A program made the position numbers and the translations under genes. The notes under the pieces were generated by a model that was given only the letters and a program-made list of their open reading frames with translations, was not told the origin of the DNA and made no database searches. 64,000 nt of DNA from Bacteroidales bacterium (lineage in GTDB: Bacteria; Bacteroidota; Bacteroidia; Bacteroidales; Marinilabiliaceae): the NCBI GenBank assembly GCA_003249255.1, contig QKJP01000026.1, forward strand, positions 62,001-126,000, in the 5' to 3' direction. Positions 1 through 64,000 of this stretch are shown piece after piece (position 1 is the first letter of the stretch; every line of letters starts with the position of its first letter).

Positions 1-183
1 ATAGATCAAGTAGAAAAGAGTCGTTTTAACCTGATTGAGGCATTGGCAAGGATGGTCTTAGAATTGTTGATGGAAAATTCCCGGGTTCAAAGTGCAGAAG
101 TTGAAATTGATAAACCCCATGCTTTGAGGTATGCCGAAAGTGTATCAGTAACCTTAAGTGCTCTAAGAGATGATGTTAAGTAA
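1..183 (+). CDS. folB: Dihydroneopterin aldolase, C-terminal end (partial)
   Basis: The first 60 codons in frame 1 read into the window from the left and end at TAA 181-183. The visible end contains VEIDKPHALRYAESVSV, which is the typical C-terminal strand of the dihydroneopterin aldolase family (the KP..L and the S-V-strand). The enzyme makes 6-hydroxymethyl-dihydropterin in folate synthesis in the cytoplasm. The next gene, folK, acts on its product and overlaps it by 14 bases, so the two are translationally coupled. The start lies outside the window. Confidence 0.85.
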   Translation: MDQVEKSRFNLIEALARMVLELLMENSRVQSAEVEIDKPHALRYAESVSVTLSALRDDVK

Positions 184-565
184 TAATGAAGTAATCGTTG
201 GATTAGGATCAAATATCGATCCTGATAATAATATAGAATTGGCATTGGATAACCTAATAGACGTTTTCGATGTTATTAAAGTTTCTGATTTGGTAAGAAC
301 CAAGCCAATAGGAATTACAAATCAAGCTGACTTTATAAATGGAGCGGTTTTATTAAAAACCGGTTTTACCAACGAAAAAGTAAAAATGATTTTGAAAGAC
401 ATTGAAAATCGTTTGGGTAGAGATCGGAGTGCACCTAAATATGGCCCTCGAACCATTGATCTGGATATTGTGGTGTGGAATGGGAATGTGGTTGACCCGG
501 ATTTTTATAGCAGGGATTTTGTGCGTTCATCCGTTCAACAATTATTAGGGCGAGTGCGCGAATAG
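170..565 (+). CDS. folK: 2-amino-4-hydroxy-6-hydroxymethyldihydropteridine diphosphokinase
   Basis: Transfers pyrophosphate from ATP to 6-hydroxymethyl-dihydropterin, the step after folB in folate synthesis. The 131-aa protein shows the N-terminal GLGSN motif (residues 12-16) and the signature RDRSAPKYGPRTIDLDIV with its GPR.IDLDI core. It is shorter than the usual ~160 aa because the C-terminal strand and tail are reduced, but nothing suggests a frameshift. Two adjacent ATGs at 170 and 173 can start it, both inside the end of folB. Its stop touches the stop of the convergent reverse gene with no base between. Confidence 0.9.
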   Translation: MMLSNNEVIVGLGSNIDPDNNIELALDNLIDVFDVIKVSDLVRTKPIGITNQADFINGAVLLKTGFTNEKVKMILKDIENRLGRDRSAPKYGPRTIDLDIVVWNGNVVDPDFYSRDFVRSSVQQLLGRVRE

Positions 566-1045
566 TTATTCTTGCATATTTTGAACTATGAAATCTATTT
601 CTGCCTTATTTATTTTAGAAATGTTATCAGTAGCACCAATCGTTTTTTTAACTAATATTTTTTCGAAGAAGTTCATTTTATCCACTAAAAACTCATAACC
701 TGGAAGGACTATGAACTTGGCGTGTTTTAGTATTTTTTCCGGCAATGATTTTGCGATTTGGTCTTGAGCAATTTTTGATTTTTCCATACAACACACAAAT
801 ATTCCGAGTTGCTTAGTTAATAGAATGTTTAAATGTTTTTTACAAAAGTTAGTGGTTTTTTTGTGTGTGACTCCCATATGAATTGAGCATCCCAATATAA
901 TTTGGTCATACTTATCAATTGATTTTAGCTGATGATGTTTTAGGTTGATTAAGTCTACTTCGGTATTTGTTAAATGTGCTGCAATTGTATGTGCCAGTTT
1001 TTCGGTTGTGCCGTGCTTGGAAATATAGATAATAGCCGTTCTCAT
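566..1045 (-). CDS. Flavodoxin-domain protein (HemG-like)
   Basis: A 159-aa protein that begins with the FMN phosphate-binding loop of flavodoxins (IYISKHGTTEKLA, residues 6-18) and has a second flavodoxin-type strand (YDQIILGCSIHMG) where the isoalloxazine ring would sit. This layout fits the flavodoxin_5 / menaquinone-dependent protoporphyrinogen oxidase (HemG) group. HemG proteins are about 175 aa and membrane associated, and the C-terminal half here is less typical, so the substrate is not certain. It follows the acetyltransferase gene by five bases on the same strand. No haem genes are nearby. Confidence 0.65.
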   Translation of the reverse strand: MRTAIIYISKHGTTEKLAHTIAAHLTNTEVDLINLKHHQLKSIDKYDQIILGCSIHMGVTHKKTTNFCKKHLNILLTKQLGIFVCCMEKSKIAQDQIAKSLPEKILKHAKFIVLPGYEFLVDKMNFFEKILVKKTIGATDNISKINKAEIDFIVQNMQE

Positions 1046-1050
1046 TTTCT

Positions 1051-1515
1051 TTAGTTTCTTTTTTGCAAATAGATTAATGATTGATTTTCTGTAATCGTTT
1101 CCGTTTTAATCCTGCTATAGCCCATGTGCTGATACAGTCCCAAGTTTTTTTCATCCTTATGTCCGGTAAATAATTCGTACACAGAACACGAATTGAATGG
1201 TTGCTCAATGGTCTTCAAAAGTTGTTTGCCATATCCTTTGTTTTGGTATTCGGGATGAACAATCAATCGGCCTATATAGCAGATGTTGTTTTTTTCAAAA
1301 GCTCTTACACTTCCTATGATGGAATCATTAATCTTCAATTTAAGGAAAAGATTTTTTGCATAATCTTGAAGGATTGATTCATAGCTTTGAGCCAGAGGTG
1401 GGATGTCAGTAGTATTATAACGTTCTCCAACTTCTTTGTAACATGTTTTTTGCAGCTTTAGAATTTCTGATAAATCTTCTCTTGTTGCAACATCAATTTT
1501 TATGGCTTCAGTCAT
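1051..1515 (-). CDS. GNAT family N-acetyltransferase
   Basis: A 154-aa single-domain acetyltransferase. The acetyl-CoA binding motif A is clear as LIVHPEYQNKGYGKQLL (the Q-x-x-G-x-G loop), and the C-terminal GYSRIKTETI strand is typical of the fold. Substrate cannot be read from sequence. It is upstream of, and probably co-transcribed with, the flavodoxin-domain gene. The region between it and the large forward gene at 1742 must hold two divergent promoters. Confidence 0.8.
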   Translation of the reverse strand: MTEAIKIDVATREDLSEILKLQKTCYKEVGERYNTTDIPPLAQSYESILQDYAKNLFLKLKINDSIIGSVRAFEKNNICYIGRLIVHPEYQNKGYGKQLLKTIEQPFNSCSVYELFTGHKDEKNLGLYQHMGYSRIKTETITENQSLIYLQKRN

Positions 1516-1741
1516 CTTTAGTGTGCATTGATTTTTCTATGACCATTGAAGATACGTATTTGTGTTTTATTTTACTAATGAACAATGGATCAAATTAATT
1601 TAAACTATTGGAGTTGAGTAATAATATTTGATTACTAAAGATAATCCGGGTGTTTATTCATATAGGGTTGTAATCAATTTAAATGTCTGCTAACTAGAAG
1701 TATCTAGTTAAGAACTTTGCATAACCAAACCAACCTATTTT

Positions 1742-4700
1742 ATGAAAATTTCTCACGCACTCATTGTTGTCTCTTTGGGGGTGACAAGCCAACCTGTTTT
1801 GGCAACTAAACCGTCTAATAAATTATCAAAAGCACCTTCACCTGTATGTGATTTAAAAGCAACTCCTGTTGATCCAATTTGTGAGGGAAAGAGCGTTTCG
1901 TTAACAGCTACAACATCTTCCGGGGATTTGTTTGAATGGCGGGATGCGAGTGATAAAGTATTAAAACAAGAAATTGCTCCCGGAGTAAGTATTCCGGCTG
2001 TTCAACCAGTTGTTTCACCTTCAGCTACATCCATTTATACTGTGCGTTCTACAGTCGGATTAAATTTGGTTAAAAATGGAGATTTTGATCAAGCAATGAC
2101 TAATGCTGAAATCGATGCTTTGAGTGATTATAACCTAAGAACTACACCTGGGGATCTCAATCCCTATAATTCTGAATTTGGCATTGGTCATTCTGCCAAA
2201 GCTTTTAATAATGCCTGGTTTTTAGAACCCGGCAATCCTTATGATCCTTATGAAACTAATCCACCTTCAGGAAATATGTTGGTTTTTGATGGATCAAGTA
2301 ATACCTCATTAATTGTTTATAAAACCACCATAGATGTTGAGCCCAATAAAGATTATGTTTTTTCGGCTTGGGTATGTAATATTCATTCCTTGCATTCTTT
2401 TCCCTATAAGTTGCAGTTTACCATCGGAACTACCCAACTGGATATAATAGATGGTTCATTAACCAATACCATTATTGATAATACGAATCCTGAATGGTTT
2501 AGGTATCATACCGTTTGGCCTTCTGGTTCAATGAGTGGAACTATAGAAATTACCCTCAAGAATACTAACAATAGTTATAATGGTAACGATTTTGCTTTAG
2601 ATAACATCAGTTTTCAGGAAGTGTGTGAGGATAATGTTCAAGTTGTTGTAAATGAAAATCCAAGTGTCATTCTTTCTGACCAGGAAGTGTGTGAAGGGTT
2701 GGAATATACCATAGATAATAATTCAGTCACCAAAGGTACCGGAAATATATTGACTCATACCTGGAAAGATTTATCTGGTATTTTAAAAGCCACTGATGTA
2801 CAAAATCCGGTAGTTATAGGCAATGCAGGAGTAAAAGTGTACCCATTAACCTATACAGTTACTGATGAAAATAAGTGTTCCGCTAGTGAAACCATTGATT
2901 TTTCTGTTAAATCATTACCCATTACTACTCCAATGGTACGAGAAATTTGTCCCGGGACTAGCTTTACTTTAGCAGCAAATCCTTCCAAATCTTATATTTG
3001 GGAAGATAAATCGGGCAACGTATTGAGTGGCTCTGATCTCACAGTTAGTGATGAAGGTGTATTTACCTATAACGAAGTTGTTTCGCCAACTGCATTAGTG
3101 TGTGCCGAAACAGGTACCTTAGAGATTAAGCATTATTTAGTTACGGCTCCAGTAATTAATGGAGGAAAGCCGGAGGTAGAGTTTTGTGAAGGGGATTATG
3201 TTGATATCGATGCAGGAGCTTATTCTAATTACGATTGGAGTGATTCATCATACGATCAACGCCAATACAGGATTACCACCGATAAAAGCGCACTTTCAGT
3301 AACGATTACTGATGCCAATGGCTGTAAATCAAGTTCAAATTCAATTGATGTCATCGTAAATGCCAATCCTCAAATCACAGGATTAAATAAGCAATTTACT
3401 TGTGAAGGGCCATCTTATCAAATTAAAAATAGTGGAGTGGTGGCAGGAGACGGATCAACCTTAACGCATTTATGGCAAGATTTAAATTCTATTTTAGAAG
3501 ATGTAAATGTACAAGAACCAATAGTTAAGGCTGCCACTGTTGCCAATCCTTCTTACGGTCTTCGTTATACAGTAAGTGACGAAAATGGATGTAGCGATGC
3601 CCTTGATATCGCCTTAGAAGTAGGGGCTTCAACAATTATTCCTTTGGTTCAAGCCGAAATTTGTCCGGAAGGCACATATTCATTAACTACACCTTCCGGT
3701 AAAACTTATAATTGGTTTAATGGCACTTCGCCATTAACAAATCTCAATGTGAATGCAGAAGGGGTTTATTCTTTTGTGGAACAAGTTCCGGCAGGCACTA
3801 ATTCCTGTGGTGAAACAGGATCTATCGAGATTCAGCATTATGCTGTCACTACTCCGGTGTTGAATGGAGGGAAAGCTAGCATTGATTTGTGTGATGGTGA
3901 AATGGTAGATTTAGATGCGGGTTCTTATGCGGGTTATGATTGGAATGATTCACCTTTTGATGAACAGCTTTATACCATCTCATCTTCCAAAACGGCACTT
4001 GCAGTTACTGTAACAGATGGAAACGGCTGTAAAACAACATCAAATGCTGTTGATATCGCTGTTCATACCAAACCTCAGATTAACGGTTTGGGTAATTTAT
4101 TTACGTGTGAGGGGAATGTTTTCCAAATTGAAAACTCAGGTGTTTTACCCGGTGATGGATCAACCTTAACGCATTTATGGCAAGATTTAAATTCTATTTT
4201 AGAAGATGTAAATGTACAAGAGCCAATAGTTAAGGCTGCCACAGTTGCCAATCCTTCTTACGGTCTTCGTTATACAGTAAGTGACGAAAATGGATGTAGT
4301 GATGCCCTTGATATCGCCTTAGAAGTAGGGGCTTCAACAATTATTCCTTTGGTTCAAGCCGAAATTTGTCCGGAAGGCACATATTCATTAACAACACCTT
4401 CCGGTAAAACTTATAATTGGTTTAATGGGACTTCGCTTTTATCAGTTCTCAATGTGAATGCAGAAGGGGTTTATTCTTTTGTGGAGCAGGTTCCGGCAGG
4501 CACTAATTCCTGTGGTGAAACAGGAACGATCGAGATTCAGCATTATGCTGTCGCTACCCCGGTGTTGAATGGAGGGAAAGCTAGCATTGATTTGTGTGAT
4601 GGTGAAATGGTAAATTTAGATGCGGGTTCTTATGCGGGTTATGATTGGAATGATTCACCTTTTGATGAACAGCTTTATGCCATCTCATCTTCCAAAACGG

Positions 4701-6664
4701 CACTTGCAGTAACGGTTACAGATGGAAATGGCTGCAAAACAACATCAAATGCTGTTGATATCGCTGTTCATACCAATCCTCAGATTAACGGTTTGGGTAA
4801 TTTATTTACGTGTGAGGGAAACGTTTTTCAAATTGAAAACTCCGGTGTTTTACCCGGTGATGGATCAACCTTAACGCATACATGGGTTGATCCAAGCAAT
4901 ATTTTGGAAGATACGGATGTTCAGGAGCCCAATGTTAAAATAGCCACAGTTGCCAATCCTGCCTATAATTTGCAATATGTTGTGAGTGATGAATATGGTT
5001 GCGAAGATGTGGTTGATATTGAACTTGAAGTAGGTTCAATACCTGTGATTCCATTAGTTCAAGAGGAAATATGCCCGGATGGAAATTTCCTATTAAGTTC
5101 CCCAAGCGGAAAAAATTATGAATGGTATGTTGGTAATGCCCCAAGTATCACACCGGTATCTGATTTAAGTGTAAATGCTGAAGGATTGTATTCTTTTATA
5201 GAACAAATTCCGGATGGAGTTAATGCTTGTGGGGAAATTGGAACTTTAGAAATTTCTCATTACGCTTCTCCCAATCCCGAAATTAACGATGGCAATCAAA
5301 CCTTAGAAATTTGCCCAACCTTACCAGTGGATTTATCGGTTGAGCTATCAGATAATCGAATCATCAATAGTTACAATTGGAGTGAAGATGATGGGAGTGC
5401 TGATGAGGTATTAACCACAAATTCGCTTGGTACTTTAATATTTGTATCAGTCATTGATAACAATAATTGTGAGTGGAGATCGAATGATGTAACATTAGAA
5501 GCTCAGCCTCAATTATCCTATATGCTCGATCTTGATCAACGCGTTTGTCCTTATAAGCCAATTGAATTACAAGCAGAACCAGGTTTTGTAAATTATAGTT
5601 GGCTATTAAATGGCGTATCTGTAGGAACAACTGCAAGTATTATGGTTGATGCAGCAGGTACCTATACATCTGTAGTAAATGATGGATGTTATGAATATAG
5701 TGCGGATGTCGATATATCAGAATCGGAAATTCCGGTTTATCAATTAAGTGAGCAGGATCCTTTCTGTCCAAATGAAGATTTAATGCTTGATGCAGCAGAA
5801 GGAGGAGTTGAGTACGAGACTTACCGATGGTTGATGAATGGTACAGAGGTTTCAACTAATCGTTATGTTAAAGTGCGTGAGCCTGGTATTTATAAGTCAG
5901 AGGTGTATGATGGCTGTTATGCTTTAGCTTCTCAAATAGAGATAGAGGCTTTACCGGAAGGTACTTATGAGTTGAATCAGGATCAGGGTATTTGCCCTGA
6001 AATGAAAACTGTTTTAGAAGCAAATTCTGATTATCAAAGTTATCGATGGGAAAAGGATGGTGTGGTTATTTCTAATAATCAGATGATAGAAGTGACAGAT
6101 CCTGGAACTTATGTTTCAATCGTTAATGATGGTTGTTATACTTATACATCTTCAGTGGAATTAGAAGTTTATGCACAACCTAAATTTACTACTGTGACAA
6201 CGATTCCGGGAGAAGCAAAAGTGATTGCCGGAGAAGGGCAAGCGCCGTTTAAATATGCAATTGTTGGTCCGGATATTGATTTTACCAATTTTAGTGATGA
6301 AAATCATTTTGAAGATTTATTTGGAGGTGATTATCAGTTAATTGTGAGAGATGATAATGGTTGTGAGAATAAGCAACTGGTAAATGTGCCACACCAGTTA
6401 ATTTCAGCTCCAAACTTCTTTTCACCTAACGGGGATGGGGTTAATGATTATTGGGAGATCAAGAATATACATAAATATCCGAATTCTACAGTGATCATTT
6501 ATGATCGATTTGGAAAAACGCTTGCAGAATACAAAGGAAGTGATAAGGGATGGGATGGAATGTATAATGGTCGATTATTACCAATGGATGCTTATTGGTA
6601 TGTGGTTGTTCAGGAAAAAACAGAACTGGTATTACAAGGATTTTTTACTCTTTTAAGGAAATAA
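1742..6664 (+). CDS. Giant T9SS-exported surface protein with Ig/PKD-like repeats and type B sorting domain
   Basis: A 1640-aa protein with a signal peptide (residues 1-21, ending VLA). Residues ~105-295 look like a jelly-roll binding domain (starts LVKNGDFDQA, ends NDFALDNISFQEV). About ten Cys-containing Ig/PKD-like modules follow, many with a C-E-G or IC-P opening and a DENGC-type strand. The C-terminus (from about residue 1555, NFFSPNGDGVNDYWEI onward) is the gliding-motility-associated type B T9SS domain, which directs export through the outer membrane and surface attachment. The middle holds a 705-bp tandem duplication (separate entry). The role is probably adhesion or matrix; no catalytic domain is visible. 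It sits alone between divergent and convergent neighbours. Confidence 0.88.
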   Translation: MKISHALIVVSLGVTSQPVLATKPSNKLSKAPSPVCDLKATPVDPICEGKSVSLTATTSSGDLFEWRDASDKVLKQEIAPGVSIPAVQPVVSPSATSIYTVRSTVGLNLVKNGDFDQAMTNAEIDALSDYNLRTTPGDLNPYNSEFGIGHSAKAFNNAWFLEPGNPYDPYETNPPSGNMLVFDGSSNTSLIVYKTTIDVEPNKDYVFSAWVCNIHSLHSFPYKLQFTIGTTQLDIIDGSLTNTIIDNTNPEWFRYHTVWPSGSMSGTIEITLKNTNNSYNGNDFALDNISFQEVCEDNVQVVVNENPSVILSDQEVCEGLEYTIDNNSVTKGTGNILTHTWKDLSGILKATDVQNPVVIGNAGVKVYPLTYTVTDENKCSASETIDFSVKSLPITTPMVREICPGTSFTLAANPSKSYIWEDKSGNVLSGSDLTVSDEGVFTYNEVVSPTALVCAETGTLEIKHYLVTAPVINGGKPEVEFCEGDYVDIDAGAYSNYDWSDSSYDQRQYRITTDKSALSVTITDANGCKSSSNSIDVIVNANPQITGLNKQFTCEGPSYQIKNSGVVAGDGSTLTHLWQDLNSILEDVNVQEPIVKAATVANPSYGLRYTVSDENGCSDALDIALEVGASTIIPLVQAEICPEGTYSLTTPSGKTYNWFNGTSPLTNLNVNAEGVYSFVEQVPAGTNSCGETGSIEIQHYAVTTPVLNGGKASIDLCDGEMVDLDAGSYAGYDWNDSPFDEQLYTISSSKTALAVTVTDGNGCKTTSNAVDIAVHTKPQINGLGNLFTCEGNVFQIENSGVLPGDGSTLTHLWQDLNSILEDVNVQEPIVKAATVANPSYGLRYTVSDENGCSDALDIALEVGASTIIPLVQAEICPEGTYSLTTPSGKTYNWFNGTSLLSVLNVNAEGVYSFVEQVPAGTNSCGETGTIEIQHYAVATPVLNGGKASIDLCDGEMVNLDAGSYAGYDWNDSPFDEQLYAISSSKTALAVTVTDGNGCKTTSNAVDIAVHTNPQINGLGNLFTCEGNVFQIENSGVLPGDGSTLTHTWVDPSNILEDTDVQEPNVKIATVANPAYNLQYVVSDEYGCEDVVDIELEVGSIPVIPLVQEEICPDGNFLLSSPSGKNYEWYVGNAPSITPVSDLSVNAEGLYSFIEQIPDGVNACGEIGTLEISHYASPNPEINDGNQTLEICPTLPVDLSVELSDNRIINSYNWSEDDGSADEVLTTNSLGTLIFVSVIDNNNCEWRSNDVTLEAQPQLSYMLDLDQRVCPYKPIELQAEPGFVNYSWLLNGVSVGTTASIMVDAAGTYTSVVNDGCYEYSADVDISESEIPVYQLSEQDPFCPNEDLMLDAAEGGVEYETYRWLMNGTEVSTNRYVKVREPGIYKSEVYDGCYALASQIEIEALPEGTYELNQDQGICPEMKTVLEANSDYQSYRWEKDGVVISNNQMIEVTDPGTYVSIVNDGCYTYTSSVELEVYAQPKFTTVTTIPGEAKVIAGEGQAPFKYAIVGPDIDFTNFSDENHFEDLFGGDYQLIVRDDNGCENKQLVNVPHQLISAPNFFSPNGDGVNDYWEIKNIHKYPNSTVIIYDRFGKTLAEYKGSDKGWDGMYNGRLLPMDAYWYVVVQEKTELVLQGFFTLLRK
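3452..4861 (+). repeat. 705-bp tandem duplication inside the T9SS protein gene
   Basis: Two consecutive copies, about 3452-4156 and 4157-4861, are almost identical at the DNA level, with only a handful of substitutions in the first 300 bases. Each encodes 235 residues, so the frame is kept. The flanking modules before 3452 and after 4861 are clearly homologous but diverged. This points to a recent unequal exchange, or to homogenisation between copies. Exact boundaries depend on where identity decays. Confidence 0.9.
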
Positions 6665-6681
6665 ATTCATTAGGAATTGAG

Positions 6682-6786
6682 AATTGGAGAAAAGACATCT
6701 TGAGGTGAGTAGATAAGTACATACATTTTATTGATAAGTTTTTAACTACTTACCTCTAAAGACTTTTTTGAGTTTTTTCTCCAATT
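6682..6786. terminator. Long imperfect hairpin between convergent genes
   Basis: The left arm 6682-6712 (AATTGGAGAAAA...GGTGAGTAG) is matched by the right arm 6746-6786 read in reverse complement (CTACTTACCTC...TTTTCTCCAATT), with an internal bulge and a loop of about 33 bases. A T-run follows on the forward strand. It lies between the stop of the T9SS protein gene and the stop of the reverse-strand glpF and probably ends transcription from both sides. Confidence 0.6.
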
Positions 6787-6808
6787 TTTTAATGCGAAAA
6801 TAAATCAA

Positions 6809-7609
6809 TTAGACCTGTTTTACTCTTTTCATTGCAGGTTCTAATACTTTTCTGAAGAAAGTAGCAGCCAAACTACCTCCAATAATGGGAGATAGAATAT
6901 ATATCCAGAAGAAGCCTCCTGAAGTATCCGGGAAAGCATAATCTTTCCAACCAAATATCCAGGCCACCATTCTTGGACCAAAATCACGAGCCGGATTTAA
7001 CCCTGCTTGCGTTAGTGGTGCAATCAAGCAAATAATGGAACTTACTGTTAATCCAATAAATACCGGAGCTAATTTGTTTTCCGGTTTTACAAGATTACAA
7101 TCTTCTGTTAATGCCATAATCATCAATACTAATAAAAAAGTACCAAATGCTTCTCCGGCAATGGCTAAAGGCATGGTTACAATAGCAGTAGACCCTTTCA
7201 CCGAATAATATTCACCAAACATTTTGGCTGTTTGAATAGATGCTTCAGTACCACGTACAATTCCATTTGCTGTTTCAAATTGTGCAATAGATGGAGAAAA
7301 TAGGGAATATATGGCCAAACCGCCCATAAACGCACCAATTAACTGAGCAATAAGATAGACTGGAAGTTTTTTGACATGCATTCTTTTGCTAACGGCCATG
7401 GCTATACTTACAGCAGGATTAAGGTGTGCATTTGATAAATGACCTGTTAAGTAAATCGCCAAAGTTACTCCAATGCCCCAAATCAGAGCTATTTGCATTA
7501 AGCCGGAATGGGCATCAAATAATATTGTAGTAGCCACAGATCCACATCCGAAAAGTACAAGGATGAATGTTCCTAATACTTCACCCAAAAATTCTTTTTT
7601 ATAATTCAT
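6809..7609 (-). CDS. glpF: Glycerol uptake facilitator / aquaglyceroporin (MIP family)
   Basis: A 266-aa six-helix channel protein. Both pore motifs are present: NPA at residues 64-66 (HLNPAVS) and NPARD at 205-209 (GLNPARDFGP). The Asp directly after the second motif, together with the GHLSNAHLNP half-helix, is typical of glycerol-conducting members rather than strict water channels. It passes glycerol and similar small polyols through the inner membrane. It is the last gene of a three-gene reverse operon, six bases after the DUF4332-like gene. No glycerol kinase is adjacent, so its metabolic partner lies elsewhere. Confidence 0.9.
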   Translation of the reverse strand: MNYKKEFLGEVLGTFILVLFGCGSVATTILFDAHSGLMQIALIWGIGVTLAIYLTGHLSNAHLNPAVSIAMAVSKRMHVKKLPVYLIAQLIGAFMGGLAIYSLFSPSIAQFETANGIVRGTEASIQTAKMFGEYYSVKGSTAIVTMPLAIAGEAFGTFLLVLMIMALTEDCNLVKPENKLAPVFIGLTVSSIICLIAPLTQAGLNPARDFGPRMVAWIFGWKDYAFPDTSGGFFWIYILSPIIGGSLAATFFRKVLEPAMKRVKQV

Positions 7610-7615
7610 CGAAAT

Positions 7616-8302
7616 CTACTTGGAGGAATAAGTAATATCAATCGTCAGTTTTTTAGCTTCTTCAACACATAGTTTCACATCGTTCAACCCTATATTTCCT
7701 TTGTAAAGTTGTTTTTCTTTGTTTTGGGAAAGAATGTCTTCGTATAATTTAGTGTAATCAGCTTTGGCTACAGCTTCGGTAGTTTTATAACCACAAGTGT
7801 ATAAGACAAAGGCAAAGGTGGAATTAACCCATTTAATGCGGGTTAAATCACACAATTGGGTTATTAACCTTAGTTCGTCTTCATTTACTTGAACACTTTC
7901 GCTTAATGTAAATCTATCTTGTGGTGTTAGTACCTTGTCATAAAGTTGAACCGCAGTTTTGATACCTTGTTGTTCAAGCTTTTGAATACTTGTTTGACTT
8001 AGGCATGAAAAATCTTTTAATTTCGGAGGCGTTTTTTGGTAACTCTTTATTTCTCTCAATAATAAAGTTAAGTAATCTATATCAACCTGAGTTTCTTCCG
8101 AGTAATTAAAGGTAGCCTGTTTGTTTTTACATTTAATAAGCAGTTCCTTAATGCTTTGAATACCGGCATTAGTCAGTAAGCTGAATTGATAATCTATGTT
8201 GTTTAATAACGGTCTTCTACTTGGTATTAAATCTGAAGTTATCAGGCTTTCTTTAAACTGATTCAAGGTGATTTTACTCAAGTCGATATAGTAGGCCATC
8301 AT
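7616..8302 (-). CDS. DUF4332-like helix-hairpin-helix protein
   Basis: A 228-aa soluble, mostly helical protein. It has two recognisable segments with helix-hairpin-helix character: LSQTSIQKLEQQGIKTAVQLYDKV (residues ~105-128) and CDLTRIKWVNSTFAFVLYTCGYKTTEAVAKADY, which resembles DUF4332. Such domains usually contact DNA or proteins. It starts directly after the stop of the exonuclease III gene (TAA then ATGATG) and is followed by glpF. The coupling with xth is consistent with, but does not prove, a DNA-related role. Confidence 0.55.
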   Translation of the reverse strand: MMAYYIDLSKITLNQFKESLITSDLIPSRRPLLNNIDYQFSLLTNAGIQSIKELLIKCKNKQATFNYSEETQVDIDYLTLLLREIKSYQKTPPKLKDFSCLSQTSIQKLEQQGIKTAVQLYDKVLTPQDRFTLSESVQVNEDELRLITQLCDLTRIKWVNSTFAFVLYTCGYKTTEAVAKADYTKLYEDILSQNKEKQLYKGNIGLNDVKLCVEEAKKLTIDITYSSK

Positions 8303-9070
8303 TTAATTATTTAAGGAAATACCTACCGGACAGTGATCTGATCCCATCACATCATTTAATATAAAAGCATCTTTTATCTTTGGTAAGAAATTTTCACTAG
8401 CTAAAAAGTAATCGATTCTCCACCCAATGTTTTTAGTACGGGCACCGGCACGATAGCTCCACCAGCTATAAATATCTGTTTGTTTCGGATAAAAATGGCG
8501 GAAAGTATCTTTAAGTCCACCATTGGTGAAACGATCCATACCATCAATTTCCTTTTGTGTAAACCCAGCCGATTTATTGTAGTTTGCTTTGGGGCGAGCT
8601 AAGTCAATCTCAGTATGTGCTACGTTAAAATCCCCACAAACTAATACCGGTTTTGTTTCCTCCAGTTTTTTTAGGTAATTGTAAAACGCTAAATCCCATT
8701 CTTGACGGTAATCAATACGGTTTAAATCATTTTGAGAATTGGGAACATATACGTTTACTAAAAAGAAATCTTTGTACTCAGCACATAACACACGGCCTTC
8801 GTTATCATGTTCCTCAATGCCCATGTTTGGAGTAACGTTTAAGGGTTCTTCTTTTGAAATGATTGCAACACCGGAATATCCTTTTTTTTCTGCCGAGTTA
8901 GAGAAAATATGATAGTCGGTTAAGTCCTTAAGAGCCTCTGCAACTTGATCATCCTGTGCCTTGGTTTCTTGCAGGCAAAGTATATCGGCATTCATTTGAT
9001 TAAAATCTTCAAAGAAATTCTTTTTAACAACGGCTCTTAAACCGTTTACGTTCCAGGATATTAATTTCAT
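8303..9070 (-). CDS. xth: Exodeoxyribonuclease III / AP endonuclease
   Basis: A 255-aa single-domain enzyme of the exonuclease III / Ape1 family that cuts DNA at abasic sites and removes 3' blocks in base excision repair. Family motifs are all visible: WNVNGLRA at the start, LQETK with the metal-binding Glu (residue ~35), VYVPN, CGDFNVAH (Asp/Asn), SWWSYR and GSDHCPVGI with the catalytic Asp-His near the C-terminus. It is the first gene of the operon that continues with the DUF4332-like gene and glpF, and is divergent from the ECF sigma gene. Confidence 0.95.
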   Translation of the reverse strand: MKLISWNVNGLRAVVKKNFFEDFNQMNADILCLQETKAQDDQVAEALKDLTDYHIFSNSAEKKGYSGVAIISKEEPLNVTPNMGIEEHDNEGRVLCAEYKDFFLVNVYVPNSQNDLNRIDYRQEWDLAFYNYLKKLEETKPVLVCGDFNVAHTEIDLARPKANYNKSAGFTQKEIDGMDRFTNGGLKDTFRHFYPKQTDIYSWWSYRAGARTKNIGWRIDYFLASENFLPKIKDAFILNDVMGSDHCPVGISLNN

Positions 9071-9205
9071 TTTAGCTTTATATGTATTTGTTTTATCTTT
9101 AACTACTAAACAATTTCAATTTGTTATGGTTGAAAGAAAGGAGGTTTTATTGCGGCCGCAAGATACAGAAACTCTGTTTTTCAACCGCTTTATAAAATTG
9201 TAAAA

Positions 9206-9829
9206 ATGATTTCTTTACAATTTCTTAAACTTACATTAAAGAATTTTGATGATTACAATATGAATTATATGGATTCAGATATTCAAATAGATCTTTCCCA
9301 ATTGGTAGAAGAGTATACCGGTGAGATGTATCAATGGGCCTGCTATAAAGTTTCGAACACCGAGCTAGCCAAAGATTTAGTTCAAGATACTTTTTTAGCA
9401 GCTGCTGAAAAAATCGATACTTTTAAAGGAAAGAGTTCACCCAAAACCTGGTTGTATTCCATTCTTAATAACAAGATTGTGGATGTGTATCGCAAAAAAG
9501 TAAAGCAAGCTCAAAGCATGGATAATGAGGTGTTTTCAAAATTTTTTAACGATAGTGGTGAGTGGAAAAAAGATCAACGTCCACTGGATTGGGATGATCA
9601 GGAAGGGCATTTGCTAGACGATGCTGAATTTCAAACTGTGTTGCAAAAATGCTTGAATGCATTGCCTGAAAAATGGAACTTATGTGTGAAATTGAAATAT
9701 TTAACCGGAAAGAGTGGGGATGAAATTTGTCAGGATTTAGACATTACTTCATCTAATTATTGGCAGATGATTCATCGGGCAAAATTACAATTGAGAAATT
9801 GTGTGGAAACTAACTGGTTTAAAGGGTAG
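9206..9829 (+). CDS. ECF-type RNA polymerase sigma factor
   Basis: A sigma-70 family protein with region 2 (YQWACYKVSNTELAKDLVQDTFLAAAEKI ... KTWLYSILNNKIVDVYRK) and region 4 (ALPEKWNLCVKLKYLTGKSGDEICQDLDITSSNYWQMIHRAKLQLR), and no region 1 or 3, as in ECF sigmas. An in-frame ATG at 9260 gives a 189-aa protein starting MNYMDSDIQID, a more usual length than the 207-aa form from 9206. The zinc-finger anti-sigma gene starts four bases after its stop. The exported thioredoxin and the peroxiredoxin downstream are plausible targets, which is inference. Confidence 0.9.
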   Translation: MISLQFLKLTLKNFDDYNMNYMDSDIQIDLSQLVEEYTGEMYQWACYKVSNTELAKDLVQDTFLAAAEKIDTFKGKSSPKTWLYSILNNKIVDVYRKKVKQAQSMDNEVFSKFFNDSGEWKKDQRPLDWDDQEGHLLDDAEFQTVLQKCLNALPEKWNLCVKLKYLTGKSGDEICQDLDITSSNYWQMIHRAKLQLRNCVETNWFKG

Positions 9830-9833
9830 AGTA

Positions 9834-10091
9834 ATGAAAAAAATCATGCATATATTATTGCTTTCATGTTTGAAAGCTACTGAGTTAATAGAGAAGAGAT
9901 TGCATTTTAAGTTAAGTTGGACCGAAAATATCCAGTTGAAAGTTCATAAAATGATGTGTAGTGCTTGTAATAATTATGAGAAACAAAGTGAAATCCTGGA
10001 AAAGAGCATTGCAGCACAATCTCAATCTGAAATTACAGAGGAAGAAGTTTTAGAATTGAAAAACCTAATTAAGCGCAAGCTTGATCAGTAA
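9834..10091 (+). CDS. Small zinc-finger anti-sigma factor
   Basis: An 85-aa protein starting at ATG 9834. It has the pattern of the short Bacteroidota anti-sigma family: CLKATELIEKR, then LSWTENIQLKVHKMMCSACNNYEKQ, so an early Cys plus H-x3-C-x2-C can form a zinc site that binds the sigma factor and may respond to oxidation. No membrane segment is convincing. The gene follows the ECF gene by four bases. Oxidation of the Cys cluster releasing the sigma factor is known for zinc anti-sigmas and is only inferred here. Confidence 0.75.
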   Translation: MKKIMHILLLSCLKATELIEKRLHFKLSWTENIQLKVHKMMCSACNNYEKQSEILEKSIAAQSQSEITEEEVLELKNLIKRKLDQ

Positions 10092-10144
10092 AAATTATAT
10101 TACGCTCCATAGAATCTTAGTTTTTGCCCGTTTAAAACAATTAT

Positions 10145-10182
10145 CCCTGTGTTAGTCTGTTATTAACACAGGGATTTTTTTT
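10145..10182 (+). terminator. Rho-independent terminator after sigma/anti-sigma genes
   Basis: A perfect 10-bp stem (CCCTGTGTTA at 10145-10154 with TAACACAGGG at 10164-10173) and a nine-base loop are followed by a run of T. It ends the sigma/anti-sigma transcript before the exported thioredoxin gene. Confidence 0.92.
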
Positions 10183-10279
10183 ATTATTTCTGTCAGGAAT
10201 AAAAAGTTTCATCTACTAATCCTTCAAAACACGAAGATCAAAAGTCTTTAGTTATCAATCTTAAAAAAAATTAGTAGTC

Positions 10280-10687
10280 ATGAAAACAATTCAAAAAGTA
10301 TTATCAAGTTTAGTTGTAGCTCTTCTTGTTTCACTTTCTTCATTCGCACAAGAAGGGGCAAAGGTAATTGGTGTTATAAATCATGCAGATTGGTGTGGAG
10401 CTTGTAAGAAAAACGGCGAAAGAGCAAAGGCAGCTTTTGAAGCTAATAATAAAGATGGTGCTTTTCAATTTGTTGTTAATAATGTGACCAACAAAACAAC
10501 AAAGAACGAGTCTGAAGTTGTATTAGATAAATTAGGTTTAAAAGCAGCGATGAGTTCAAACAGAGGAACCGGAGTGGTATACTTTTTTGATGCCAAGAGT
10601 AAAACTTATATCAATAAAATTAGTGTTGCTAAAGAGGATGAAAAGTTAGGTGAAGCCATGAATTTAGCCAGAAAAGAGGCTAACTAA
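10280..10687 (+). CDS. Exported thioredoxin-fold protein
   Basis: A 135-aa protein with a signal peptide (residues ~1-23, ending SFAQ). The mature part has the redox motif WCGAC (Trp38, Cys39, Cys42) in the context HADWCGACKKNGERA, then a short thioredoxin-like domain with a TGVVYFFD strand. It probably acts as a periplasmic thiol oxidoreductase. A terminator separates it from the anti-sigma gene upstream, so it has its own promoter. The peroxiredoxin gene follows after 83 bases in the same direction. Confidence 0.75.
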   Translation: MKTIQKVLSSLVVALLVSLSSFAQEGAKVIGVINHADWCGACKKNGERAKAAFEANNKDGAFQFVVNNVTNKTTKNESEVVLDKLGLKAAMSSNRGTGVVYFFDAKSKTYINKISVAKEDEKLGEAMNLARKEAN

Positions 10688-10770
10688 TTAGGTAAGGCTT
10701 TTTATGGGTTAACGTCTAATTGAAAAACTGATTCAGAAATTATTAAAAACAGACACGAAAATTATTTGTT

Positions 10771-11337
10771 ATGAAAGTAGAACTCGGAAGTAAAGCGATC
10801 GATTTTAATATGAAAGATATTTATGGTAATACAGTAAGATTATCAGATTATCGTGGAAAGAAAATTATTTTAAGTTTTTACAGAAATGTAAATTGTCCAT
10901 TTTGTAACCGTCAGGTTCATAAAGTGATGAGTTTGGGTAATCGGCTGAAAAAACAAGGGGTACAGTTGTTATTCTTCTTTGAAAGTTCAAATGAAAAGTT
11001 ACGGTCTAGTACATTTCATCAAGGAATTAGTCCATGGCCTTTAATAGGAGACTCCGAAAGAGAAGTCTATAATAAGTATGGGGTAGAGCAATCAACCTTA
11101 AAAATGATGAAAACTATGTTTTTGGCAAATGTTAATAAAGCGAAGAAAGAAACGGCTGCATATAATTTGCCGGAAGATAAGGACGCAAGCCTGAATCTAA
11201 TTCCTGCCGATTTTTTTATCGATGAAGCGTTTACTGTGGTACGAGCCCATTATGGTTCGCATATTGATGATCATGTTGATATTGATGATATGCGTGAATT
11301 TGCAGGAATAGCTAACCCATTTAAAAACGTAAGCTAA
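10771..11337 (+). CDS. AhpC/TSA-type peroxiredoxin
   Basis: A 188-aa cytoplasmic protein starting MKVELGSKAIDFNMKDIYG, the usual N-terminal strands of the AhpC/TSA family. The active-site region is FYRNVNCPFCNRQVHKV, with Cys47 in the peroxidatic position and Cys50 as a likely partner. The usual Thr two or three residues before the peroxidatic Cys is replaced by the VN pair, as in peroxiredoxin-like members that carry CPFC. It is expected to reduce peroxides using thioredoxin. It precedes the DinB-like gene by eight bases and may lead that operon. Confidence 0.82.
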   Translation: MKVELGSKAIDFNMKDIYGNTVRLSDYRGKKIILSFYRNVNCPFCNRQVHKVMSLGNRLKKQGVQLLFFFESSNEKLRSSTFHQGISPWPLIGDSEREVYNKYGVEQSTLKMMKTMFLANVNKAKKETAAYNLPEDKDASLNLIPADFFIDEAFTVVRAHYGSHIDDHVDIDDMREFAGIANPFKNVS

Positions 11338-11345
11338 AGCTATCT

Positions 11346-11852
11346 ATGAAAAGAACTGCAATTGATAATTTGGCACAATTAAAATCCCTATTATCTAATT
11401 TAGATAGTAGGGAGTATACTGCAAAGAATGATGTTTTATCCGGATCGAGTATTGGCGAGCACATTCGACATATATTAGAGTTTTATGTCTTGCTCATATC
11501 AGGGGCGAAAGAGGGGGTGATCTGTTATGACAAAAGAGAACGTAATGTCTCTTTGGAAACTGATTTAGCTGTGTCGATTAGCTTACTAAATACATTAATT
11601 GATGAGGTTAGTTGTATTGATGATACTGCTTTTATTGTGGTTAAAGCAGATTATTCTCGAGTGGGTCAGGCTGAAAAAGAAATAGCCAGTTCCGTTTCAC
11701 GAGAGTTGGCTTATTGCATTGAACACAGCATTCATCATCAAGCATTAATCAAAGCCGTTCTTATAATGAGAGGATTAATTCATCTCATTCAGGAAGATTT
11801 TGGGCTTGCCTATTCAACCATTCGTTATCGAAATGAATCATGTGCACAGTAA
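11346..11852 (+). CDS. DinB/YfiT-like four-helix-bundle protein
   Basis: A 168-aa helical protein with the arrangement of the DinB-like metal-binding bundle: SGSSIGEHIRHILEFY (His39, His42) in helix 2 and ELAYCIEHSIHHQALIK (His127, His130, His131) in helix 3, which can supply the three metal-binding histidines. The family includes thiol-dependent transferases and many proteins of unknown role. Its end overlaps the start of the NRDE gene by 13 bases, so the two are translated together. Confidence 0.7.
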   Translation: MKRTAIDNLAQLKSLLSNLDSREYTAKNDVLSGSSIGEHIRHILEFYVLLISGAKEGVICYDKRERNVSLETDLAVSISLLNTLIDEVSCIDDTAFIVVKADYSRVGQAEKEIASSVSRELAYCIEHSIHHQALIKAVLIMRGLIHLIQEDFGLAYSTIRYRNESCAQ

Positions 11853-12565
11853 GTTACATACCATCTATTCGTGATCATCAATTTGTACTCACGTCTAATC
11901 GGGATGAGCGCGAGTATCGTTCAACGCAAGCGCCTTCTAGTCATGTGTTAAATGGAACTGAGCTGGTTTTTCCAAAGGATGGAAAAGCGGGAGGATCTTG
12001 GATTGCTGTTAATAAAAAAGGTCGAATTTGCTGTTTGTTAAATGGGGCTTATGAGGTTCATCAAAAACAACGACACCATACCTTGAGTAGAGGAATTGTT
12101 CTCAAAGAATTAACGGCGTCAGAATTACCTGTAACCGAATTTTTCAACCGATTTCATTTAGCTAATGTCGAACCATTTACTATGGTTATTATAACGTATA
12201 TCGAAGGCGAGGTTTTGCATTTAGAGGAATTTATTTGGGATGGAAATCATAAACATTTCCAAAGTTTGAATAAAGCTATTCCTCATTTGTGGTCATCATC
12301 TACATTATATACCAAAGAGCAGAAAGATGCCAGAAATAAATGGTTTCAAACATTTATATGTCAGACAGAGCACAAGCTTTCCTATCAATTAATAAATGCT
12401 TTTCATGGCGGAACACATACCGAGGATGTTTCCACTAATTTAGTGATGAAGAGAGAAGGTGGCTTAAAAACAGTGAGTATTACTCAGGTTTACGATGAAA
12501 ACAATGGTTTGGTAATGGATTATGATGATTTATTAACCCTTAAAAAATACCATTTGGAAATATGA
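11840..12565 (+). CDS. NRDE (TANGO2-like) family protein
   Basis: A 241-aa protein that begins MCTVSYIP and carries the family-defining NRDE motif at residues 20-23 (TSNRDERE), followed by FPKDGKAGGSWIAVNKKGR, all typical of the NRDE/TANGO2 group. This is an Ntn-hydrolase-like fold whose N-terminal Cys becomes exposed after Met removal. The biochemical role in bacteria is not settled; haem trafficking has been proposed for eukaryotic TANGO2. It overlaps both neighbours (13 and 4 bases). Confidence 0.82.
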   Translation: MCTVSYIPSIRDHQFVLTSNRDEREYRSTQAPSSHVLNGTELVFPKDGKAGGSWIAVNKKGRICCLLNGAYEVHQKQRHHTLSRGIVLKELTASELPVTEFFNRFHLANVEPFTMVIITYIEGEVLHLEEFIWDGNHKHFQSLNKAIPHLWSSSTLYTKEQKDARNKWFQTFICQTEHKLSYQLINAFHGGTHTEDVSTNLVMKREGGLKTVSITQVYDENNGLVMDYDDLLTLKKYHLEI

Positions 12566-13527
12566 ATCAAAGCAAAGACATTACCGGTTTTGCTGTTGCC
12601 TTGGCTTGGCCCGAAACCTATTGTAAACAACCTGGTTCGTGGTATGATGGGATTACTTTGGCCCTGAGAATTAATAAGAATAACTACTATAAAGTTGGTC
12701 ATGCAGCTCTTCTGCTAATAAGCAAACAATCTAAAGAAGTCAGGTATTTTGATTTTGGAAGATACCACACCCCCTATCAACATGGAAGAGTTAGAAGTGT
12801 TGAGACAGATCATGATTTAGCCGTAAAAACGCTTGCTGAACTCTCATCTGATGAAAGAACGCTTGTAAATTTTAAAGAGATCTTGTTTGAACTTCAAAAC
12901 AATTCCTCATGTCATGGAGAAGGAGTATTGCACGCTTCATACTGCGGAATTAATTATGAAAGTGCATTATTATTTGTGCGTCAAATGCAAAGAAAATGTC
13001 CGGTTCCTTATGGACCTTTTAAGATGGGTGGAAGCAATTGTTCTCGTTTTGTACAGTCAGGTATTTTGGCAGGGGGACCAAAATCAAAATACCGTTGGTT
13101 ACTTCAATATAAAGTTCCATTTACTCCTACTCCAATCAGTAATGTGAATGCTTTAGAAAATAAAGAAGAAATTCCACGCCAATTAGAAGGTGAAGTGTTT
13201 TGTCCGATTAAAAAGTTGAAAAAAGAGTTGTTAGTTGCTACGCTTCCCGCTCCGAAAAGACCTCCTTCAATTCCTTCAAAAGCACAGTGGTTAAGTGGAG
13301 AAGGTGCCGGTTCCTGGTTTGAATATCAACTTGATGGAACTATTATAAAAATGACAAGGTATTCAACAAAAGGAGTGGTGGAATGTACCGGACTGTTTGA
13401 AAATAAAGATGCACTCAACCTTCTTATGGAGGCCAAGGATGTATCAATTGCATACCCAAGTAACTGTTTAAGTATTGTTTTGAAAGTAGGTGATAAAGAA
13501 TTACAATTCGAAAGAGCTTATCAATGA
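12562..13527 (+). CDS. DUF6695-like protein, possible permuted papain-fold
   Basis: A 321-aa cytoplasmic protein. The N-terminal ~200 residues ([11 protein letters not shown] ... [12 protein letters not shown] ... [12 protein letters not shown] ... [15 protein letters not shown]) resemble the Bacteroidota family I know as DUF6695. It shows His47 in a GHAAL strand and Cys160 in an NCSRFV helix start. A His-before-Cys order of this kind is seen in circularly permuted NlpC/P60 hydrolases, so a hydrolase fold is an inference. The C-terminal ~90 residues form a separate beta-rich domain ([16 protein letters not shown]). It overlaps the NRDE gene by four bases and the convergent chemoreceptor gene by seven. 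Confidence 0.6.
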
Positions 13528-14957
13528 GAGTTATTCACCTTAAAGTAAGCTACATTTTCTTCCAATTCGCGAATTAACATTTTGATAGAGTTAGAGTAAT
13601 TCGCAACATTTTCAGAAACACTTGCATTCTTTTGTGTCTCTACATTTAGCTCTTGAAGGGCTTCTGCTATTTGTTGAATTCCAGTGCTTTGTTCAGAACT
13701 GGCGGCAGAAATTTCTTCGATGAGTTTTGAGGTTTGCGTAATTTCAGGAACCAATTCATCAATATCATGCCCAGCTTTTTCAGAATTCATAAAAGCTTTG
13801 CGCGTTAACTTTTCTATTTCCAGAGCTGCACTTTTACTTTTAACTGCTAATTTGCGTACTTCAGTTGCCACCACATTAAAACCTTTACCACTTTCCCCGG
13901 CTCTTGCAGCTTCTACAGCAGCATTAAGGGCTAACAAATTGGTTTGAAAAGCAATTTCTTGAATCACAGATATTTTTTCTGCAACAATTCCCATCGCATC
14001 TCTGGCCTTTGTGGATGATTTTTTACTTTGTAAAACCCGATGCATGGTTTGTTTTGAAATGCGGGCTGTTTCCTGGGCATTTTCAGTGTTTTGATCCACT
14101 GCAGCTGATAGTTGAACCAAAGTTGCCGAAACTTCTTCTGAAGCAGTAGCAATCGAAGATGAGCTTTGAGACATGATATCTGAACTCGATACAAGTGATT
14201 GTGTGGAATGATTGATTGATGATGACTGATTGTAAATTTGCAGAATCACATTCGATAATCGCTGAATCATCCTTTTAAGATTGGTGTTGAGTTCTGATAA
14301 TTCGTTCACCGTTTTACTGATATTCGGATCAGATCTGAGGTCGCCAGTTGATATTTTTTGGATGTAATTAGCGGTGTCTTTTATTGGTTTAGAGAGTTTT
14401 GATGCCGTAAAAATGGTTACTAAAGAGATGAATAACAGGCTTATAACGATTATTATTTTTATCACTCTGAAGATGATATTAAACTCTTCCATCATTTTTG
14501 TTTCAGAAACCTTTAATACGAGTTTGGTGTCAGATGTACCTTCTCGGTAAATTGGCGTAATGGCAAAAAAGTTTCTCCCCTCAAATGTTGATTCATCGGT
14601 AAGTGTACTCTTGATACTGTCTTTTTTAGCACCCAGATCTAGATATTGCTTATATAGATTTATGTTCTTTTTTCTAAACTCTTCCGGTTTAATAACAGTT
14701 CCATCATTGTTGATAATGAATAATTTATATTCCGATAGAGAGGCCAGGTTGTTTAAGGATAACGAGTTTTCCGGAACTTGTCCAATAATAACGGCAGCAT
14801 TTTCTGCGTTGAGAGATAAGTTTTCGAGAGTAGATTTTGTAAGGGAAGATCTGAATAAGTAAATAGTTGTAAAATAAACCAATAAAAACATAGTCAGTGA
14901 CGTCAAAAGCACTGAGAATGAGAATTTTTGTTTTATGTTTAATTTAATTTTAAACAT
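13521..14957 (-). CDS. Methyl-accepting chemotaxis protein
   Basis: A 478-aa receptor: transmembrane helix at ~13-35, periplasmic sensor (36-160) too short for a dCache domain, second transmembrane helix at ~165-185, HAMP (~186-240), then the coiled-coil signalling domain. The conserved hairpin tip is unmistakable ([21 protein letters not shown], residues 335-355). There is no C-terminal CheR-tethering pentapeptide. It signals through CheA/CheW, none of which are in the window. The 3' end overlaps the DUF6695-like gene tail to tail with no terminator between. Confidence 0.92.
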
Positions 14958-15149
14958 CTCTTAATAGTATTGTGAAGAAAAAGTTACAGATTATCAATAT
15001 AAAGCGCAATATTAATTATAGCAATGTCATTTTATGTATTTACCCTGGTAGAAAAACGTTTAAAAGTGGCTTATGAATAATAAATATTCTATTTTTACGG
15101 CTTCGTTTTTATAATATTGATAATTATAATTGGATATAAATATAAGAAA

Positions 15150-15896
15150 ATGAGTTTATTACAAGGAAAAACAGCTATTATTACAGGTGCCGCTCGTGGT
15201 ATTGGAAAAGCAATTGCCCTTCGCTATGCACAGGAAGGTTGTAATGTAGCATTTACTGATTTAGTATATAACGAAGCCGCTGAGGCGACTGAGAAGGAGC
15301 TAGAAGCATTTGGTGTAAAAGCGAAGTGTTACGCTTCTGATGCAAGTAACTTTGAGGATACTCATAAAGTGGTAGATCAAATTGTTGCTGATTTTGGTCA
15401 GGTTGATGTGTTAATTAACAATGCCGGTATCACTAAAGATACTTTATTGATGCGTATGACAGAAGATCAGTGGGATGCTGTTATTAATGTAAATTTAAAG
15501 TCTTGTTTTAACTTTACAAAAGCAGTTCAAAAAACAATGCTGAAACAACGTTCCGGTTCTATTATTAACATGAGTTCTGTTGTTGGTGTAAGTGGTAATG
15601 CAGGTCAGGCTAACTATTCTGCTTCTAAAGCAGGTATGATTGGTTTTACTAAATCTATCGCTAAAGAGTTAGGTTCTCGTGGTATTCGTTCTAATGCGAT
15701 TGCACCGGGATTCATTATCACTGAAATGACAGGTGTTTTACCGGAAGATGTGAAAAAAGACTGGGAAAGCAAAATTCCATTGAAACGTGGTGGTACACCG
15801 GAAGATGTTGCTAACATCTGCGTATTTTTAGGATCAGATTTATCAGCTTATGTAACTGGTCAAACTATTCACGCTTGTGGTGGTATGAACATGTAA
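15150..15896 (+). CDS. fabG: 3-oxoacyl-[acyl-carrier-protein] reductase
   Basis: An SDR-family NAD(P)H enzyme of 248 aa that reduces 3-oxoacyl-ACP in fatty-acid elongation. The cofactor loop TGAARGIG, the NNAG motif (INNAGITKD), the catalytic Ser (INMSSVVG) and YSASK (Tyr-x3-Lys) are present. The AYVTGQTIHACGGMNM end is typical of FabG. ATG 15150 (MSLLQGKTAIITGA) is the natural start; an upstream in-frame ATG at 15117 would add a non-conserved stretch. A strong terminator follows. Codon choice is that of a highly expressed gene. Confidence 0.92.
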   Translation: MSLLQGKTAIITGAARGIGKAIALRYAQEGCNVAFTDLVYNEAAEATEKELEAFGVKAKCYASDASNFEDTHKVVDQIVADFGQVDVLINNAGITKDTLLMRMTEDQWDAVINVNLKSCFNFTKAVQKTMLKQRSGSIINMSSVVGVSGNAGQANYSASKAGMIGFTKSIAKELGSRGIRSNAIAPGFIITEMTGVLPEDVKKDWESKIPLKRGGTPEDVANICVFLGSDLSAYVTGQTIHACGGMNM

Positions 15897-15914
15897 GAAA
15901 TTTTTGTTTATTAT

Positions 15915-15945
15915 AAAAGGGGTGAATTTTTCACCCCTTTTTTTA
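15915..15945 (+). terminator. Rho-independent terminator after fabG
   Basis: Stem AAAAGGGGTGAA / TTCACCCCTTTT with a minimal loop, followed by a run of T. It isolates fabG from the alcohol dehydrogenase gene. Confidence 0.95.
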
Positions 15946-16013
15946 TCTGTAAAGTATCGGTTTTCAAGCGGTTTTTTATATTTTGTGTTTTCTCAATTAT
16001 TAAGAATCGAACA

Positions 16014-17177
16014 ATGAAAAACTTTACCTTTGAAAGTCCAACCAAGATTATTTTTGGAAAAAATAGGATTCATGATTTAGCAGCTGAGATTTTAGCCTAC
16101 GGAAATCGTGTATTAATGGTTTATGGAGGACAATCCATACAACAAAATGGTTTGTATACTCAGATTACAGAGCATCTAAAAGAAAATGATATTTCTGTTT
16201 TCGAATTAGCAGGCGTTCAGCCAAATCCTCGCTTAGAAAGTGTTCGAGCCGGAATCGAATTATGTAAAACGTATGAAGTCGATTTTATTTTAGCTGTTGG
16301 TGGAGGAAGTGTAATCGATTGTTCAAAAGCTATTGCTGCCGGTGTAACTTATTCTGGAGATGTGTGGGATTTTTTCATTCGAAAAGCAAAAATCGAAAAT
16401 GCACTTCCCATAGGTTCTGTTTTAACATTAGCGGCAACAGGTAGTGAAATGAATGGAGGCACTGTTATTTCTAATCCTGAAACTTCAGAAAAAAGACCGG
16501 CAGGTAGCGATCTCCTAAAACCCAAATTCTCCATATTAGATCCAACCCTTACTTTTACGGTCAATAAATATTTGACATCAGCCGGTGTGGTAGATGTTAT
16601 GAGTCATATATTTGAACAATATTTTACACCGGATCAAGGAACTACTCTGCAAGATCATATTGCAGAAGCGATCTTAAAAACCTGCATTCAATATGGTCCG
16701 GTTTTGATGGACGATCCCGAGAATTATGAGGCTCGTTCAAACATCATGTGGGCATCCAGTTTAGCTTTAAACGGATTAACAGTTACGGGTAAAATGTATG
16801 GTGATTGGGCGACGCATTACATCGAACATGAATTGAGTGCTTATTATGATTTAACGCATGGTGCCGGTTTAGCCATCTTATTTCCCGTTTGGATGAATTA
16901 CGTGTTGGATGAAAAACGAGCCTTTAAATTTGCCGCTTACGCGCGTAACGTTTGGGGTGTAACGATTGAAAATGATATGGAAGCAGCTCTGGAAGGCATT
17001 GCTAAAACAAAAGCCTTTTTTAAGGAAATTGGAATGCCTGCTTCTTTAGGTGAAGCTAATATTGATGACTCTAAATTTGATTCTATGGTAGAAGGTGCTT
17101 GTAAGTTTGGGCCGATCGGTATGTTTAGAAAACTGAATAAAGAAGATGTTAAAAATATTCTAACTTCGGCCTTGTAA
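16014..17177 (+). CDS. Iron-containing alcohol dehydrogenase (butanol dehydrogenase / YqhD type)
   Basis: A 387-aa group III alcohol dehydrogenase that interconverts aldehydes and alcohols with NAD(P)H. The nucleotide loop VGGGSVIDCSKAIA (residues 95-108) and metal ligands Asp194, His198 (VVDVMSHIFEQYF), a His in DWATHYIEHE (268 or 272) and His282 (LTHGAGLAILFP) are all in place, at positions very close to E. coli YqhD. It could serve as a fermentation sink for aldehydes, in line with the pta-ackA-buk cluster downstream. It begins after the fabG terminator and the lipoprotein gene follows after 21 bases. Confidence 0.9.
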   Translation: MKNFTFESPTKIIFGKNRIHDLAAEILAYGNRVLMVYGGQSIQQNGLYTQITEHLKENDISVFELAGVQPNPRLESVRAGIELCKTYEVDFILAVGGGSVIDCSKAIAAGVTYSGDVWDFFIRKAKIENALPIGSVLTLAATGSEMNGGTVISNPETSEKRPAGSDLLKPKFSILDPTLTFTVNKYLTSAGVVDVMSHIFEQYFTPDQGTTLQDHIAEAILKTCIQYGPVLMDDPENYEARSNIMWASSLALNGLTVTGKMYGDWATHYIEHELSAYYDLTHGAGLAILFPVWMNYVLDEKRAFKFAAYARNVWGVTIENDMEAALEGIAKTKAFFKEIGMPASLGEANIDDSKFDSMVEGACKFGPIGMFRKLNKEDVKNILTSAL

Positions 17178-17198
17178 TTTAAAGATCACAACCTCATT

Positions 17199-18251
17199 AT
17201 GAAATTCAAGAGTCTGCTTGTTGCCATTTTGCTTAGTTTGATGTCTTGTAGTACCGTTTCCTATATGGATTTTGATGTGCTAAAGCCTGCTGAGTTTTTT
17301 GTGCCACCTCAAATTGCTAGTGTTGTAATTGTTAATAATAGTGCTGTCTATCGAGATTCGTCTGTTTATTCGGCTCGGGTTCAGGGTAAAGACATGAAGC
17401 TTAGTGGTGAGTTTCTAGATGCGTTTCCAGATAGTGTTATACAAAGCTTGGCCAGACAGCTTCAGAACCGTCTTTTCTTTGATACCGTATATGTTGCAGA
17501 GGAGAAATATTTTGAGGATGGTAAAGATCATATATATCAAGCCTTAACTTCTCAAGAGATCAAAGAGATCAGACAAAAGTATAAAGCAGATGGTATCATA
17601 TCATTAGATGGTTATCGCTATTCCTCCTTTGTGGATGTGGATTTTTATGATGATGGGTTGTATCATTCTCACATGGAAGTAGGTGGGCAAATTATGTGGC
17701 GCTTCCTTTCAACAGAAAACGAAACCGAAATACTTCGTAAACGACAAATGGATACTTTATATTGGCATGGAGAAGGGTATAGTATTGAAAGTTCTGTAGA
17801 AAATTTTCCTGCTGTAATAGATGCTGTAACCGAAGTTGCTTTTTACTTAGGAGATTCTTTTGCGAATGTCATTTCACCACATTGGGAGTGGGTTAGGCGT
17901 AAGTTTTACTTGTCAGGGAATCAACATTTCTCGGCGGCCGCTGATTGGTTAAGGAAAGGCAATGTAAAAGAAGCGGAGAAACTATGGGGTTTTATTTATC
18001 ACAATGGTTCTACTGCTAATAAAGCCCGCGCTGCATATAATATTGCAGTATCCCTTGAAAAAAATGGACTTGTGAATGAGGCTTATGAATGGGCGGTGAA
18101 AAGTTTAAATGAATTTCTGTTGGCCTCAAAATACAGTGTTTCAATCACCGAAATCATAGAAGCACAAACTTTAAGCAAGGAACTTAAGGAGAGAAAAGAA
18201 GAGTTGAATCAATTAAACGAACAATTTGGAGGTGTGTGGGGTGATCAATAA
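17199..18251 (+). CDS. DUF6340-like lipoprotein with TPR-like C-terminus
   Basis: A 350-aa protein with a lipoprotein signal (LLSLMSC, lipidated Cys at ~17). The first two thirds (VLKPAEFFVPPQIASVVIVNN..., then a KADGIISLDGYRYSSFVDV strand) resemble the Bacteroidota family I know as DUF6340. The last ~110 residues contain helical pairs with TPR spacing (AAADWLRKGNVKEAEKLWGFIYHNG ... KARAAYNIAVSLEKNGLVNEAYEWAVKSL). The function is unknown. It overlaps the start of the PBP4 gene, so a cell-envelope role linked to peptidoglycan is plausible but unproven. Confidence 0.65.
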   Translation: MKFKSLLVAILLSLMSCSTVSYMDFDVLKPAEFFVPPQIASVVIVNNSAVYRDSSVYSARVQGKDMKLSGEFLDAFPDSVIQSLARQLQNRLFFDTVYVAEEKYFEDGKDHIYQALTSQEIKEIRQKYKADGIISLDGYRYSSFVDVDFYDDGLYHSHMEVGGQIMWRFLSTENETEILRKRQMDTLYWHGEGYSIESSVENFPAVIDAVTEVAFYLGDSFANVISPHWEWVRRKFYLSGNQHFSAAADWLRKGNVKEAEKLWGFIYHNGSTANKARAAYNIAVSLEKNGLVNEAYEWAVKSLNEFLLASKYSVSITEIIEAQTLSKELKERKEELNQLNEQFGGVWGDQ

Positions 18252-19680
18252 AACAAAAGTGTTTAGAAGATTAGATGTTATTTTTTTTCTATTGGGGAGT
18301 GTTCTCTTTTATGCGTGTAGCACAGTTGTAAGAAGTCAAGATGAAATTGAAGAAAAAAATGACCTTGCTTCAGCTTATACGAAACATGGAATGGTCTCTT
18401 TTTTGATTGCAGATGTTGATTCAGGAATTGTCATTGCCGAAGAAAATTCTCAACGCAGGTTAACTCCAGCTTCATTAACAAAAATATTTACTACCGGTGC
18501 CGCTTTACTTAAATTAGGATCGGATTATTCATTTGTAACTGATTATTATTTCCGAGCAAAAACAAGAGATTTTGTCATAAAAGGTGGAGGTGATCCCACT
18601 TATGGTTCGATGAGGTTTGAGATGACAAAACCGGAAAAATTATTTTCTGAGATTCTTACAGTGGTTAAACGCGAAGGGATTGATGGGATTCAAGATTTAA
18701 TTATAGACCAAGGGATAATCGGAAATAATCATTATCCATCAAAGAGAATTTGGGAGGATATGTCAAATTATTATGGCGTTGCACCTTGTGGATTGAGTTT
18801 TGCTGAAAATACTTTTTACCTCACACTTCAATCCCCATCAAGAGTTGGGAAAAGATGTAGCGTTAAAAGCGTAAATCCGGATGTCGATTTGGATTTTACC
18901 TGTGATGCCGTTGCGGCCAATAATACTAAAGACAGTGCCTATATATATGGTCATCCTGAATTGAAAACCTGGCATGTTTCCGGAAGCATTCCCAAAGGTC
19001 AGGGCGCTTTTACTATAAAAGGAGCTATGCCAAAGCCATGGTCTGTTTTTGGCAATCAGTTACGTAATTTTTTTCAAAAGAATGGGGTGAATGTTGCCGG
19101 TTCAATTCGCATTGGAAATGTATTAGAGACAGATAAAAAACTTGGATTTCATACTTCTCCCAAATTATCAGAAATTGTCAAAGTAATCAATAAGAAAAGT
19201 CATAATTTATATGCTGACCATACTTTACTGGCTTTACTTGGTGATTTAGAAAGAGGCTTTATGTGGGATCAGGCACTTAAAGAAATGAGTAAAATATGGC
19301 GCGATAAAAATCCTGAATTCACAGGTTCTTTTTATGATGGATCAGGGCTTTCACCCTTAAATGTATGCAGTGCTTCAGATATGGTAAATGTTCTTACGGT
19401 TATGCACCATTCTGATGAAGCTAAAAGTTTTTACGAGTCATTGGCGATTGCAGGAAAAGATGGAACATTAAAAACCATTTTTACAGGGGAAGATGTAAAA
19501 GGAAAAGTGCTTGGGAAAAGTGGATCTATGACAGGGGTTTTAGCCTATGCCGGTTTTATACATACCGATAGTGGCAAAACCTTGGCGTTTTGTATCATGT
19601 ATAATAATTTTGATGAGACTTATAAAGAAATTCGGAATTCCGTTGAAGCATTAATTTCTCCATACATTAGGACATATTAA
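18241..19680 (+). CDS. dacB: D-alanyl-D-alanine carboxypeptidase/endopeptidase (PBP4 family, lipoprotein)
   Basis: Class C low-molecular-weight penicillin-binding protein that trims or cuts peptidoglycan cross-links in the periplasm. The active-site motifs are SLTK (in TPASLTKIFTTGA), SHN (NKKSHNLYAD) and KSG (LGKSGSMTG). A lipobox (SVLFYAC) anchors it in a membrane. The frame opens at ATG 18226, but GTG 18241 overlaps the upstream stop by only 11 bases and gives a cleaner signal peptide; I use it with reservation. Translation is probably coupled to the DUF6340-like gene. Confidence 0.88.
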   Translation: MINKTKVFRRLDVIFFLLGSVLFYACSTVVRSQDEIEEKNDLASAYTKHGMVSFLIADVDSGIVIAEENSQRRLTPASLTKIFTTGAALLKLGSDYSFVTDYYFRAKTRDFVIKGGGDPTYGSMRFEMTKPEKLFSEILTVVKREGIDGIQDLIIDQGIIGNNHYPSKRIWEDMSNYYGVAPCGLSFAENTFYLTLQSPSRVGKRCSVKSVNPDVDLDFTCDAVAANNTKDSAYIYGHPELKTWHVSGSIPKGQGAFTIKGAMPKPWSVFGNQLRNFFQKNGVNVAGSIRIGNVLETDKKLGFHTSPKLSEIVKVINKKSHNLYADHTLLALLGDLERGFMWDQALKEMSKIWRDKNPEFTGSFYDGSGLSPLNVCSASDMVNVLTVMHHSDEAKSFYESLAIAGKDGTLKTIFTGEDVKGKVLGKSGSMTGVLAYAGFIHTDSGKTLAFCIMYNNFDETYKEIRNSVEALISPYIRTY

Positions 19681-20126
19681 GGAGCAACTGGCTTAAGTTA
19701 TGTGCTTTAAGTTAATTGTTATTTCTACTTGTAAAGTTTTAGTGTAAGTATTGTTCTGCTAGGTGAATAGTATCTTCTTTCACTATTGGTATCGATGTTT
19801 GTGCTAAATGATCAAATAAGTATTAGTCAAAAGTTTAATTATTGATATGTCTTTCAATGTAGCTAACAGTTTCATTATGATGTAGTTTAATGCTTTTTAG
19901 ATGAACAAGGAACTGCTTTGTTTAGAAAAAATGTTGGAATTGAACATTGTTTTAAGTGTTGAAAAACAATAATGTTGTACCTTTGGTGCACTAGTACTTG
20001 AGCGTTATTTTACTTTGTTTTACCAAATAAATATAACCTTTAATCATAAAAGTAGTATTGATGGGTGAATAACTGCTATCGTTTGTCATATATTAATATA
20101 GATAATGTGTTATCAGGGCTTTATAG
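19681..20126. other. Intergenic region, 446 bp, with one promoter
   Basis: No reading frame, RNA gene or strong hairpin was recognised. The only interpretable element is the Bacteroidota-type promoter near 19959-19985. The rest is AT-rich and unexplained. Confidence 0.6.
19959..19985 (+). promoter_or_regulatory. Bacteroidota-type promoter upstream of the amidase gene
   Basis: TTG at 19959-19961 and TACCTTTG at 19978-19985 match the TTG / TAnnTTTG consensus of the primary Bacteroidota sigma factor with a 16-base spacer. It would leave a long leader of about 135 bases before the gene at 20127. Confidence 0.6.
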
Positions 20127-20900
20127 ATGAACTTAAATATTACTATTATACAGCATGATATAGTTTGGGAAGATTCGAATAGAAATTTCAATCTTCTTGA
20201 GGATAAAATTGCGTTGGTGTCTGATAGTGTTGATCTTATTGTTTTGCCGGAGATGTTTCACTGTGGGTTTACAATGAAGCCTGAACAGGTGGCATTGACG
20301 CATGGTGGTATCGGAAATGAGTGGATGCAAAAAATGGCAGATTTCAAGAAATGCTGTATTTTGGGTAGTCTGGTAATCGTAGAAGATGGTAAATTTTATA
20401 ATCGCTTATACGTTCATTTTCACAATGCTGAGGCTGTATATTATAATAAGCGACATTTGTTTAGAATGGGAGGCGAAAATCTTGTTTATGAGCAAGGAAC
20501 AGAGCCTTTAATTTTTCAATATAAAGGATGGCGGATTAAGCCATTGATTTGTTACGATTTAAGGTTTCCTGTTTGGAGTCGAAATCAAAATGATTATGAT
20601 CTTTTAATATATGTGGCGAATTGGCCTGAATCAAGACGTGATGCATGGATGACCTTGCTAAAAGCCAGATCTATCGAAAACCAATGTTATGTAATTGGTG
20701 TAAATCGTGTCGGAATTGATAGCACAGCAACTTATACAGGAGATTCGTTAGTGTTTTCACCTAAAGGAGAAGAGTTATTAGCCCTTGTGGATAGTAACGA
20801 TAGAATTGGCGAAGTTCAAATTAATAAAGATAAATTAGATCAATTCCGTGATAAATTTCCAGCCTGGGAAGATGCGGATGATTTTATGATAATATCTTAG
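20127..20900 (+). CDS. Carbon-nitrogen hydrolase (omega-amidase / YafV-like)
   Basis: A 257-aa nitrilase-superfamily enzyme with the Glu-Lys-Cys triad at Glu42 (VLPEMF), Lys108 (YYNKRHLF) and Cys142 (ICYDLRFP). The CYDLRFPVWSRN region and the lack of extra domains fit the YafV/Nit2 subgroup, which hydrolyses alpha-keto acid amides such as 2-oxoglutaramate. It is monocistronic by appearance, with a promoter candidate about 140 bases upstream. Substrate is assigned by subfamily only. Confidence 0.85.
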   Translation: MNLNITIIQHDIVWEDSNRNFNLLEDKIALVSDSVDLIVLPEMFHCGFTMKPEQVALTHGGIGNEWMQKMADFKKCCILGSLVIVEDGKFYNRLYVHFHNAEAVYYNKRHLFRMGGENLVYEQGTEPLIFQYKGWRIKPLICYDLRFPVWSRNQNDYDLLIYVANWPESRRDAWMTLLKARSIENQCYVIGVNRVGIDSTATYTGDSLVFSPKGEELLALVDSNDRIGEVQINKDKLDQFRDKFPAWEDADDFMIIS

Positions 20901-21025
20901 AGTAAAGCATTTTAGTGCGTGCATTTATGTGATATTATTCTTATATTTAAACAAGTGGGGTAGGTTTTAGAATTGAATTGTTTGGTGTTGAATATAATTA
21001 GTAGAATTTTTAATATATCCAGGAG

Positions 21026-21289
21026 ATGAAGAGTTATAAATTAATGGTCAGTGATGAAAAAGCTGGTTTTGTGATGGAGTTGTTGGATAATCTTGGTATT
21101 TCTTTTTCTGAAATAGAACCGGTTGCAGAGCCGCGTATTTATCCGGGTGCTAATTTTGAAATTAGATCCAGAAAGAGCGGGGGTACGGTAGCCAAGAATT
21201 TACATAAGCCAACACAAAGTTCGGTTGAAGAACGTCAGGAGAGCCTTCTTGATGTGATGAAAAAGATAGAAGCTATGCGAAAAAAATAA
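21026..21289 (+). CDS. Small protein of unknown function (87 aa)
   Basis: An 87-aa protein with an acidic N-terminal half (MVSDEKAGFVMELLDNLGISF), a middle stretch rich in basic residues and Gly (RSRKSGGTVAKNLHK) and a charged helical end (ERQESLLDVMKKIEAMRKK). The general shape, a short alpha/beta head plus basic C-terminal helix, is common in antitoxins and small regulators, but I do not recognise the family and no toxin gene is adjacent. Base composition is like that of its neighbours and no alternative frame overlaps, so I regard it as real. Confidence 0.5.
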   Translation: MKSYKLMVSDEKAGFVMELLDNLGISFSEIEPVAEPRIYPGANFEIRSRKSGGTVAKNLHKPTQSSVEERQESLLDVMKKIEAMRKK

Positions 21290-21482
21290 TTATCGTTTAC
21301 GCTATTGTTTTATAATCATTTGCTTGTAGTGTGTAAAGGTTTCTTCGAGGTAGAAGTAAGCGAATGTTTAAACTTTGTGATACCATTATGATTTGTCTTG
21401 TTGTGTTGAGTAAAAATAAAATACTGTTCTTAAACATTTATATTTTATTGAAAAAACACTACGTAAAATGGCAATTTCAGAG

Positions 21483-21490
21483 TAAATTTG
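21483..21490 (+). promoter_or_regulatory. -7 element of pta promoter
   Basis: TAAATTTG matches the TAnnTTTG core and lies 37 bases before the pta start codon. A matching TTG at -33 is not at the usual spacing, so this is a partial match. Confidence 0.45.
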
Positions 21491-21527
21491 CAATCAGTTA
21501 AAACAAACTTTAAGCATTATAATATAT

Positions 21528-22532
21528 ATGGAATTTATTGATAGCCTAAAACAAAAAGCTAGTACCAACAAAAAGCGAATTGTTTTACCCGAAGGATTAG
21601 AAGAAAGAACACTACAAGCAGCAAATACTATTTTGCAAGAAGGATTTGCCGATGTGATATTAATCGGTAACCCTACTGAGATGAAAGCAAAAGCTTCAGA
21701 GTTAGGATTAACCAATATTGATAACGCTGAAATAGTTGATCCGGAAAATCATGCTAAGATGGATGCTTATGCAGATATGATGGTGGAAATTCGTAAAACG
21801 AAAGGCTTAACTAAAGAAGAGGCTTTAAAGCTGATTAAAGACCCATTGTATTTATCAGTTATGATGATCAAGGCTGGTGATGCTGATGGAGAAGTAGCCG
21901 GAGCCGATAATTCAACCGGAGATGTGCTACGTCCAGCATTTCAATATGTAAAAACAGCGCCTGGTATTAGTGTTGTTTCAGGAGCCTTTATCATGATTCT
22001 TAAAGATAAAGAATTTGGTAATGATGGTATGATGGTATTTGCCGATTGTGCCGTTCATCCAAATCCTACAGCTGAAGAACTTGCAGAAATTGCAGTTGCA
22101 ACAGGAAGAACCACTCAAGCCATTGCCGGATTTGAGCCGAAAATTGCCATGTTGAGTTTCTCTACCAAAGGAAGTGCAAAGCATGAAATGGTAGATAAAG
22201 TTGTTAAAGCAACAAAATTAGCTCAAGAAAAAGCTCCTGATTTAAAAATTGAAGGTGAACTTCAGTCCGATGCTGCCATTATTCCGGCTATTGGTCAAAA
22301 GAAAGCTCCAGGTAGTGAAATTGCAGGTCAGGCAAATGTTTTAGTTTTCCCAACTTTAGAAACCGGTAATATCGCCTATAAATTAGTTCAACGTATGGCC
22401 GGGGCTGAAGCTATTGGTCCAATTTTACAGGGAATGGCTGCTCCAATAAACGACCTGTCAAGAGGTTGTTCCGTGAGTGATATTGTGAACCTGGTAGCGA
22501 TAACTGCAAACCAAGCAGCAGGAACATTATAA
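21528..22532 (+). CDS. pta: Phosphate acetyltransferase
   Basis: A 334-aa short-form phosphotransacetylase that converts acetyl-CoA and phosphate to acetyl phosphate. Family signatures are clear: KRIVLPEG, GDADGEVAGADNSTGDVLRPA, MMVFADCAVHPNPTAEELAEIA, and AAPINDLSRGCSVSDIVNL near the end. No N-terminal DRTGG or BioD-like domain is present. With ackA and buk nearby it feeds substrate-level ATP formation. Some short members also accept butyryl-CoA, which would suit the butyrate kinase downstream; sequence alone does not settle this. Confidence 0.93.
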   Translation: MEFIDSLKQKASTNKKRIVLPEGLEERTLQAANTILQEGFADVILIGNPTEMKAKASELGLTNIDNAEIVDPENHAKMDAYADMMVEIRKTKGLTKEEALKLIKDPLYLSVMMIKAGDADGEVAGADNSTGDVLRPAFQYVKTAPGISVVSGAFIMILKDKEFGNDGMMVFADCAVHPNPTAEELAEIAVATGRTTQAIAGFEPKIAMLSFSTKGSAKHEMVDKVVKATKLAQEKAPDLKIEGELQSDAAIIPAIGQKKAPGSEIAGQANVLVFPTLETGNIAYKLVQRMAGAEAIGPILQGMAAPINDLSRGCSVSDIVNLVAITANQAAGTL

Positions 22533-22536
22533 AATA

Positions 22537-22569
22537 AAAAAAGGGTCTACAAAGAGGCCCTTTTTTTTA
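22537..22569 (+). terminator. Rho-independent terminator after pta
   Basis: Stem AAAGGGTC / GGCCCTTT (one G-U pair), short loop, and eight T residues. It separates pta from the dehydrogenase gene. Confidence 0.88.
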
Positions 22570-22645
22570 TTGTAGTATTTGAATCAAAAATATACAATTG
22601 TATCTTTCGTAATCGCAAAAAAAAAATAATTAAAATATAGAGTAA

Positions 22646-23602
22646 ATGGCAAAAGTATTAGTGGAGCCCATAGAACAATATGCACTAAGTCAGAAGAAAA
22701 AATCAAATGCACTTTTTTCTAAAGTAGGTATTGTAGGGTGTGGTAAAGAAGGACAAAACATCGCTCGTATAGCTAGTTGGCATGGTTTGGAGGTTATTTT
22801 TATTGAATTAAATCAGGAACGCATAGATTCTGCAATCGAGAACATGAGTCAGGTTTTAGATTCGCGTATTCAAAGCTGGGGATTAACTTCGGGTGAGAAA
22901 CGTGCCATCATGAGCCGTATTAAAGGTACAACTGATTATGAACAATTAGCAGAATGTGATTTTGTAATAGAAGCCATTCGTTCAGATGAAAAAACTGGCG
23001 AAAGAAGTATTGATGCCAGAAAAGAAGTATTTCGTAAAGTTGAAGAAGTAGTTAGCCGTGATGCGATTATCGCGACTAATGCAACAACTATTGTCATTAC
23101 CGAATTAGCTTCTGAGTTAAAGTTTCGTGAGCGTTGTGTAAGCCTTCACTTTTTTGTGACTTCACCAGAAGCTCGCATCATTGAAGTAGTCAAAGGATTA
23201 TATACCTCAGAAGAAGTGTATCAGCGTGTTTGCACCTTTGTTAAATTAATTAACAGAGATGTGATTCCGGTTGAAGAGTCAGCAGGAATTGTTAGTGTAC
23301 GCTTATTTGTAACCTTATTAAATGAAGCTTGTGCCACCTTGATGGAAGGTGTTGCTTCAATGGAAGATATTGATAAAACTATGGAAGTTGGTTTAGGTAT
23401 GCGCCATGGACCTTTTAGATCAGCTGATATCATCGGATTGGAAAAAGTGGTAAAATGGATGACCAATTTACATGAAGAATTTGGTGCGCAAAAATTTGCT
23501 CCATCTCCATTGATTCGTCGCTTAGTACGAGCAAAACGATATGGTAAGCATGTTCAGCACGGTTTTTATCGTTATGATAAAAATGGCAATGTAATCGAAT
23601 AA
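22646..23602 (+). CDS. 3-hydroxyacyl-CoA dehydrogenase family protein (variant active site)
   Basis: A 318-aa protein with the Rossmann dinucleotide loop GIVGCGKEGQNIA (residues ~28-40), the inner motif CDFVIEAIRSDEKT and the two-helix C-terminal domain of 3-hydroxybutyryl-CoA dehydrogenases. The catalytic His is kept in SLHFFVTSPEARIIEVVKG, but the usual HFFNP..M/L sequence is changed: Asn-Pro is replaced by Val-Thr-Ser-Pro. This could alter substrate or activity. It lies between pta and ackA in a fermentation cluster, which supports a short-chain acyl-CoA role. Confidence 0.78.
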   Translation: MAKVLVEPIEQYALSQKKKSNALFSKVGIVGCGKEGQNIARIASWHGLEVIFIELNQERIDSAIENMSQVLDSRIQSWGLTSGEKRAIMSRIKGTTDYEQLAECDFVIEAIRSDEKTGERSIDARKEVFRKVEEVVSRDAIIATNATTIVITELASELKFRERCVSLHFFVTSPEARIIEVVKGLYTSEEVYQRVCTFVKLINRDVIPVEESAGIVSVRLFVTLLNEACATLMEGVASMEDIDKTMEVGLGMRHGPFRSADIIGLEKVVKWMTNLHEEFGAQKFAPSPLIRRLVRAKRYGKHVQHGFYRYDKNGNVIE

Positions 23603-23684
23603 AGCCTATCAGGAATGGAATAAGTTCGAAGCTTGTGCCAACATTTTTTAGGTAATAAAGAGTATATCAAGAAAAAAAAACAAA

Positions 23685-24902
23685 ATGAAAATATTAGTTC
23701 TGAACTGTGGTAGTTCATCAATTAAATATCAACTGTTTTCGCAAGAAGGTTCTGAATGGTCCGTTTTGGCTGCTGGTGTTGTAGAGAAAATTGGATTGAA
23801 AGGTTCTTTTCTTAAACATGAAGCTACCGGAAGTGAAAAAGTTTTATTAGAAGGAGAAATTTTAGACCACAAAGCTGGTATTGATTATATTTTAGGGGTG
23901 ATTGTAAGTGAACGTCATGGCTGTGTGAAATCTTTGGATGAGATTGATGCTGTAGGTCATCGCGTGGTACATGGAGGTGAGCAGTTTAACTCAAGTGTGC
24001 TAATCACCACTGAAGTCATCAAAAAGATTGAAGAGTGTATCGATATTGCACCACTTCACAACCCACCAAACCTAAAAGGTATTGATGCCATAACATCTAT
24101 TTTACCTAGCGTTCCACAAATTGCTGTTTTTGATACTGCCTTCCACCAGACCATGCCGAAAGAAGCATATATGTATGCGATCCCATTATCTTTATATAAA
24201 AAGTATGGTATTCGTCGTTATGGTTTCCATGGTACAAGTCACCGTTATGTATCCAAACGTGCTTGTGAAATTTTAGGGGTTGATTACGCAACACAAAAGA
24301 TCATTTCCTGCCATTTAGGGAATGGAGCTTCTATTTGTGCGATTAAAAATGGTGAATCAGTTGATACATCAATGGGATTCACACCGCTAGAAGGTCTTGT
24401 AATGGGAACTCGTTCCGGAGATATGGATCTTGGAGCAGCAACCTTTATTATGGATAAAGAAGAAATTGGTACTCGCTCTGCCAGTGTTTTATTTAATAAG
24501 CATAGCGGAATGTTAGGTTTAACCGGCATCTCTTCTGATATGAGAGAGATTATTGGTGCTGCCGATGAGGGAAATCCTGATGCAATCAATGGCTTAAACA
24601 TTTATTTTTATAGAGTTAAGAAATTTATTGGTTCTTATGCTGCTGCCATGGGAGGTGTAGATATTGTTTTATTTACCGGTGGTATAGGTGAAAACAGTGT
24701 ACCAACTCGTGCAGGAATTTGTAAAGGATTAGAATTTTTAGGTATCGACATAGACGAATCTATTAATGGTGGAATATTTGGTGAAGAGGCTGTTATTAGT
24801 AAAGCAGATGCAGGTACCAAAGTAATGGTTGTTCCTACTAATGAAGAGTTAATGATTGCTGTTGATACAAAAGAGATTGTAGACGAATTAGCAAATAGAT
24901 GA
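23685..24902 (+). CDS. ackA: Acetate kinase
   Basis: A 405-aa ASKHA-fold kinase that makes ATP from acetyl phosphate. Diagnostic segments are LVLNCGSSSIKYQLF at the start, VGHRVVHGGE, the FHGTSHRYVS phosphate loop, LGNGASICAI and LFTGGIGENS. It is 82 bases after the dehydrogenase gene on the same strand and may share its transcript. A strong terminator follows. Together with pta it gives the standard acetate-producing energy pathway. Confidence 0.96.
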   Translation: MKILVLNCGSSSIKYQLFSQEGSEWSVLAAGVVEKIGLKGSFLKHEATGSEKVLLEGEILDHKAGIDYILGVIVSERHGCVKSLDEIDAVGHRVVHGGEQFNSSVLITTEVIKKIEECIDIAPLHNPPNLKGIDAITSILPSVPQIAVFDTAFHQTMPKEAYMYAIPLSLYKKYGIRRYGFHGTSHRYVSKRACEILGVDYATQKIISCHLGNGASICAIKNGESVDTSMGFTPLEGLVMGTRSGDMDLGAATFIMDKEEIGTRSASVLFNKHSGMLGLTGISSDMREIIGAADEGNPDAINGLNIYFYRVKKFIGSYAAAMGGVDIVLFTGGIGENSVPTRAGICKGLEFLGIDIDESINGGIFGEEAVISKADAGTKVMVVPTNEELMIAVDTKEIVDELANR

Positions 24903-24926
24903 TTTTTATTGTCAATTGAAGATCTG

Positions 24927-24957
24927 AAAGGCGGTATTTTTTACCGCCTTTTTTCGT
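24927..24957 (+). terminator. Rho-independent terminator after ackA
   Basis: Perfect stem AAAGGCGGTA / TACCGCCTTT with a five-base T-rich loop, followed by more T. Confidence 0.95.
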
Positions 24958-24977
24958 TTTTGAACGTTTATGAGTAT

Positions 24978-25006
24978 TTGTTCCATTTATTTTAAACTTA
25001 TATTTG
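24978..25006 (+). promoter_or_regulatory. Bacteroidota-type promoter of buk
   Basis: TTG at 24978-24980 and TATATTTG at 24999-25006 with an 18-base spacer are a full match to the TTG / TAnnTTTG consensus, 38 bases before the buk start. This makes buk a separate transcription unit from ackA. Confidence 0.7.
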
Positions 25007-25043
25007 TACTGTTAACATAATTTGGAAAGATAAAATAAATAAA

Positions 25044-26117
25044 ATGAGCTGTTATAAAGTATTAGTCATTAACCCAGGTTCTACATCAACAAAAATTGCA
25101 GTTTACGAAGGCTGTGAGTCAGTGTTTTTAACCACACTACGACATTCTGCCGAAGAATTAGCTCCATTTGCAGATATTGCTTCTCAATTTGAATTTAGAA
25201 AAGAAGTTATTCTCAAAGAATTAAAAAATGCCGGCATTGATATTGATGATTTTAATGCAGTTGTTGGCCGAGGAGGAATGGTTAAACCTATTGAATCCGG
25301 AGTATATGAGGTTGATGAAAATTTAAAAGCAGATTTGAAAGTCGGAAAATTAGGTCAGCATGCTAGTAATCTAGGCGGTTTAATTGCGGATGATATTGCT
25401 AAAAGCTTAAATAATGTGCGTGCCTTTATTGCCGATCCGGTTGTAGTTGATGAGTTAGAAGATGTTGCAAGAATTACTGGTCATCCGGATATGCCACGTC
25501 GTTCCATTTTTCATGCGCTAAACCAAAAGGCAGTTGCAAAAAACTTTGCTAAATCGATTGATAAGAAGTATGAAGATATCAATGTCATTGTAGCTCACAT
25601 GGGAGGAGGTATTTCAGTTGGTGCCCACCGTAAAGGAAAAGTGATTGATGTTAATAATGCAGTAGATGGTTATGGTCCTTTTTCGCCTGAAAGAGCCGGT
25701 ACATTACCAACCGGAGCATTAATTGATGCGTGTTTTAGTGGTGATTATACACATGCCGAAATGCGTAAACTGGTGAATGGTAAAGGCGGTTTAGTTGCTC
25801 ATCTTAATACCAATGAAGCCCATAAAGTGGTTGAAAATGCACAAAAAGGCGATAAGCAAAGCCAATTGGTATTAGATGCTATGTGTTATCAAGTTGGTAA
25901 AGCCATTGGAGCTTGTGCAGCAGTTCTAAAAGGTGATGTTCATGGAGTAGTTCTTACCGGAGGAATCGCTCATGGTAAAGTGATCGTTGATTACATTAAA
26001 AATATGGTTAGTTGGATTGCTCCTTTTAAAGTTTATCCCGGAGAAGATGAAATGAAAGCATTAGCCGATAATGCCATTAGTGTTTTGAACGGAGAAATTG
26101 AGTGTAAAAAATATTAA
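25044..26117 (+). CDS. buk: Butyrate kinase
   Basis: A 357-aa ASKHA kinase distinct from ackA. It starts VLVINPGSTSTKIAVYEG and carries GRGGMVKPIESGVYEV, the MGGGISVGAHRKGKVIDVNNAVDGYGPFSPERAGTLP region (motif positions ~192-228) and VVLTGGIAHGK, all typical of butyrate kinase. It makes ATP and butyrate (or a branched-chain acid) from the acyl phosphate. No phosphotransbutyrylase is adjacent, so either the nearby Pta or an enzyme elsewhere supplies the substrate. Confidence 0.93.
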   Translation: MSCYKVLVINPGSTSTKIAVYEGCESVFLTTLRHSAEELAPFADIASQFEFRKEVILKELKNAGIDIDDFNAVVGRGGMVKPIESGVYEVDENLKADLKVGKLGQHASNLGGLIADDIAKSLNNVRAFIADPVVVDELEDVARITGHPDMPRRSIFHALNQKAVAKNFAKSIDKKYEDINVIVAHMGGGISVGAHRKGKVIDVNNAVDGYGPFSPERAGTLPTGALIDACFSGDYTHAEMRKLVNGKGGLVAHLNTNEAHKVVENAQKGDKQSQLVLDAMCYQVGKAIGACAAVLKGDVHGVVLTGGIAHGKVIVDYIKNMVSWIAPFKVYPGEDEMKALADNAISVLNGEIECKKY

Positions 26118-26442
26118 ACTTATTTTTTGAAATTCTAAAAATGTCAAGGAGAAGTTCTTGGCATTTTTTCGTTTAAATGATCAAATTAATGGTTTATTTT
26201 CAAGAATAAAATGATAAGATAAATGTGTTTTTGGGATTGAGACAGATGGTTTGTGTAAAACAGTGTTATTGTTTTAGGAAGGGTTAGGTATTTTTTAAAA
26301 ATTTATAAGTGATGCATGGTTGCTTTTACCAACGTTTTGTTTTTCTTTTATCATTTCTAATGTTTGTAACTTTAATTTTAAAAGGCAGTTAAAGTATACA
26401 CTTGCTACGTTTAAAATAGCTTAATGCAAAAAATATTGTACA
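26118..26442. other. Intergenic region, 325 bp
   Basis: It contains the buk terminator at its left end. The remainder is AT-rich. TACGTTTA near 26407 is one base short of the -7 consensus and could belong to the protease promoter. Nothing else was recognised. Confidence 0.5.
26138..26170 (+). terminator. Rho-independent terminator after buk
   Basis: Stem ATGTCAAG / CTTGGCAT (one G-U pair) with an eight-base loop, followed by six T residues. Confidence 0.85.
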
Positions 26443-28044
26443 ATGAATCATACTTTATATAAAAATATAGTTCTTAGTCTTGTAGTGGCTTTTCTTACGG
26501 TTCATAGTTCTCTTGCTCAAGCGGGAAAAGCTGTTTGGCCTTCATCAGTCCAATTTGATTTAGACACTATTGTACTTCCTGCATTACCTCAAAAAGTGGC
26601 GCAACAAAATGCAGGAGATTATGCCAGGTTAAAAAGTTTAATTTTTGCACATCCCTTCTTGGTTGGATATACGCCCTCCAATAGTGGTAAGTGGGTTCCT
26701 TTAAAGAGTGATAAAAAGATTTGGCGTTTAGCGGTTAGATCAAAAAATGCACATACTTTAAATCTAGTTTTCGATCGCTTTTTACTTCCAACTTCAGCTC
26801 AATTATTTATCTATTCTCCTGATCAAAATGAAATAATTGGTTTGAATAGTACCGATTCAAGATCTGGGCAATTGGCAACAAAACCAATCACCGGTGATGA
26901 ATTGATTGTTGAAATATCATGCGATAACTCAGAAATAAATAAGATAGATGTTGAAATAGGAACCATTAATCACGATTATGTTGGGATTAAGGGTATTGCT
27001 GAAAGACTATTAAAATCATCCCAATCTTGTGAAGTTGATGTAGTTTGTGAACCCATTGTGAAAGATGAGGTTAGACGAAGTGTTTGTTTGTTTATTGTAG
27101 ATGGATATTCTGTTTGTACTGGCACATTAATAAATAATACGGCTAAGGATGGAAAACCTTATGTTTACTCTGCTGCTCATTGTTTTCCACAGATGGATAA
27201 AACAGATCAGGCTGTTTTCTTTACCTTTGAATATGAAGCATTAGAATGCGGTATTGTCACAGGTACAGAAAATGACTCAAAAATTATATCAGATGGTGCT
27301 ATGGTGAAAGCCATCTCGAAATCCCTTGATTTTGCGCTTGTGGAAATGAATACATCTCCTCCAGCGAACTATTCTCCATATTGGTGTGGCTGGAATCGCA
27401 CAACTTCAGTAACAGGTCCTGTTTATACAGTACATCATCCTCAGGGTGATGTTAAAAAGGTATCTGTGGAGGACGATAATCCTATTGCGGAGTCTTTTTC
27501 CGATATCAGTTATTTTGAATCTGATGCACATTGGTTGATTAACCGTTGGGAAGAAGGTGCTACAGAAGAAGGTTCATCAGGTGCGGGTTTATTTACACAA
27601 GATGGATATATCATCGGTGCGTTATCAGGAGGGAGTGCCACTTGTACAACACCTGTAAGAGATTTTTTTTCACGCTTTAATAAAGCCTGGGATTACTTTT
27701 CTGAAGAGAATAAACAGTTGAAATGTTGGCTTGATCCTATAGGAAGCGATGCAATGAGTTTAGAGGGGAGGGATTACTATGATATGCCTGTCAGCGTGCC
27801 TGATACCAGGACGATCAAGGTTAAAACTAATCCTGTAAAAAATGGATATTTAATTATAGATCTTGGTGACGAAAAAGCTGACTTATTGGAAGTATATAAT
27901 TTGCAAGGAGTAAAAGTTCAGACTCACAAATTAAATTCTCAAATTAATAGAATGCGTTTATATCCATTGTCCTCTTCTGCTTATATTATTGTTATCAAGC
28001 ATGGCTATGATGTTATTCTAAAAAAGATGATCATGGTAAAGTAA
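26443..28044 (+). CDS. Trypsin-like (S1, Lys-C type) protease with T9SS type A tail
   Basis: A 533-aa exported protease. Signal peptide at 1-25 (SSLAQ). A beta-rich propeptide-like region covers ~30-195. The serine protease domain has His246 (YSAAHC), Asp296 (SLDFALVEM) and Ser379 (EEGSSGAGLF), with a Cys-rich pattern like lysyl endopeptidases. The last ~80 residues (IKVKTNPVKNGYLIIDL ... LEVYNLQGVKV ... YIIVIKHG) are a type A T9SS sorting domain. It is therefore probably secreted or surface-held and digests external protein. Confidence 0.88.
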   Translation: MNHTLYKNIVLSLVVAFLTVHSSLAQAGKAVWPSSVQFDLDTIVLPALPQKVAQQNAGDYARLKSLIFAHPFLVGYTPSNSGKWVPLKSDKKIWRLAVRSKNAHTLNLVFDRFLLPTSAQLFIYSPDQNEIIGLNSTDSRSGQLATKPITGDELIVEISCDNSEINKIDVEIGTINHDYVGIKGIAERLLKSSQSCEVDVVCEPIVKDEVRRSVCLFIVDGYSVCTGTLINNTAKDGKPYVYSAAHCFPQMDKTDQAVFFTFEYEALECGIVTGTENDSKIISDGAMVKAISKSLDFALVEMNTSPPANYSPYWCGWNRTTSVTGPVYTVHHPQGDVKKVSVEDDNPIAESFSDISYFESDAHWLINRWEEGATEEGSSGAGLFTQDGYIIGALSGGSATCTTPVRDFFSRFNKAWDYFSEENKQLKCWLDPIGSDAMSLEGRDYYDMPVSVPDTRTIKVKTNPVKNGYLIIDLGDEKADLLEVYNLQGVKVQTHKLNSQINRMRLYPLSSSAYIIVIKHGYDVILKKMIMVK

Positions 28045-28053
28045 TATAAGTTG

Positions 28054-28081
28054 CAGTGCTTAGTATCTCTAATAAGCACTG
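28054..28081 (+). terminator. Stem-loop after the protease gene
   Basis: A perfect 9-bp stem CAGTGCTTA / TAAGCACTG with a ten-base loop lies ten bases after the stop codon. There is no clean T-run after it, so termination is likely but not certain. Confidence 0.5.
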
Positions 28082-28180
28082 TAATAATACCTTTTAATAG
28101 CCTTAGGTCATATTATTTTCTGTTGGAGCTTTAATCGACAGATTGAAACAGTCGTCCTATTAATAAGTTACTGGTTCTTT

Positions 28181-29152
28181 TTACTCTATAATCTTAAGGT
28201 TGTCTAAGCAAAAATAGAGTGGGATATCTACCTCAATGCTGCTTTCAACTTTTATTTCAAAATACAAACCATATATCAGTCCTAATTTACTGAGAGGAAT
28301 GCTTGTCCATTCTTTTAAAGGGAAAAGATTGTCGGTATTATTGTAATTCACTAACAGGTATGTTTCAGGTTCGCCACTTTTATTGAAAGCCTTATCCAAG
28401 CCATAGATGTTAAGACTCACTTTTAAATAGTCATCGGCTTCCACAAGTTTTAGTTTATAATCCTTTATCGTTAAGTAGGTATAGGTTGAGTTGTTAATAT
28501 CAATTGAATGGACTTTGTGGGCTTTGTTGTTGTCTTTAAATGTTATTTTATTGAATTCATCATTGTGTTGTTTGAAAACTGTGAAGTTTTTAGAATCATT
28601 AGCTCCTTTAGTCGAATACACGCTAAATTGATTGGTTTTATCATTGGTGTTGCGGTCTGTATTTTTACTTAAAGCAAACCCACCCCAATCAGTTAAATCT
28701 TCAGGATTATTTTTATTTATTACAGGTAGTTGGATGTATTCTTTATAATTAAAGGCACCATCTTGACCTGTATTGTTATAACCTTTTTCATTGAGTAAAG
28801 CTGTGCTGTTTTCAAAATCTACCATATCAAGGATAAAAACAGTAACATGGATTGAGTCACTTCCATTTTCATTGGACACAATAAATGTGTAGTTGTATTC
28901 ACCTAAAGCTTTATTTTGAAGAACCAAATCCTTTGTATTCTGAATAAGTTCATTATTTTCCCTCCATTCGTATTTTGATGATTTGTCATAAGTTATTTTT
29001 GGAGAAATTGTAAAAATAGAGTCGGCATCAATACTATAGCCCTCTTTCGGCATGTTTAAAAAAACTTGTGGAGGAGGTAAGTCTTTGTCATTAGGATTAC
29101 ATGCCATGACCCCAATTAGAAGCAATGGCATGTAAAAAAATAGTTTATTCAT
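28181..29152 (-). CDS. DUF4465 lipoprotein with N-terminal PKD-like domain
   Basis: A 323-aa lipoprotein (signal ending GVMAC, Cys at 18). Residues ~25-105 form an Ig/PKD-like domain (YSIDADSIFTISPKITYDKSSKYEW). The rest matches DUF4465: WGGFALSKNTDRNTNDKTNQFSV, then VHSIDINNSTYTYLTIKDY, and the closing YFCLDNLKI strand. DUF4465 proteins are surface or periplasmic beta-jelly-roll proteins of unknown ligand, frequent in Bacteroidota. The start overlaps the end of the upstream thioredoxin-like gene by eight bases. Confidence 0.8.
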   Translation of the reverse strand: MNKLFFYMPLLLIGVMACNPNDKDLPPPQVFLNMPKEGYSIDADSIFTISPKITYDKSSKYEWRENNELIQNTKDLVLQNKALGEYNYTFIVSNENGSDSIHVTVFILDMVDFENSTALLNEKGYNNTGQDGAFNYKEYIQLPVINKNNPEDLTDWGGFALSKNTDRNTNDKTNQFSVYSTKGANDSKNFTVFKQHNDEFNKITFKDNNKAHKVHSIDINNSTYTYLTIKDYKLKLVEADDYLKVSLNIYGLDKAFNKSGEPETYLLVNYNNTDNLFPLKEWTSIPLSKLGLIYGLYFEIKVESSIEVDIPLYFCLDNLKIIE

Positions 29153-30581
29153 CTTTTTTTAATTCAAAGTAGTGATCTAAAAAGTCTGGTAATTGCTCTA
29201 CACCAATTCGTTTAGCCAATATTTTTTTGTCTTTATCAAGTACATAAAGCACAGGAGTGCTATAAATGTCGTAATTGTTTCTAAAGTTTGATTGATTGTA
29301 TGGGTCATAAAGATTAATCCATTCGGTCAGGTCTTTTTCCTCAAGGAATTTTTTCCACTTTTCTTCCTCAACCTGAGTGTAAACAGTTACAACTTTCACT
29401 CCATGTTCAGCATATAGATCATATACCTCTTCTTTGATTTTTGGAAGTTCCTTTTTGCAATGACCGCAATCCGGATCCCAAAAAATAAGTAAAGTAATAG
29501 GTGCTTCAATTTCGTATAAACGGTAAAATTCATCTGTAGCAGATTGCATTTTAAAATCAGCTGCCTGTTTACCAATCATGTTAGGTTTTATTTTACGTAC
29601 ACGGTCTTCTAGTTTGGCCAGGAAAGTAGAATCAGCCCAATTTGCTTTTCCCGATAAATAATAGGTTTCTCCAATGGCAGCCATCACTCCATCCATTCCC
29701 ATCATTTTGCTTTCCTGGTATTTATTAAACAGGTATGAAACCATAAACCTAAATGTAGCTTCGTTTTTCTCGGTCATATCTATAACCCTGTGAGATTCTT
29801 TAATTAACGAGTCTGGTGATTGAACTACCATTTTATCCAGGTAGTTATCTACTTTATTTGCAAAGTATGGTGTTCTTAACATGCGCTTATCCGTCATGTT
29901 AATGTTGTCGAAATAGTGATCTTTGTAATAGAAATAGCGTTTTCTTTGGATGATTGAATCCGGATTTGAAGCACCTTCCGGAGCCTCAAAGGTTGGCACT
30001 GTAACATCTTGAGTTCCTTTTAGAAAGGCAGATATGAATCCATCCGGAAATTTCTGTTCAATATCATCCCAATAGGCCTGAACTTCAGTGGTAATGCTTG
30101 TTAGTTTTTCACGAAGTTGAGAGACTAATTCTTCATTGTCTTTGTTGTTTTTAAGACTGTCTTGTAGTGCAGAGGCTTCTTTTTGTTTGGCAATGAAAAA
30201 ACGCTGGTAGTCTATAAAAGCTTTGCTTTCTTCACTTCCGGTGATCTTGATGTGATCTAAAAAGTCTTTGGGTTTAGTCGAAAGTTTAAAGTTTTGCTCT
30301 TTTCCAATTAAAAGGTCAAAGTAGGTTTGATCCGGTAAGTAAACAACATATAAACCTTGATCCAGTAGTGAATCACCCTTAAAGGTGCAATTCCCTTTGG
30401 AGTCGGTAAATGCGGTGTCTTTTACCATAATTTGCTTGTTGTAATAGTAACCTAAAATCACTGAAGTGTCTTTAAGTTCCTCTATTTTAATGTCTATTTT
30501 ATAAGACTGTGCTAAGCCTGAGAAGGCTAAAATAAAACAAAATGCGACTGATAATGTGGTTTTTAAATTTATCGTATTCAT
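29145..30581 (-). CDS. TlpA-like thiol-disulfide oxidoreductase with DUF4369 and DUF5106 regions
   Basis: A 478-aa exported protein (signal 1-24, SGLAQ). Order: DUF4369-like beta domain (~25-115), a helical DUF5106-like middle (~120-330), and a thioredoxin domain whose active site is FWDPDCGHCKKELPK (CGHC, residues ~373-376), with the cis-Pro loop YSTPVLYVLD. It is probably a periplasmic disulfide reductase or isomerase. The only apparent partner is the DUF4465 lipoprotein translated from its overlapping end. Confidence 0.85.
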   Translation of the reverse strand: MNTINLKTTLSVAFCFILAFSGLAQSYKIDIKIEELKDTSVILGYYYNKQIMVKDTAFTDSKGNCTFKGDSLLDQGLYVVYLPDQTYFDLLIGKEQNFKLSTKPKDFLDHIKITGSEESKAFIDYQRFFIAKQKEASALQDSLKNNKDNEELVSQLREKLTSITTEVQAYWDDIEQKFPDGFISAFLKGTQDVTVPTFEAPEGASNPDSIIQRKRYFYYKDHYFDNINMTDKRMLRTPYFANKVDNYLDKMVVQSPDSLIKESHRVIDMTEKNEATFRFMVSYLFNKYQESKMMGMDGVMAAIGETYYLSGKANWADSTFLAKLEDRVRKIKPNMIGKQAADFKMQSATDEFYRLYEIEAPITLLIFWDPDCGHCKKELPKIKEEVYDLYAEHGVKVVTVYTQVEEEKWKKFLEEKDLTEWINLYDPYNQSNFRNNYDIYSTPVLYVLDKDKKILAKRIGVEQLPDFLDHYFELKKDE

Positions 30582-30671
30582 TTTTACTTTATTAAGTTAA
30601 TAACCAAGTTAATTAATATTCAATGCTTTATTTTGAATTTCATAACCTGGTTAATCTGTAAGTTTGCTTGC

Positions 30672-31574
30672 CTATTTTTTTAAGCTGGCCAAGTAACCAA
30701 TTTTATATAAATCATAAATCAGCATACTTGGATTGTTTTTCATCAAGTGTTTTTCTAACCGTAATACTGTTTTCTTAAAGAGTATGGCAATTATTTTGGT
30801 AAGTTTTAATTGCTGTACAATAAAGAAATATCTTAGTATGGTAATTCTGTTATTTATCAGTGGTTTATTACCATATTTATTGAGAATGAAGACTAAGGTT
30901 TCAATTCTTTGTTTAGTTTTTCTTAAAAAATGGTCATTTTCTTCTAATCCAATATGTACAACCGGATTGTTAATGTGTGTGATGCTAATGTTTTTTTCTT
31001 CTAATTCTATTCCGAAAACGGTGTCTTCGTGACCGGATCTTGGAATTTCTTCGTCAAATTTAAGGATTTCAAACAACTTTCTTTTGGTCAGGAAATTATT
31101 TGACATGAAACTTTTATTGGGTTCCTTGCTACGGTGCTCAGCATCAAAATCTTCTTTTAGTTTACCAACTTTCCATCTTAGAGAAAACTCACTGCCTGGA
31201 AGTGTTTGAGGATGAATTCGTCCGCCACAAACGATTAAGTCATCTGTATTTAAAAACGGCTTGTATTTCAAAAGGTAATCCTCAGCAATTCCGGAGTCAC
31301 TATCTAAAAACAAGATGTTATCGTATTTAGCGGTTGTGGCTAACTGGTTTCTAATGGCAGCACAACCCATGTTTTGAGGCAGTTCAACATACTTGGTTTG
31401 ATTTAATGTTGATACCTTGGAGTTATGTTCTTTATAACTTTTAGCTGAACCGTCATCAATAATATTTATCTCAACTTCGATGTCGTATTCTTTTGCCTGA
31501 GCAATAAGTTTATGTGTTAGGTCTACAATGTCAACGTTGAAAACCGGAATGCATATTGATAAATTGTGGGTCAC
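30672..31574 (-). CDS. Glycosyltransferase family 2
   Basis: A 300-aa GT-A fold transferase. It opens with LSICIPVFN, has IIDDGS for nucleotide binding, a metal-binding DxD as FLDSDSG (residues ~93-99), and a GHEDTVFG acceptor-side motif typical of GT2 enzymes. The C-terminal segment is basic and helical, with no transmembrane helix obvious. The acceptor is unknown. It closes a reverse operon with aminopeptidase P and the DUF4097-like gene but shares no clear pathway with them. Confidence 0.85.
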   Translation of the reverse strand: MTHNLSICIPVFNVDIVDLTHKLIAQAKEYDIEVEINIIDDGSAKSYKEHNSKVSTLNQTKYVELPQNMGCAAIRNQLATTAKYDNILFLDSDSGIAEDYLLKYKPFLNTDDLIVCGGRIHPQTLPGSEFSLRWKVGKLKEDFDAEHRSKEPNKSFMSNNFLTKRKLFEILKFDEEIPRSGHEDTVFGIELEEKNISITHINNPVVHIGLEENDHFLRKTKQRIETLVFILNKYGNKPLINNRITILRYFFIVQQLKLTKIIAILFKKTVLRLEKHLMKNNPSMLIYDLYKIGYLASLKK

Positions 31575-31581
31575 TCTAATT

Positions 31582-33354
31582 TTAAATTTGTCGTGTTTGT
31601 TCTTTTAACCATTCATTTTCTTCTTTACTCAAAAAATGAGCCAAGCTTTCACGTACCTTTTGATGATACTTGTTTAACCAATCTACTTCATCTTTATTGA
31701 GTAAGGCGGTATTAATCGCATTTAGGTCAATAGGGCAAAGGGTGACGGTTTCGAATTCGTAAAATGCTCCAAATTCTGTTTCTGTAGCTTTTTGTACTAA
31801 AGTCAGGTTCTCAATTCTAATACCATGCTTATTTGGTTTGTATAAGCCAGGTTCATTGGAGGTTAACATTCCTTCTTTTAGCGCTGTGTTATTTATGGCC
31901 GAACTTATGCTTTGCGGGCCCTCGTGTACATTTAAAAAGTATCCAACACCATGCCCGGTCCCATGACCAAAATTTAAACCTTGTTTCCATAAAGGTGTTC
32001 GTGCCAAAGTGTCAATTTGTGAACCTTTTGTACCTTCCGGAAAACAGCAGGTTGCTACTGCGATGTGGCCTTTTAAAACGAGTGTAAAATCATTTTTTTC
32101 TTCTTCAGTTAAATCTCCTAAAGCCACTGTTCGGGTAATGTCAGTTGTGCCTTCAAGATATTGACCACCAGAATCTACCAAATAGAAGCCTTTGCGCTCC
32201 AGTTGAGCCGCATTTTCTTTTTTGAAAGCGTAATGGGGTAAGGCTGCGTTGGGTCCATAGGCAGAGATGGTACTAAATGACTCGCCATAAAAGTTTTCTT
32301 GCTCTTTGCGGAGGCTTAAAAGCTTTAGAGAAGCTGTATACTCGGTTAAATCTTCATTCGTTGAGTGCAGCCAATACAAGAATCTTACCATTGCAATTCC
32401 ATCTTTTAGCATGGCTTTTTTGATGTTCGCTTGTTCAATGGGGTTTTTTCTACTTTTTAATTCCGTAATGATGCTCAGTTGCTCTATTTTTCTGGCCTGA
32501 GAGGGTAGTCGGTCATAAATTTTTGCATTACACCTTTGCGGGTCTAAAACCACGGTGGCCAATGCCGGCATATCACTCAGGTATTCGTAAAAATCTTCGT
32601 ATAAGAATATTTTAATGTTATCATCCTTCAGAGCTTTCCCGATGCCGGATGTGATTTTATGGGGATCAATAAATAAATTGACGTTGTTTTGAGAAATAAT
32701 CAGGTAAGCATAAAAAACCGGATTGAAATCCACATCAGCCCCTCTTAAGTTTAGTAGCCATGCTATTTCGTCTAAAGATGGTACAATATAATGAGTGGCA
32801 TCCAATTCTTTCATTTTTTCTCTTACTGTGCTGATTTTATCTTTTCTGGACAATCCGGCAAAGGTTACCCCTAATTCGAAAATTTCCTCTTCTGGCATTA
32901 AAGGGCGTTGTTCCCATATTTCTTCTTCAATGTTGAGTTTAGCATCAAAGCGAATGTCAAAATTGCTCAGTTCAGTTTTTAGATTTCTAAATTGCTTCAG
33001 TGTTAACATTTTGCCATTGGTTCCTACAACCTGACCTTGATCTAGATGCTGTCTTAGCCAAGTTGAAAGTGAAGGGGTACTGATTAAGCCATCTTTATAT
33101 AAATCAATCTCAGAATTGGCTAATTCTTTTTCAGCCTGAATGTAGTATCTTGAATCAGTCCATAAACCGGCCTCTTCATGGGTAACAATCAAGGTTCCCA
33201 TGGATCCGGTAAAACCTGACATCCATTCTCTAAATTTCCAATGCTCAGTTGGATATTCACTTAAGTGTGGATCTGTACTAGTAATAATGTAAGCATCTAA
33301 CCCAAGCATGGCCATTTGGGTTCTAAGATTGAATAGATTATCTGAGATGGACAT
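31582..33354 (-). CDS. Xaa-Pro aminopeptidase (M24B, long eukaryote-like form)
   Basis: A 590-aa metallopeptidase that removes N-terminal residues before proline. Two creatinase-N-like domains (about 1-300) are followed by the pita-bread domain. Metal ligands are visible: Asp pair in LVDSGGQYLEGTTDITRT, His in HGTGHGVGYFLNVHEG, Glu in SNEPGLY and Glu in HGIRIENL. The length and the VHEGPQSIS motif match the XPNPEP1-like subgroup common in Bacteroidota. It is cytoplasmic. The gene starts two bases after the DUF4097-like gene and stops seven before the glycosyltransferase. Confidence 0.93.
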   Translation of the reverse strand: MSISDNLFNLRTQMAMLGLDAYIITSTDPHLSEYPTEHWKFREWMSGFTGSMGTLIVTHEEAGLWTDSRYYIQAEKELANSEIDLYKDGLISTPSLSTWLRQHLDQGQVVGTNGKMLTLKQFRNLKTELSNFDIRFDAKLNIEEEIWEQRPLMPEEEIFELGVTFAGLSRKDKISTVREKMKELDATHYIVPSLDEIAWLLNLRGADVDFNPVFYAYLIISQNNVNLFIDPHKITSGIGKALKDDNIKIFLYEDFYEYLSDMPALATVVLDPQRCNAKIYDRLPSQARKIEQLSIITELKSRKNPIEQANIKKAMLKDGIAMVRFLYWLHSTNEDLTEYTASLKLLSLRKEQENFYGESFSTISAYGPNAALPHYAFKKENAAQLERKGFYLVDSGGQYLEGTTDITRTVALGDLTEEEKNDFTLVLKGHIAVATCCFPEGTKGSQIDTLARTPLWKQGLNFGHGTGHGVGYFLNVHEGPQSISSAINNTALKEGMLTSNEPGLYKPNKHGIRIENLTLVQKATETEFGAFYEFETVTLCPIDLNAINTALLNKDEVDWLNKYHQKVRESLAHFLSKEENEWLKEQTRQI

Positions 33355-33356
33355 AA

Positions 33357-34445
33357 TTAATAGTTGTTAAAGGTGAGATTTGAATATTTGGAAAAGGTAA
33401 CTACTGAAGTTGTAGGTTCTTTTTCTTCACCAATTATTCCGGTAAAAGATGTTTTCGATCCTTCTCTAAAAATTTTTAAATTAGAGATGTTTGGATGGAT
33501 GAATTCAGCCTCATCAACTTCCCCGTTTATATAATATGAAAGTTTTTGAGGGAAGTGAAGATTGGTGTTTACATTTTCATTGGCAAGCTCAATTCCTTTT
33601 ATCGATGAAGTGCATGTCAAATTAAGATTGCCTTTTTTCATTTCGATAAATCCATAAGTGTTGAGATGATCTGCAAAAACGATGGATTGTTCACCTTTTA
33701 TACTTAGGCTGTCGCAAATACTTATGTTTAAGCGATCTGTAAAGCTTTTAATGGAATTGTTTTTGCAATTGTTGATGCCTATTAACGAATATTCACTGCT
33801 TATAGTGGTTTTATCGATTGCCTTTAATTGTAAAGAACAGCTGGTTACAGACATATTTACTTGATGTAACGAGTCAATAGTTCCTTCAATGAATTTTAAA
33901 TTGAATTGGTGATTTGCTTTATTTATTTGATCAGGCTGAGAGTTAATAATCATTTTCCCATATTCAGCCTTGAGCATTATGCTTCCATTGGTATTTGTTA
34001 AGTAGGTATTGCCAAGTTCGTTTGTGATGTCCAGGTTTAAATTGAATGGAACTTTAATCTCATAATCGACAGTGAATGGATAATTTGAGAAGAACTCTTC
34101 TTCATAGACCGTTCTAAAACGTTGTTGTTTATCAAATAATGCTCTTTCGATTGTAATGTAATCGAATACTTCTTCAGCTTGTTCTTTGCCCTGTGCATCT
34201 ACTGTAACAAAGACTTCTACTTTGATCGAATCAGATTCCCAGCCTTTTAAGTTAATGTTGCCATGGCGATTAATGATTCTTAAGGATTGAATTTTAGGAT
34301 TTTTTAAAACGATTTTTTCATAGCGTTTAAAACCTTTTCGGGTCACAATAATAGAATCTTTTTGGTCATCTCCATCTTTTGTGTTAGCACTGAACACGAG
34401 TGAATAAAAGAAGGTAAGGCATATGGTAAGAATGAGTTGTTTCAT
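33357..34445 (-). CDS. Exported beta-helix-like protein (DUF4097-like)
   Basis: ATG 34445 gives a 362-aa protein with a good signal peptide (MKQLILTICLTFFYSLVFS); an upstream in-frame ATG at 34520 would bury it and is rejected. The mature part is a run of short beta strands (RIINRHGNINLKGWESDSIKVEV ... NELGNTYLTNTNGSIMLKAEYGKM), the pattern of the putative-adhesin DUF4097 family. The function is unknown. It is the first gene of the operon that continues with aminopeptidase P and the glycosyltransferase. Confidence 0.6.
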   Translation of the reverse strand: MKQLILTICLTFFYSLVFSANTKDGDDQKDSIIVTRKGFKRYEKIVLKNPKIQSLRIINRHGNINLKGWESDSIKVEVFVTVDAQGKEQAEEVFDYITIERALFDKQQRFRTVYEEEFFSNYPFTVDYEIKVPFNLNLDITNELGNTYLTNTNGSIMLKAEYGKMIINSQPDQINKANHQFNLKFIEGTIDSLHQVNMSVTSCSLQLKAIDKTTISSEYSLIGINNCKNNSIKSFTDRLNISICDSLSIKGEQSIVFADHLNTYGFIEMKKGNLNLTCTSSIKGIELANENVNTNLHFPQKLSYYINGEVDEAEFIHPNISNLKIFREGSKTSFTGIIGEEKEPTTSVVTFSKYSNLTFNNY

Positions 34446-34693
34446 TATGCTTGTTTTTGTTAGAAGTGCAAATCTTGCGTTTGAATGTGATTTTTTAGCT
34501 AAAATAAGGAAAAATAGCATGCTTAAAAATAAATGTCCTTAACAAGTCGAGTTATGTTGTGAACTAGTGTTTCATTCCACTTTTAAATCGCATACTAATA
34601 TACGGCGAAACGAGTACATTGTCACCTCGGCAAACCTGAGTTATCGCCTCAATACGCACAAAATATTACGTGGTAAGCTTCCGCTTTAGTAAT

Positions 34694-34709
34694 TGGCATG
34701 GCTCTTGTT
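34694..34709 (+). promoter_or_regulatory. Sigma-54 (RpoN) promoter
   Basis: TGGCATG at 34694-34700, four bases, then TTGTT at 34705-34709 matches the -24/-12 consensus TGGCACG-N4-TTGCW at all but two positions. The GG (34695-34696) and the G of the -12 dinucleotide (34707) are ten bases apart as required. The -12 dinucleotide reads GT instead of GC. It is 51 bases before the ArsC-like gene. No TAnnTTTG site competes. Confidence 0.65.
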
Positions 34710-34759
34710 TTTATTAAACAGGATATAATTAACTGTTGAATTTCATACAATAATGTAGC

Positions 34760-35167
34760 ATGGTAGAAGTACATTTTTTTGAGAAACCCGGTTGTATTAA
34801 TAATACAAAACAAAAGCAGCTCATGGCTGCAAAGGGGTATAAGGTTGTGAGTTATGATTTAATAAAGAAATCCTGGACAGCCGAAGAGTTAAAGGTTTAT
34901 TTGCAGGATAGGCCTGTGGATGAGTGGTTTAATTTAAGTGCTCCCCGTATTAAAAGTGGCGAAATTAACATTGAGGTTTATAATGAAGAAAGTGCTTTAG
35001 AAGAGATGGTTAAAGATCATTATTTAATTAAGCGGCCTTTATTAAGAGTGGGGGATAAGTATGCGTGTGGCTTTGACAGTCCTTTGGCTAAGCAATTGGT
35101 TGAGGATGTAGATGTTGATTATTTACTAAGTTGTCCCAAAAAAGGGGATTTTCCGAGTTGTGATTAA
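34760..35167 (+). CDS. Nitrogenase-associated ArsC/Spx-family protein
   Basis: A 135-aa thioredoxin-fold protein that follows the nitrogenase-associated subgroup of the ArsC family closely: FFEKPGCINNTKQKQLM at the start, KKSWTAEELKVYLQDRPVDEWFN in the middle, and the DHYLIKRPLLRVGDKYACGFD end. One Cys (residue 11) is in the redox position. In other bacteria the relatives sit in nif clusters, but their biochemical role is not established. Here the gene is preceded by a sigma-54 promoter and followed by a NifX-like gene. No nif structural gene is in the window. Confidence 0.8.
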   Translation: MVEVHFFEKPGCINNTKQKQLMAAKGYKVVSYDLIKKSWTAEELKVYLQDRPVDEWFNLSAPRIKSGEINIEVYNEESALEEMVKDHYLIKRPLLRVGDKYACGFDSPLAKQLVEDVDVDYLLSCPKKGDFPSCD

Positions 35168-35233
35168 TGCTACAAAAAAGTAGAAAAATATAGACGAAAT
35201 TGACAAAATTGTAACATCTTAAATTTTTGAGTT

Positions 35234-35626
35234 ATGAAGATAGGTTTTCCAGCAGCAGGTTTGCACAACGAAAAAAAATCCTTATTGGCAGGGAGTTTTG
35301 TAGAGAGTGGTTTGATGGGTGTGTATAATACCCAAACGGATGAAATTGTGGTGGTGCCCAAAGAGAATTTTAAGAATGGAATTGTAGATTGGGTTCATGA
35401 AGAAGAAATAAGTTTGATCATTACGCCTGATATAAAGCCTATGGCCTTAAAGGTATTTAAAGAAGAGGGCGTGGAAGTATATAAAGCAATTGGTAAGATT
35501 TTGTCGTTAAATATTCAATTACTTTTTAATAAAGATTTAATGTCTTTTTCTGTAGAGTCTAAAATGCAGGAAAAATCTTCTTGTAGTTCAAGCTGTAGTT
35601 CTTGCAGCAGTACAACTTGTAATTAA
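35234..35626 (+). CDS. NifX/NifB-C-like dinitrogenase cofactor-domain protein with Cys-rich tail
   Basis: A 130-aa protein of the dinitrogenase iron-molybdenum cofactor biosynthesis family (KIGFPAAGLHNEKKSLLAGSF ... GVYNTQTDEI ... ISLIITPDIKPMALKVFKEEGVEVYKAIG). This fold binds metal-sulfur cofactor precursors in nitrogenase maturation. Its end is unusual: a Ser/Cys tail with spacing C-x3-C-x2-C-x4-C, which could hold a metal or cluster. It is 66 bases after the ArsC-like gene and likely shares its sigma-54 transcript. The terminator at 35685 closes the unit. Confidence 0.8.
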   Translation: MKIGFPAAGLHNEKKSLLAGSFVESGLMGVYNTQTDEIVVVPKENFKNGIVDWVHEEEISLIITPDIKPMALKVFKEEGVEVYKAIGKILSLNIQLLFNKDLMSFSVESKMQEKSSCSSSCSSCSSTTCN

Positions 35627-35684
35627 AAAAAACAGATGAGTATCCGGACTTTTGCATAAAACCGATATTCTAAAAATAGAAATG

Positions 35685-35726
35685 TAAGAGTGTTCCTTTG
35701 GTTCTTGAAGGGACACTCTTATTTTG
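35685..35726 (+). terminator. Rho-independent terminator after the NifX-like gene
   Basis: Stem TAAGAGTGTTCC (35685-35696) with GGACACTCTTA (35711-35721), one G-U pair, followed by TTTT. It ends the ArsC-like/NifX-like unit and may also serve the convergent helicase gene. Confidence 0.85.
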
Positions 35727-35760
35727 TATGATGAGCGGGCTTTTAGATGGCCGAGTTTTT

Positions 35761-38007
35761 TTAGACCTTTTCTTTTTCTGAAAGCTTGAATCCTGCAATT
35801 GCAAATCTGATTTCTGCAAAACTAATATTCTCACCCAGGTTTTCTTTGATTGGAGTTAGAGATGCATGACCAAGTTTTTTTATGGATGGCAATATGGTTT
35901 GGTATTTTTCGTCCGACAAAAAATCAGAAAGTTTTAGGACTCCTTCTTCAATAAAGTGCGCTAAATGGCCTTCGATAGTGGTAGTGGCTAAGGAGCGATC
36001 ACTAGCAATTTCTTTTACCGATTTTCCACTTTGATACAAGTCAAAGCTGATTTGTTTTGTGTTCACTTTTACTTTTTTATCAGCCTTTTGTTCTTGTGTT
36101 GTCTTTTTGTTCCCCGATTTTGTTACATCTTCTTTGTTAACGCTTACATTTTGAGTGATATAGCCTTTTTCTGCCAGCTCATTCCGAGACAATTCTTTGT
36201 TGTGGATGGTTGTATCAATAAGTGCTTCGGTCTTTTTAATGACGAATAAGTTTCTTTTGAGTAAGGCTTCGATTTCCTGTATTTCGCTGAGGTATTTTTT
36301 TGTTCCTTTCTGGCTCTTTACGTTATTTAAATGATGTTGAGTATTTACCACTAATTCTTCGAACAGAGGCGAGAAATAATTTATGGCTGCATTTACCCGT
36401 TCCTTGGTTAATGGCAAGTAATTACTACCGCCTTCTTTAAGAATTTTTCTGAGTTGTATTGTAAATTTATCTGCAATGCTTTGAAGTGGCGTAAACTGAT
36501 CGTATAATTTTTCAGCCCAAGCTTTGTGTTGTTGTTTATTTGATTTTTTTTCGTCTTTGTTGTAAGAGAGAATGTGGTATTTTAACTCATTAGCGGTTGG
36601 GCTAAAGTTAAAAGCATTTAAGAGTGCTTCTCTGATGTAAAGATGGATGTCTTTATTCAGTGTTAATTCTAAATTCTGCCCATCGTAGGTTTTTGCATAC
36701 GATTCAATTGCTTTATCAATAGAAACCATGTTGTTCGAAATGGGTTGCGATAAAACAAGACCATCTAAGGATGTTAAGCGCGACAAAGCAACATACATTT
36801 GTCCGGGCGCAAAAGCTTTGGAGACATCAATAATGGCTTTTTCAAATGTTAAACCCTGACTTTTATGAATGGTAATGGCCCAGGCTAGTTTGATGGGGTA
36901 ATGAATGAACTCACCAATGATTTTTTCTTCAATTTCGTTGGTTTCTTTATTTAAGGTGTAGCGTTTGTTTTCCCAAGTGTAGGGTTCTACCAGGGTAGCA
37001 TCGCTTCCGTCTTTAAAGCTCACTTCAATCAGGTCTTTTTGAAGCTTGCTCACAAAGCCAATTTTGCCATTGTAATAGCGCTGTTCGCCACTGTAGTCGT
37101 TTTTAATAAACATCACTTGGGCACCCACTTTTAGTTCTAGCTTTCCTTCAACCGGGAAAAGGTGCGGGTCAAAGTCTTTCACTACCTCTGCTTCAAAAAA
37201 GAAGGACTTTCCGTCCAGTTTTTTTAATGCTGAATTGTTCAAGTCATCTGCCAACTGGTTATGTGTGGTGAGCTGAATGTATCCGTCTTCTTTATCAGCA
37301 TCAAAACCGGGTTTGTAATGTTGATTTAGAACCGTAATGTCATTTGCGGTAATGGTATTGTTTCTAAGGTTATTAAGAATAGATATGAAATCCTGGTTTG
37401 ATTGCCTGTATATTTTGTTGAGTTCGATGTATACCGGCTCGCTTTGCTGTAGAACTTTCGCATTAAAGAAATAGGGTGAAGCGTAGTATTTGCTTAAATA
37501 GGCTTCTTCAGAGTGTTTGACCACAGGAGGAAGCTGCAATAAATCACCAATGAATAAGACTTGAATGCCTCCAAAAGGAATCTGCCTTTTTTTTCTCACA
37601 TTACGTAATATGGTGTCAATGGCATCTAATAAATCGGCACGCAGCATGCTTACTTCATCAATGATCAGAAGTTCTAGTTCCTGTAGCATTTTACGTTTTG
37701 TGCTATTCATGGAAAAGTCTTTGAATAGCGAGGCTGGCGTATTGATTTTTAAATTGGTTTGACTTTCGTGAAAGGTGATGTTTTCCGGGATGAAAGTTCC
37801 AAAGGGTAGTTGAAAAAGCGAATGCAAAGTAACTCCTTGCGCATTAATTGCCGCAATTCCGGTAGGTGCAGCTACAATGGTATTTTTATGGGTAGATTGT
37901 ATAATTTTTCGAAGAAAAGTGGTTTTACCGGTACCTGCTTTTCCGGTTAAAAATATGTGTCGGTTGGTGTTGTTTATAAATCTTGATGCAAATTCAGTAG
38001 CTTCCAT
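35761..38007 (-). CDS. PIF1-like superfamily 1 helicase with C-terminal HTH_40 domain
   Basis: A 748-aa DNA helicase. Walker A is GKAGTGKTTF (residues ~22-31), motif Ia APTGIAAINAQGVTLHS, Walker B IIDEVSM, motif III FIGDLLQLPPV, and the UvrD-like C-terminal motif LAWAITIHKSQGLTFEKA with YVALSR. The last ~95 residues form a helix-turn-helix domain (FDLYQSGKSVKEIASDRSLATTTIEGHLAHFI), the HTH_40 type also seen at the end of RecQ. It probably resolves stalled forks or G-rich DNA structures. It stands alone on the reverse strand. Confidence 0.9.
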   Translation of the reverse strand: MEATEFASRFINNTNRHIFLTGKAGTGKTTFLRKIIQSTHKNTIVAAPTGIAAINAQGVTLHSLFQLPFGTFIPENITFHESQTNLKINTPASLFKDFSMNSTKRKMLQELELLIIDEVSMLRADLLDAIDTILRNVRKKRQIPFGGIQVLFIGDLLQLPPVVKHSEEAYLSKYYASPYFFNAKVLQQSEPVYIELNKIYRQSNQDFISILNNLRNNTITANDITVLNQHYKPGFDADKEDGYIQLTTHNQLADDLNNSALKKLDGKSFFFEAEVVKDFDPHLFPVEGKLELKVGAQVMFIKNDYSGEQRYYNGKIGFVSKLQKDLIEVSFKDGSDATLVEPYTWENKRYTLNKETNEIEEKIIGEFIHYPIKLAWAITIHKSQGLTFEKAIIDVSKAFAPGQMYVALSRLTSLDGLVLSQPISNNMVSIDKAIESYAKTYDGQNLELTLNKDIHLYIREALLNAFNFSPTANELKYHILSYNKDEKKSNKQQHKAWAEKLYDQFTPLQSIADKFTIQLRKILKEGGSNYLPLTKERVNAAINYFSPLFEELVVNTQHHLNNVKSQKGTKKYLSEIQEIEALLKRNLFVIKKTEALIDTTIHNKELSRNELAEKGYITQNVSVNKEDVTKSGNKKTTQEQKADKKVKVNTKQISFDLYQSGKSVKEIASDRSLATTTIEGHLAHFIEEGVLKLSDFLSDEKYQTILPSIKKLGHASLTPIKENLGENISFAEIRFAIAGFKLSEKEKV

Positions 38008-38095
38008 AGTCTAATAAATCTTCCTTACGCGGTGAAAATTGAGTTCGGTTAAAATCTAGTTTTTATTGTTTTGTATAGAGATATGCAGATTATTT

Positions 38096-39946
38096 TTAAA
38101 CATTACTCTCTGTTTTATTCTTATGTACAGTCATCTCACAGTTTTTACAATCAAACTCTAAAGTGTAAGTATCCTTTTCGTTAAAAAGCGTGAGAGGTAA
38201 TTGTTCTTTTACTTTCGGGTTTTTCTTTAAGCATAAGTTTTGTTGGTCAAGGATGCAATGCTTCGTAGTCATTACTGTTACATCGTTTATAACTGCTTGT
38301 TTTTCAAAGCCCCAATCAATGTTTTTTACCCCATGTCGCTCATAAAAAGCTTTGGCTTTGTTGTTAATGATGTTGTTGGTGAAGTCTTTATGGTCTTCAG
38401 GAAATGGAATGTTATTGACACTGAAATGAATGGTTTTGTTGTGATAATTGATCAGTCTGTTTTCTTGATGTCGTTCGGTCAAAGTTCGTCTTAAGCCATT
38501 GAGATCTTTGGAAGGGAAAAACCATTTTTTTTCCAGGTTAATTCGAATATTTTCCGGTAAAAATGGGGTGTTGCCCATTTTAGAGAGTTGTTGTTTAATC
38601 TGCATAAAGGCCACTTCGCCATTAGTAGCCGGAGAGTGTTCAATGTTTTCAGCGATGTAACTTGTTTCAATTCCATCCTGATCGCTAATGGTGCCTGTGA
38701 ATCTTTCATCCACTTCATTGAGCTGAATATCAACGGGTATTTTCCGTGAAGTATTATCTTTTTTGAGGCTTTGGATAAAATCATGATCAAAGTTTCGATA
38801 GATGTTGGCTCCGGCGTAAAATGCTTTGATCTGATTGGGATAAATTTTGTTAGCATCTACTTTATTGATTTTTGCACCAATTAATTCTTTTTCTCTGGAA
38901 AAGAAACAGATGCCGTCTCCATTATGAATTGCCTTTTTTGAGTCAATGGTAAAATGATCTTTTTTTACAGAAATGATTCTGCCAATTTTTTCACCCATTG
39001 ATTTGGGCGTGTCGATGTTCCAGATGCCTTTCTGGCGACCATTGATAAAGTAAGATGTAAAACCGCGATTAAAAGATTTCTCAGGTTCAGAATCAAAATT
39101 TCCTGTAATCATACCGGAGCTATCTTTTGTTAAATTCTCGTGCTTGTTAATAATTTCATCTAAAGCTTTGCGATAGTGGCTTGTTACATTACTTACATAA
39201 TCTTTATCTTTTAATCTACCTTCAATTTTAAAAGAAGTAATGCCGGCTTTTATAAGGTCATATAAATGATCTGTAAGGTTTAAATCTTTGAGTGAGAGCA
39301 AATGTTTGTTTTTCTCAAGTACTTTACCTCTCTGATTTTTTAGGGAGTATTTCAATCGGCACGGTTGTCCGCATTCGCCACGGTTGGCACTTCTGCCATT
39401 AATGGCTGCACTCATGTAGCATTGTCCGCTATAGCATACGCACAAGGCTCCATGTATAAAATATTCGAGTCGTACATTTGTTTTTGAGCTGATTTCTTTG
39501 ATCTGATCAAGATTAAGTTCCCGGGCAAGAACAACTTGATCGAAGCCAACACGTTCTAAAAACTGAACTTTCTCCACGGTTCGATTATCTAACTGGGTGC
39601 TGGCGTGAATGGGAATCGGCGGGAGGTTGGTTTCCAGTAATCCCATATCTTGAATGATCACCGCATCAGCACCAATGTTGTAGGCGTCGTGAATGAGTTG
39701 GTTAGCTTTGTCAATTTCGTGATCAAACAGGAGCGTATTAATGGCAAGAAAAACTTTGGCTTTGTAAAGGTGAGCATGTTTTATTAATTGCTCGATATCT
39801 TGGAGTGGGTTGCCTGCTTCTTTTCTGGCTCCAAATCCGGGGCCACCTATGTATACTGAATCTGCACCATGGTTTATGGCGCTAATTCCACATTCCAGAT
39901 TTTTAGCCGGTGATAATAATTCTAAAGACCTTGTTTTGTTTTGCAT
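38096..39946 (-). CDS. U32 peptidase-family protein, RlhA-like 23S rRNA hydroxylase
   Basis: A 616-aa protein starting at MQNKTRSLELLSPAK; the upstream ATG at 39988 only adds an unconserved stretch. The U32 core shows ELLSPAKNLECGISAINHGADSVYIGGP, HASTQLDN and EYFIHGALCVCYSGQCYMS, with the cluster-binding Cys set (C-Y-S-G-Q-C ... RGECGQPC). A DUF3656-like region follows, and the C-terminus adds a Cys pair (FDCKNCEM). E. coli RlhA, of this architecture, hydroxylates C2501 of 23S rRNA. It is divergent from the SLC13 gene. Confidence 0.85.
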   Translation of the reverse strand: MQNKTRSLELLSPAKNLECGISAINHGADSVYIGGPGFGARKEAGNPLQDIEQLIKHAHLYKAKVFLAINTLLFDHEIDKANQLIHDAYNIGADAVIIQDMGLLETNLPPIPIHASTQLDNRTVEKVQFLERVGFDQVVLARELNLDQIKEISSKTNVRLEYFIHGALCVCYSGQCYMSAAINGRSANRGECGQPCRLKYSLKNQRGKVLEKNKHLLSLKDLNLTDHLYDLIKAGITSFKIEGRLKDKDYVSNVTSHYRKALDEIINKHENLTKDSSGMITGNFDSEPEKSFNRGFTSYFINGRQKGIWNIDTPKSMGEKIGRIISVKKDHFTIDSKKAIHNGDGICFFSREKELIGAKINKVDANKIYPNQIKAFYAGANIYRNFDHDFIQSLKKDNTSRKIPVDIQLNEVDERFTGTISDQDGIETSYIAENIEHSPATNGEVAFMQIKQQLSKMGNTPFLPENIRINLEKKWFFPSKDLNGLRRTLTERHQENRLINYHNKTIHFSVNNIPFPEDHKDFTNNIINNKAKAFYERHGVKNIDWGFEKQAVINDVTVMTTKHCILDQQNLCLKKNPKVKEQLPLTLFNEKDTYTLEFDCKNCEMTVHKNKTESNV

Positions 39947-40005
39947 TCTTACGCTTGTTTTGTACTGAAAAGTATCCTTACATGCCAATTGTTAATAGAA
40001 ATTTC

Positions 40006-40013
40006 TATTTTTG
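40006..40013 (+). promoter_or_regulatory. -7 element of the SLC13 transporter promoter
   Basis: TATTTTTG matches TAnnTTTG, 57 bases before the start codon at 40070. A TTG occurs upstream but with a spacer of only about 14 bases, so the match is partial. Confidence 0.45.
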
Positions 40014-40069
40014 CTCGTGTTGTAAGGTACCGGGTACAAATTTACGACAATAATTTATACAGCTAACCA

Positions 40070-41848
40070 ATGCAGCATTTTGATGTCATAATTGTTTTTG
40101 TAGTAATGGCTTTCATCCTTATTTCTTTGTACAAAGAATTAATGGGGGCAGCGTTTACTTTTTTCATTGCAGTCATGGCTCTGGGGGTTTTTGGGATTTT
40201 AACACCTTCTGAAATATTGGGAGGTTTTGCCAATGAACAGTTAGCCGTTATTATCATGCTTTTGCTGTTGGGCGATTCCATCAGGCAAACTTCTGTTATT
40301 GAAATTTTCTTTTCAAAGATATTTCCAAGGTCAACTTCTTACCGTGGATTTTTAGCGCGAATGATGTTATGGGTTGGGGGCTTTTCTGCATTTTTAAACA
40401 ATACGCCTCTGGTTGCTGTGATGATGCCGTATGTGCACCAATGGAGTAAAAAAAACAATGTAGCTCCATCAAAGCTTCTGATGCCACTATCTTTTGCCGC
40501 CATTTTGGGAGGTTGTGTAACCTTAATTGGTACTTCTACCAACCTGATTGTGGGTGGTATGGTGGTTGATCAGGATATTATTCCGAATATGAGGGAGTTG
40601 GAAATGTTCGATTTTTTTTGGGTCGGTTTTCCCATGTTGGTTGTTGGGTTTTTGTACCTCTATTTCTTTTCCTACCGATTATTGCCGGCTAAAAAGTCTG
40701 TGATCGATAATTTTGTGGAGAACGAACGGAAGTATCTGGTTGAAGCCATGGTAAGAAAAAATTCCAAACTGGCAGGATTGTCATTGGAGGAAGCCGATTT
40801 GAAAAATACCCATGGGCTTTATCTGGTGGATATTTGTCGTGGTAAATACACTTTTCAAGTAACCGATAGTTCTTTTGTGTTGCGTGAAGGCGATTTGTTG
40901 CGTTTTGCGGGCGATACCAATCATATTTCGGAATTACTCAACGAAAATAGTGGGCTCATGGTTCCGGGTGTTGGAATGATGTCTAAGCTAAAAAAAGCCC
41001 AGGTTGTTGAGATTGTAATTTCTCACAGTAGTACACTTATTACAAAAGCAGTACAGGATGTGAATTTTAGAGGGCGTTATGATTCTGCTTTAATCGCTAT
41101 TCATCGAAATGGCGAACGTATTACTACCGCTATTGATGAAGTGAGGCTAAAAGCGGGTGATGTTTTACTGCTGTTGGCCGGCGATAGTCTTTCAACCCGG
41201 ATGCAGGGCGAAAATGATTTTTATGTAATTTCTCAAGTAAAAGAGCTTCGTAAACCCGAACGATATAAAATTTATGTGCTTTTCGGAGGAACTCTTTTAG
41301 CTATTTTATTGGCAGCTTTAAAATTAGTTCCCTTATTTATCGGATTAGTACTAGTGCTAGCTGCTATCAATTTGCTGGGTATCGTTTCTGCGAAAGATTT
41401 ACCTAAAAGCATTGATTATAATTTAGGGGTGATTATTGCCTTGTCTTTAGCTTTGGGTACTGCTATGATTAAGACTGGTGTGGCTGAAATGATTGCAGAT
41501 GTAGTGATTAGGGTGTTTTCGCCATTTGGTAAAGTCTCTCTCTTGTTTGGGATTTACTTAATAACCTCTATTTTAGCAGCATATATTACCAATAAAGCGG
41601 CCGTAGCCATTGTGTTCCCTATTTCTATTACGGCAGCAGCAAACATAGGGCTGGATCCCACCCCATTCGCTTTGGTTGTTTCCTTTGCAGCAGCCGCAAA
41701 CTTTATTACGCCTATAGGTTATCAAACCAACCTGATGGTATATGGTCCCGGAGGTTATAATTTTAGAGATTTCTTTCGGGTTGGATTTCCATTAACAGTC
41801 ATTTACATGTTGATGACTGTGGGTATTTTAAGCTATATGTACTTCTAA
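40070..41848 (+). CDS. SLC13/DASS-family transporter with paired RCK_C domains
   Basis: A 592-aa membrane protein. The two halves each have about five or six helices (1-205 and ~405-592), joined by a cytoplasmic insert with two TrkA-C (RCK_C) domains (~225-395, each ending in LRFAGD / LLLLAGD strands). The SNT-like motifs are seen as FLNNTPLVAVMMP with GTSTNLIVGG, and ITNKAAVAIVFP with ANFITPIGYQTNLMVYGPGGY. Members move sulfate, phosphate or dicarboxylates with sodium or protons. The substrate cannot be chosen here. Confidence 0.88.
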   Translation: MQHFDVIIVFVVMAFILISLYKELMGAAFTFFIAVMALGVFGILTPSEILGGFANEQLAVIIMLLLLGDSIRQTSVIEIFFSKIFPRSTSYRGFLARMMLWVGGFSAFLNNTPLVAVMMPYVHQWSKKNNVAPSKLLMPLSFAAILGGCVTLIGTSTNLIVGGMVVDQDIIPNMRELEMFDFFWVGFPMLVVGFLYLYFFSYRLLPAKKSVIDNFVENERKYLVEAMVRKNSKLAGLSLEEADLKNTHGLYLVDICRGKYTFQVTDSSFVLREGDLLRFAGDTNHISELLNENSGLMVPGVGMMSKLKKAQVVEIVISHSSTLITKAVQDVNFRGRYDSALIAIHRNGERITTAIDEVRLKAGDVLLLLAGDSLSTRMQGENDFYVISQVKELRKPERYKIYVLFGGTLLAILLAALKLVPLFIGLVLVLAAINLLGIVSAKDLPKSIDYNLGVIIALSLALGTAMIKTGVAEMIADVVIRVFSPFGKVSLLFGIYLITSILAAYITNKAAVAIVFPISITAAANIGLDPTPFALVVSFAAAANFITPIGYQTNLMVYGPGGYNFRDFFRVGFPLTVIYMLMTVGILSYMYF

Positions 41849-41933
41849 AAAAAACAATTTCAGGATTGCAAAAAGTGCTTTTAGACTTTTATTTTTAGTT
41901 TAATATTGAACTTTAATGTAAAAATGTGTTTAA

Positions 41934-41950
41934 AAGTAGAAAATACTTTT
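41934..41950. promoter_or_regulatory. Palindromic operator candidate at the Nudix-regulator promoter
   Basis: AAAAGTA-AAA-TACTTTT is a perfect inverted repeat with 7-base arms. It directly abuts the -7 element of the promoter for the Nudix-type regulator gene, sharing base 41950. The position is that of a repressor site, and autoregulation is the simplest reading. Confidence 0.55.
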
Positions 41951-41957
41951 ATCTTTG
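41950..41957 (+). promoter_or_regulatory. -7 element of the regulator/gal operon promoter
   Basis: TATCTTTG matches TAnnTTTG and ends 18 bases before the start codon at 41976, leaving a very short leader. The -33 position has no clear TTG. Confidence 0.55.
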
Positions 41958-41975
41958 GCAGTCTAAGGGATAAAC

Positions 41976-42668
41976 ATGCTTTACGATCAATTTCATAAAA
42001 CAAGACGTTATTTTGCCGTCGACTGTGTGATCTTTGGATATCAGGGAGAGCAGTTGAAATTGTTGTTGTTTAAGCGTAAGCTCGAACCTGCCAAAGGTCA
42101 ATGGTCCTTGATAGGCGGTTGGGTTAAAGAAGATGAATCAACCGAAGGTGCAGCACATCGAGTGTTGCAGGTTACTACCGGGTTAAAAGATATTTATCAG
42201 GAACAGGTTTATACATTTTCTCATCCAAGTCGAGATCCCGGAGGTAATGTTGTAACGGTTGCCTATTATGCTTTGATTAATATTGATGAAAAGATTAATG
42301 AGCTAATTGAACAGCATGGAGCTCAGTGGTTTCCATTAAATACTTTACCACAGTTAATTTTTGACCACTCCGAAATTGTTGAAAAAGCTTTAGATAAGTT
42401 GCGCTTCAAAGCGACTTACGAATTGATAGGGAAACAGTTGCTGGCTGAGAAATTTACCTTGTCTCAACTGCGAAGATTATACAACGAAATATTTCAAACC
42501 GACTTTGACCCCGGAAATTTTAGAAAGAAAGTCATGTCTTTAAAAGTTTTAGAAAAAACAAATGAAAAAGACATGTCAGAATCCCGCAAAGGTGCGTTTT
42601 ATTTTAAGTTTATTGAAGAGGATGAGACCCAAGAAAAGTCAGGTCCTATTTTTAAAAGGTCTATTTAA
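41976..42668 (+). CDS. Nudix-derived transcription regulator (NrtR/AraR type)
   Basis: A 230-aa protein: Nudix domain (1-~145) plus winged helix (~150-215, FTLSQLRRLYNEIFQTDFDPGNFRKKV). The Nudix box is broken: from Gly48 the series keeps Glu54, Arg62 and Gly69, but the three catalytic Glu positions are Val63, Val66 and Thr67, so it cannot hydrolyse nucleotides. Such inactive Nudix proteins act as sugar- or nucleotide-responsive regulators; Bacteroidota AraR is of this kind. It is 34 bases upstream of galT, which suggests control of galactose genes. Confidence 0.85.
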   Translation: MLYDQFHKTRRYFAVDCVIFGYQGEQLKLLLFKRKLEPAKGQWSLIGGWVKEDESTEGAAHRVLQVTTGLKDIYQEQVYTFSHPSRDPGGNVVTVAYYALINIDEKINELIEQHGAQWFPLNTLPQLIFDHSEIVEKALDKLRFKATYELIGKQLLAEKFTLSQLRRLYNEIFQTDFDPGNFRKKVMSLKVLEKTNEKDMSESRKGAFYFKFIEEDETQEKSGPIFKRSI

Positions 42669-42702
42669 CTAGAATTTTATAATTGCAATAATAAAAACTG
42701 TA

Positions 42703-43749
42703 ATGGAAACATTTGAATTTACTGAACATTCACACAGAAGATACAATGCCTTAACCGGAGAGTGGGTATTAGTATCGCCACATAGAACTAAAAGACCTTG
42801 GCAAGGTAAGGTTGAAAAACCACCTGTAGACGATCGTCCAGAGTACGATCCTAAGTGTTACTTGTGTCCCGGAAACGAGCGTATTGGAGGGGAGAAAAAT
42901 CCGGAGTATAAAGATGTTTATGTTTTTCAAAACGACTTTAGCGCCTTAGTGCCGGATATTCCGGATGGTGACTTTATTAAAGGTGACCTGTTTAGAGCAG
43001 AGAGCGAAAGAGGTTTCTGTAAAGTAATTTGTTTTTCACCACGTCACGATTTAACTATTCCAGAGATGGAAGTTGATGCCATCAAAAAGGTTGTAGATCT
43101 TTGGCAGAAAGAATACAAAGAAATTGGTGGTTTAGATTACATCAACCACGTACAGATTTTCGAAAACAAAGGTGACATCATGGGTTGTAGTAACCCTCAC
43201 CCGCATGGTCAGATCTGGGCACAAACATCTGTACCTGGCGAGCCTGCAAAAGAGTCTATCAAGCAAAAGGAATACTTCGAGAAGCATGGTAAGACTTTAT
43301 TAGAAGATTACGTTGCTGAAGAATTGGCTTCTGGTGAGCGTGTCTTAGTTGAAAATGATCACTTTGTGGCTTTAGTTCCTTTCTGGGCTAACTGGCCCTT
43401 CGAAACAATGATCATCAGTAAGAAAGCGAAACAAAGCTTAGCAGAGCTTAATGAAGAAGAAAAGTTAGCATTAGCAGATGCATATAAGAAATTAACTGTT
43501 ATGTACGATAACCTGTTTGAGGTTTCATTCCCTTATTCAGCAGGTATTCACCAAGCGCCAACGGATGGTAAAGATTACCCGGAGTGGCATTTGCACATGC
43601 ATTTCTACCCACCATTGTTACGTTCTGCATCCGTGAAGAAATTCATGGTAGGTTACGAAATGATGGCTAACCCACAGCGTGATATTACAGCCGAACAAGC
43701 AGCTGAGAAGTTAAGAGCTTTACCTACGGTACACTTCAAAGAACAATAA
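42703..43749 (+). CDS. galT: Galactose-1-phosphate uridylyltransferase
   Basis: A 348-aa HIT-superfamily enzyme of the Leloir pathway that exchanges UMP between UDP-glucose and galactose 1-phosphate. The active-site HPH motif is present as [13 protein letters not shown], and zinc-site Cys residues are in CYLCPGN. The second HxHxH strand is [12 protein letters not shown]. Codon use (AAC, CAC and TTC enriched) suggests high expression. It is followed by galK after 21 bases and preceded by the Nudix-type regulator. Confidence 0.96.
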
Positions 43750-43770
43750 CATAACTTAAACAAAGAAAAA

Positions 43771-45048
43771 ATGTCAAAAATAGCTGACTTAGTAGCGAAA
43801 ATTAATGGGGGAGATAACCCGTTATTTAAAGAATTATATGGTAACGATACTGCAGTTTTAAAAGAGCAAGCAAATCGTTACATCAAATACATGGATGAGT
43901 TTAAAAACATCTATGGTTCTGATGAGGTAACTTTATTAAGCTCACCTGGCCGTACAGAAGTTGGTGGTAATCACACAGATCACCAATTAGGACGCGTTTT
44001 AGCAGGTGCAGTAAACTTAGATAACATTGCAGTTGCTGCTTCTAACGGAACAAATACTGTAAAGATTACTTCTATTGGTTTCGCTCCTTTCGAAGTTGAT
44101 TTAAGTGATTTAGAAGTTACTGAATTCAAAGTAACGCCTGGTAACTTAGTGAAGTCTATCGCTAAAGGTATGAAAGAGCTAGGTTTTGAAATTGGTGGTT
44201 TCAACGCAGTTATTCATGGTTGTGTACCTGAAGGTTCTGGTTTAAGTTCTTCTGCTTCTTTCGAAACTTTAATTGGTGCGATCTTCTCTAACTTATTTAA
44301 CGCTGGTAAATTAGATCCTGTAGATAACGCTAAGTTAGGTCAGAAAGCAGAGCACGCATGTAAGAAATTCTGTGGTTTAATGGATCAGACAGCTTGTGCG
44401 GTTGGTGGTTTTATTACCATCGATTTTGCTGATGCTGCAAATCCTATTGTAAAAGCTTTAGATTTTGATTTCGCAACAACTGGTTATTCATTAGTAATTA
44501 CTAACACAGGTGGTAGCCACGGTGGATTAGATGAAGAGTACAACGCCCTACCGGGTGAGATGAAATCGGTTGCGAAAGAGTTAGGTCAGGAAGTATTACG
44601 TCCTTTATCGATGGATGATATTGTAAAAGGAATGCCTGCTATTCGTGAGAAAGTTGGAGACCGTGCTTTATTGCGTTCGATTCACTTCCAGGCTGATAAT
44701 GCTCGTGTTGTAGAGCAGGTAGATGCTTTAGAAACTAATAAGTTTGATAAATTCTTAGAATTAGTAATCGAGTCTGGTTTCAGTTCATACATGTACAACC
44801 AAAACATCTTTGTTGGTGGTCATACCAAAGAGCAAAATGTGGCTTTAGGTTTAGCACTTTCTGATTTAGTATTAAAAGGTAAAGGTGCATGGCGTGTACA
44901 CGGTGGTGGATTTGCCGGAACCATTCAGGCATTTGTACCAAATGATTTATTAGACGAGTACATCTCTACTTTAGAGTCTGTATTTGGTGAGGGTAACTGC
45001 CATAAGTTATTCATCCGTTCTAAAGGATCAATTGCATTAGATCTTTAA
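43771..45048 (+). CDS. galK: Galactokinase
   Basis: A 425-aa GHMP-family kinase that phosphorylates galactose at C1. The galactokinase signature appears as SSPGRTEVGGNHTDHQLG, the ATP loop as GCVPEGSGLSSSASFE, and the third GHMP motif as HGGGFAGTIQAFV. It is somewhat longer than enterobacterial GalK (about 380 aa), as in other Bacteroidota. It sits between galT and the sugar permease gene, and a terminator after it suggests reduced read-through into the permease. Confidence 0.94.
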   Translation: MSKIADLVAKINGGDNPLFKELYGNDTAVLKEQANRYIKYMDEFKNIYGSDEVTLLSSPGRTEVGGNHTDHQLGRVLAGAVNLDNIAVAASNGTNTVKITSIGFAPFEVDLSDLEVTEFKVTPGNLVKSIAKGMKELGFEIGGFNAVIHGCVPEGSGLSSSASFETLIGAIFSNLFNAGKLDPVDNAKLGQKAEHACKKFCGLMDQTACAVGGFITIDFADAANPIVKALDFDFATTGYSLVITNTGGSHGGLDEEYNALPGEMKSVAKELGQEVLRPLSMDDIVKGMPAIREKVGDRALLRSIHFQADNARVVEQVDALETNKFDKFLELVIESGFSSYMYNQNIFVGGHTKEQNVALGLALSDLVLKGKGAWRVHGGGFAGTIQAFVPNDLLDEYISTLESVFGEGNCHKLFIRSKGSIALDL

Positions 45049-45062
45049 TAAGTATTAATATA

Positions 45063-45090
45063 ATGGGCACTTTTTTAGGTGCCCATTTTG
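45063..45090 (+). terminator. Rho-independent terminator after galK
   Basis: Perfect stem ATGGGCAC / GTGCCCAT with an eight-base T-rich loop, followed by TTTTG. It separates galTK from the permease gene, at least in part. Confidence 0.85.
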
Positions 45091-45124
45091 TGTTTAATTA
45101 AATCCAAATTTATTTTTAGAAATC

Positions 45125-46390
45125 ATGACAAATTCAAAGCAGAACTATACGGTTCCTTTTGCGATTATGTCCTTTATCCTCTTCCTATTAGGATTTGTGA
45201 CATGGATCAATAACATTTTGGTTCCTTTTATGGAGGTGCAATTTAAAATTACACCTAGTCAGTCTCAATTAGTGAGTGCTGCTTTCTTTAGTGCTTATAT
45301 CATCTCTATTCCTGTAGGAGGAATTGTTAAGAAGTTTGGATATAAGATGAGTGTAATTATCGGTTCAATCATTACGGGTATTGGTTGTGCTATCTTTATT
45401 CCTGCCTTGAATATTGGCTATGGGATGGTACTTGGAGGTCTTTTTGTAACGGCAATTGGTGTTGTTGTACTTCAAGTTGCTGCAAACCCATATGTACTAG
45501 CATTAGGATCGAAAGAATCTGCAGCTTCGCGTTTAACTTTAGCTATGGCAATTAACTCGTGTGCTGCTGTTCTCGCGCCTATTATTGGTGGTTTTATTAT
45601 TGAATCGCAGGATGGTGTAAAAGTTGTTCATGAAGACATGGCGAAAGTTATGTTTATTGCATTAGCAGGCATTTCAATTGTAACCGCAGTATTACTCGTA
45701 TTTATGAACCTTCCGGCAATTGAAGATGATGCAGAAGAGTCTACAGAAGGTGGAGGAAAAAGCGCATGGAGTTACCCTCACTTAATTTTAGGTTTTGTTG
45801 CAATTGGTATGTACATGGGACTTGAAGTTGGTGTTGGAAATTATTTCTTAAACTATGTAGAGTTTAACGTCGAAGGTAAAACTTTGGATTATGCAAAAAA
45901 TATTCTAGGATTTTATCCTGCTGGTTTCTTTTTTGGTCGACTTATTGGTGCAGGTTTGCTTAAGAAGTATGAAGCATCAAAAGTATTATTAGTAAACTCA
46001 TTGATTTGTGTTGGATTATTGGCATTATTTTTCATAAATAAAGGAAATGCATTCTCTGTATGGCCATTAATTGCACAAGGTCTATTCCTATCAATCATGT
46101 GGTCTGTACTATTTGATCTATCAATGAAAGATATTCCTGCTGCGGCTGCAAAATTAGGATCAGGAATTATTTGTACAGGTGTCGTATTTACTGGTATGTG
46201 GATGTTCATAATGGGTAAAGTGGTCGACGGAACAGGAACGTTAGTTGAAAAAGTAAATGAGGTAACAGGAGTAAAGGAAATGGTTATTGATCCAGCATCA
46301 TGTAATTATAGCATTGCATATGCATTTTTCTTCTTATTCTATGCATACATTATCTTCTTCGCTTTAAAAGGCGCAAAAATCAGAAAATAA
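45125..46390 (+). CDS. Sugar MFS permease (FucP/GluP family, probable galactose/glucose:H+ symporter)
   Basis: A 421-aa twelve-helix major facilitator. The N-terminal FLLGFVTWINNILVPFMEVQF and QVAANPYVLALGSKESAASRLTLAMAINSCAA segments are those of the FucP/GluP sugar permease family. The second half has GSGIICTGVVFTGMWMF. With galT, galK and galM around it, galactose is the likely substrate. An extra loop (EVTGVKEMVIDPASCNY) lies before the last helices. Confidence 0.9.
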   Translation: MTNSKQNYTVPFAIMSFILFLLGFVTWINNILVPFMEVQFKITPSQSQLVSAAFFSAYIISIPVGGIVKKFGYKMSVIIGSIITGIGCAIFIPALNIGYGMVLGGLFVTAIGVVVLQVAANPYVLALGSKESAASRLTLAMAINSCAAVLAPIIGGFIIESQDGVKVVHEDMAKVMFIALAGISIVTAVLLVFMNLPAIEDDAEESTEGGGKSAWSYPHLILGFVAIGMYMGLEVGVGNYFLNYVEFNVEGKTLDYAKNILGFYPAGFFFGRLIGAGLLKKYEASKVLLVNSLICVGLLALFFINKGNAFSVWPLIAQGLFLSIMWSVLFDLSMKDIPAAAAKLGSGIICTGVVFTGMWMFIMGKVVDGTGTLVEKVNEVTGVKEMVIDPASCNYSIAYAFFFLFYAYIIFFALKGAKIRK

Positions 46391-46403
46391 TCAATCTATA
46401 TAC

Positions 46404-46434
46404 AACCTTCGTCAGAAATGACGGAGGTTTTTTT
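46404..46434 (+). terminator. Rho-independent terminator after the sugar permease
   Basis: Stem AACCTTCGTCA / TGACGGAGGTT with a GAAA tetraloop, one imperfect pair, then seven T residues. Confidence 0.9.
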
Positions 46435-46529
46435 AATCTAGGACTAAAAAATGGGATGGATAAAAGTTATGTAAATCATCTATTATCTACTCTCTATTAT
46501 CTTTTAGTCAAAAAAAAAATCCAAAAATT

Positions 46530-47555
46530 ATGACAAAAGCTTCAGATCTTTTTACGCTGAAAAATAAAAATAACGTTGAAGTATCATTCATTGGTCGCGG
46601 TGGACAAATTACAGGTATTAAAGTACCAGATGCTAAAGGTGAAATTGACGACGTTGTAATTGGTTTTGATACAGTTGAAGAAGCCTTGGCTAATGATGCT
46701 TATTTAGGAGCACTTTGTGGCCGTTTTGCTAACCGTATCGTGAAAGGTCAATTTGAAATTGATGGTGAAAAGTTTCAATTAGATATCAACAATGGCCCAA
46801 ATGCTTTACATGGAGGAAACGAAGGTTTTAACATGAGAGTTTGGGAAGTTGCACCTGTAAAAGATGCAAAATACGCTCAAGCCTATAAATTAACATTAGT
46901 AAGTCCTGATGGTGATCAGAAGTACCCAGGTGAACTTAAGGTAGATGTTATCTATGGTTTAACAGATGAGAATGAGTTTGTAATTGATTATACTGCTACC
47001 ACAACAAAGCCAACAGTCATTAACTTAACTTCTCATGCCTACTTCAACATGAAAGGTGCGGGTACAGGTACCATCGAAAATCATGATTTAATGCTTAATG
47101 CTGCAAAGTATACTCCAATTGATGGTGAGATCGGTACAGTAACCGGTGAAATTGCAGATGTAAAGGGTACTGCAATGGACTTTACTGAAGCAAAAAAAAT
47201 TGGTGAAGCGTGCAATGCAGACGATCCGCAGGTGAAGTTAGTTGATGGTATTGACCACAACTTCGTAATTAATGACTTTGATGGTTCTTTAAAATTAGCT
47301 GCAGTTCTTTCTGATCCTAACTCTGGTCGTAAAATGGAAGTTTACACCGATCAGCCGGGTGTTCAGATTTACACCGGTTCTCACTTTGATGGGGCTGTGA
47401 AAGGAAAACTAAATGCTCCTATTTCTAAATGGGATGGCGTGGCGTTAGAAACACAAATTTTCCCGGATTCTCCAAATAAAGCAAATTTCCCTAATGCAGT
47501 TCTTAGACCGGGAGAAACTTATAAGCATACTTGTGTGTATAAGTTTGGTTGGTAA
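46530..47555 (+). CDS. galM: Aldose 1-epimerase (mutarotase)
   Basis: A 341-aa beta-sandwich epimerase that interconverts alpha- and beta-galactose before galactokinase. Family landmarks are YLGALCGRFANRIVKGQF, NALHGGNEGFNMRVW, LTSHAYFNMKG with the catalytic His, and a Glu in VALETQIFPDSPN. It has no signal peptide, so it works on sugar already in the cytoplasm. It is transcribed after the permease terminator from what appears to be a separate promoter. Confidence 0.94.
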   Translation: MTKASDLFTLKNKNNVEVSFIGRGGQITGIKVPDAKGEIDDVVIGFDTVEEALANDAYLGALCGRFANRIVKGQFEIDGEKFQLDINNGPNALHGGNEGFNMRVWEVAPVKDAKYAQAYKLTLVSPDGDQKYPGELKVDVIYGLTDENEFVIDYTATTTKPTVINLTSHAYFNMKGAGTGTIENHDLMLNAAKYTPIDGEIGTVTGEIADVKGTAMDFTEAKKIGEACNADDPQVKLVDGIDHNFVINDFDGSLKLAAVLSDPNSGRKMEVYTDQPGVQIYTGSHFDGAVKGKLNAPISKWDGVALETQIFPDSPNKANFPNAVLRPGETYKHTCVYKFGW

Positions 47556-47561
47556 GAAAAA

Positions 47562-47607
47562 ATATGCTGATGTGCCAATGGAATAATGCGCCAATTATTT
47601 GAAATTG
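47562..47607. repeat. Short intergenic repeat, GTGCCAATG family, copy 1
   Basis: Contains GATGTGCCAATGGAATAATG and a second unit GCGCCAATTATTTG. The same short words recur around 48666-48733 and, inverted, at 49929-49963. It is non-coding and lies directly after galM. Confidence 0.6.
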
Positions 47608-47671
47608 AAAAATAGCACGAAGTGTAACTTTAAATTTAAGAGATTAACAATTTTTGTTAGTTAACGCATAG

Positions 47672-47705
47672 AAAGGCTACTCATTTAGTTGGGTAGCCTT
47701 TTGTT
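47672..47705 (+). terminator. Rho-independent terminator after galM
   Basis: Stem AAAGGCTACTC / GGGTAGCCTTT with a loop of about ten bases, followed by TTGTTT. Confidence 0.85.
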
Positions 47706-47772
47706 TAAAGAGGACGTTGTTTGGTGAAACAATTTATGTATTCCTGCGTTTTTTATACCAAATGAATTTTTA

Positions 47773-47806
47773 TTGAGCTTTTGGCAAAATTTAAAGCTTA
47801 CTTTTG
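47773..47806 (+). promoter_or_regulatory. Promoter of map
   Basis: TACTTTTG at 47799-47806 matches TAnnTTTG. TTG triplets at 47773 and 47781 give spacers of 23 and 15 bases, either side of the usual length. It is 75 bases before the map start codon. Confidence 0.5.
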
Positions 47807-47881
47807 TAAATGCTGATGGTAAAAAAAAGCTATGATAATTTAAGTTTACCATTGGTATTGTGCTTTTAGAATAGAAGGAAT

Positions 47882-48661
47882 ATGGGGAAGATTATTATTA
47901 AGAATCAGGAACAGATAGAGGGAATCAGAAAAAGTTCTCAGTTAGCCGGGAATACCTTAAAATATATAAGTGAGCATGTTAAAGCTGGGGTTAGTACTGC
48001 CTATTTAGATAAATTGATCGATGAATATATCAGAGATAACGGTGCTATTCCTGCACCATTAAATTATCATGGTTTTCCAAAGTCGTGTTGCATCTCATTA
48101 AACGATGTGATATGTCATGGGATACCGGATGAGAAAACCATCTTGAAAGATGGCGATATTTTAAATGTAGATGTGACTACAATTCTGGATGGTTATTATG
48201 GCGATACCAGTACCATGTTTACCATTGGCGATATTTCAGAAGAAGCAGACCGCTTAATAGAAGATACAGAACATGCCTTGTATTTGGGCATCGAAGAAGT
48301 AAAACCGGGTAACTATTTTGGGAACATTGGTTTTGCGATTAATCGTTTTGCAAAAGCTAAAAAATACAGTGTAGTTTACCAGTTTTGTGGGCATGGTATC
48401 GGTTTAGAGTTTCATGAAGAACCACAGGTAGAGCATGCAGCACCGCGTAATTCAGGTGATTTGATGAAAGCGGGTATGATCTTTACCATCGAACCAATGA
48501 TTAATATCGGAAAAGCTAAAGCCATCATTGATGAAAAAGATGGCTGGACGGCTCGAACTGCCGATCAAAAACTATCAGCCCAATTTGAACATACCATTTT
48601 GGTAACTAATGATGGTTATGAGATTTTAACCGATGTGGGTGAGTACAATATTTTTAAATAG
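47882..48661 (+). CDS. map: Methionine aminopeptidase, type I
   Basis: A 259-aa pita-bread metallopeptidase that removes initiator Met. The metal ligands are visible: Asp in LNVDVTTILDGYYGDTSTMF (two), His in FCGHGIGLEFHEEP, Glu in FTIEPMINIG, and Glu in SAQFEHTILVT. It has no N-terminal zinc extension. This is a stand-alone map, outside a ribosomal protein operon, so it may be a second copy; a homologue elsewhere cannot be checked here. Confidence 0.93.
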   Translation: MGKIIIKNQEQIEGIRKSSQLAGNTLKYISEHVKAGVSTAYLDKLIDEYIRDNGAIPAPLNYHGFPKSCCISLNDVICHGIPDEKTILKDGDILNVDVTTILDGYYGDTSTMFTIGDISEEADRLIEDTEHALYLGIEEVKPGNYFGNIGFAINRFAKAKKYSVVYQFCGHGIGLEFHEEPQVEHAAPRNSGDLMKAGMIFTIEPMINIGKAKAIIDEKDGWTARTADQKLSAQFEHTILVTNDGYEILTDVGEYNIFK

Positions 48662-48665
48662 GAAA

Positions 48666-48733
48666 AATGTGCTAATGTGCCAATGATACAATCTGCAAAT
48701 GTTAATTAGCACATTGGCACATTAACCCATTTG
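48666..48733. repeat. Short intergenic repeat, GTGCCAATG family, copy 2, hairpin-forming
   Basis: The left part AATGTGCTAATGTGCCAATG and the right part ATTAGCACATTGGCACATTA are inverted relative to each other, with the two sub-units in swapped order. Alternative hairpins (AATGTGCTAAT with ATTAGCACATT, or AATGTGCCAAT with ATTGGCACATT) can therefore form. It lies between map and the nuclease-like gene. Confidence 0.7.
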
Positions 48734-48747
48734 CATATCTTTATTTT

Positions 48748-49350
48748 ATGCACTTCTTCGATTACACTAACCCCAACCACATCGCATACGCCATTCTATT
48801 TGCGATTATTGTTTTGCTGATTTTTGCATTACTACGTTATAAACTGCTTGAATTCTTAAAGCAGCGCAAGGTTCAAAAACGATTCGAGCGAGGAAATAAA
48901 TTAGAGCAAAAAGCTAAGACGCTCTTAAAGAAAAAAGGATTTACCATTGTAGATTACCAAGGAGCCTATGAGCATAAATACTGCGAAGATGGAATATGGT
49001 ACTCTGCCGAAATTAAACCCGATTATATAGTTAAAAAGAAAGGCAAACAATACATTGTTGAAGTAAAAACGGGTGAAGTTTCTACCAGTGCCAAAAATCG
49101 CAATACCCGACGTCAATTGCTGGAATATGATTATGTGATTGAAAACGATGGTGTGTACTTGTTAGATATGGAAAATGAAGAGCTAAAACTTATTCAATTT
49201 CAATCGAAAGAGGAGAGGCGTTCGAGTAGTACTTTAAAAGTTGTTGTAGCCTTAAGTGTAGTTGGACTGCTTGTTCCTTATTGGCAGGTAAGGAGTTGTA
49301 TCCTGCTAATTATACTTGGGATATATGGCTTTCAAAAACTGTTTAAGTGA
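48748..49350 (+). CDS. Membrane-flanked PD-(D/E)XK nuclease-like protein
   Basis: A 200-aa protein. A transmembrane helix at ~12-30 and a hydrophobic pair at ~163-178 and 183-196 flank a cytoplasmic domain with the PD-(D/E)XK arrangement: Glu53 in the first helix (RGNKLEQKAKTLL), Asp92 (AEIKPDYIV), Glu105-x-Lys107 (QYIVEVKTGE) and Gln123 (RRQLLEYDYV). This matches the active site of restriction-like nucleases. A DNA, RNA or structural role at the membrane is open; I know no characterised homologue with this layout. It is monocistronic, flanked by repeats. Confidence 0.65.
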   Translation: MHFFDYTNPNHIAYAILFAIIVLLIFALLRYKLLEFLKQRKVQKRFERGNKLEQKAKTLLKKKGFTIVDYQGAYEHKYCEDGIWYSAEIKPDYIVKKKGKQYIVEVKTGEVSTSAKNRNTRRQLLEYDYVIENDGVYLLDMENEELKLIQFQSKEERRSSSTLKVVVALSVVGLLVPYWQVRSCILLIILGIYGFQKLFK

Positions 49351-49425
49351 ATGCCAAGAAAGAAACAGCTGAAAAGCATATTAACATATAGTGCTTTTCA
49401 GTGTATTCGGTAATGTAAGATTGTT

Positions 49426-49821
49426 TTATTGTGTAGATAGTGGAAGCTTATTCGCATTCCAATCAACCATTCCTCGTTGAAGATTCACTATTTCCTTAAA
49501 ACCTAATTCCTTTAATATCGCAACACTTCTTCCGGATCGATTACCCGATCGGCAATAAATATAAATAGCTTTCTCTTTGTCTAATTTATTAAAGTTGTCT
49601 CTGAATGAACCTGCGTAATAATCAATCATTATTGCCCCTTTAATATGTCCGGCATTGTATTCTTCCGGTGTGCGAATGTCGATTAATTGTGTTGAAGTTG
49701 TTGATACTATCTTATTGAATTCTACTGCACTCACGTGTTTTACAATGGCGTCTGATTGTGCTGATAATTTTAAGATGGCTAATAAAAGCCCGATGGATAA
49801 GATTAAAGCCTTTGTTTTCAT
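49426..49821 (-). CDS. Exported rhodanese-like protein
   Basis: A 131-aa protein with a signal peptide (1-21, KLSAQ) and one rhodanese domain. The active loop is YCRSGNRSGRS with catalytic Cys ~89, preceded by LIDIRTPEEYNAGHIKGA. It is probably a periplasmic sulfurtransferase or a persulfide carrier; the acceptor is unknown. It is convergent with the nuclease-like gene and is not followed by a related gene. Confidence 0.85.
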   Translation of the reverse strand: MKTKALILSIGLLLAILKLSAQSDAIVKHVSAVEFNKIVSTTSTQLIDIRTPEEYNAGHIKGAIMIDYYAGSFRDNFNKLDKEKAIYIYCRSGNRSGRSVAILKELGFKEIVNLQRGMVDWNANKLPLSTQ

Positions 49822-49928
49822 ATTGATACATATAGATTAATAAATATATAACGTGTCTTTTAAGAAAATGTTTACCGAAAATGTAAATGAATCTACTTGT
49901 CTATGTGTTTGACTACTTTACCAAAGTA

Positions 49929-49963
49929 GCAAATTTGCACATTATCGCATTTTCACATCAGTA
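49929..49963. repeat. Short intergenic repeat, GTGCCAATG family, copy 3
   Basis: GCAAATTTGCACATTATCGC followed by ATTTTCACATCAG reads in reverse complement as GATGTGAAAATGCGATAATG plus TGCAAATTT, the same style of short AATGTG words as the other two copies. Just before it, CTACTTT-ACC-AAAGTAG (49913-49929) is a separate palindrome. Confidence 0.45.
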
Positions 49964-49978
49964 CATAAATATTGTTAC

Positions 49979-50989
49979 TTAAATAACCTTAACTGATGAT
50001 TCCCTAACATTTAATCTGCCGTTTAAAACAATGGTCTGAGGTACTATAATTCCTTTGTTGTTGATTTGTCCCAAAAGAAGTTCAGCAGCAGCTTGTCCCA
50101 TCAAATCAGTAGGTTGACTAACGGATGTTAAAGGTGGATCTACATGTTGGGCTAATTGCGACTCTGAGAAACCAACAACACGAATATCCTCCGGAATCTT
50201 ATAACCATGTCTTTTAAAAGCTTTCATTACACCAATAGCACTGTAGTCGCCCGAAGAGAAAATTGCTTCGGGTATTTCACCATTATTAATTAATTGCTCA
50301 GCAATTCTTTCACCTTCTTCGATGGTAAAACCGCAAGTAATCGTCTTACCCTCGGGCAGTTTATATTTCTTGTGGGCATCTTTAAAACCTTTAATGCGAT
50401 CTTTTGCAAAACTTAAGTTGTGCGGATAAGCTAGATGAATAATGTTCTTCAAACCTTGATTAATTAAATGCTCGGTAGCAAAGAAAGCCCACTTGTAATC
50501 GTCGAATAAAACCTTTGAAGTATTTAATTCTGCCGGAACCCGATTAAAAAAGACGATGGGTAACTTCTTCTGAAGTAGTTCTTGGTAGTATTCAACATTT
50601 TGATCTTCAGAAGTGATCGATATAATTAATCCGTCAACCATATTTCCGACAAGAGTGCGTGCATTGGAGAGTTCTGTTTCGGCATCTTCATTCGATTGCA
50701 TAACCAGCACTTGATAATTATGTTCGTGCAAAACAGACTGTGCTCCCATAATAATCTGAGGGAAAAAGGAATTCTCAAACTCAGGAACAATCATCCCAAT
50801 GTTAAAGCTTTTTTGTTGTACAAGTTTTCGGGCAATAGGATTAGGAGAGTAGCCTAATTCTTTTGCAGTTTCAAGAATTAAATCTCTGGTTTCTGGTCTG
50901 ATATCATACTTATCGTTAAATGCACGTGAAACAGTCGATACCGAAACGTTTAAGTGCTTTGCAATGTCTTTAATTGTTGTATGCTTCAT
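49979..50989 (-). CDS. LacI-family transcription regulator
   Basis: A 336-aa regulator. The LacI HTH and hinge occupy residues 4-60 (TIKDIAKHLNVSVSTVSRAF ... ILETAKELGYSPNPIARKL), followed by a periplasmic-binding-protein-like sugar sensor (IGMIVPEFENSFFPQI ... VVGFSESQLAQHVDPPLTSV). The HTH type recognises palindromes with a central CG. Two such sites lie upstream of the SSS symporter gene and CGGAA half-sites occur in its own upstream region, so it probably controls the galactan cluster that follows and perhaps itself. Confidence 0.93.
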   Translation of the reverse strand: MKHTTIKDIAKHLNVSVSTVSRAFNDKYDIRPETRDLILETAKELGYSPNPIARKLVQQKSFNIGMIVPEFENSFFPQIIMGAQSVLHEHNYQVLVMQSNEDAETELSNARTLVGNMVDGLIISITSEDQNVEYYQELLQKKLPIVFFNRVPAELNTSKVLFDDYKWAFFATEHLINQGLKNIIHLAYPHNLSFAKDRIKGFKDAHKKYKLPEGKTITCGFTIEEGERIAEQLINNGEIPEAIFSSGDYSAIGVMKAFKRHGYKIPEDIRVVGFSESQLAQHVDPPLTSVSQPTDLMGQAAAELLLGQINNKGIIVPQTIVLNGRLNVRESSVKVI

Positions 50990-51054
50990 TTGTTTAGATT
51001 AGAGATGATAGTTTATAGAAGTTAGATTTTTTGATTTAATACATTTAAATAAGA

Positions 51055-51081
51055 ACCTGCCAGCCTTGCCCTTTGGCAGGT
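51055..51081. repeat. Hairpin in the LacI upstream region
   Basis: ACCTGCCA (51055-51062) pairs with TGGCAGGT (51074-51081) around an eleven-base loop. It is non-coding, and no T-run follows on either strand. It could be a transcript-end structure or a REP-like element. Confidence 0.4.
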
Positions 51082-51141
51082 GGTCGTAGTCCCTGATAAT
51101 GGTCGTTAAACTAAAAAACATTATAAATGATAGTCAAATAT

Positions 51142-51174
51142 CGGAAATTTTCGGAAATCAAGGGGGAATTCCGA
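51142..51174. promoter_or_regulatory. CGGAA half-site cluster between lacI and the MEKHLA gene
   Basis: Two direct CGGAA words at 51142 and 51152 (ten bases apart, one helical turn) and an inverted TTCCG at 51169-51173. The same half-site makes up the operators before the SSS gene. It lies between the divergent lacI and MEKHLA genes, upstream of the -7 element at 51200. Confidence 0.4.
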
Positions 51175-51199
51175 AAATGAGATTATTATCTTTTCTTTT

Positions 51200-51207
51200 T
51201 ACATTTG
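51200..51207 (+). promoter_or_regulatory. -7 element of the MEKHLA gene promoter
   Basis: TACATTTG matches TAnnTTTG, 133 bases before the start codon; no TTG at the right spacing. Confidence 0.4.
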
Positions 51208-51251
51208 CAATGTTGATATAGGAGATTTGAATAATTATTAACAAAAAAACA

Positions 51252-51290
51252 CAGCTAGTGGCCGGCAGCTATAAGCTAGTAGCTGTTGAG
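51252..51290. repeat. AGCTAGT-rich short repeat
   Basis: CAGCTAGTGGCCGGCAGCTA followed by TAAGCTAGTAGCTGTTGAG repeats AGCTAGT/CAGCTA words in both orientations. It is non-coding, within the lacI-MEKHLA gap. Similar low-complexity AGCT spacers are, to my knowledge, found in other Bacteroidota. Confidence 0.45.
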
Positions 51291-51340
51291 AAATGATAAT
51301 TTTATATCTCCAACGAAGAAGACTTTAAAGATTGTAATAT

Positions 51341-51817
51341 ATGGGAATGTATAATTTGCGTTGTGAAGAGAACAGTTACTTGAGTGAATATGTCACTAAA
51401 ATAATCCAAAGCCTAAAACAATTGGCAAATATTAATTTAGTCGATAGCGCTTTAATCGAAGGTACACAAGCTAAGCAGGCTTTCGAAGCAGATTATTATC
51501 TCTTAGCCCATAATGGAACAGCAGATCCGGTGTTTAATTATGCCAATCAGGCAGCCATGGATCTATTCGAGATGACTTGGGACGAGTTCACCAATTTACC
51601 ATCAAAATACTCCGCCGAAGCTGATGAACGTGAGGAGCGCGAACGCTTTTTAGCAGAGGTAAAAGCCAATGGCTTTTCGAAGAATTACTCAGGTATTCGA
51701 ATTTCTAAAACCGGTAAGCGCTTTCGAATTAAAGATGTCCTACTGTGGAATGTGCTGGATGATGAGGGGAACAGAATAGGCCAAGCCGCAATGTTCGAAA
51801 GTGTGGAGTGTTTGTAA
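51341..51817 (+). CDS. MEKHLA-domain (PAS-like) protein
   Basis: A 158-aa protein whose length is almost all MEKHLA domain: LLAHNGTADPVFNYANQAAMDLFEMTWDEFTNLPS, then EEREREFLAEV-like helix, then YSGIRISKTGKRFRIKDVLLWNVLD and IGQAAMFE. The domain is a PAS relative, found alone in bacteria and at the end of plant HD-ZIP III factors; its ligand is unknown. There is no output domain. It lies between the LacI gene and the SSS symporter, so a link to the galactan cluster is possible. Confidence 0.82.
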   Translation: MGMYNLRCEENSYLSEYVTKIIQSLKQLANINLVDSALIEGTQAKQAFEADYYLLAHNGTADPVFNYANQAAMDLFEMTWDEFTNLPSKYSAEADEREERERFLAEVKANGFSKNYSGIRISKTGKRFRIKDVLLWNVLDDEGNRIGQAAMFESVECL

Positions 51818-51920
51818 TTATGTAAGAGTTTAACATTAAGAGCTCAATGTACGCACGAAGAATTATCGTTTTTTTTATCAGTGAATCTGCGGCATTAATG
51901 GCCGGAGGCCTAGTTAAATC

Positions 51921-51943
51921 CATCGTAGCGGGACGCTACGATG
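51921..51943. repeat. Perfect 10-bp hairpin
   Basis: CATCGTAGCG (51921-51930), GGA loop, CGCTACGATG (51934-51943). It lies 104 bases after the MEKHLA stop. No T-run follows, so it is more like a REP/palindromic unit than a terminator. Confidence 0.7.
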
Positions 51944-51966
51944 AACAGAGGTGATAGGTATTCTTT

Positions 51967-52054
51967 TAACCACTAAGGTTAATAAGTACATCACAAAGGA
52001 CTTAAAGTGATTGACATATTATTCCTTCGTGTTTCCTTAGAGCCCTTTGTGGTA
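51967..52054. repeat. CACAAAGG-type palindromic intergenic element
   Basis: The right end, read in reverse, is TACCACAAAGGGCTCTAAGG followed by AAACACGAAGGAAT; the left end TAACCACTAAGG is its imperfect inverted partner, and an internal CACAAAGGAC word is also present. This is the kind of CACAAAGG / CACGAAGG repeat that gives TTK(D/N)TK-type spurious peptides in many bacterial genomes. It is non-coding here, between the MEKHLA and SSS genes. Confidence 0.6.
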
Positions 52055-52115
52055 AAAAAAATAGCGGCAATTTTACACTATGATTAATTAATTCTTATCC
52101 CCTTATGTCTTTTTT

Positions 52116-52129
52116 CGGAAACGTTTCCG
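52116..52129. promoter_or_regulatory. LacI-family operator 1
   Basis: CGGAAACGTTTCCG is a perfect 14-base palindrome with the central CG of LacI/CcpA-type operators. It is 123 bases before the SSS symporter gene. Confidence 0.75.
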
Positions 52130-52145
52130 CAATAAAAAACGTTTT

Positions 52146-52159
52146 CGGAAGCGTTCCCG
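52146..52159. promoter_or_regulatory. LacI-family operator 2
   Basis: CGGAAGCGTTCCCG is a near-palindrome of the same class. Its centre is 30 bases from that of operator 1, about three helical turns, so two dimers could bind on one DNA face. Confidence 0.7.
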
Positions 52160-52204
52160 AGAATATTTCCTCGAAATACGCTAACTTCTACAAGTAGATG
52201 CCCA

Positions 52205-52212
52205 TATATTTG
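52205..52212 (+). promoter_or_regulatory. -7 element of the SSS symporter promoter
   Basis: TATATTTG matches TAnnTTTG, 27 bases before the start codon. Both LacI operators lie upstream of it, not across it. Confidence 0.6.
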
Positions 52213-52238
52213 TATTAAATCAACAGATAAAAGACAAA

Positions 52239-53882
52239 ATGGGAAACATAGACATTGTCGTAATATTAGTCTTTTCAGCATTAGTTTTTATTAGCGGAGT
52301 TAGTTTCTCGAAATCGGGAAAAAACATGAAATCCTTCTTTGCTGCTGGTGGAGCATTACCTTGGTGGATGAGTGGTTTATCTTTATTTATGAGTTTCTTC
52401 TCGGCAGGAACATTCGTTGTGTGGGGATCAATCGCATATAGTAGCGGTTGGGTAGCTGTAACCATTCAATGGACGATGTGTATCGCCGGTTTAATAATTG
52501 GTTTTGTTATTGCGCCTAAATGGCAAAAGACCGGTGCCTTAACAGCAGCAGAATTCATCACTAATCGTTTAGGTTATAATACCCAGAAGATTTACACTTA
52601 TCTATTCCTGTTTATTTCGCTTTTTACCACAGGAGCCTTTTTATACCCGGTAGCTAAAATTGTAGAAGTGTCTACAGGTATTCCTATTTCAGTTAGTATT
52701 GTGTTTCTAGGCGTCTTAATTCTTATCTATACTGCTGTTGGAGGTCTTTGGGCTGTTATTGTGACAGATGTACTTCAATTTGTGGTTTTAACTGCTGCTG
52801 TATTAATAGTGCTTCCACTCTCTTTTGATAAGATTGGTGGAGTTCAGAATTTCATCTCACAAGCACCCGATAACTTCTTCAATTTTGTGAATGATGAGTA
52901 TACACCAGGTTTTATGATTGCATTTGGCCTTTACAACCTATTCTTTATAGCTGGTAATTGGGCTTACGTACAGCGTTATACAAGTGTCTCTACACCTAAA
53001 GATGCCAAGAAGGTTGGCTGGTTGTTTGGAGGTTTATATACGCTCAGTCCCTTAGTTTGGATGCTACCTCCAATGATTTATCGCGTTTTAAATCCTGATT
53101 TAGGCGGCTTAGCAGACGAAGGTGCTTACCTTTTAATGTGTAAAGAAGTACTTCCTCTAGGAATGTTAGGTTTGATGTTAGGAGGAATGATTTTCGCCAC
53201 ATCCAGTTCGGTCAATACAACCTTAAATATTTCAGCCGGAGTATTAGCCAATGACGTTTATAAACACTTCTATCCAAAAACATCACCGGAACAATTGGTA
53301 AAAGTTGGACGCTGGGCAACAGTAGCCTTAGGTGTTTTAACCATTCTTGTAGCCTTATTAGTTCCTATGTTAGGCGGTATAGTAGAAGTGGTTATGAGTT
53401 TAGCCGCAGTAACGGGTGGAGCTATGTTTCTACCACCATTGTGGGCATTGTTCTCTAAACGTTTGTCCGGTAAAGGAGCATTGGTGGTTACCATTATTTC
53501 TTTAACGATTAATTCCTTCTTTAAATTCGTTGCTCCGACACTTTTTGATCTAAAATTAAGTCGTGGTGTTGAAATGTCTTTCGGAGTTGGTATTCCAATA
53601 GTTCTGTTGTTGATAGTAGAAATCTACAAGCTGGTTACCAAAGCGGCAAACGTAGATTACGAAAATTATACAAAGCTTCAGCAGCAAGAGGAACAAGAAG
53701 AGGAAGATGCCGCAGAGAATAATAAGAAAGGTGGTCGCGTAATTGGTATCGGTATTGCAGCTACAGGATTCTTAATTCTTCTTTTATCTCTCATTGCAGA
53801 GAATGGCGGTACCATTGTAGGTAGCATGGGAAGCATTGTAATGATCTTAGGAGTATACGTCATTAGCAGAAATAAAAAATAG
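52239..53882 (+). CDS. Sodium:solute symporter (SSS family)
   Basis: A 547-aa membrane protein with about 13-14 helices. The SSS signatures are FFAAGGALPWWMSGLSLFMSFFSAGTF near the N-terminus, YTAVGGLWAVIVTDVLQFVVL, and a Ser/Thr-rich sodium-site region (GMIFATSSSVNTTLNISAGVLANDVY). A short acidic cytoplasmic segment (QQEEQEEEDAAENNKK, ~490-505) precedes the last two helices. It presumably imports a sugar made by the GH16/GH117 enzymes downstream. It is the first gene of the galactan cluster. Confidence 0.9.
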   Translation: MGNIDIVVILVFSALVFISGVSFSKSGKNMKSFFAAGGALPWWMSGLSLFMSFFSAGTFVVWGSIAYSSGWVAVTIQWTMCIAGLIIGFVIAPKWQKTGALTAAEFITNRLGYNTQKIYTYLFLFISLFTTGAFLYPVAKIVEVSTGIPISVSIVFLGVLILIYTAVGGLWAVIVTDVLQFVVLTAAVLIVLPLSFDKIGGVQNFISQAPDNFFNFVNDEYTPGFMIAFGLYNLFFIAGNWAYVQRYTSVSTPKDAKKVGWLFGGLYTLSPLVWMLPPMIYRVLNPDLGGLADEGAYLLMCKEVLPLGMLGLMLGGMIFATSSSVNTTLNISAGVLANDVYKHFYPKTSPEQLVKVGRWATVALGVLTILVALLVPMLGGIVEVVMSLAAVTGGAMFLPPLWALFSKRLSGKGALVVTIISLTINSFFKFVAPTLFDLKLSRGVEMSFGVGIPIVLLLIVEIYKLVTKAANVDYENYTKLQQQEEQEEEDAAENNKKGGRVIGIGIAATGFLILLLSLIAENGGTIVGSMGSIVMILGVYVISRNKK

Positions 53883-54084
53883 TAATACTTAATAGTTAAA
53901 AATACCAGGCGAATCTGTTAGTTAGGTTCCTTCCATATTTAGTATCTTATCAGTAATACTCGTGTATTATTTGGCAGAATGTTTTTAAGCAAGCTGTTCA
54001 TTGTCTTGATACTTGATACTTTTCTGGCTTGTCCAGGTTAGGTGTAAACGCCCGGTATTTTTTCCTTCAAAAAACAATACAATT

Positions 54085-56364
54085 ATGATAGTACAAGGTT
54101 ACAGCGAAAATGTAAGAGCTAATAAATCGGTTACTATAAAAGCAGACTTTGTAGTTGCCGGAGGTGGTTTGTCTGGCGTATGTGCTGCTATATCTGCTGC
54201 TCGTAAAGGAGTGAAAACTATTCTGGTTCAAGATCGTCCGGTACTAGGTGGGAATGCATCTTCCGAAGTTCGTTTGTGGGCATTGGGTGCCACATCACAC
54301 ATGGGTAACAATAATCGCTGGTCTCGCGAAGGTGGTGTGATCGACGAGATTATGGTCGAAAATACTTACCGCAATAAAGAAGGTAATCCTATCATTTTTG
54401 ATACCGTATTATTAGAAAAAGTAAAAGAAGAAGAGAACATTACTCTTTTGTTAAATACGGCTGTGTCTGGTTTGGCAAAATCTGACGGGCGAAACATTAA
54501 AGAGGTATACGCTTTTAATCCGCAGAACTCAACAAACTATACAATCGAAGCGCCATTGTTTTGTGATGCTACCGGTGATGGTGTTGTTGCATTTCAGGCA
54601 GGAGCAAGCTTTAGAATTGGTGCCGAATCGAAAGAAGAATTCGGTGAGTTATTTGCACCGGATGAGTCATACGGACATTTACTCGGTCATTCGATGTTCT
54701 TTTACAGTAAAGAAGTCGATCATCCGGTTAAATATGTAGCGCCATCTTATGCATTAAAAGACATTAGTGCCATTCCTCGTCATAAAGTAATTCGTAAAAA
54801 TCAAAAAGGATGTAATTTCTGGTGGTTCGAATATGGTGGTCGTTTAGATACCATCCACGATACCGAAGATATTAAGTGGGAGTTATCTAAAGTTATATAC
54901 GGAGTTTGGGATTATATTAAAAACTCAGGAGAATTCGAAGGTGTAGAGAATCTTGATTTAGAGTGGGTAGGGAATATCCCGGGTAAACGCGAAAGTCGTC
55001 GTTTCGAAGGTTTATACATGATGAAACAACAAGATGTGCTTGGTCAGCAATCTTTCGATGATGCCATTGCTTATGGAGGATGGGCTTTAGACCTTCATCC
55101 GGCAGATGGTGTTTATAGTGAGCTTTCGGGTTGTACACAGTGGCATTCTAAAGGGGTGTACGATATTCCTTACCGCAGTTTTGTGAGCAAAGATATTGAT
55201 AACCTGTTTTTAGCAGGTCGCATCATTAGTTCATCGCACGTAGCTTTTGGTTCTACCCGTGTAATGGTCACCTGTGGTTTTGGAGCTCAGGCAGTTGGTG
55301 TGGCTGCTGCTCTTTGTAAAGAGGAAGAAATTAAACCTGCGCAGGTATTAGAAAATAACCGGATTAAGACTTTACAAAATGAATTGAACCTTAGCGGACA
55401 AAGTATTTTAAATGTCCCTATTAATTCCTCTTCAAACCTTTTATCACAAGCAACAGTAACTGCAACCTCGACCTTAAAACTAACACAACTGCCGGAAGGT
55501 GATAACTGGTTAAATTTAAATGTCTCTGCTGCTCAGATTTTACCAATGAAAAAGAATGAGAAATATTCTTTTAAAGTGAGAGTAAAGGCTGAAGAAGCAA
55601 CATCTTTAGAGCTTCAATTAAGAAAATCAGAAAAGAGTAAAAACTATACACCGGAAATTATTTTAGAAACACGTTCGGTTGACTTACAGATAGGTGAACA
55701 AGAAGTGGCGTTTAGCTTTAATGAAGGTGTTAACGAAGATATGTACGGCTTTGTAACTTTTATGGCGAATAATAAGGTGAGTATCAAGGAAAGTGATCAC
55801 TTAATATCGGGGGTGATGACAGTATTTAACGGAGTTAACGAAAAGGTTTCTAATAATGGAAAACAAACTCCACCTACAGGAATTGGTGTTGATGAATTTG
55901 AATTCTGGATACCTAATCGTCGTCCGGAAGGAAAAAATATTTCAATGGAGATTACACCATCGATTGATGCCTTTGAAGTTTCTAATCTCGGCAATGGATA
56001 TGTTCGTCCATGGGGAACAGCTAATGCTTGGGTTGCAGAATTAGCCGATTCTCAACCAAAATTAACGGTTAAATGGAAGGAAGAAATAGAGCTTTTGGAA
56101 GTGACTTTATTCTTCGATACCGATTACGATCATGCCATGGAAACTGTTCAGTATGGTCACCCGGAGGATGTCATGCCATTTTGTATCCAAAATTATAAGA
56201 TATTAACCATTGAAGGTGAATTACTTAAAGAAGTAAACGGTAATTATCAAACCATAAATAAGTTGAGTTTAGATAGCCCTGTAAAAACAAAAGGTCTTGT
56301 TATCGAGCTAGAGCATCCATCAGTAAATGTCCCTGCTTCGATATTCGAAATAGTATGTCAGTAA
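54085..56364 (+). CDS. FAD-dependent oxidoreductase with C-terminal galactose-binding-like domain
   Basis: ATG 54085 gives a 759-aa protein starting MIVQGYSENV; an ATG at 54013 lies in non-conserved leader. The Rossmann loop is VVAGGGLSGVCAAISAARKG, and the rest of the first ~440 residues follows the FAD_oxidored family (GGNASSEVRLWALGAT, FCDATGDGVVAFQAGA, LFLAGRIISSSHVAFGSTRVM). The last ~310 residues are beta-rich, binding-module-like. There is no signal peptide, so it acts on an internal sugar. Family members occur in algal-polysaccharide clusters, and a redox step on an oligosaccharide is inferred. Confidence 0.85.
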   Translation: MIVQGYSENVRANKSVTIKADFVVAGGGLSGVCAAISAARKGVKTILVQDRPVLGGNASSEVRLWALGATSHMGNNNRWSREGGVIDEIMVENTYRNKEGNPIIFDTVLLEKVKEEENITLLLNTAVSGLAKSDGRNIKEVYAFNPQNSTNYTIEAPLFCDATGDGVVAFQAGASFRIGAESKEEFGELFAPDESYGHLLGHSMFFYSKEVDHPVKYVAPSYALKDISAIPRHKVIRKNQKGCNFWWFEYGGRLDTIHDTEDIKWELSKVIYGVWDYIKNSGEFEGVENLDLEWVGNIPGKRESRRFEGLYMMKQQDVLGQQSFDDAIAYGGWALDLHPADGVYSELSGCTQWHSKGVYDIPYRSFVSKDIDNLFLAGRIISSSHVAFGSTRVMVTCGFGAQAVGVAAALCKEEEIKPAQVLENNRIKTLQNELNLSGQSILNVPINSSSNLLSQATVTATSTLKLTQLPEGDNWLNLNVSAAQILPMKKNEKYSFKVRVKAEEATSLELQLRKSEKSKNYTPEIILETRSVDLQIGEQEVAFSFNEGVNEDMYGFVTFMANNKVSIKESDHLISGVMTVFNGVNEKVSNNGKQTPPTGIGVDEFEFWIPNRRPEGKNISMEITPSIDAFEVSNLGNGYVRPWGTANAWVAELADSQPKLTVKWKEEIELLEVTLFFDTDYDHAMETVQYGHPEDVMPFCIQNYKILTIEGELLKEVNGNYQTINKLSLDSPVKTKGLVIELEHPSVNVPASIFEIVCQ

Positions 56365-56380
56365 TCAAAATAGATACATT

Positions 56381-57664
56381 ATGAAAAAGAGTTTATCAGT
56401 CATAGTTGTTGGAGTAATGGCGATGAGTTTTGTCGCTTGTACTTCTCCTCAAAAGAAAACTGAAGAATCATCACAAAAGAGTGATATCGATTTATCCCAA
56501 TTTGAACTTCACTGGAATGATGATTTTAATTATCCCGATAGCTTATTAGAAGAGAAGTGGATATCTGATAATAAATCGTACGAAGGCTTTGTTTTATGCA
56601 GTCGTTGGCGCGAAAATGCTGTGGTGCACGATGGTATTTTAGAATTAAAAGCCATTAAAGAACAACGAGGAGGCAACGAATGGACCTGTGGAAACGTTTG
56701 GACCAAAGAAGCATTTGGTTACGGTTATTTCGAGTGTCGATATAAGTATGCCGGTGCTACTGGAACGAATAATTCATTTTGGTTATGGCCAAAAGTTGGT
56801 GTCGACGAAGGTGAAAAAGCTTTTGAGCTAGATATTAACGAAGGTCATTATCCTAATATTATGAATACGAATATTCATAATTGGACTGATACGCTTGAAA
56901 ATGGTTCACATTCTATGGATTTTAAATCGTTTTGGTTACAAGGCAAAGCAGAATTGAGTCCGGTTTATACGCATGTGTTAAAAGAAACATTAAAGACCAA
57001 GAAGCTTCGTATGAAGTCAAACCATCATACGAACATTCACATTGGAGAGTTCCGCATTTTTGCACCAAATGAAGGTGGTTACCCGGAAGGCAAACGTTTT
57101 GAAAATATTAACGAAGACAGTTTAGGTTTGGTGAACTTTGCCAAAGAAGCCAAGATAACTGCCAGTGGTGTATATAAAGATCAAATTCGTAAATCAGAAA
57201 TTGAGAATGTAGCTGATGGAACTCAACATGCATGGATTAGTCAAATTGAAGGTGAGAAGTGGTTGGAGTTTGAGTTCGAAGATGAAAAAGAAATTGCTTG
57301 TATTCAATTCTTAAACGGATGGGACGATCATGGAGGCAATCGTAACTTGTTAAGCCAATATACCATAGAATATTTCGATGGAGAAAATTGGAATCAGGTC
57401 ATTGAGTTCGATGGTCGTTGTGAAGATGATTTCTCCGAAGTATTTCATACTTATGGTTTATTGTGGACGAAAGACGAGTTTAACTTTTATTTTGATGGAA
57501 AGCTAATTCGTACAGTCCCTCATACACTTTGTCATGCAGAAACCAATATCTTGTTGAGCTTAGCAATTCTTAGCTGGGATATTGCAGGACCGGTTACCGA
57601 TGCGATTGATGGTACGAGTATGAAAATTGATTACGTGAAATATTATAAGCCTAAGTCTAAATAG
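56381..57664 (+). CDS. GH16-family hydrolase interrupted by a discoidin-like insert (lipoprotein)
   Basis: A 427-aa lipoprotein (lipobox SFVAC, Cys20). Residues 40-170 are the first half of a GH16 beta-jelly-roll (LHWNDDFN ... GYGYFECRYKYAG) with the catalytic set Glu149-x-Asp151-x2-Glu154 (FELDINEGH). About 180 residues (172-352) then resemble F5/8-C/discoidin strands (THVLKETLKTKKLRMKSN ... WLEFEFEDEKEIACIQFLNG), after which GH16 resumes (SEVFHTYGLLWTKDEFNFYFDG ... IDYVKYYKP). It probably cuts a marine beta-galactan at the cell surface. It is 16 bases after the FAD gene. Confidence 0.82.
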   Translation: MKKSLSVIVVGVMAMSFVACTSPQKKTEESSQKSDIDLSQFELHWNDDFNYPDSLLEEKWISDNKSYEGFVLCSRWRENAVVHDGILELKAIKEQRGGNEWTCGNVWTKEAFGYGYFECRYKYAGATGTNNSFWLWPKVGVDEGEKAFELDINEGHYPNIMNTNIHNWTDTLENGSHSMDFKSFWLQGKAELSPVYTHVLKETLKTKKLRMKSNHHTNIHIGEFRIFAPNEGGYPEGKRFENINEDSLGLVNFAKEAKITASGVYKDQIRKSEIENVADGTQHAWISQIEGEKWLEFEFEDEKEIACIQFLNGWDDHGGNRNLLSQYTIEYFDGENWNQVIEFDGRCEDDFSEVFHTYGLLWTKDEFNFYFDGKLIRTVPHTLCHAETNILLSLAILSWDIAGPVTDAIDGTSMKIDYVKYYKPKSK

Positions 57665-57674
57665 ATTAATAAAG

Positions 57675-58970
57675 ATGGGATTCAATAAAATAACATTAAA
57701 ATTAGCCGTTGTTACATTTGCCTTAATAGTATTAAACGCATGTGCAAATAAAGAAAAGGAGGATGCTGGTAACTCTTTAAAATCGCAAGTTTTTCCATTT
57801 GCAATGCCAGATGAGAAACCTGATATGCCCATGAGTGCATCAACAAAACGCATGTTTAAGTATGCTGCCAAACGAGTTCAGGATAACGAGTTATTTACAC
57901 AATTTAAGTATTCACGTTTACAAGGGTTCGACTACCATGGTGGTGATGGAACTGTTTCAAGAAGAGATCCGTCTCGTCCTATTTTAGTTGATGGAAAATA
58001 TTATATCTGGTACACTAAGCGTCATACACAAGTCCCACCAATTGGTTATAGTCGAGCCAAAGAAGCAACAGATGTTATTCCTTCTACCGATTGGGATTTG
58101 TGTGATATTTGGTATGCAACCAGTAAAGATGGAATTACCTGGGAAGAGCAAGGACCAGCCATAGAAAGACCGGCAAAACCTAAATCGGGATGGCGCTCAT
58201 TAGCTACTCCGGATATATTAATCTGGAAAGGAAAGTATTATTTGTATTACCAGGCTTTTGATGAACCTAGTGGATTAAGAGGAGATCTTTGCCCGGTTTC
58301 TGTCTCATACGCAGATTCACCGGAAGGACCTTGGACACATGGAGGAGATGCTATTATACCATTCGGAAAAGAAGGGGAATGGGATCAGAACGCAACACAC
58401 GATCCGCACCCAATCGTTTTTAATGGGAAGATTTATATTTATTATAAAGCGGCTTATAATAAATGGCCAAATAAAAGGGATAAATATGCAGTTGCCCATG
58501 GCCTTGTTATAGCCCAAGATCCACTAGGTCCTTTTAAGAAGCATCCCTTAAATCCGGTAATGCAATCGGGACACGAGACTTGTTACTTCCCATATAAAGA
58601 TGGAGTTGCCACTTTAGCGATTAAAGATGGAAACGAGCGTGAAACTATTCAGTTTTCGAAAGATGGTGCCAACTTCGAAATTGCCTCAGTGGTTACTTTA
58701 CCACCTACCGCAGCAGCACCATATATTCCGGATGTGTTTAAAGATACAAAAGATGGACGAGGATTCACTTGGGGCTTATGTCATTTTGTAAATGCAGGAA
58801 CACCAGAAAAGAGTTATTCGATTATGGCACGCTTTAATTGCGATTTAAGTCAGGATTATGATGAGCCGGCCTTTAAGAAAACAGGCGTTTGGTTTACCCC
58901 GGACACTTATTTCGAACAAGATATGGAAAGCCTTTACGAGCATCCGGAAGGCAGGTATATGAAGAAATGA
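57675..58970 (+). CDS. GH117 alpha-1,3-(3,6-anhydro)-L-galactosidase-like (lipoprotein)
   Basis: A 431-aa lipoprotein (lipobox LNAC) with a five-blade beta-propeller. It follows GH117 exo-enzymes closely: FKYSRLQGFDYHGGDGTVSRRDPS, WYTKRHTQVPP, IPSTDWDLCDIWYATSKDG, GWRSLATPDILIWKGKYYLYYQ, HDPHPIVFNGKIY and the SGHETCYFPYK segment with the His/Glu seen in family active sites. Characterised members remove 3,6-anhydro-L-galactose from neoagaro-oligosaccharides. It is the last gene of the cluster, 10 bases after the GH16 gene. Confidence 0.9.
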   Translation: MGFNKITLKLAVVTFALIVLNACANKEKEDAGNSLKSQVFPFAMPDEKPDMPMSASTKRMFKYAAKRVQDNELFTQFKYSRLQGFDYHGGDGTVSRRDPSRPILVDGKYYIWYTKRHTQVPPIGYSRAKEATDVIPSTDWDLCDIWYATSKDGITWEEQGPAIERPAKPKSGWRSLATPDILIWKGKYYLYYQAFDEPSGLRGDLCPVSVSYADSPEGPWTHGGDAIIPFGKEGEWDQNATHDPHPIVFNGKIYIYYKAAYNKWPNKRDKYAVAHGLVIAQDPLGPFKKHPLNPVMQSGHETCYFPYKDGVATLAIKDGNERETIQFSKDGANFEIASVVTLPPTAAAPYIPDVFKDTKDGRGFTWGLCHFVNAGTPEKSYSIMARFNCDLSQDYDEPAFKKTGVWFTPDTYFEQDMESLYEHPEGRYMKK

Positions 58971-59095
58971 AAAATGCATGGGTGATGTAGCTCATTGAAA
59001 CCGAGAATGATTGGATCAATTCGGAAACTTGTGGAGTATAAAATAATAAGGTTGCTATTTTTATAATTTAATCACTATTAAGATTTTGTATAGTT

Positions 59096-59120
59096 ATAAG
59101 GTTTAATAACCTTATTTTTA
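59096..59120 (+). terminator. Terminator after the galactan cluster
   Basis: Palindrome ATAAGGTT-TAAT-AACCTTAT followed by TTTTTA, 125 bases beyond the GH117 stop. The stem is AT-rich, so efficiency is uncertain. Confidence 0.6.
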
Positions 59121-59276
59121 GTTAGCCGAAGGCACCTCAGTAGAATATCATTCACAACAAAACAACCTTATTACCTTTTAGCATTTATCGGTATTAATAT
59201 AAAGTATTCCCCAGATATATAGCTTGATCCGAATGATTTTAGTTCCGGGAAGAAAAGAAGCGGTAATAAATAAAAA

Positions 59277-59311
59277 AAACTCCTGATTAATATTTCTTGA
59301 TCAGGAGTTTT
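59277..59311 (-). terminator. Terminator 3' of tRNA-Leu
   Basis: Stem AAAACTCCTGAT / ATCAGGAGTTTT with an eleven-base loop. On the reverse strand the stem is followed by a T-run, so it fits transcription of the reverse-strand tRNA; on the forward strand it also has a T-run and may work both ways. Confidence 0.85.
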
Positions 59312-59314
59312 TTG

Positions 59315-59397
59315 TGCCCAAGGCGGGACTTGAACCCGCACGTACGTAGTACACACGGCCCTCAACCGTGCCTGTCTACCAATTTCAGCACTTGGGC
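59315..59397 (-). tRNA. tRNA-Leu (anticodon GAG)
   Basis: Read on the reverse strand, GCCCAAG at the 5' end pairs with CTTGGGC at the 3' end, followed by A as discriminator. The anticodon stem CACGG / CCGTG frames loop TTGAGGG (anticodon GAG). A long variable arm as in class II tRNAs and a GGTTCAAGTCC T-loop are present. The length is 83 bases, and CCA is not encoded. Confidence 0.95.
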
Positions 59398-59400
59398 AGT

Positions 59401-59916
59401 TGGAGCACAAAAATATAAAAAATGAGGAATTTTGTACTTGTTCAGTAATTGAAAAATAAAAAAAAATGTATATCCGTTTTTGCGCCTAATTATTTCAACA
59501 CAGACCTCCCCAATGCAGGCATGGACACAAAAGCACAGAGTTTAGAAAGTAAAACGATAAAACGCTGTGTCCCTGTGTCTATGTATTGATGTTTTTTGGC
59601 GTGATGCCAATCAATTTTGCATTATGCATAATTGCGGTCATTCAGAAAAAAACTAATCTTTTTCGATGATGTATTCATTGATCTTAATTCCACCTTGGTT
59701 TTTAGTGTATAAGTATAGAAGATCTGATTGTAAGTAATTTAGGGCTGTTCGAAGGCGCAAAAAAAGAGATGAAATGCTAATGAAAGTTAAAATGCATTAC
59801 CAATAATTAAAGGATTTTAAATTTTTATTGGTTTTTAATTTTATAAATCGATCCTAAAGGTTAATTTTAGTCGCTATTTTAGCGCAGAAAAACGGAGAAA
59901 ATAATTTCAGATCATT
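59401..59916. other. Intergenic region, 516 bp
   Basis: No gene was recognised. It contains the palindromic CACAGAG element (59523-59580). The rest is AT-rich leader sequence before the GH16-fold gene, without a clear TAnnTTTG site. Confidence 0.55.
59523..59580. repeat. CACAGAG-type palindromic intergenic element
   Basis: GGACACAAAAGCACAGAG (59523-59540) and CGCTGTGTCCCTGTGTCT (59563-59580, reverse complement AGACACAGGGACACAGCG) are inverted, imperfect partners around 22 bases. It resembles the CACAAAGG element at 51967-52054 in word structure. Confidence 0.6.
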
Positions 59917-61233
59917 ATGGCCAATATATTTAGTAAGCTTTTTGGAGGCGGAAAATTTCCTTCAACAAACAAATTTGAAAGTCAACTTAACGAGTTAACA
60001 AGTACCTATAAGCGTTTTACAGATTATGAAGCATCTGAAAGTTACAAACGTTATCAAGAACTAGATGCAACTGTAAAATCAGGCGATTTTGTAAATAAAG
60101 TAAAACAACTTAAGACACAGAAGTTTAAGGATACTCAGGAGTTTATTAAGTATAAAGATTTTTTAACGATAAGTAAAGCGGCTGATTTGAAGAAGTATTT
60201 GAAGTATGTTGAATCAGGAATGCCAGAGAAACTTGATGCATTAAAAGAATCAGATGAAAAAAAGTACAATAAAGAAGTTAGTTCTCCTTTATATAAAAAC
60301 TATGCGGCATTAAAAGGGTCTAATCGTCTACAAAAATACCTTCAATTAAAAGAATATGTGGAGTCTGAAGAGTTTAAAAGCTTCAAGACTTATATGGAAG
60401 ATAAAAACAAGTTTAAAAAGTCAGATGAAAATTCACTTTTAACAGAGCATAAAGAAATTGAGAAGTCTTCTGATTTTGCCTGGTATCAGAACATAAAAAA
60501 GAAAAATTTGTTTACTGATATTGCAAGTTGGAAATTAACTTTTGAAGAAAACTTTGGAGCCTCAGCATTAGATAATTCAAAGTGGATAACCGGGTATTAT
60601 TGGGGTAAAGCCTTATTAAATGATACTTATGTGTTAGCCAATGAGCAACAGTTTTTTACAGATAAAAACATACAGATTCAAGGTGGGAGCGCAGCGTTGG
60701 TTACTAAAAAAGAATCAGTTGATGGTAAAGTTTGGGATACTCAATATGGTTTTATTCCTAGGAAGTTTGATTATACTTCAGGTTTAATAAGCTCCGGTCA
60801 GAGCTTTAGACAACTTTATGGAAAATTTGAAGCCAAAGTGAAAGTAGATAGTGAAGCTAATTTAACTCATGCTTTTTGGATGGTTGGAGAAAGTGTTGCT
60901 CCTCAAATTGATATTTTTAGATTTTCTAAAGAAGATGCAAAAAAGTATGTTGCAGGCATACATACCATGGACGGAAATACTCCATCACATAAAACTAAAT
61001 TAGTTGATGGTGCTGACTTTGGAAGTGATTATTACATCTACTCATTGGAATGGACTAAAGAAAAATTAACCTGGAGTATCAATGGTGTGAAAGTTCATGA
61101 GCAGAGTACAAATGTGCCACAAAATCCAATGTACATTGTATTAAGTTCACATATTTTGGATGCAGAAGCAGATGTAACGTTACCAAAATCAATGTATATT
61201 GATTGGGTAAAGTGTTATCAGAAACTCAATTAA
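59917..61233 (+). CDS. GH16-fold protein lacking catalytic glutamates, with helical N-terminal region
   Basis: A 438-aa protein without signal peptide (starts MANIFSKLFGGGKFPS). Residues ~20-200 are highly charged helical repeats rich in Lys, Glu, Phe and Tyr (YKRYQELDATVKSGDF, FKDTQEFIKYKDFL, LQKYLQLKEYVES). Residues ~205-438 are a GH16/laminarinase-type jelly-roll (LTFEENFGASALDNSKW ... YGKFEAKVKV ... YIYSLEWTKEKLTWSINGVKV ... MYIDWVKCYQ). The E-x-D-x2-E catalytic motif is replaced by Gln330-Ile-Asp332-Ile-Phe-Arg335, so hydrolysis is unlikely. A cytoplasmic binding or structural role is inferred. Confidence 0.82.
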   Translation: MANIFSKLFGGGKFPSTNKFESQLNELTSTYKRFTDYEASESYKRYQELDATVKSGDFVNKVKQLKTQKFKDTQEFIKYKDFLTISKAADLKKYLKYVESGMPEKLDALKESDEKKYNKEVSSPLYKNYAALKGSNRLQKYLQLKEYVESEEFKSFKTYMEDKNKFKKSDENSLLTEHKEIEKSSDFAWYQNIKKKNLFTDIASWKLTFEENFGASALDNSKWITGYYWGKALLNDTYVLANEQQFFTDKNIQIQGGSAALVTKKESVDGKVWDTQYGFIPRKFDYTSGLISSGQSFRQLYGKFEAKVKVDSEANLTHAFWMVGESVAPQIDIFRFSKEDAKKYVAGIHTMDGNTPSHKTKLVDGADFGSDYYIYSLEWTKEKLTWSINGVKVHEQSTNVPQNPMYIVLSSHILDAEADVTLPKSMYIDWVKCYQKLN

Positions 61234-61253
61234 GGAAGATTTTAAGATATTTT

Positions 61254-61282
61254 AAAAGGTCGGTTTTACCGGCCTTTTTTTA
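61254..61282 (+). terminator. Rho-independent terminator after the GH16-fold gene
   Basis: Stem AAAGGTCGG / CCGGCCTTT (one G-U pair) with a short loop and seven T residues. It separates the GH16-fold gene from the aminotransferase operon. Confidence 0.9.
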
Positions 61283-61419
61283 TGTTTATAATTAACTCTG
61301 GTTTAACTTTAGAAGTAGTGAATTACTAATGTTTAAGTAGAATTAATCGATTAAAAAAAGGTGGTGAATTGGAATATTTAAAATGTTTGAAGTAATTTGA
61401 ATATCCCAAACCTAACCTA

Positions 61420-62544
61420 ATGATCTATTTAAATAATTTTTCAACCGGGTTTCCTAAGCCTGGTTGTGTGTTAAAAGGCATTAATGACTATTTAATTAGT
61501 CCACCTGATGATTCACTCAGGAATGGAGGTGGAGAGTCTATTGTTAATTCATGCCGTCAAAAAGTCGCCAAGTTTTTTAAATGTTCTAGTGAGTATCAGG
61601 TTATTTTGACGTCTGGGGCAACAGAAGCCTTAAATCTTGTATTGTTTGGTTTGTCAGGGATGTCCCATGTTATAAGTACAGTAACAGAGCATAACTCAGT
61701 AATACGCCCTCTTAAATTTTTAGAAAAAGAAAAGCAACTTACCATTAGCTGGATAAAATGTGACTTATATGGTTATGTTGATTTGGATGAATTAAAAGCA
61801 AATGTTCGTTCGAATACTACAGCTATTGTAATTAATCATTGTTCTAATGTTACCGGTGCAATTCAGGATTTGAGTGAAATAAGCAAAATTGCCCAAGATA
61901 AGGGTGTGTTATTAATTGTAGATGCCTCCCAATCAGCAGGGGTCATTGAAATTGATCTTTCTGTGACAAAAGTTGATGCCCTCATATTTACAGGGCATAA
62001 AAATCTATTCTCTACAAGCGGAGTAGGAGGAGTGGTCATCCATAAAAACTTATCCTTGAAGCCACTTCTTCATGGTGGTACAGGTGTTAAAAGTAGTCTA
62101 CTTTATCAACCTGAAGAATTCCCTTATAAATACGAAGCAGGCACAATGAATGATGTTGGTTTTGTCGCCTTAAATTATGGCTTGGATTACATAGATTCCA
62201 TAGGGTTGGATAATATTTTTAATCAGAAGAAATCATTAGTTGATTATGCTCTACCTCAATTAAAATCCATCTTAGATATTCAGGTGTTGGAATCTGAAAC
62301 AACTCGAAAAAGCATACCAGTCATAAATATACAACACAACGAATTTAGCGTAGAAGATTTGTCCTATATTCTTCATCATTCTTATGGTTTTATAACGAGA
62401 TCAGGATTACACTGCGCGCCCTTAATTCATAAATATATTGGCACAGATCCGGAAGGAACAATTCGACTTAGTTTTTCGCATTTGAATGTAAAGTCAGATA
62501 TCGACCAATTAATAAAAGCCCTTACCGAAATCTCTAAATCTTAA
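61420..62544 (+). CDS. Class V aminotransferase, cysteine-desulfurase-like
   Basis: A 374-aa PLP enzyme. Key residues are His91 (TVTEHNSVIRP), Asp168 (LIVDASQSAG), the Schiff-base Lys194 (TGHKNLFSTSGVGG) and Cys332 in the C-terminal SGLHCAPLIHKYIGT loop, followed by GTIRLSFSHLNV. This Cys context is that of the TIGR01977-type desulfurase-like subfamily rather than IscS or SufS. It could release sulfur or selenium from cysteine or selenocysteine, or eliminate from another amino acid. It leads an operon with two small proteins and two V4R-like proteins; no scaffold protein is nearby. Confidence 0.85.
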   Translation: MIYLNNFSTGFPKPGCVLKGINDYLISPPDDSLRNGGGESIVNSCRQKVAKFFKCSSEYQVILTSGATEALNLVLFGLSGMSHVISTVTEHNSVIRPLKFLEKEKQLTISWIKCDLYGYVDLDELKANVRSNTTAIVINHCSNVTGAIQDLSEISKIAQDKGVLLIVDASQSAGVIEIDLSVTKVDALIFTGHKNLFSTSGVGGVVIHKNLSLKPLLHGGTGVKSSLLYQPEEFPYKYEAGTMNDVGFVALNYGLDYIDSIGLDNIFNQKKSLVDYALPQLKSILDIQVLESETTRKSIPVINIQHNEFSVEDLSYILHHSYGFITRSGLHCAPLIHKYIGTDPEGTIRLSFSHLNVKSDIDQLIKALTEISKS

Positions 62545-62547
62545 GCT

Positions 62548-62832
62548 ATGGAAATAATCAAAATCACGGAAATGGAAACTTGCTTTGATGGCACCTCCGT
62601 TTACGAACTTAGTTTGTCAGATGAGATGACCGAAGCATTTATGAAAGAACTTGTCTATAAAGGCTATCTGGATTATTATCCCAATTTTGCCCGACCTTTC
62701 TTTCGTATAAAATACCATGATGGATTTTATATAAAAGGGATCCTTGGCTCGAATTCATTGAGAGTTCATACCTACGAAAAGGCTTACTTAGATGAACTTA
62801 AGGTGTTTATAGAGGAAAGAGTTTGTGTCTAG
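62548..62832 (+). CDS. Small protein of unknown function (94 aa), aminotransferase partner candidate
   Basis: A 94-aa alpha/beta protein, three bases after the aminotransferase stop. It is not a family I recognise. Sequence features are an ETCFDGTSVYELSLSD opening strand with one Cys, an aromatic central stretch (GYLDYYPNFARPFFRIKYHDGF) and IKGILGSNSLRVHTYEKAYLDELKVF with a final Cys. The size, position and patterned strands suggest a small binding protein, perhaps an acceptor or carrier for the aminotransferase; that is inference. Confidence 0.65.
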   Translation: MEIIKITEMETCFDGTSVYELSLSDEMTEAFMKELVYKGYLDYYPNFARPFFRIKYHDGFYIKGILGSNSLRVHTYEKAYLDELKVFIEERVCV

Positions 62833-62895
62833 CTGAAATAATTATTTTACACTATAGAATCGTATTAATACTCCAAAAGAGTAAAACCTAACCTT

Positions 62896-63078
62896 ATGGC
62901 AGATAAGTTATTACAGTATTATGCTGATGCCAAAAAAATTGGCGGATTAAAAGCGCAAATGCGTCTGGCGATTATTACAAAGATCCCCAGTAGTAAAGCA
63001 AGTTCGGAACCTGATACTCCGGATAATATAAATGCTTTTGAAGCGGGGTTGAGAGAGATTAAAAAAGAGTTTAATTAA
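62896..63078 (+). CDS. Small helical protein of unknown function (60 aa)
   Basis: A 60-aa protein with two helices: LLQYYADAKKIGGLKAQMRLAIITKIP and NINAFEAGLREIKKEF, joined by a Ser/Pro-rich linker (SSKASSEPDTPD). There are no Cys residues and no membrane segment. Its place inside the operon (63 bases after one gene, 14 before the next) and its clean composition support a real gene. I do not recognise the family. It could be a helical adaptor for the V4R-like proteins. Confidence 0.55.
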   Translation: MADKLLQYYADAKKIGGLKAQMRLAIITKIPSSKASSEPDTPDNINAFEAGLREIKKEFN

Positions 63079-63092
63079 TAAACAATGTAATT

Positions 63093-63620
63093 ATGGCTAA
63101 TTTTGTTAAAACCGAACTTAAAGTAAAACATACATTTAATCAGCGACTTAAGCGTCATTATTTAAATGATATTCAATCCGTTTATCATTGTCATCATTAT
63201 AGTGCCTTGTATACTCAATTAGCAATTGATGCTAATGAAGAAGCGTTATTAGCAACCGCTGCTGAAGAAAATTTCTACGTGATGCTAATAAACTATTTTA
63301 AAGAAAACAATGTAGAAGATATAGAATTAAAAGTGATCTTGGCTTGTGAGTATTATTCAGTACTTGGTTTGGGTTCTCTTACTGTTGATGTATTATCAAA
63401 TAATATGAGTATTGTTTCTTCTGAAAATTCCCATATCGAATTAGGATGGATAAAGAAATGGAAAAATTACGATAAACCTGTAAATTATATTGGTTGTGGT
63501 TACGTTTCGGCGATGTTATCTGCTGTATTAAATCATCCAATTGGAACTTTCGAAACTGTTGAATTACAAAGTATTGTGATGGGGTCAGAAAAAACAATTT
63601 TTAAATCGTATGTAAAATAA
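63093..63620 (+). CDS. V4R-like (4-vinyl-reductase domain) protein 1
   Basis: A 175-aa protein. The central and C-terminal parts have the look of the V4R / XylR-N small-molecule-binding fold: long helix (LLATAAEENFYVMLINYFK), a strand pair (VILACEYYSVLGLGSLTVDVLS), then IGCGYVSAMLSAVLNHPIGTFETVELQSIVMGSEKTIFKS, where the G-x-L/M helix and V-E-x-Q-S-x-x-M-G end are typical. The family binds hydrophobic or tetrapyrrole ligands. No DNA-binding domain is present. A second V4R-like gene starts eight bases later. Confidence 0.6.
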   Translation: MANFVKTELKVKHTFNQRLKRHYLNDIQSVYHCHHYSALYTQLAIDANEEALLATAAEENFYVMLINYFKENNVEDIELKVILACEYYSVLGLGSLTVDVLSNNMSIVSSENSHIELGWIKKWKNYDKPVNYIGCGYVSAMLSAVLNHPIGTFETVELQSIVMGSEKTIFKSYVK

Positions 63621-63628
63621 GATAAGAT

Positions 63629-64000
63629 ATGTCAATAGATAGAAAAAAAATTATAGATGATATGTCTAAAATTCAGGTTTTAGGTAATTCCAGAGGGTTA
63701 ATTGAAGCGTTTAATGTTTATGTTAATCAATTACCTACTAATTTTTGGAATACCTTTGCCGAACGCTTAGTTGCAAAATCAAATTTAGATCTTGTTTCCG
63801 ATGTTGAAAATTTATTGATTTACGCAGCTCGGGAATGTGGTTATCATACCGGTTATGGCATTATTACTTCAGAAGAGTGGAAGGCAATTGTTCAGCCCAT
63901 GGTTGAAACTACAGAAGATGTGCTTCATGGAGCTTTTGCTGTATTTACAGCCTGGGGGTGGGCACAAACCGAGATTTTAGAATTGGTTCCGGGAGAGAAG
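63629..64000 (+). CDS. V4R-like protein 2 (partial, cut by right edge)
   Basis: ATG 63629 opens a frame that continues for 124 codons to the window end without a stop. The visible part is helical at first (IIDDMSKIQVLGNSRGLIEAFNVYVN), then shows AARECGYHTGYGIITSEEWKA and GAFAVFTAWGWAQTEILELVPGEK, a pattern I associate with V4R-like proteins (GYHTG turn, W-G-W-A strand). Its end is missing, so domain closure cannot be checked. It is eight bases after V4R-like protein 1 and clearly in the same operon. Confidence 0.6.
   Translation, partial: MSIDRKKIIDDMSKIQVLGNSRGLIEAFNVYVNQLPTNFWNTFAERLVAKSNLDLVSDVENLLIYAARECGYHTGYGIITSEEWKAIVQPMVETTEDVLHGAFAVFTAWGWAQTEILELVPGEK

Follow-up and report, generated by a model that had tools for sequence, protein, structure and literature searches.

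A five-gene operon that couples a predicted cysteine desulfurase to two small orphan proteins and a pair of V4R-type proteins recurs, in varying gene order, across several bacterial phyla. The best overall explanation that we can offer for it is a twin-V4R sensor whose sulfur comes from the enzyme together with its small partner, an account that we advance tentatively and rate at somewhat less than an even chance.

Organization of the operon

The operon lies on the forward (+) strand at the end of the window, by which we mean the whole 64,000-nucleotide stretch of DNA analyzed here. Its genes, for which we use the working names P1 to P5, encode a 374-aa protein with the class V aminotransferase fold and a cysteine desulfurase-like (TIGR01977/SufS-type) character (P1, 61420..62544), a 94-aa protein with a predicted small alpha/beta (TBP-like) fold and an invariant Cys12 (P2, 62548..62832), a 60-aa protein representing a module tied elsewhere to V4R and GAF sensor proteins (P3, 62896..63078), a 175-aa protein with a predicted V4R fold, an invariant HCHHY motif and no zinc cysteines left (P4, 63093..63620), and a 201-aa protein that is V4R-type by profile (P5). 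The window holds 124 of the 201 residues of P5 (63629..64000); the remaining 234 bases of its reading frame lie beyond the window end, so that its true end falls at window-equivalent position 64234 (L002:5629-6234). Intergenic gaps from P1 to P5 are exactly 3, 63, 14 and 8 bases, a terminator-like hairpin of 11 pairs with a T run (61254..61278, +) precedes the operon, and a second strong hairpin is found 3' of P5 at window-equivalent 64259-64297. The tight five-gene order after a terminator described in the original prediction is thereby confirmed in its reading frames, its gaps and its upstream hairpin.

The leader 11-mer AAACCTAACCT ends one base 5' of the ATG of both P1 (61408..61418, +) and P3 (62884..62894, +). 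These are its only two exact copies in the 64 kb window, and it may serve both genes as a signal for translation or transcription. As had been proposed for the 94-aa and 60-aa proteins, no known family accommodates these small genes: P2 to P5 of the window have no match in Pfam, NCBIfam, PHROGs or PADLOC. At 59917-61233, the window also encodes a 438-aa protein with a helical repeat-like N-terminal half and an apparent GH16-type beta-glucanase domain; it has no evident signal peptide, which is odd for a polysaccharide enzyme.

Conservation of the gene block

A search for P5 among 60 close relatives found none, and a wide genome scan was therefore needed. Among 395 genomes of the phylum a relative is present in only three others, and the alignment built from these phylum relatives was used to scan 84,980 species genomes. 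The scan yielded 17 loci in two forms. In clade I, made up of 12 loci and the window (13 genomes), P4 and P5 are separate genes; in clade II, made up of L016-L020 and genomes G388 and G448 (n=7), they form a single fused protein of about 390-440 aa, one of these loci (L019) being incomplete at a contig end.

Within clade I, P2, P4 and P5 are present in 13/13 genomes, P3 in 12/13 and a block-type P1 in 11/13. The order P1-P2-P3-P4-P5 is seen in the window and in L021, L022, L026 and L027, the order P3-P4-P5-P1-P2 in L023, L025 and L028, and P3-P4-P5-P2 in L007/L032, L024 and L029; L030 carries P2-P4-P5 and L031 carries P3-P4-P5. The host taxa are Bacteroidota, Riflebacteria, Omnitrophota, Coatesbacteria, Phycisphaerae, Eisenbacteria and Zixibacteria. 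The same gene content in shuffled order across many phyla argues for more than a chance neighbourhood, and the recurrence of the set in 13 genomes of several phyla upholds the earlier proposal that the five genes make up one system. Plasmid and viral collections contained no detectable relative, leaving a mobile-element or phage origin unsupported.

In two Ignavibacteria (L070:1193-2625, and L007:57-1202 with G429:C5:16779-17060), a second P2 paralogue stands beside P1. These P1-P2 pairs adjoin an apparent phenylalanyl-tRNA synthetase alpha-subunit gene, far from P3-P4-P5, which suggests that P1-P2 and P3-P4-P5 act as separable gene modules.

The predicted desulfurase and its small partner

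P1 is predicted to be a cysteine desulfurase with a complete active site. It matches TIGR01977 over its full length at 372.2 bits, just under the curated cut-off of 377, and Pfam Aminotran_5 at 2.5e-73, and its top PDB match is SufS; its 321 bits against the SclA model miss the curated cut-off of 525. The protein has the fold and active site of a type II desulfurase, with the catalytic Cys placed within an R-x-G-x-H-C-A loop. Residues H91, D168, Q171, H193, K194, C332 and R349 are invariant in nine aligned block-type P1s; Lys194 and the C-terminal loop Cys332, which the original prediction had singled out, are thus not only present but conserved in 9/9.

The block-type enzymes constitute a lineage of their own. 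In profile searches the clade I block-type P1s score 490-597 bits (ten genomes besides the window), including those not adjoining P4-P5, and all seven clade II genomes lack a block-type P1, their best scores (88-232 bits) being those of generic SufS-like proteins. The block P1s are monophyletic, with support of 96/91 in a tree that leaves out one very long Deltaproteobacterial row (an earlier tree with this row was badly rooted), and the clade takes in the P1 copies of three Ignavibacteria that are encoded at a distance from P4-P5. The P1-like genes of two Zixibacteria, both of which keep P4-P5 and P2, do not belong to this clade, and this is why block-type P1 is counted in 11 of the 13 genomes. 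Sequence identity of the window P1 is 42-43% with its block counterparts in Ignavibacteria and Coatesbacteria, but only 29-34% with TIGR01977-type genes from the same family and order as the window genome. Second SufS-like copies in these genomes are taken as housekeeping enzymes. The tie between aminotransferase and neighbours, as first conceived, therefore holds for the block-type lineage but not for the wider TIGR01977-like family, whose members occur without the block in about 10/40 relatives. A role in defence was rejected, since the PADLOC SspA/DndA matches to P1 reflect a generic desulfurase and no other defence gene is present.

P2 lies directly 3' of P1 in 10/11 genomes with a block-type P1, often with a 4-base overlap, and this adjacency holds even at loci that have moved away from P3-P5. 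All aligned clade I sequences of P2 have Cys12, and a cysteine aligns with it in the clade II relatives. On the strength of adjacency and invariant cysteines, P1 and P2 may form a desulfurase-acceptor pair, a reading for which we consider the chances evenly balanced. The clade II genomes keep the P2 cysteine though P1 is absent, so Cys12 may have another role. No sequence similarity links P2 to SufE, SufU, TusA or other known acceptors, and no Foldseek match is significant. The predicted structure of P2 (pLDDT 91.5) bears only a TBP-like resemblance, at a Z of 8.8 that may reflect mere common topology and a Foldseek E of 0.14 or worse; given these values, the idea of P2 as a DNA-binding (TBP-like) protein was set aside.

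The V4R pair

Neither P4 nor P5 of the window reaches the gathering score of Pfam V4R (PF02830), and two P4 orthologues match it weakly (best 1.7e-5). An orthologue of P4 from L027, 39% identical to the window protein, was modelled with a mean pLDDT of 90, and the solved structures that it matches best are those of the MopR, PoxR and DmpR phenol-sensor domains (Z about 17, TM 0.73-0.77; Z 17.5 for MopR), followed by MJ1460 (Z 12.6) and TRAPP Bet3. Judging from this orthologue model, P4 is a protein of predicted V4R/Bet3 fold. In the fused clade II proteins, the N-terminal half corresponds to P4 (hhalign 99.7%) and the C-terminal half to P5 (99.9%). The fused proteins pass Pfam V4R, with E down to 3.5e-16, and one of them matches NCBIfam MsvR at 1.1e-9. 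A direct profile link from clade I P5 to the XylR_N-V4R proteins failed; the link holds only through clade II, whose C-terminal half matches the V4R domain of the XylR_N-V4R proteins at E 6.8e-7, and it is by these two steps that P5 can be classed as putatively V4R-type. The original view of both proteins as V4R-like is thus sustained for P4 by fold and for P5 by profile, but not by their own Pfam V4R scores. As their homologues make up one fused chain in other phyla, P4 and P5 probably associate as a heterodimer to form a twin V4R unit.

This unit has an unusual cysteine complement. The V4R zinc-site residues read A/G/G-A in P5 and N/S(2 C)/S-T in P4 of clade I, and C in clade II; that is, all three zinc cysteines are lost in clade I P5 and nearly all in P4, whereas clade II retains them. 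Invariant in every aligned sequence are the Cys of the P4 HCHHY motif, Cys70 of P5 (in ECGYHTGYG) and the V4R Glu. Neither P4 (175 aa) nor P5 (201 aa) was found to contain an HTH, AAA+ or DNA-binding domain.

Links to signal transduction

Histidine kinases, CheW/MCP/CheA neighbours and GAF domains tie relatives of the V4R pair, of P2 and of P3 to signal transduction, a connection missing from the original prediction. Relatives of P3 directly follow XylR_N-V4R proteins in L106, L127 and L128, and the P3-like module is found N-terminal to a GAF domain in L129:916-1806, L130:1501-2262 and L105:922-1776. P3 appears to represent an unnamed sensor module of wider distribution than the block system. 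The P3-GAF fusions come from two congeneric Bacteroidota genomes and from a Deltaproteobacterium. The XylR_N-V4R proteins paired with a P3 homologue (L106:1453-2337, L127:1495-2299, L128:775-1695) stand alone, without a DNA-binding domain, and we regard such pairs as a second, simpler sensor unit.

In clade II, a histidine kinase gene lies 3' of the fused V4R gene in 4/7 genomes (L016, L017, L018 and L019), and three of these loci (L016:8164-11089, L017:10028-13189 and L018:9941-12800, from Cyclobacteriaceae, a Deltaproteobacterium and Bacteriovoracaceae) are three-gene units of fused V4R protein, P2-like protein and histidine kinase, with PAS in two; in L019 it is a kinase-receiver gene that comes after the fused gene. 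In G388 and G448 a winged-helix-like protein is encoded 5' of it. Among the clade I loci, the block neighbours include CheW in L025 and CheA in L021 and L028, and an MCP gene lies directly 3' of P5 in L022. CheW-domain genes (CheW/CheA) are found less than 4.5 kb from the block in 3/13 genomes against 0.16 expected (P about 6e-4, in a post hoc test). No signalling gene adjoins the operon in the window genome.

Proposed mechanism and alternative readings

The signalling links of the V4R pair and of the P3 relatives point most readily to a twin-V4R sensor in the cytoplasm, for which P3 would act as adaptor. In such a module, P4 and P5 would form a twin V4R ligand-binding unit in the cytoplasm, and P3 would be a small adaptor of the kind associated with V4R/GAF sensors, probably passing the signal on. 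P1, as a PLP enzyme, would desulfurate cysteine, carry the sulfur as a Cys332 persulfide and transfer it to P2, its dedicated partner, at the invariant Cys12. P2 might in turn deliver sulfur to, or mature, the V4R pair, where the Cys of the P4 HCHHY motif and Cys70 of P5 are the candidate sites. What the V4R pair then reports to its chemosensory or two-component partners could be the supply of cysteine or sulfane sulfur, or else a ligand that depends on sulfur. The gene set, its co-occurrence, the P1 lineage, the V4R fold, the intact active site, the invariant cysteines, the loss of the zinc cysteines and the signalling links of the relatives can all be read from the sequences; for the heterodimer, the signal output, the persulfide relay and the direction of that relay, we infer the steps just described. 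A sensory role for the block, that is, a cytoplasmic sensor module, seems to us likely. The conjunction of that role with the P1-P2 pair and with sulfur reaching the V4R proteins falls a little below an even prospect. Against it count the P2 cysteine of the clade II genomes, kept where P1 is absent, the lack of a signalling gene beside the operon of the window genome, and the two Zixibacteria that have P4-P5 and P2 but no block-type P1. The most specific version, in which a zinc-free twin V4R receptor is loaded with a persulfide, or with a ligand made from sulfur, by a dedicated desulfurase and a small acceptor of a new type, and in which the flux of sulfur would itself be the signal sent on to chemosensory arrays or kinases, we hold to be somewhat unlikely.

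A biosynthetic or storage function would have P1 and P2 make, or put sulfur into, a small hydrophobic compound or cofactor carried by the zinc-free V4R pair, with clade I taking no part in signalling. The loss of the zinc cysteines sets the clade I V4Rs apart from sensor V4Rs, no kinase is encoded inside the operon, and the TRAPP Bet3 homologues of the fold, which figure among the structure matches (6aq3), hold a covalent acyl chain, all of which speaks for this possibility. Nonetheless, both P3 and the fused V4R relatives have links to sensors and kinases, and the block keeps no further biosynthetic enzyme, and we deem such a function rather improbable. Also worth weighing is an MsvR-like thiol-redox or persulfide switch, in which the cysteines of the V4R pair and of P2 would sense oxidation and P1-P2 would repair or reset them. 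The MsvR match of the fused relative (1.1e-9), the role of V4R cysteines in the redox-dependent DNA binding of MsvR (PMC3729527) and the invariant Cys in P2, P4 and P5 are consistent with it. The case is weakened, however, because the switch cysteines studied in MsvR are those lost in clade I, the retained ones lying elsewhere, and we give such a switch only a small chance.

Two further readings concern the enzyme itself. The 321 bits of P1 against the SclA model might point to a selenocysteine lyase that supplies SelD or some carrier of selenium, but this score is far under the cut-off of 525, and SelD above cut-off is absent from the window genome and from 6/12 other clade I hosts. The missing SelD makes a selenium route very improbable, and the selenium transfer that the original prediction had entertained is not borne out for the window genome. 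It is harder still to credit that an ordinary Fe-S or tRNA-thiolation desulfurase lies beside unrelated small genes by chance. Such a coincidence could draw on the TIGR01977-like genes that lack the block, yet the block-type P1 forms a separate clade that tracks the block across phyla, and the content of the block is kept while its gene order varies.

Significance and comparison with known systems

To our knowledge, V4R domains are common and few of their ligands are known. Cysteine desulfurases feed Fe-S clusters, cofactors, tRNA and DNA, and we know of none described as feeding a sensor. The pairing of desulfurase and V4R proteins in many uncultured phyla hence provides a concrete place in which to seek a new V4R ligand and a new sulfur acceptor, and the window genome has the block while its sampled close relatives lack it. 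Our analysis also delimits P2, P3 and the zinc-free V4R pair as three orphan families that are conserved, and connects them to a fused, kinase-coupled form. Were the sulfur loading of a sensor to be true, it might constitute a new principle.

The V4R phenol sensors MopR, PoxR and DmpR, which are NtrC-type regulators with XylR_N and V4R domains, share their sensory-domain fold with the predicted fold of P4. The block differs from them in having no AAA+ or DNA-binding domain, in the loss of the zinc cysteines, in its two separate V4R chains and in the PLP enzyme of its operon. MsvR, a redox-responsive V4R regulator of methanogens (PMC3729527), is similar in its V4R domain and in the match to the fused relative, but combines an N-terminal HTH with three V4R cysteines, whereas the window proteins have no HTH and clade I lacks those cysteines. 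Clusters encoding a V4R protein pair together with partners are also known, namely the pre-PcyA-associated clusters and the cyanobacterial slr0144-slr0149 cluster (PMC10151467). These contain a BBAG globin, an Fe-S protein and often a heme oxygenase or bilin reductase (PMC10151467); in a comparison of gene lists, none of these was recognized in the block, which has P1, P2 and P3 instead.

On the side of the enzyme, type II cysteine desulfurases hand their persulfide to a dedicated acceptor (PMC8300815). P1 and P2 resemble the SufS-SufE/SufU, CsdA-CsdE and SclA/TIGR01977 systems in the full catalytic set and in the small Cys-bearing partner adjoining the enzyme. They depart from these systems in that P2 has no detectable sequence similarity to the known acceptors and in that the block is tied to V4R proteins and not to Suf or tRNA genes. 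The literature searched yielded no paper covering both a V4R domain and a cysteine desulfurase. V4R sensors, V4R pairs and desulfurase-acceptor pairs are thus each already known singly, and what is new, in the sense of being undescribed in that literature, is their combination, together with the zinc-free V4R pair, P2 and P3.
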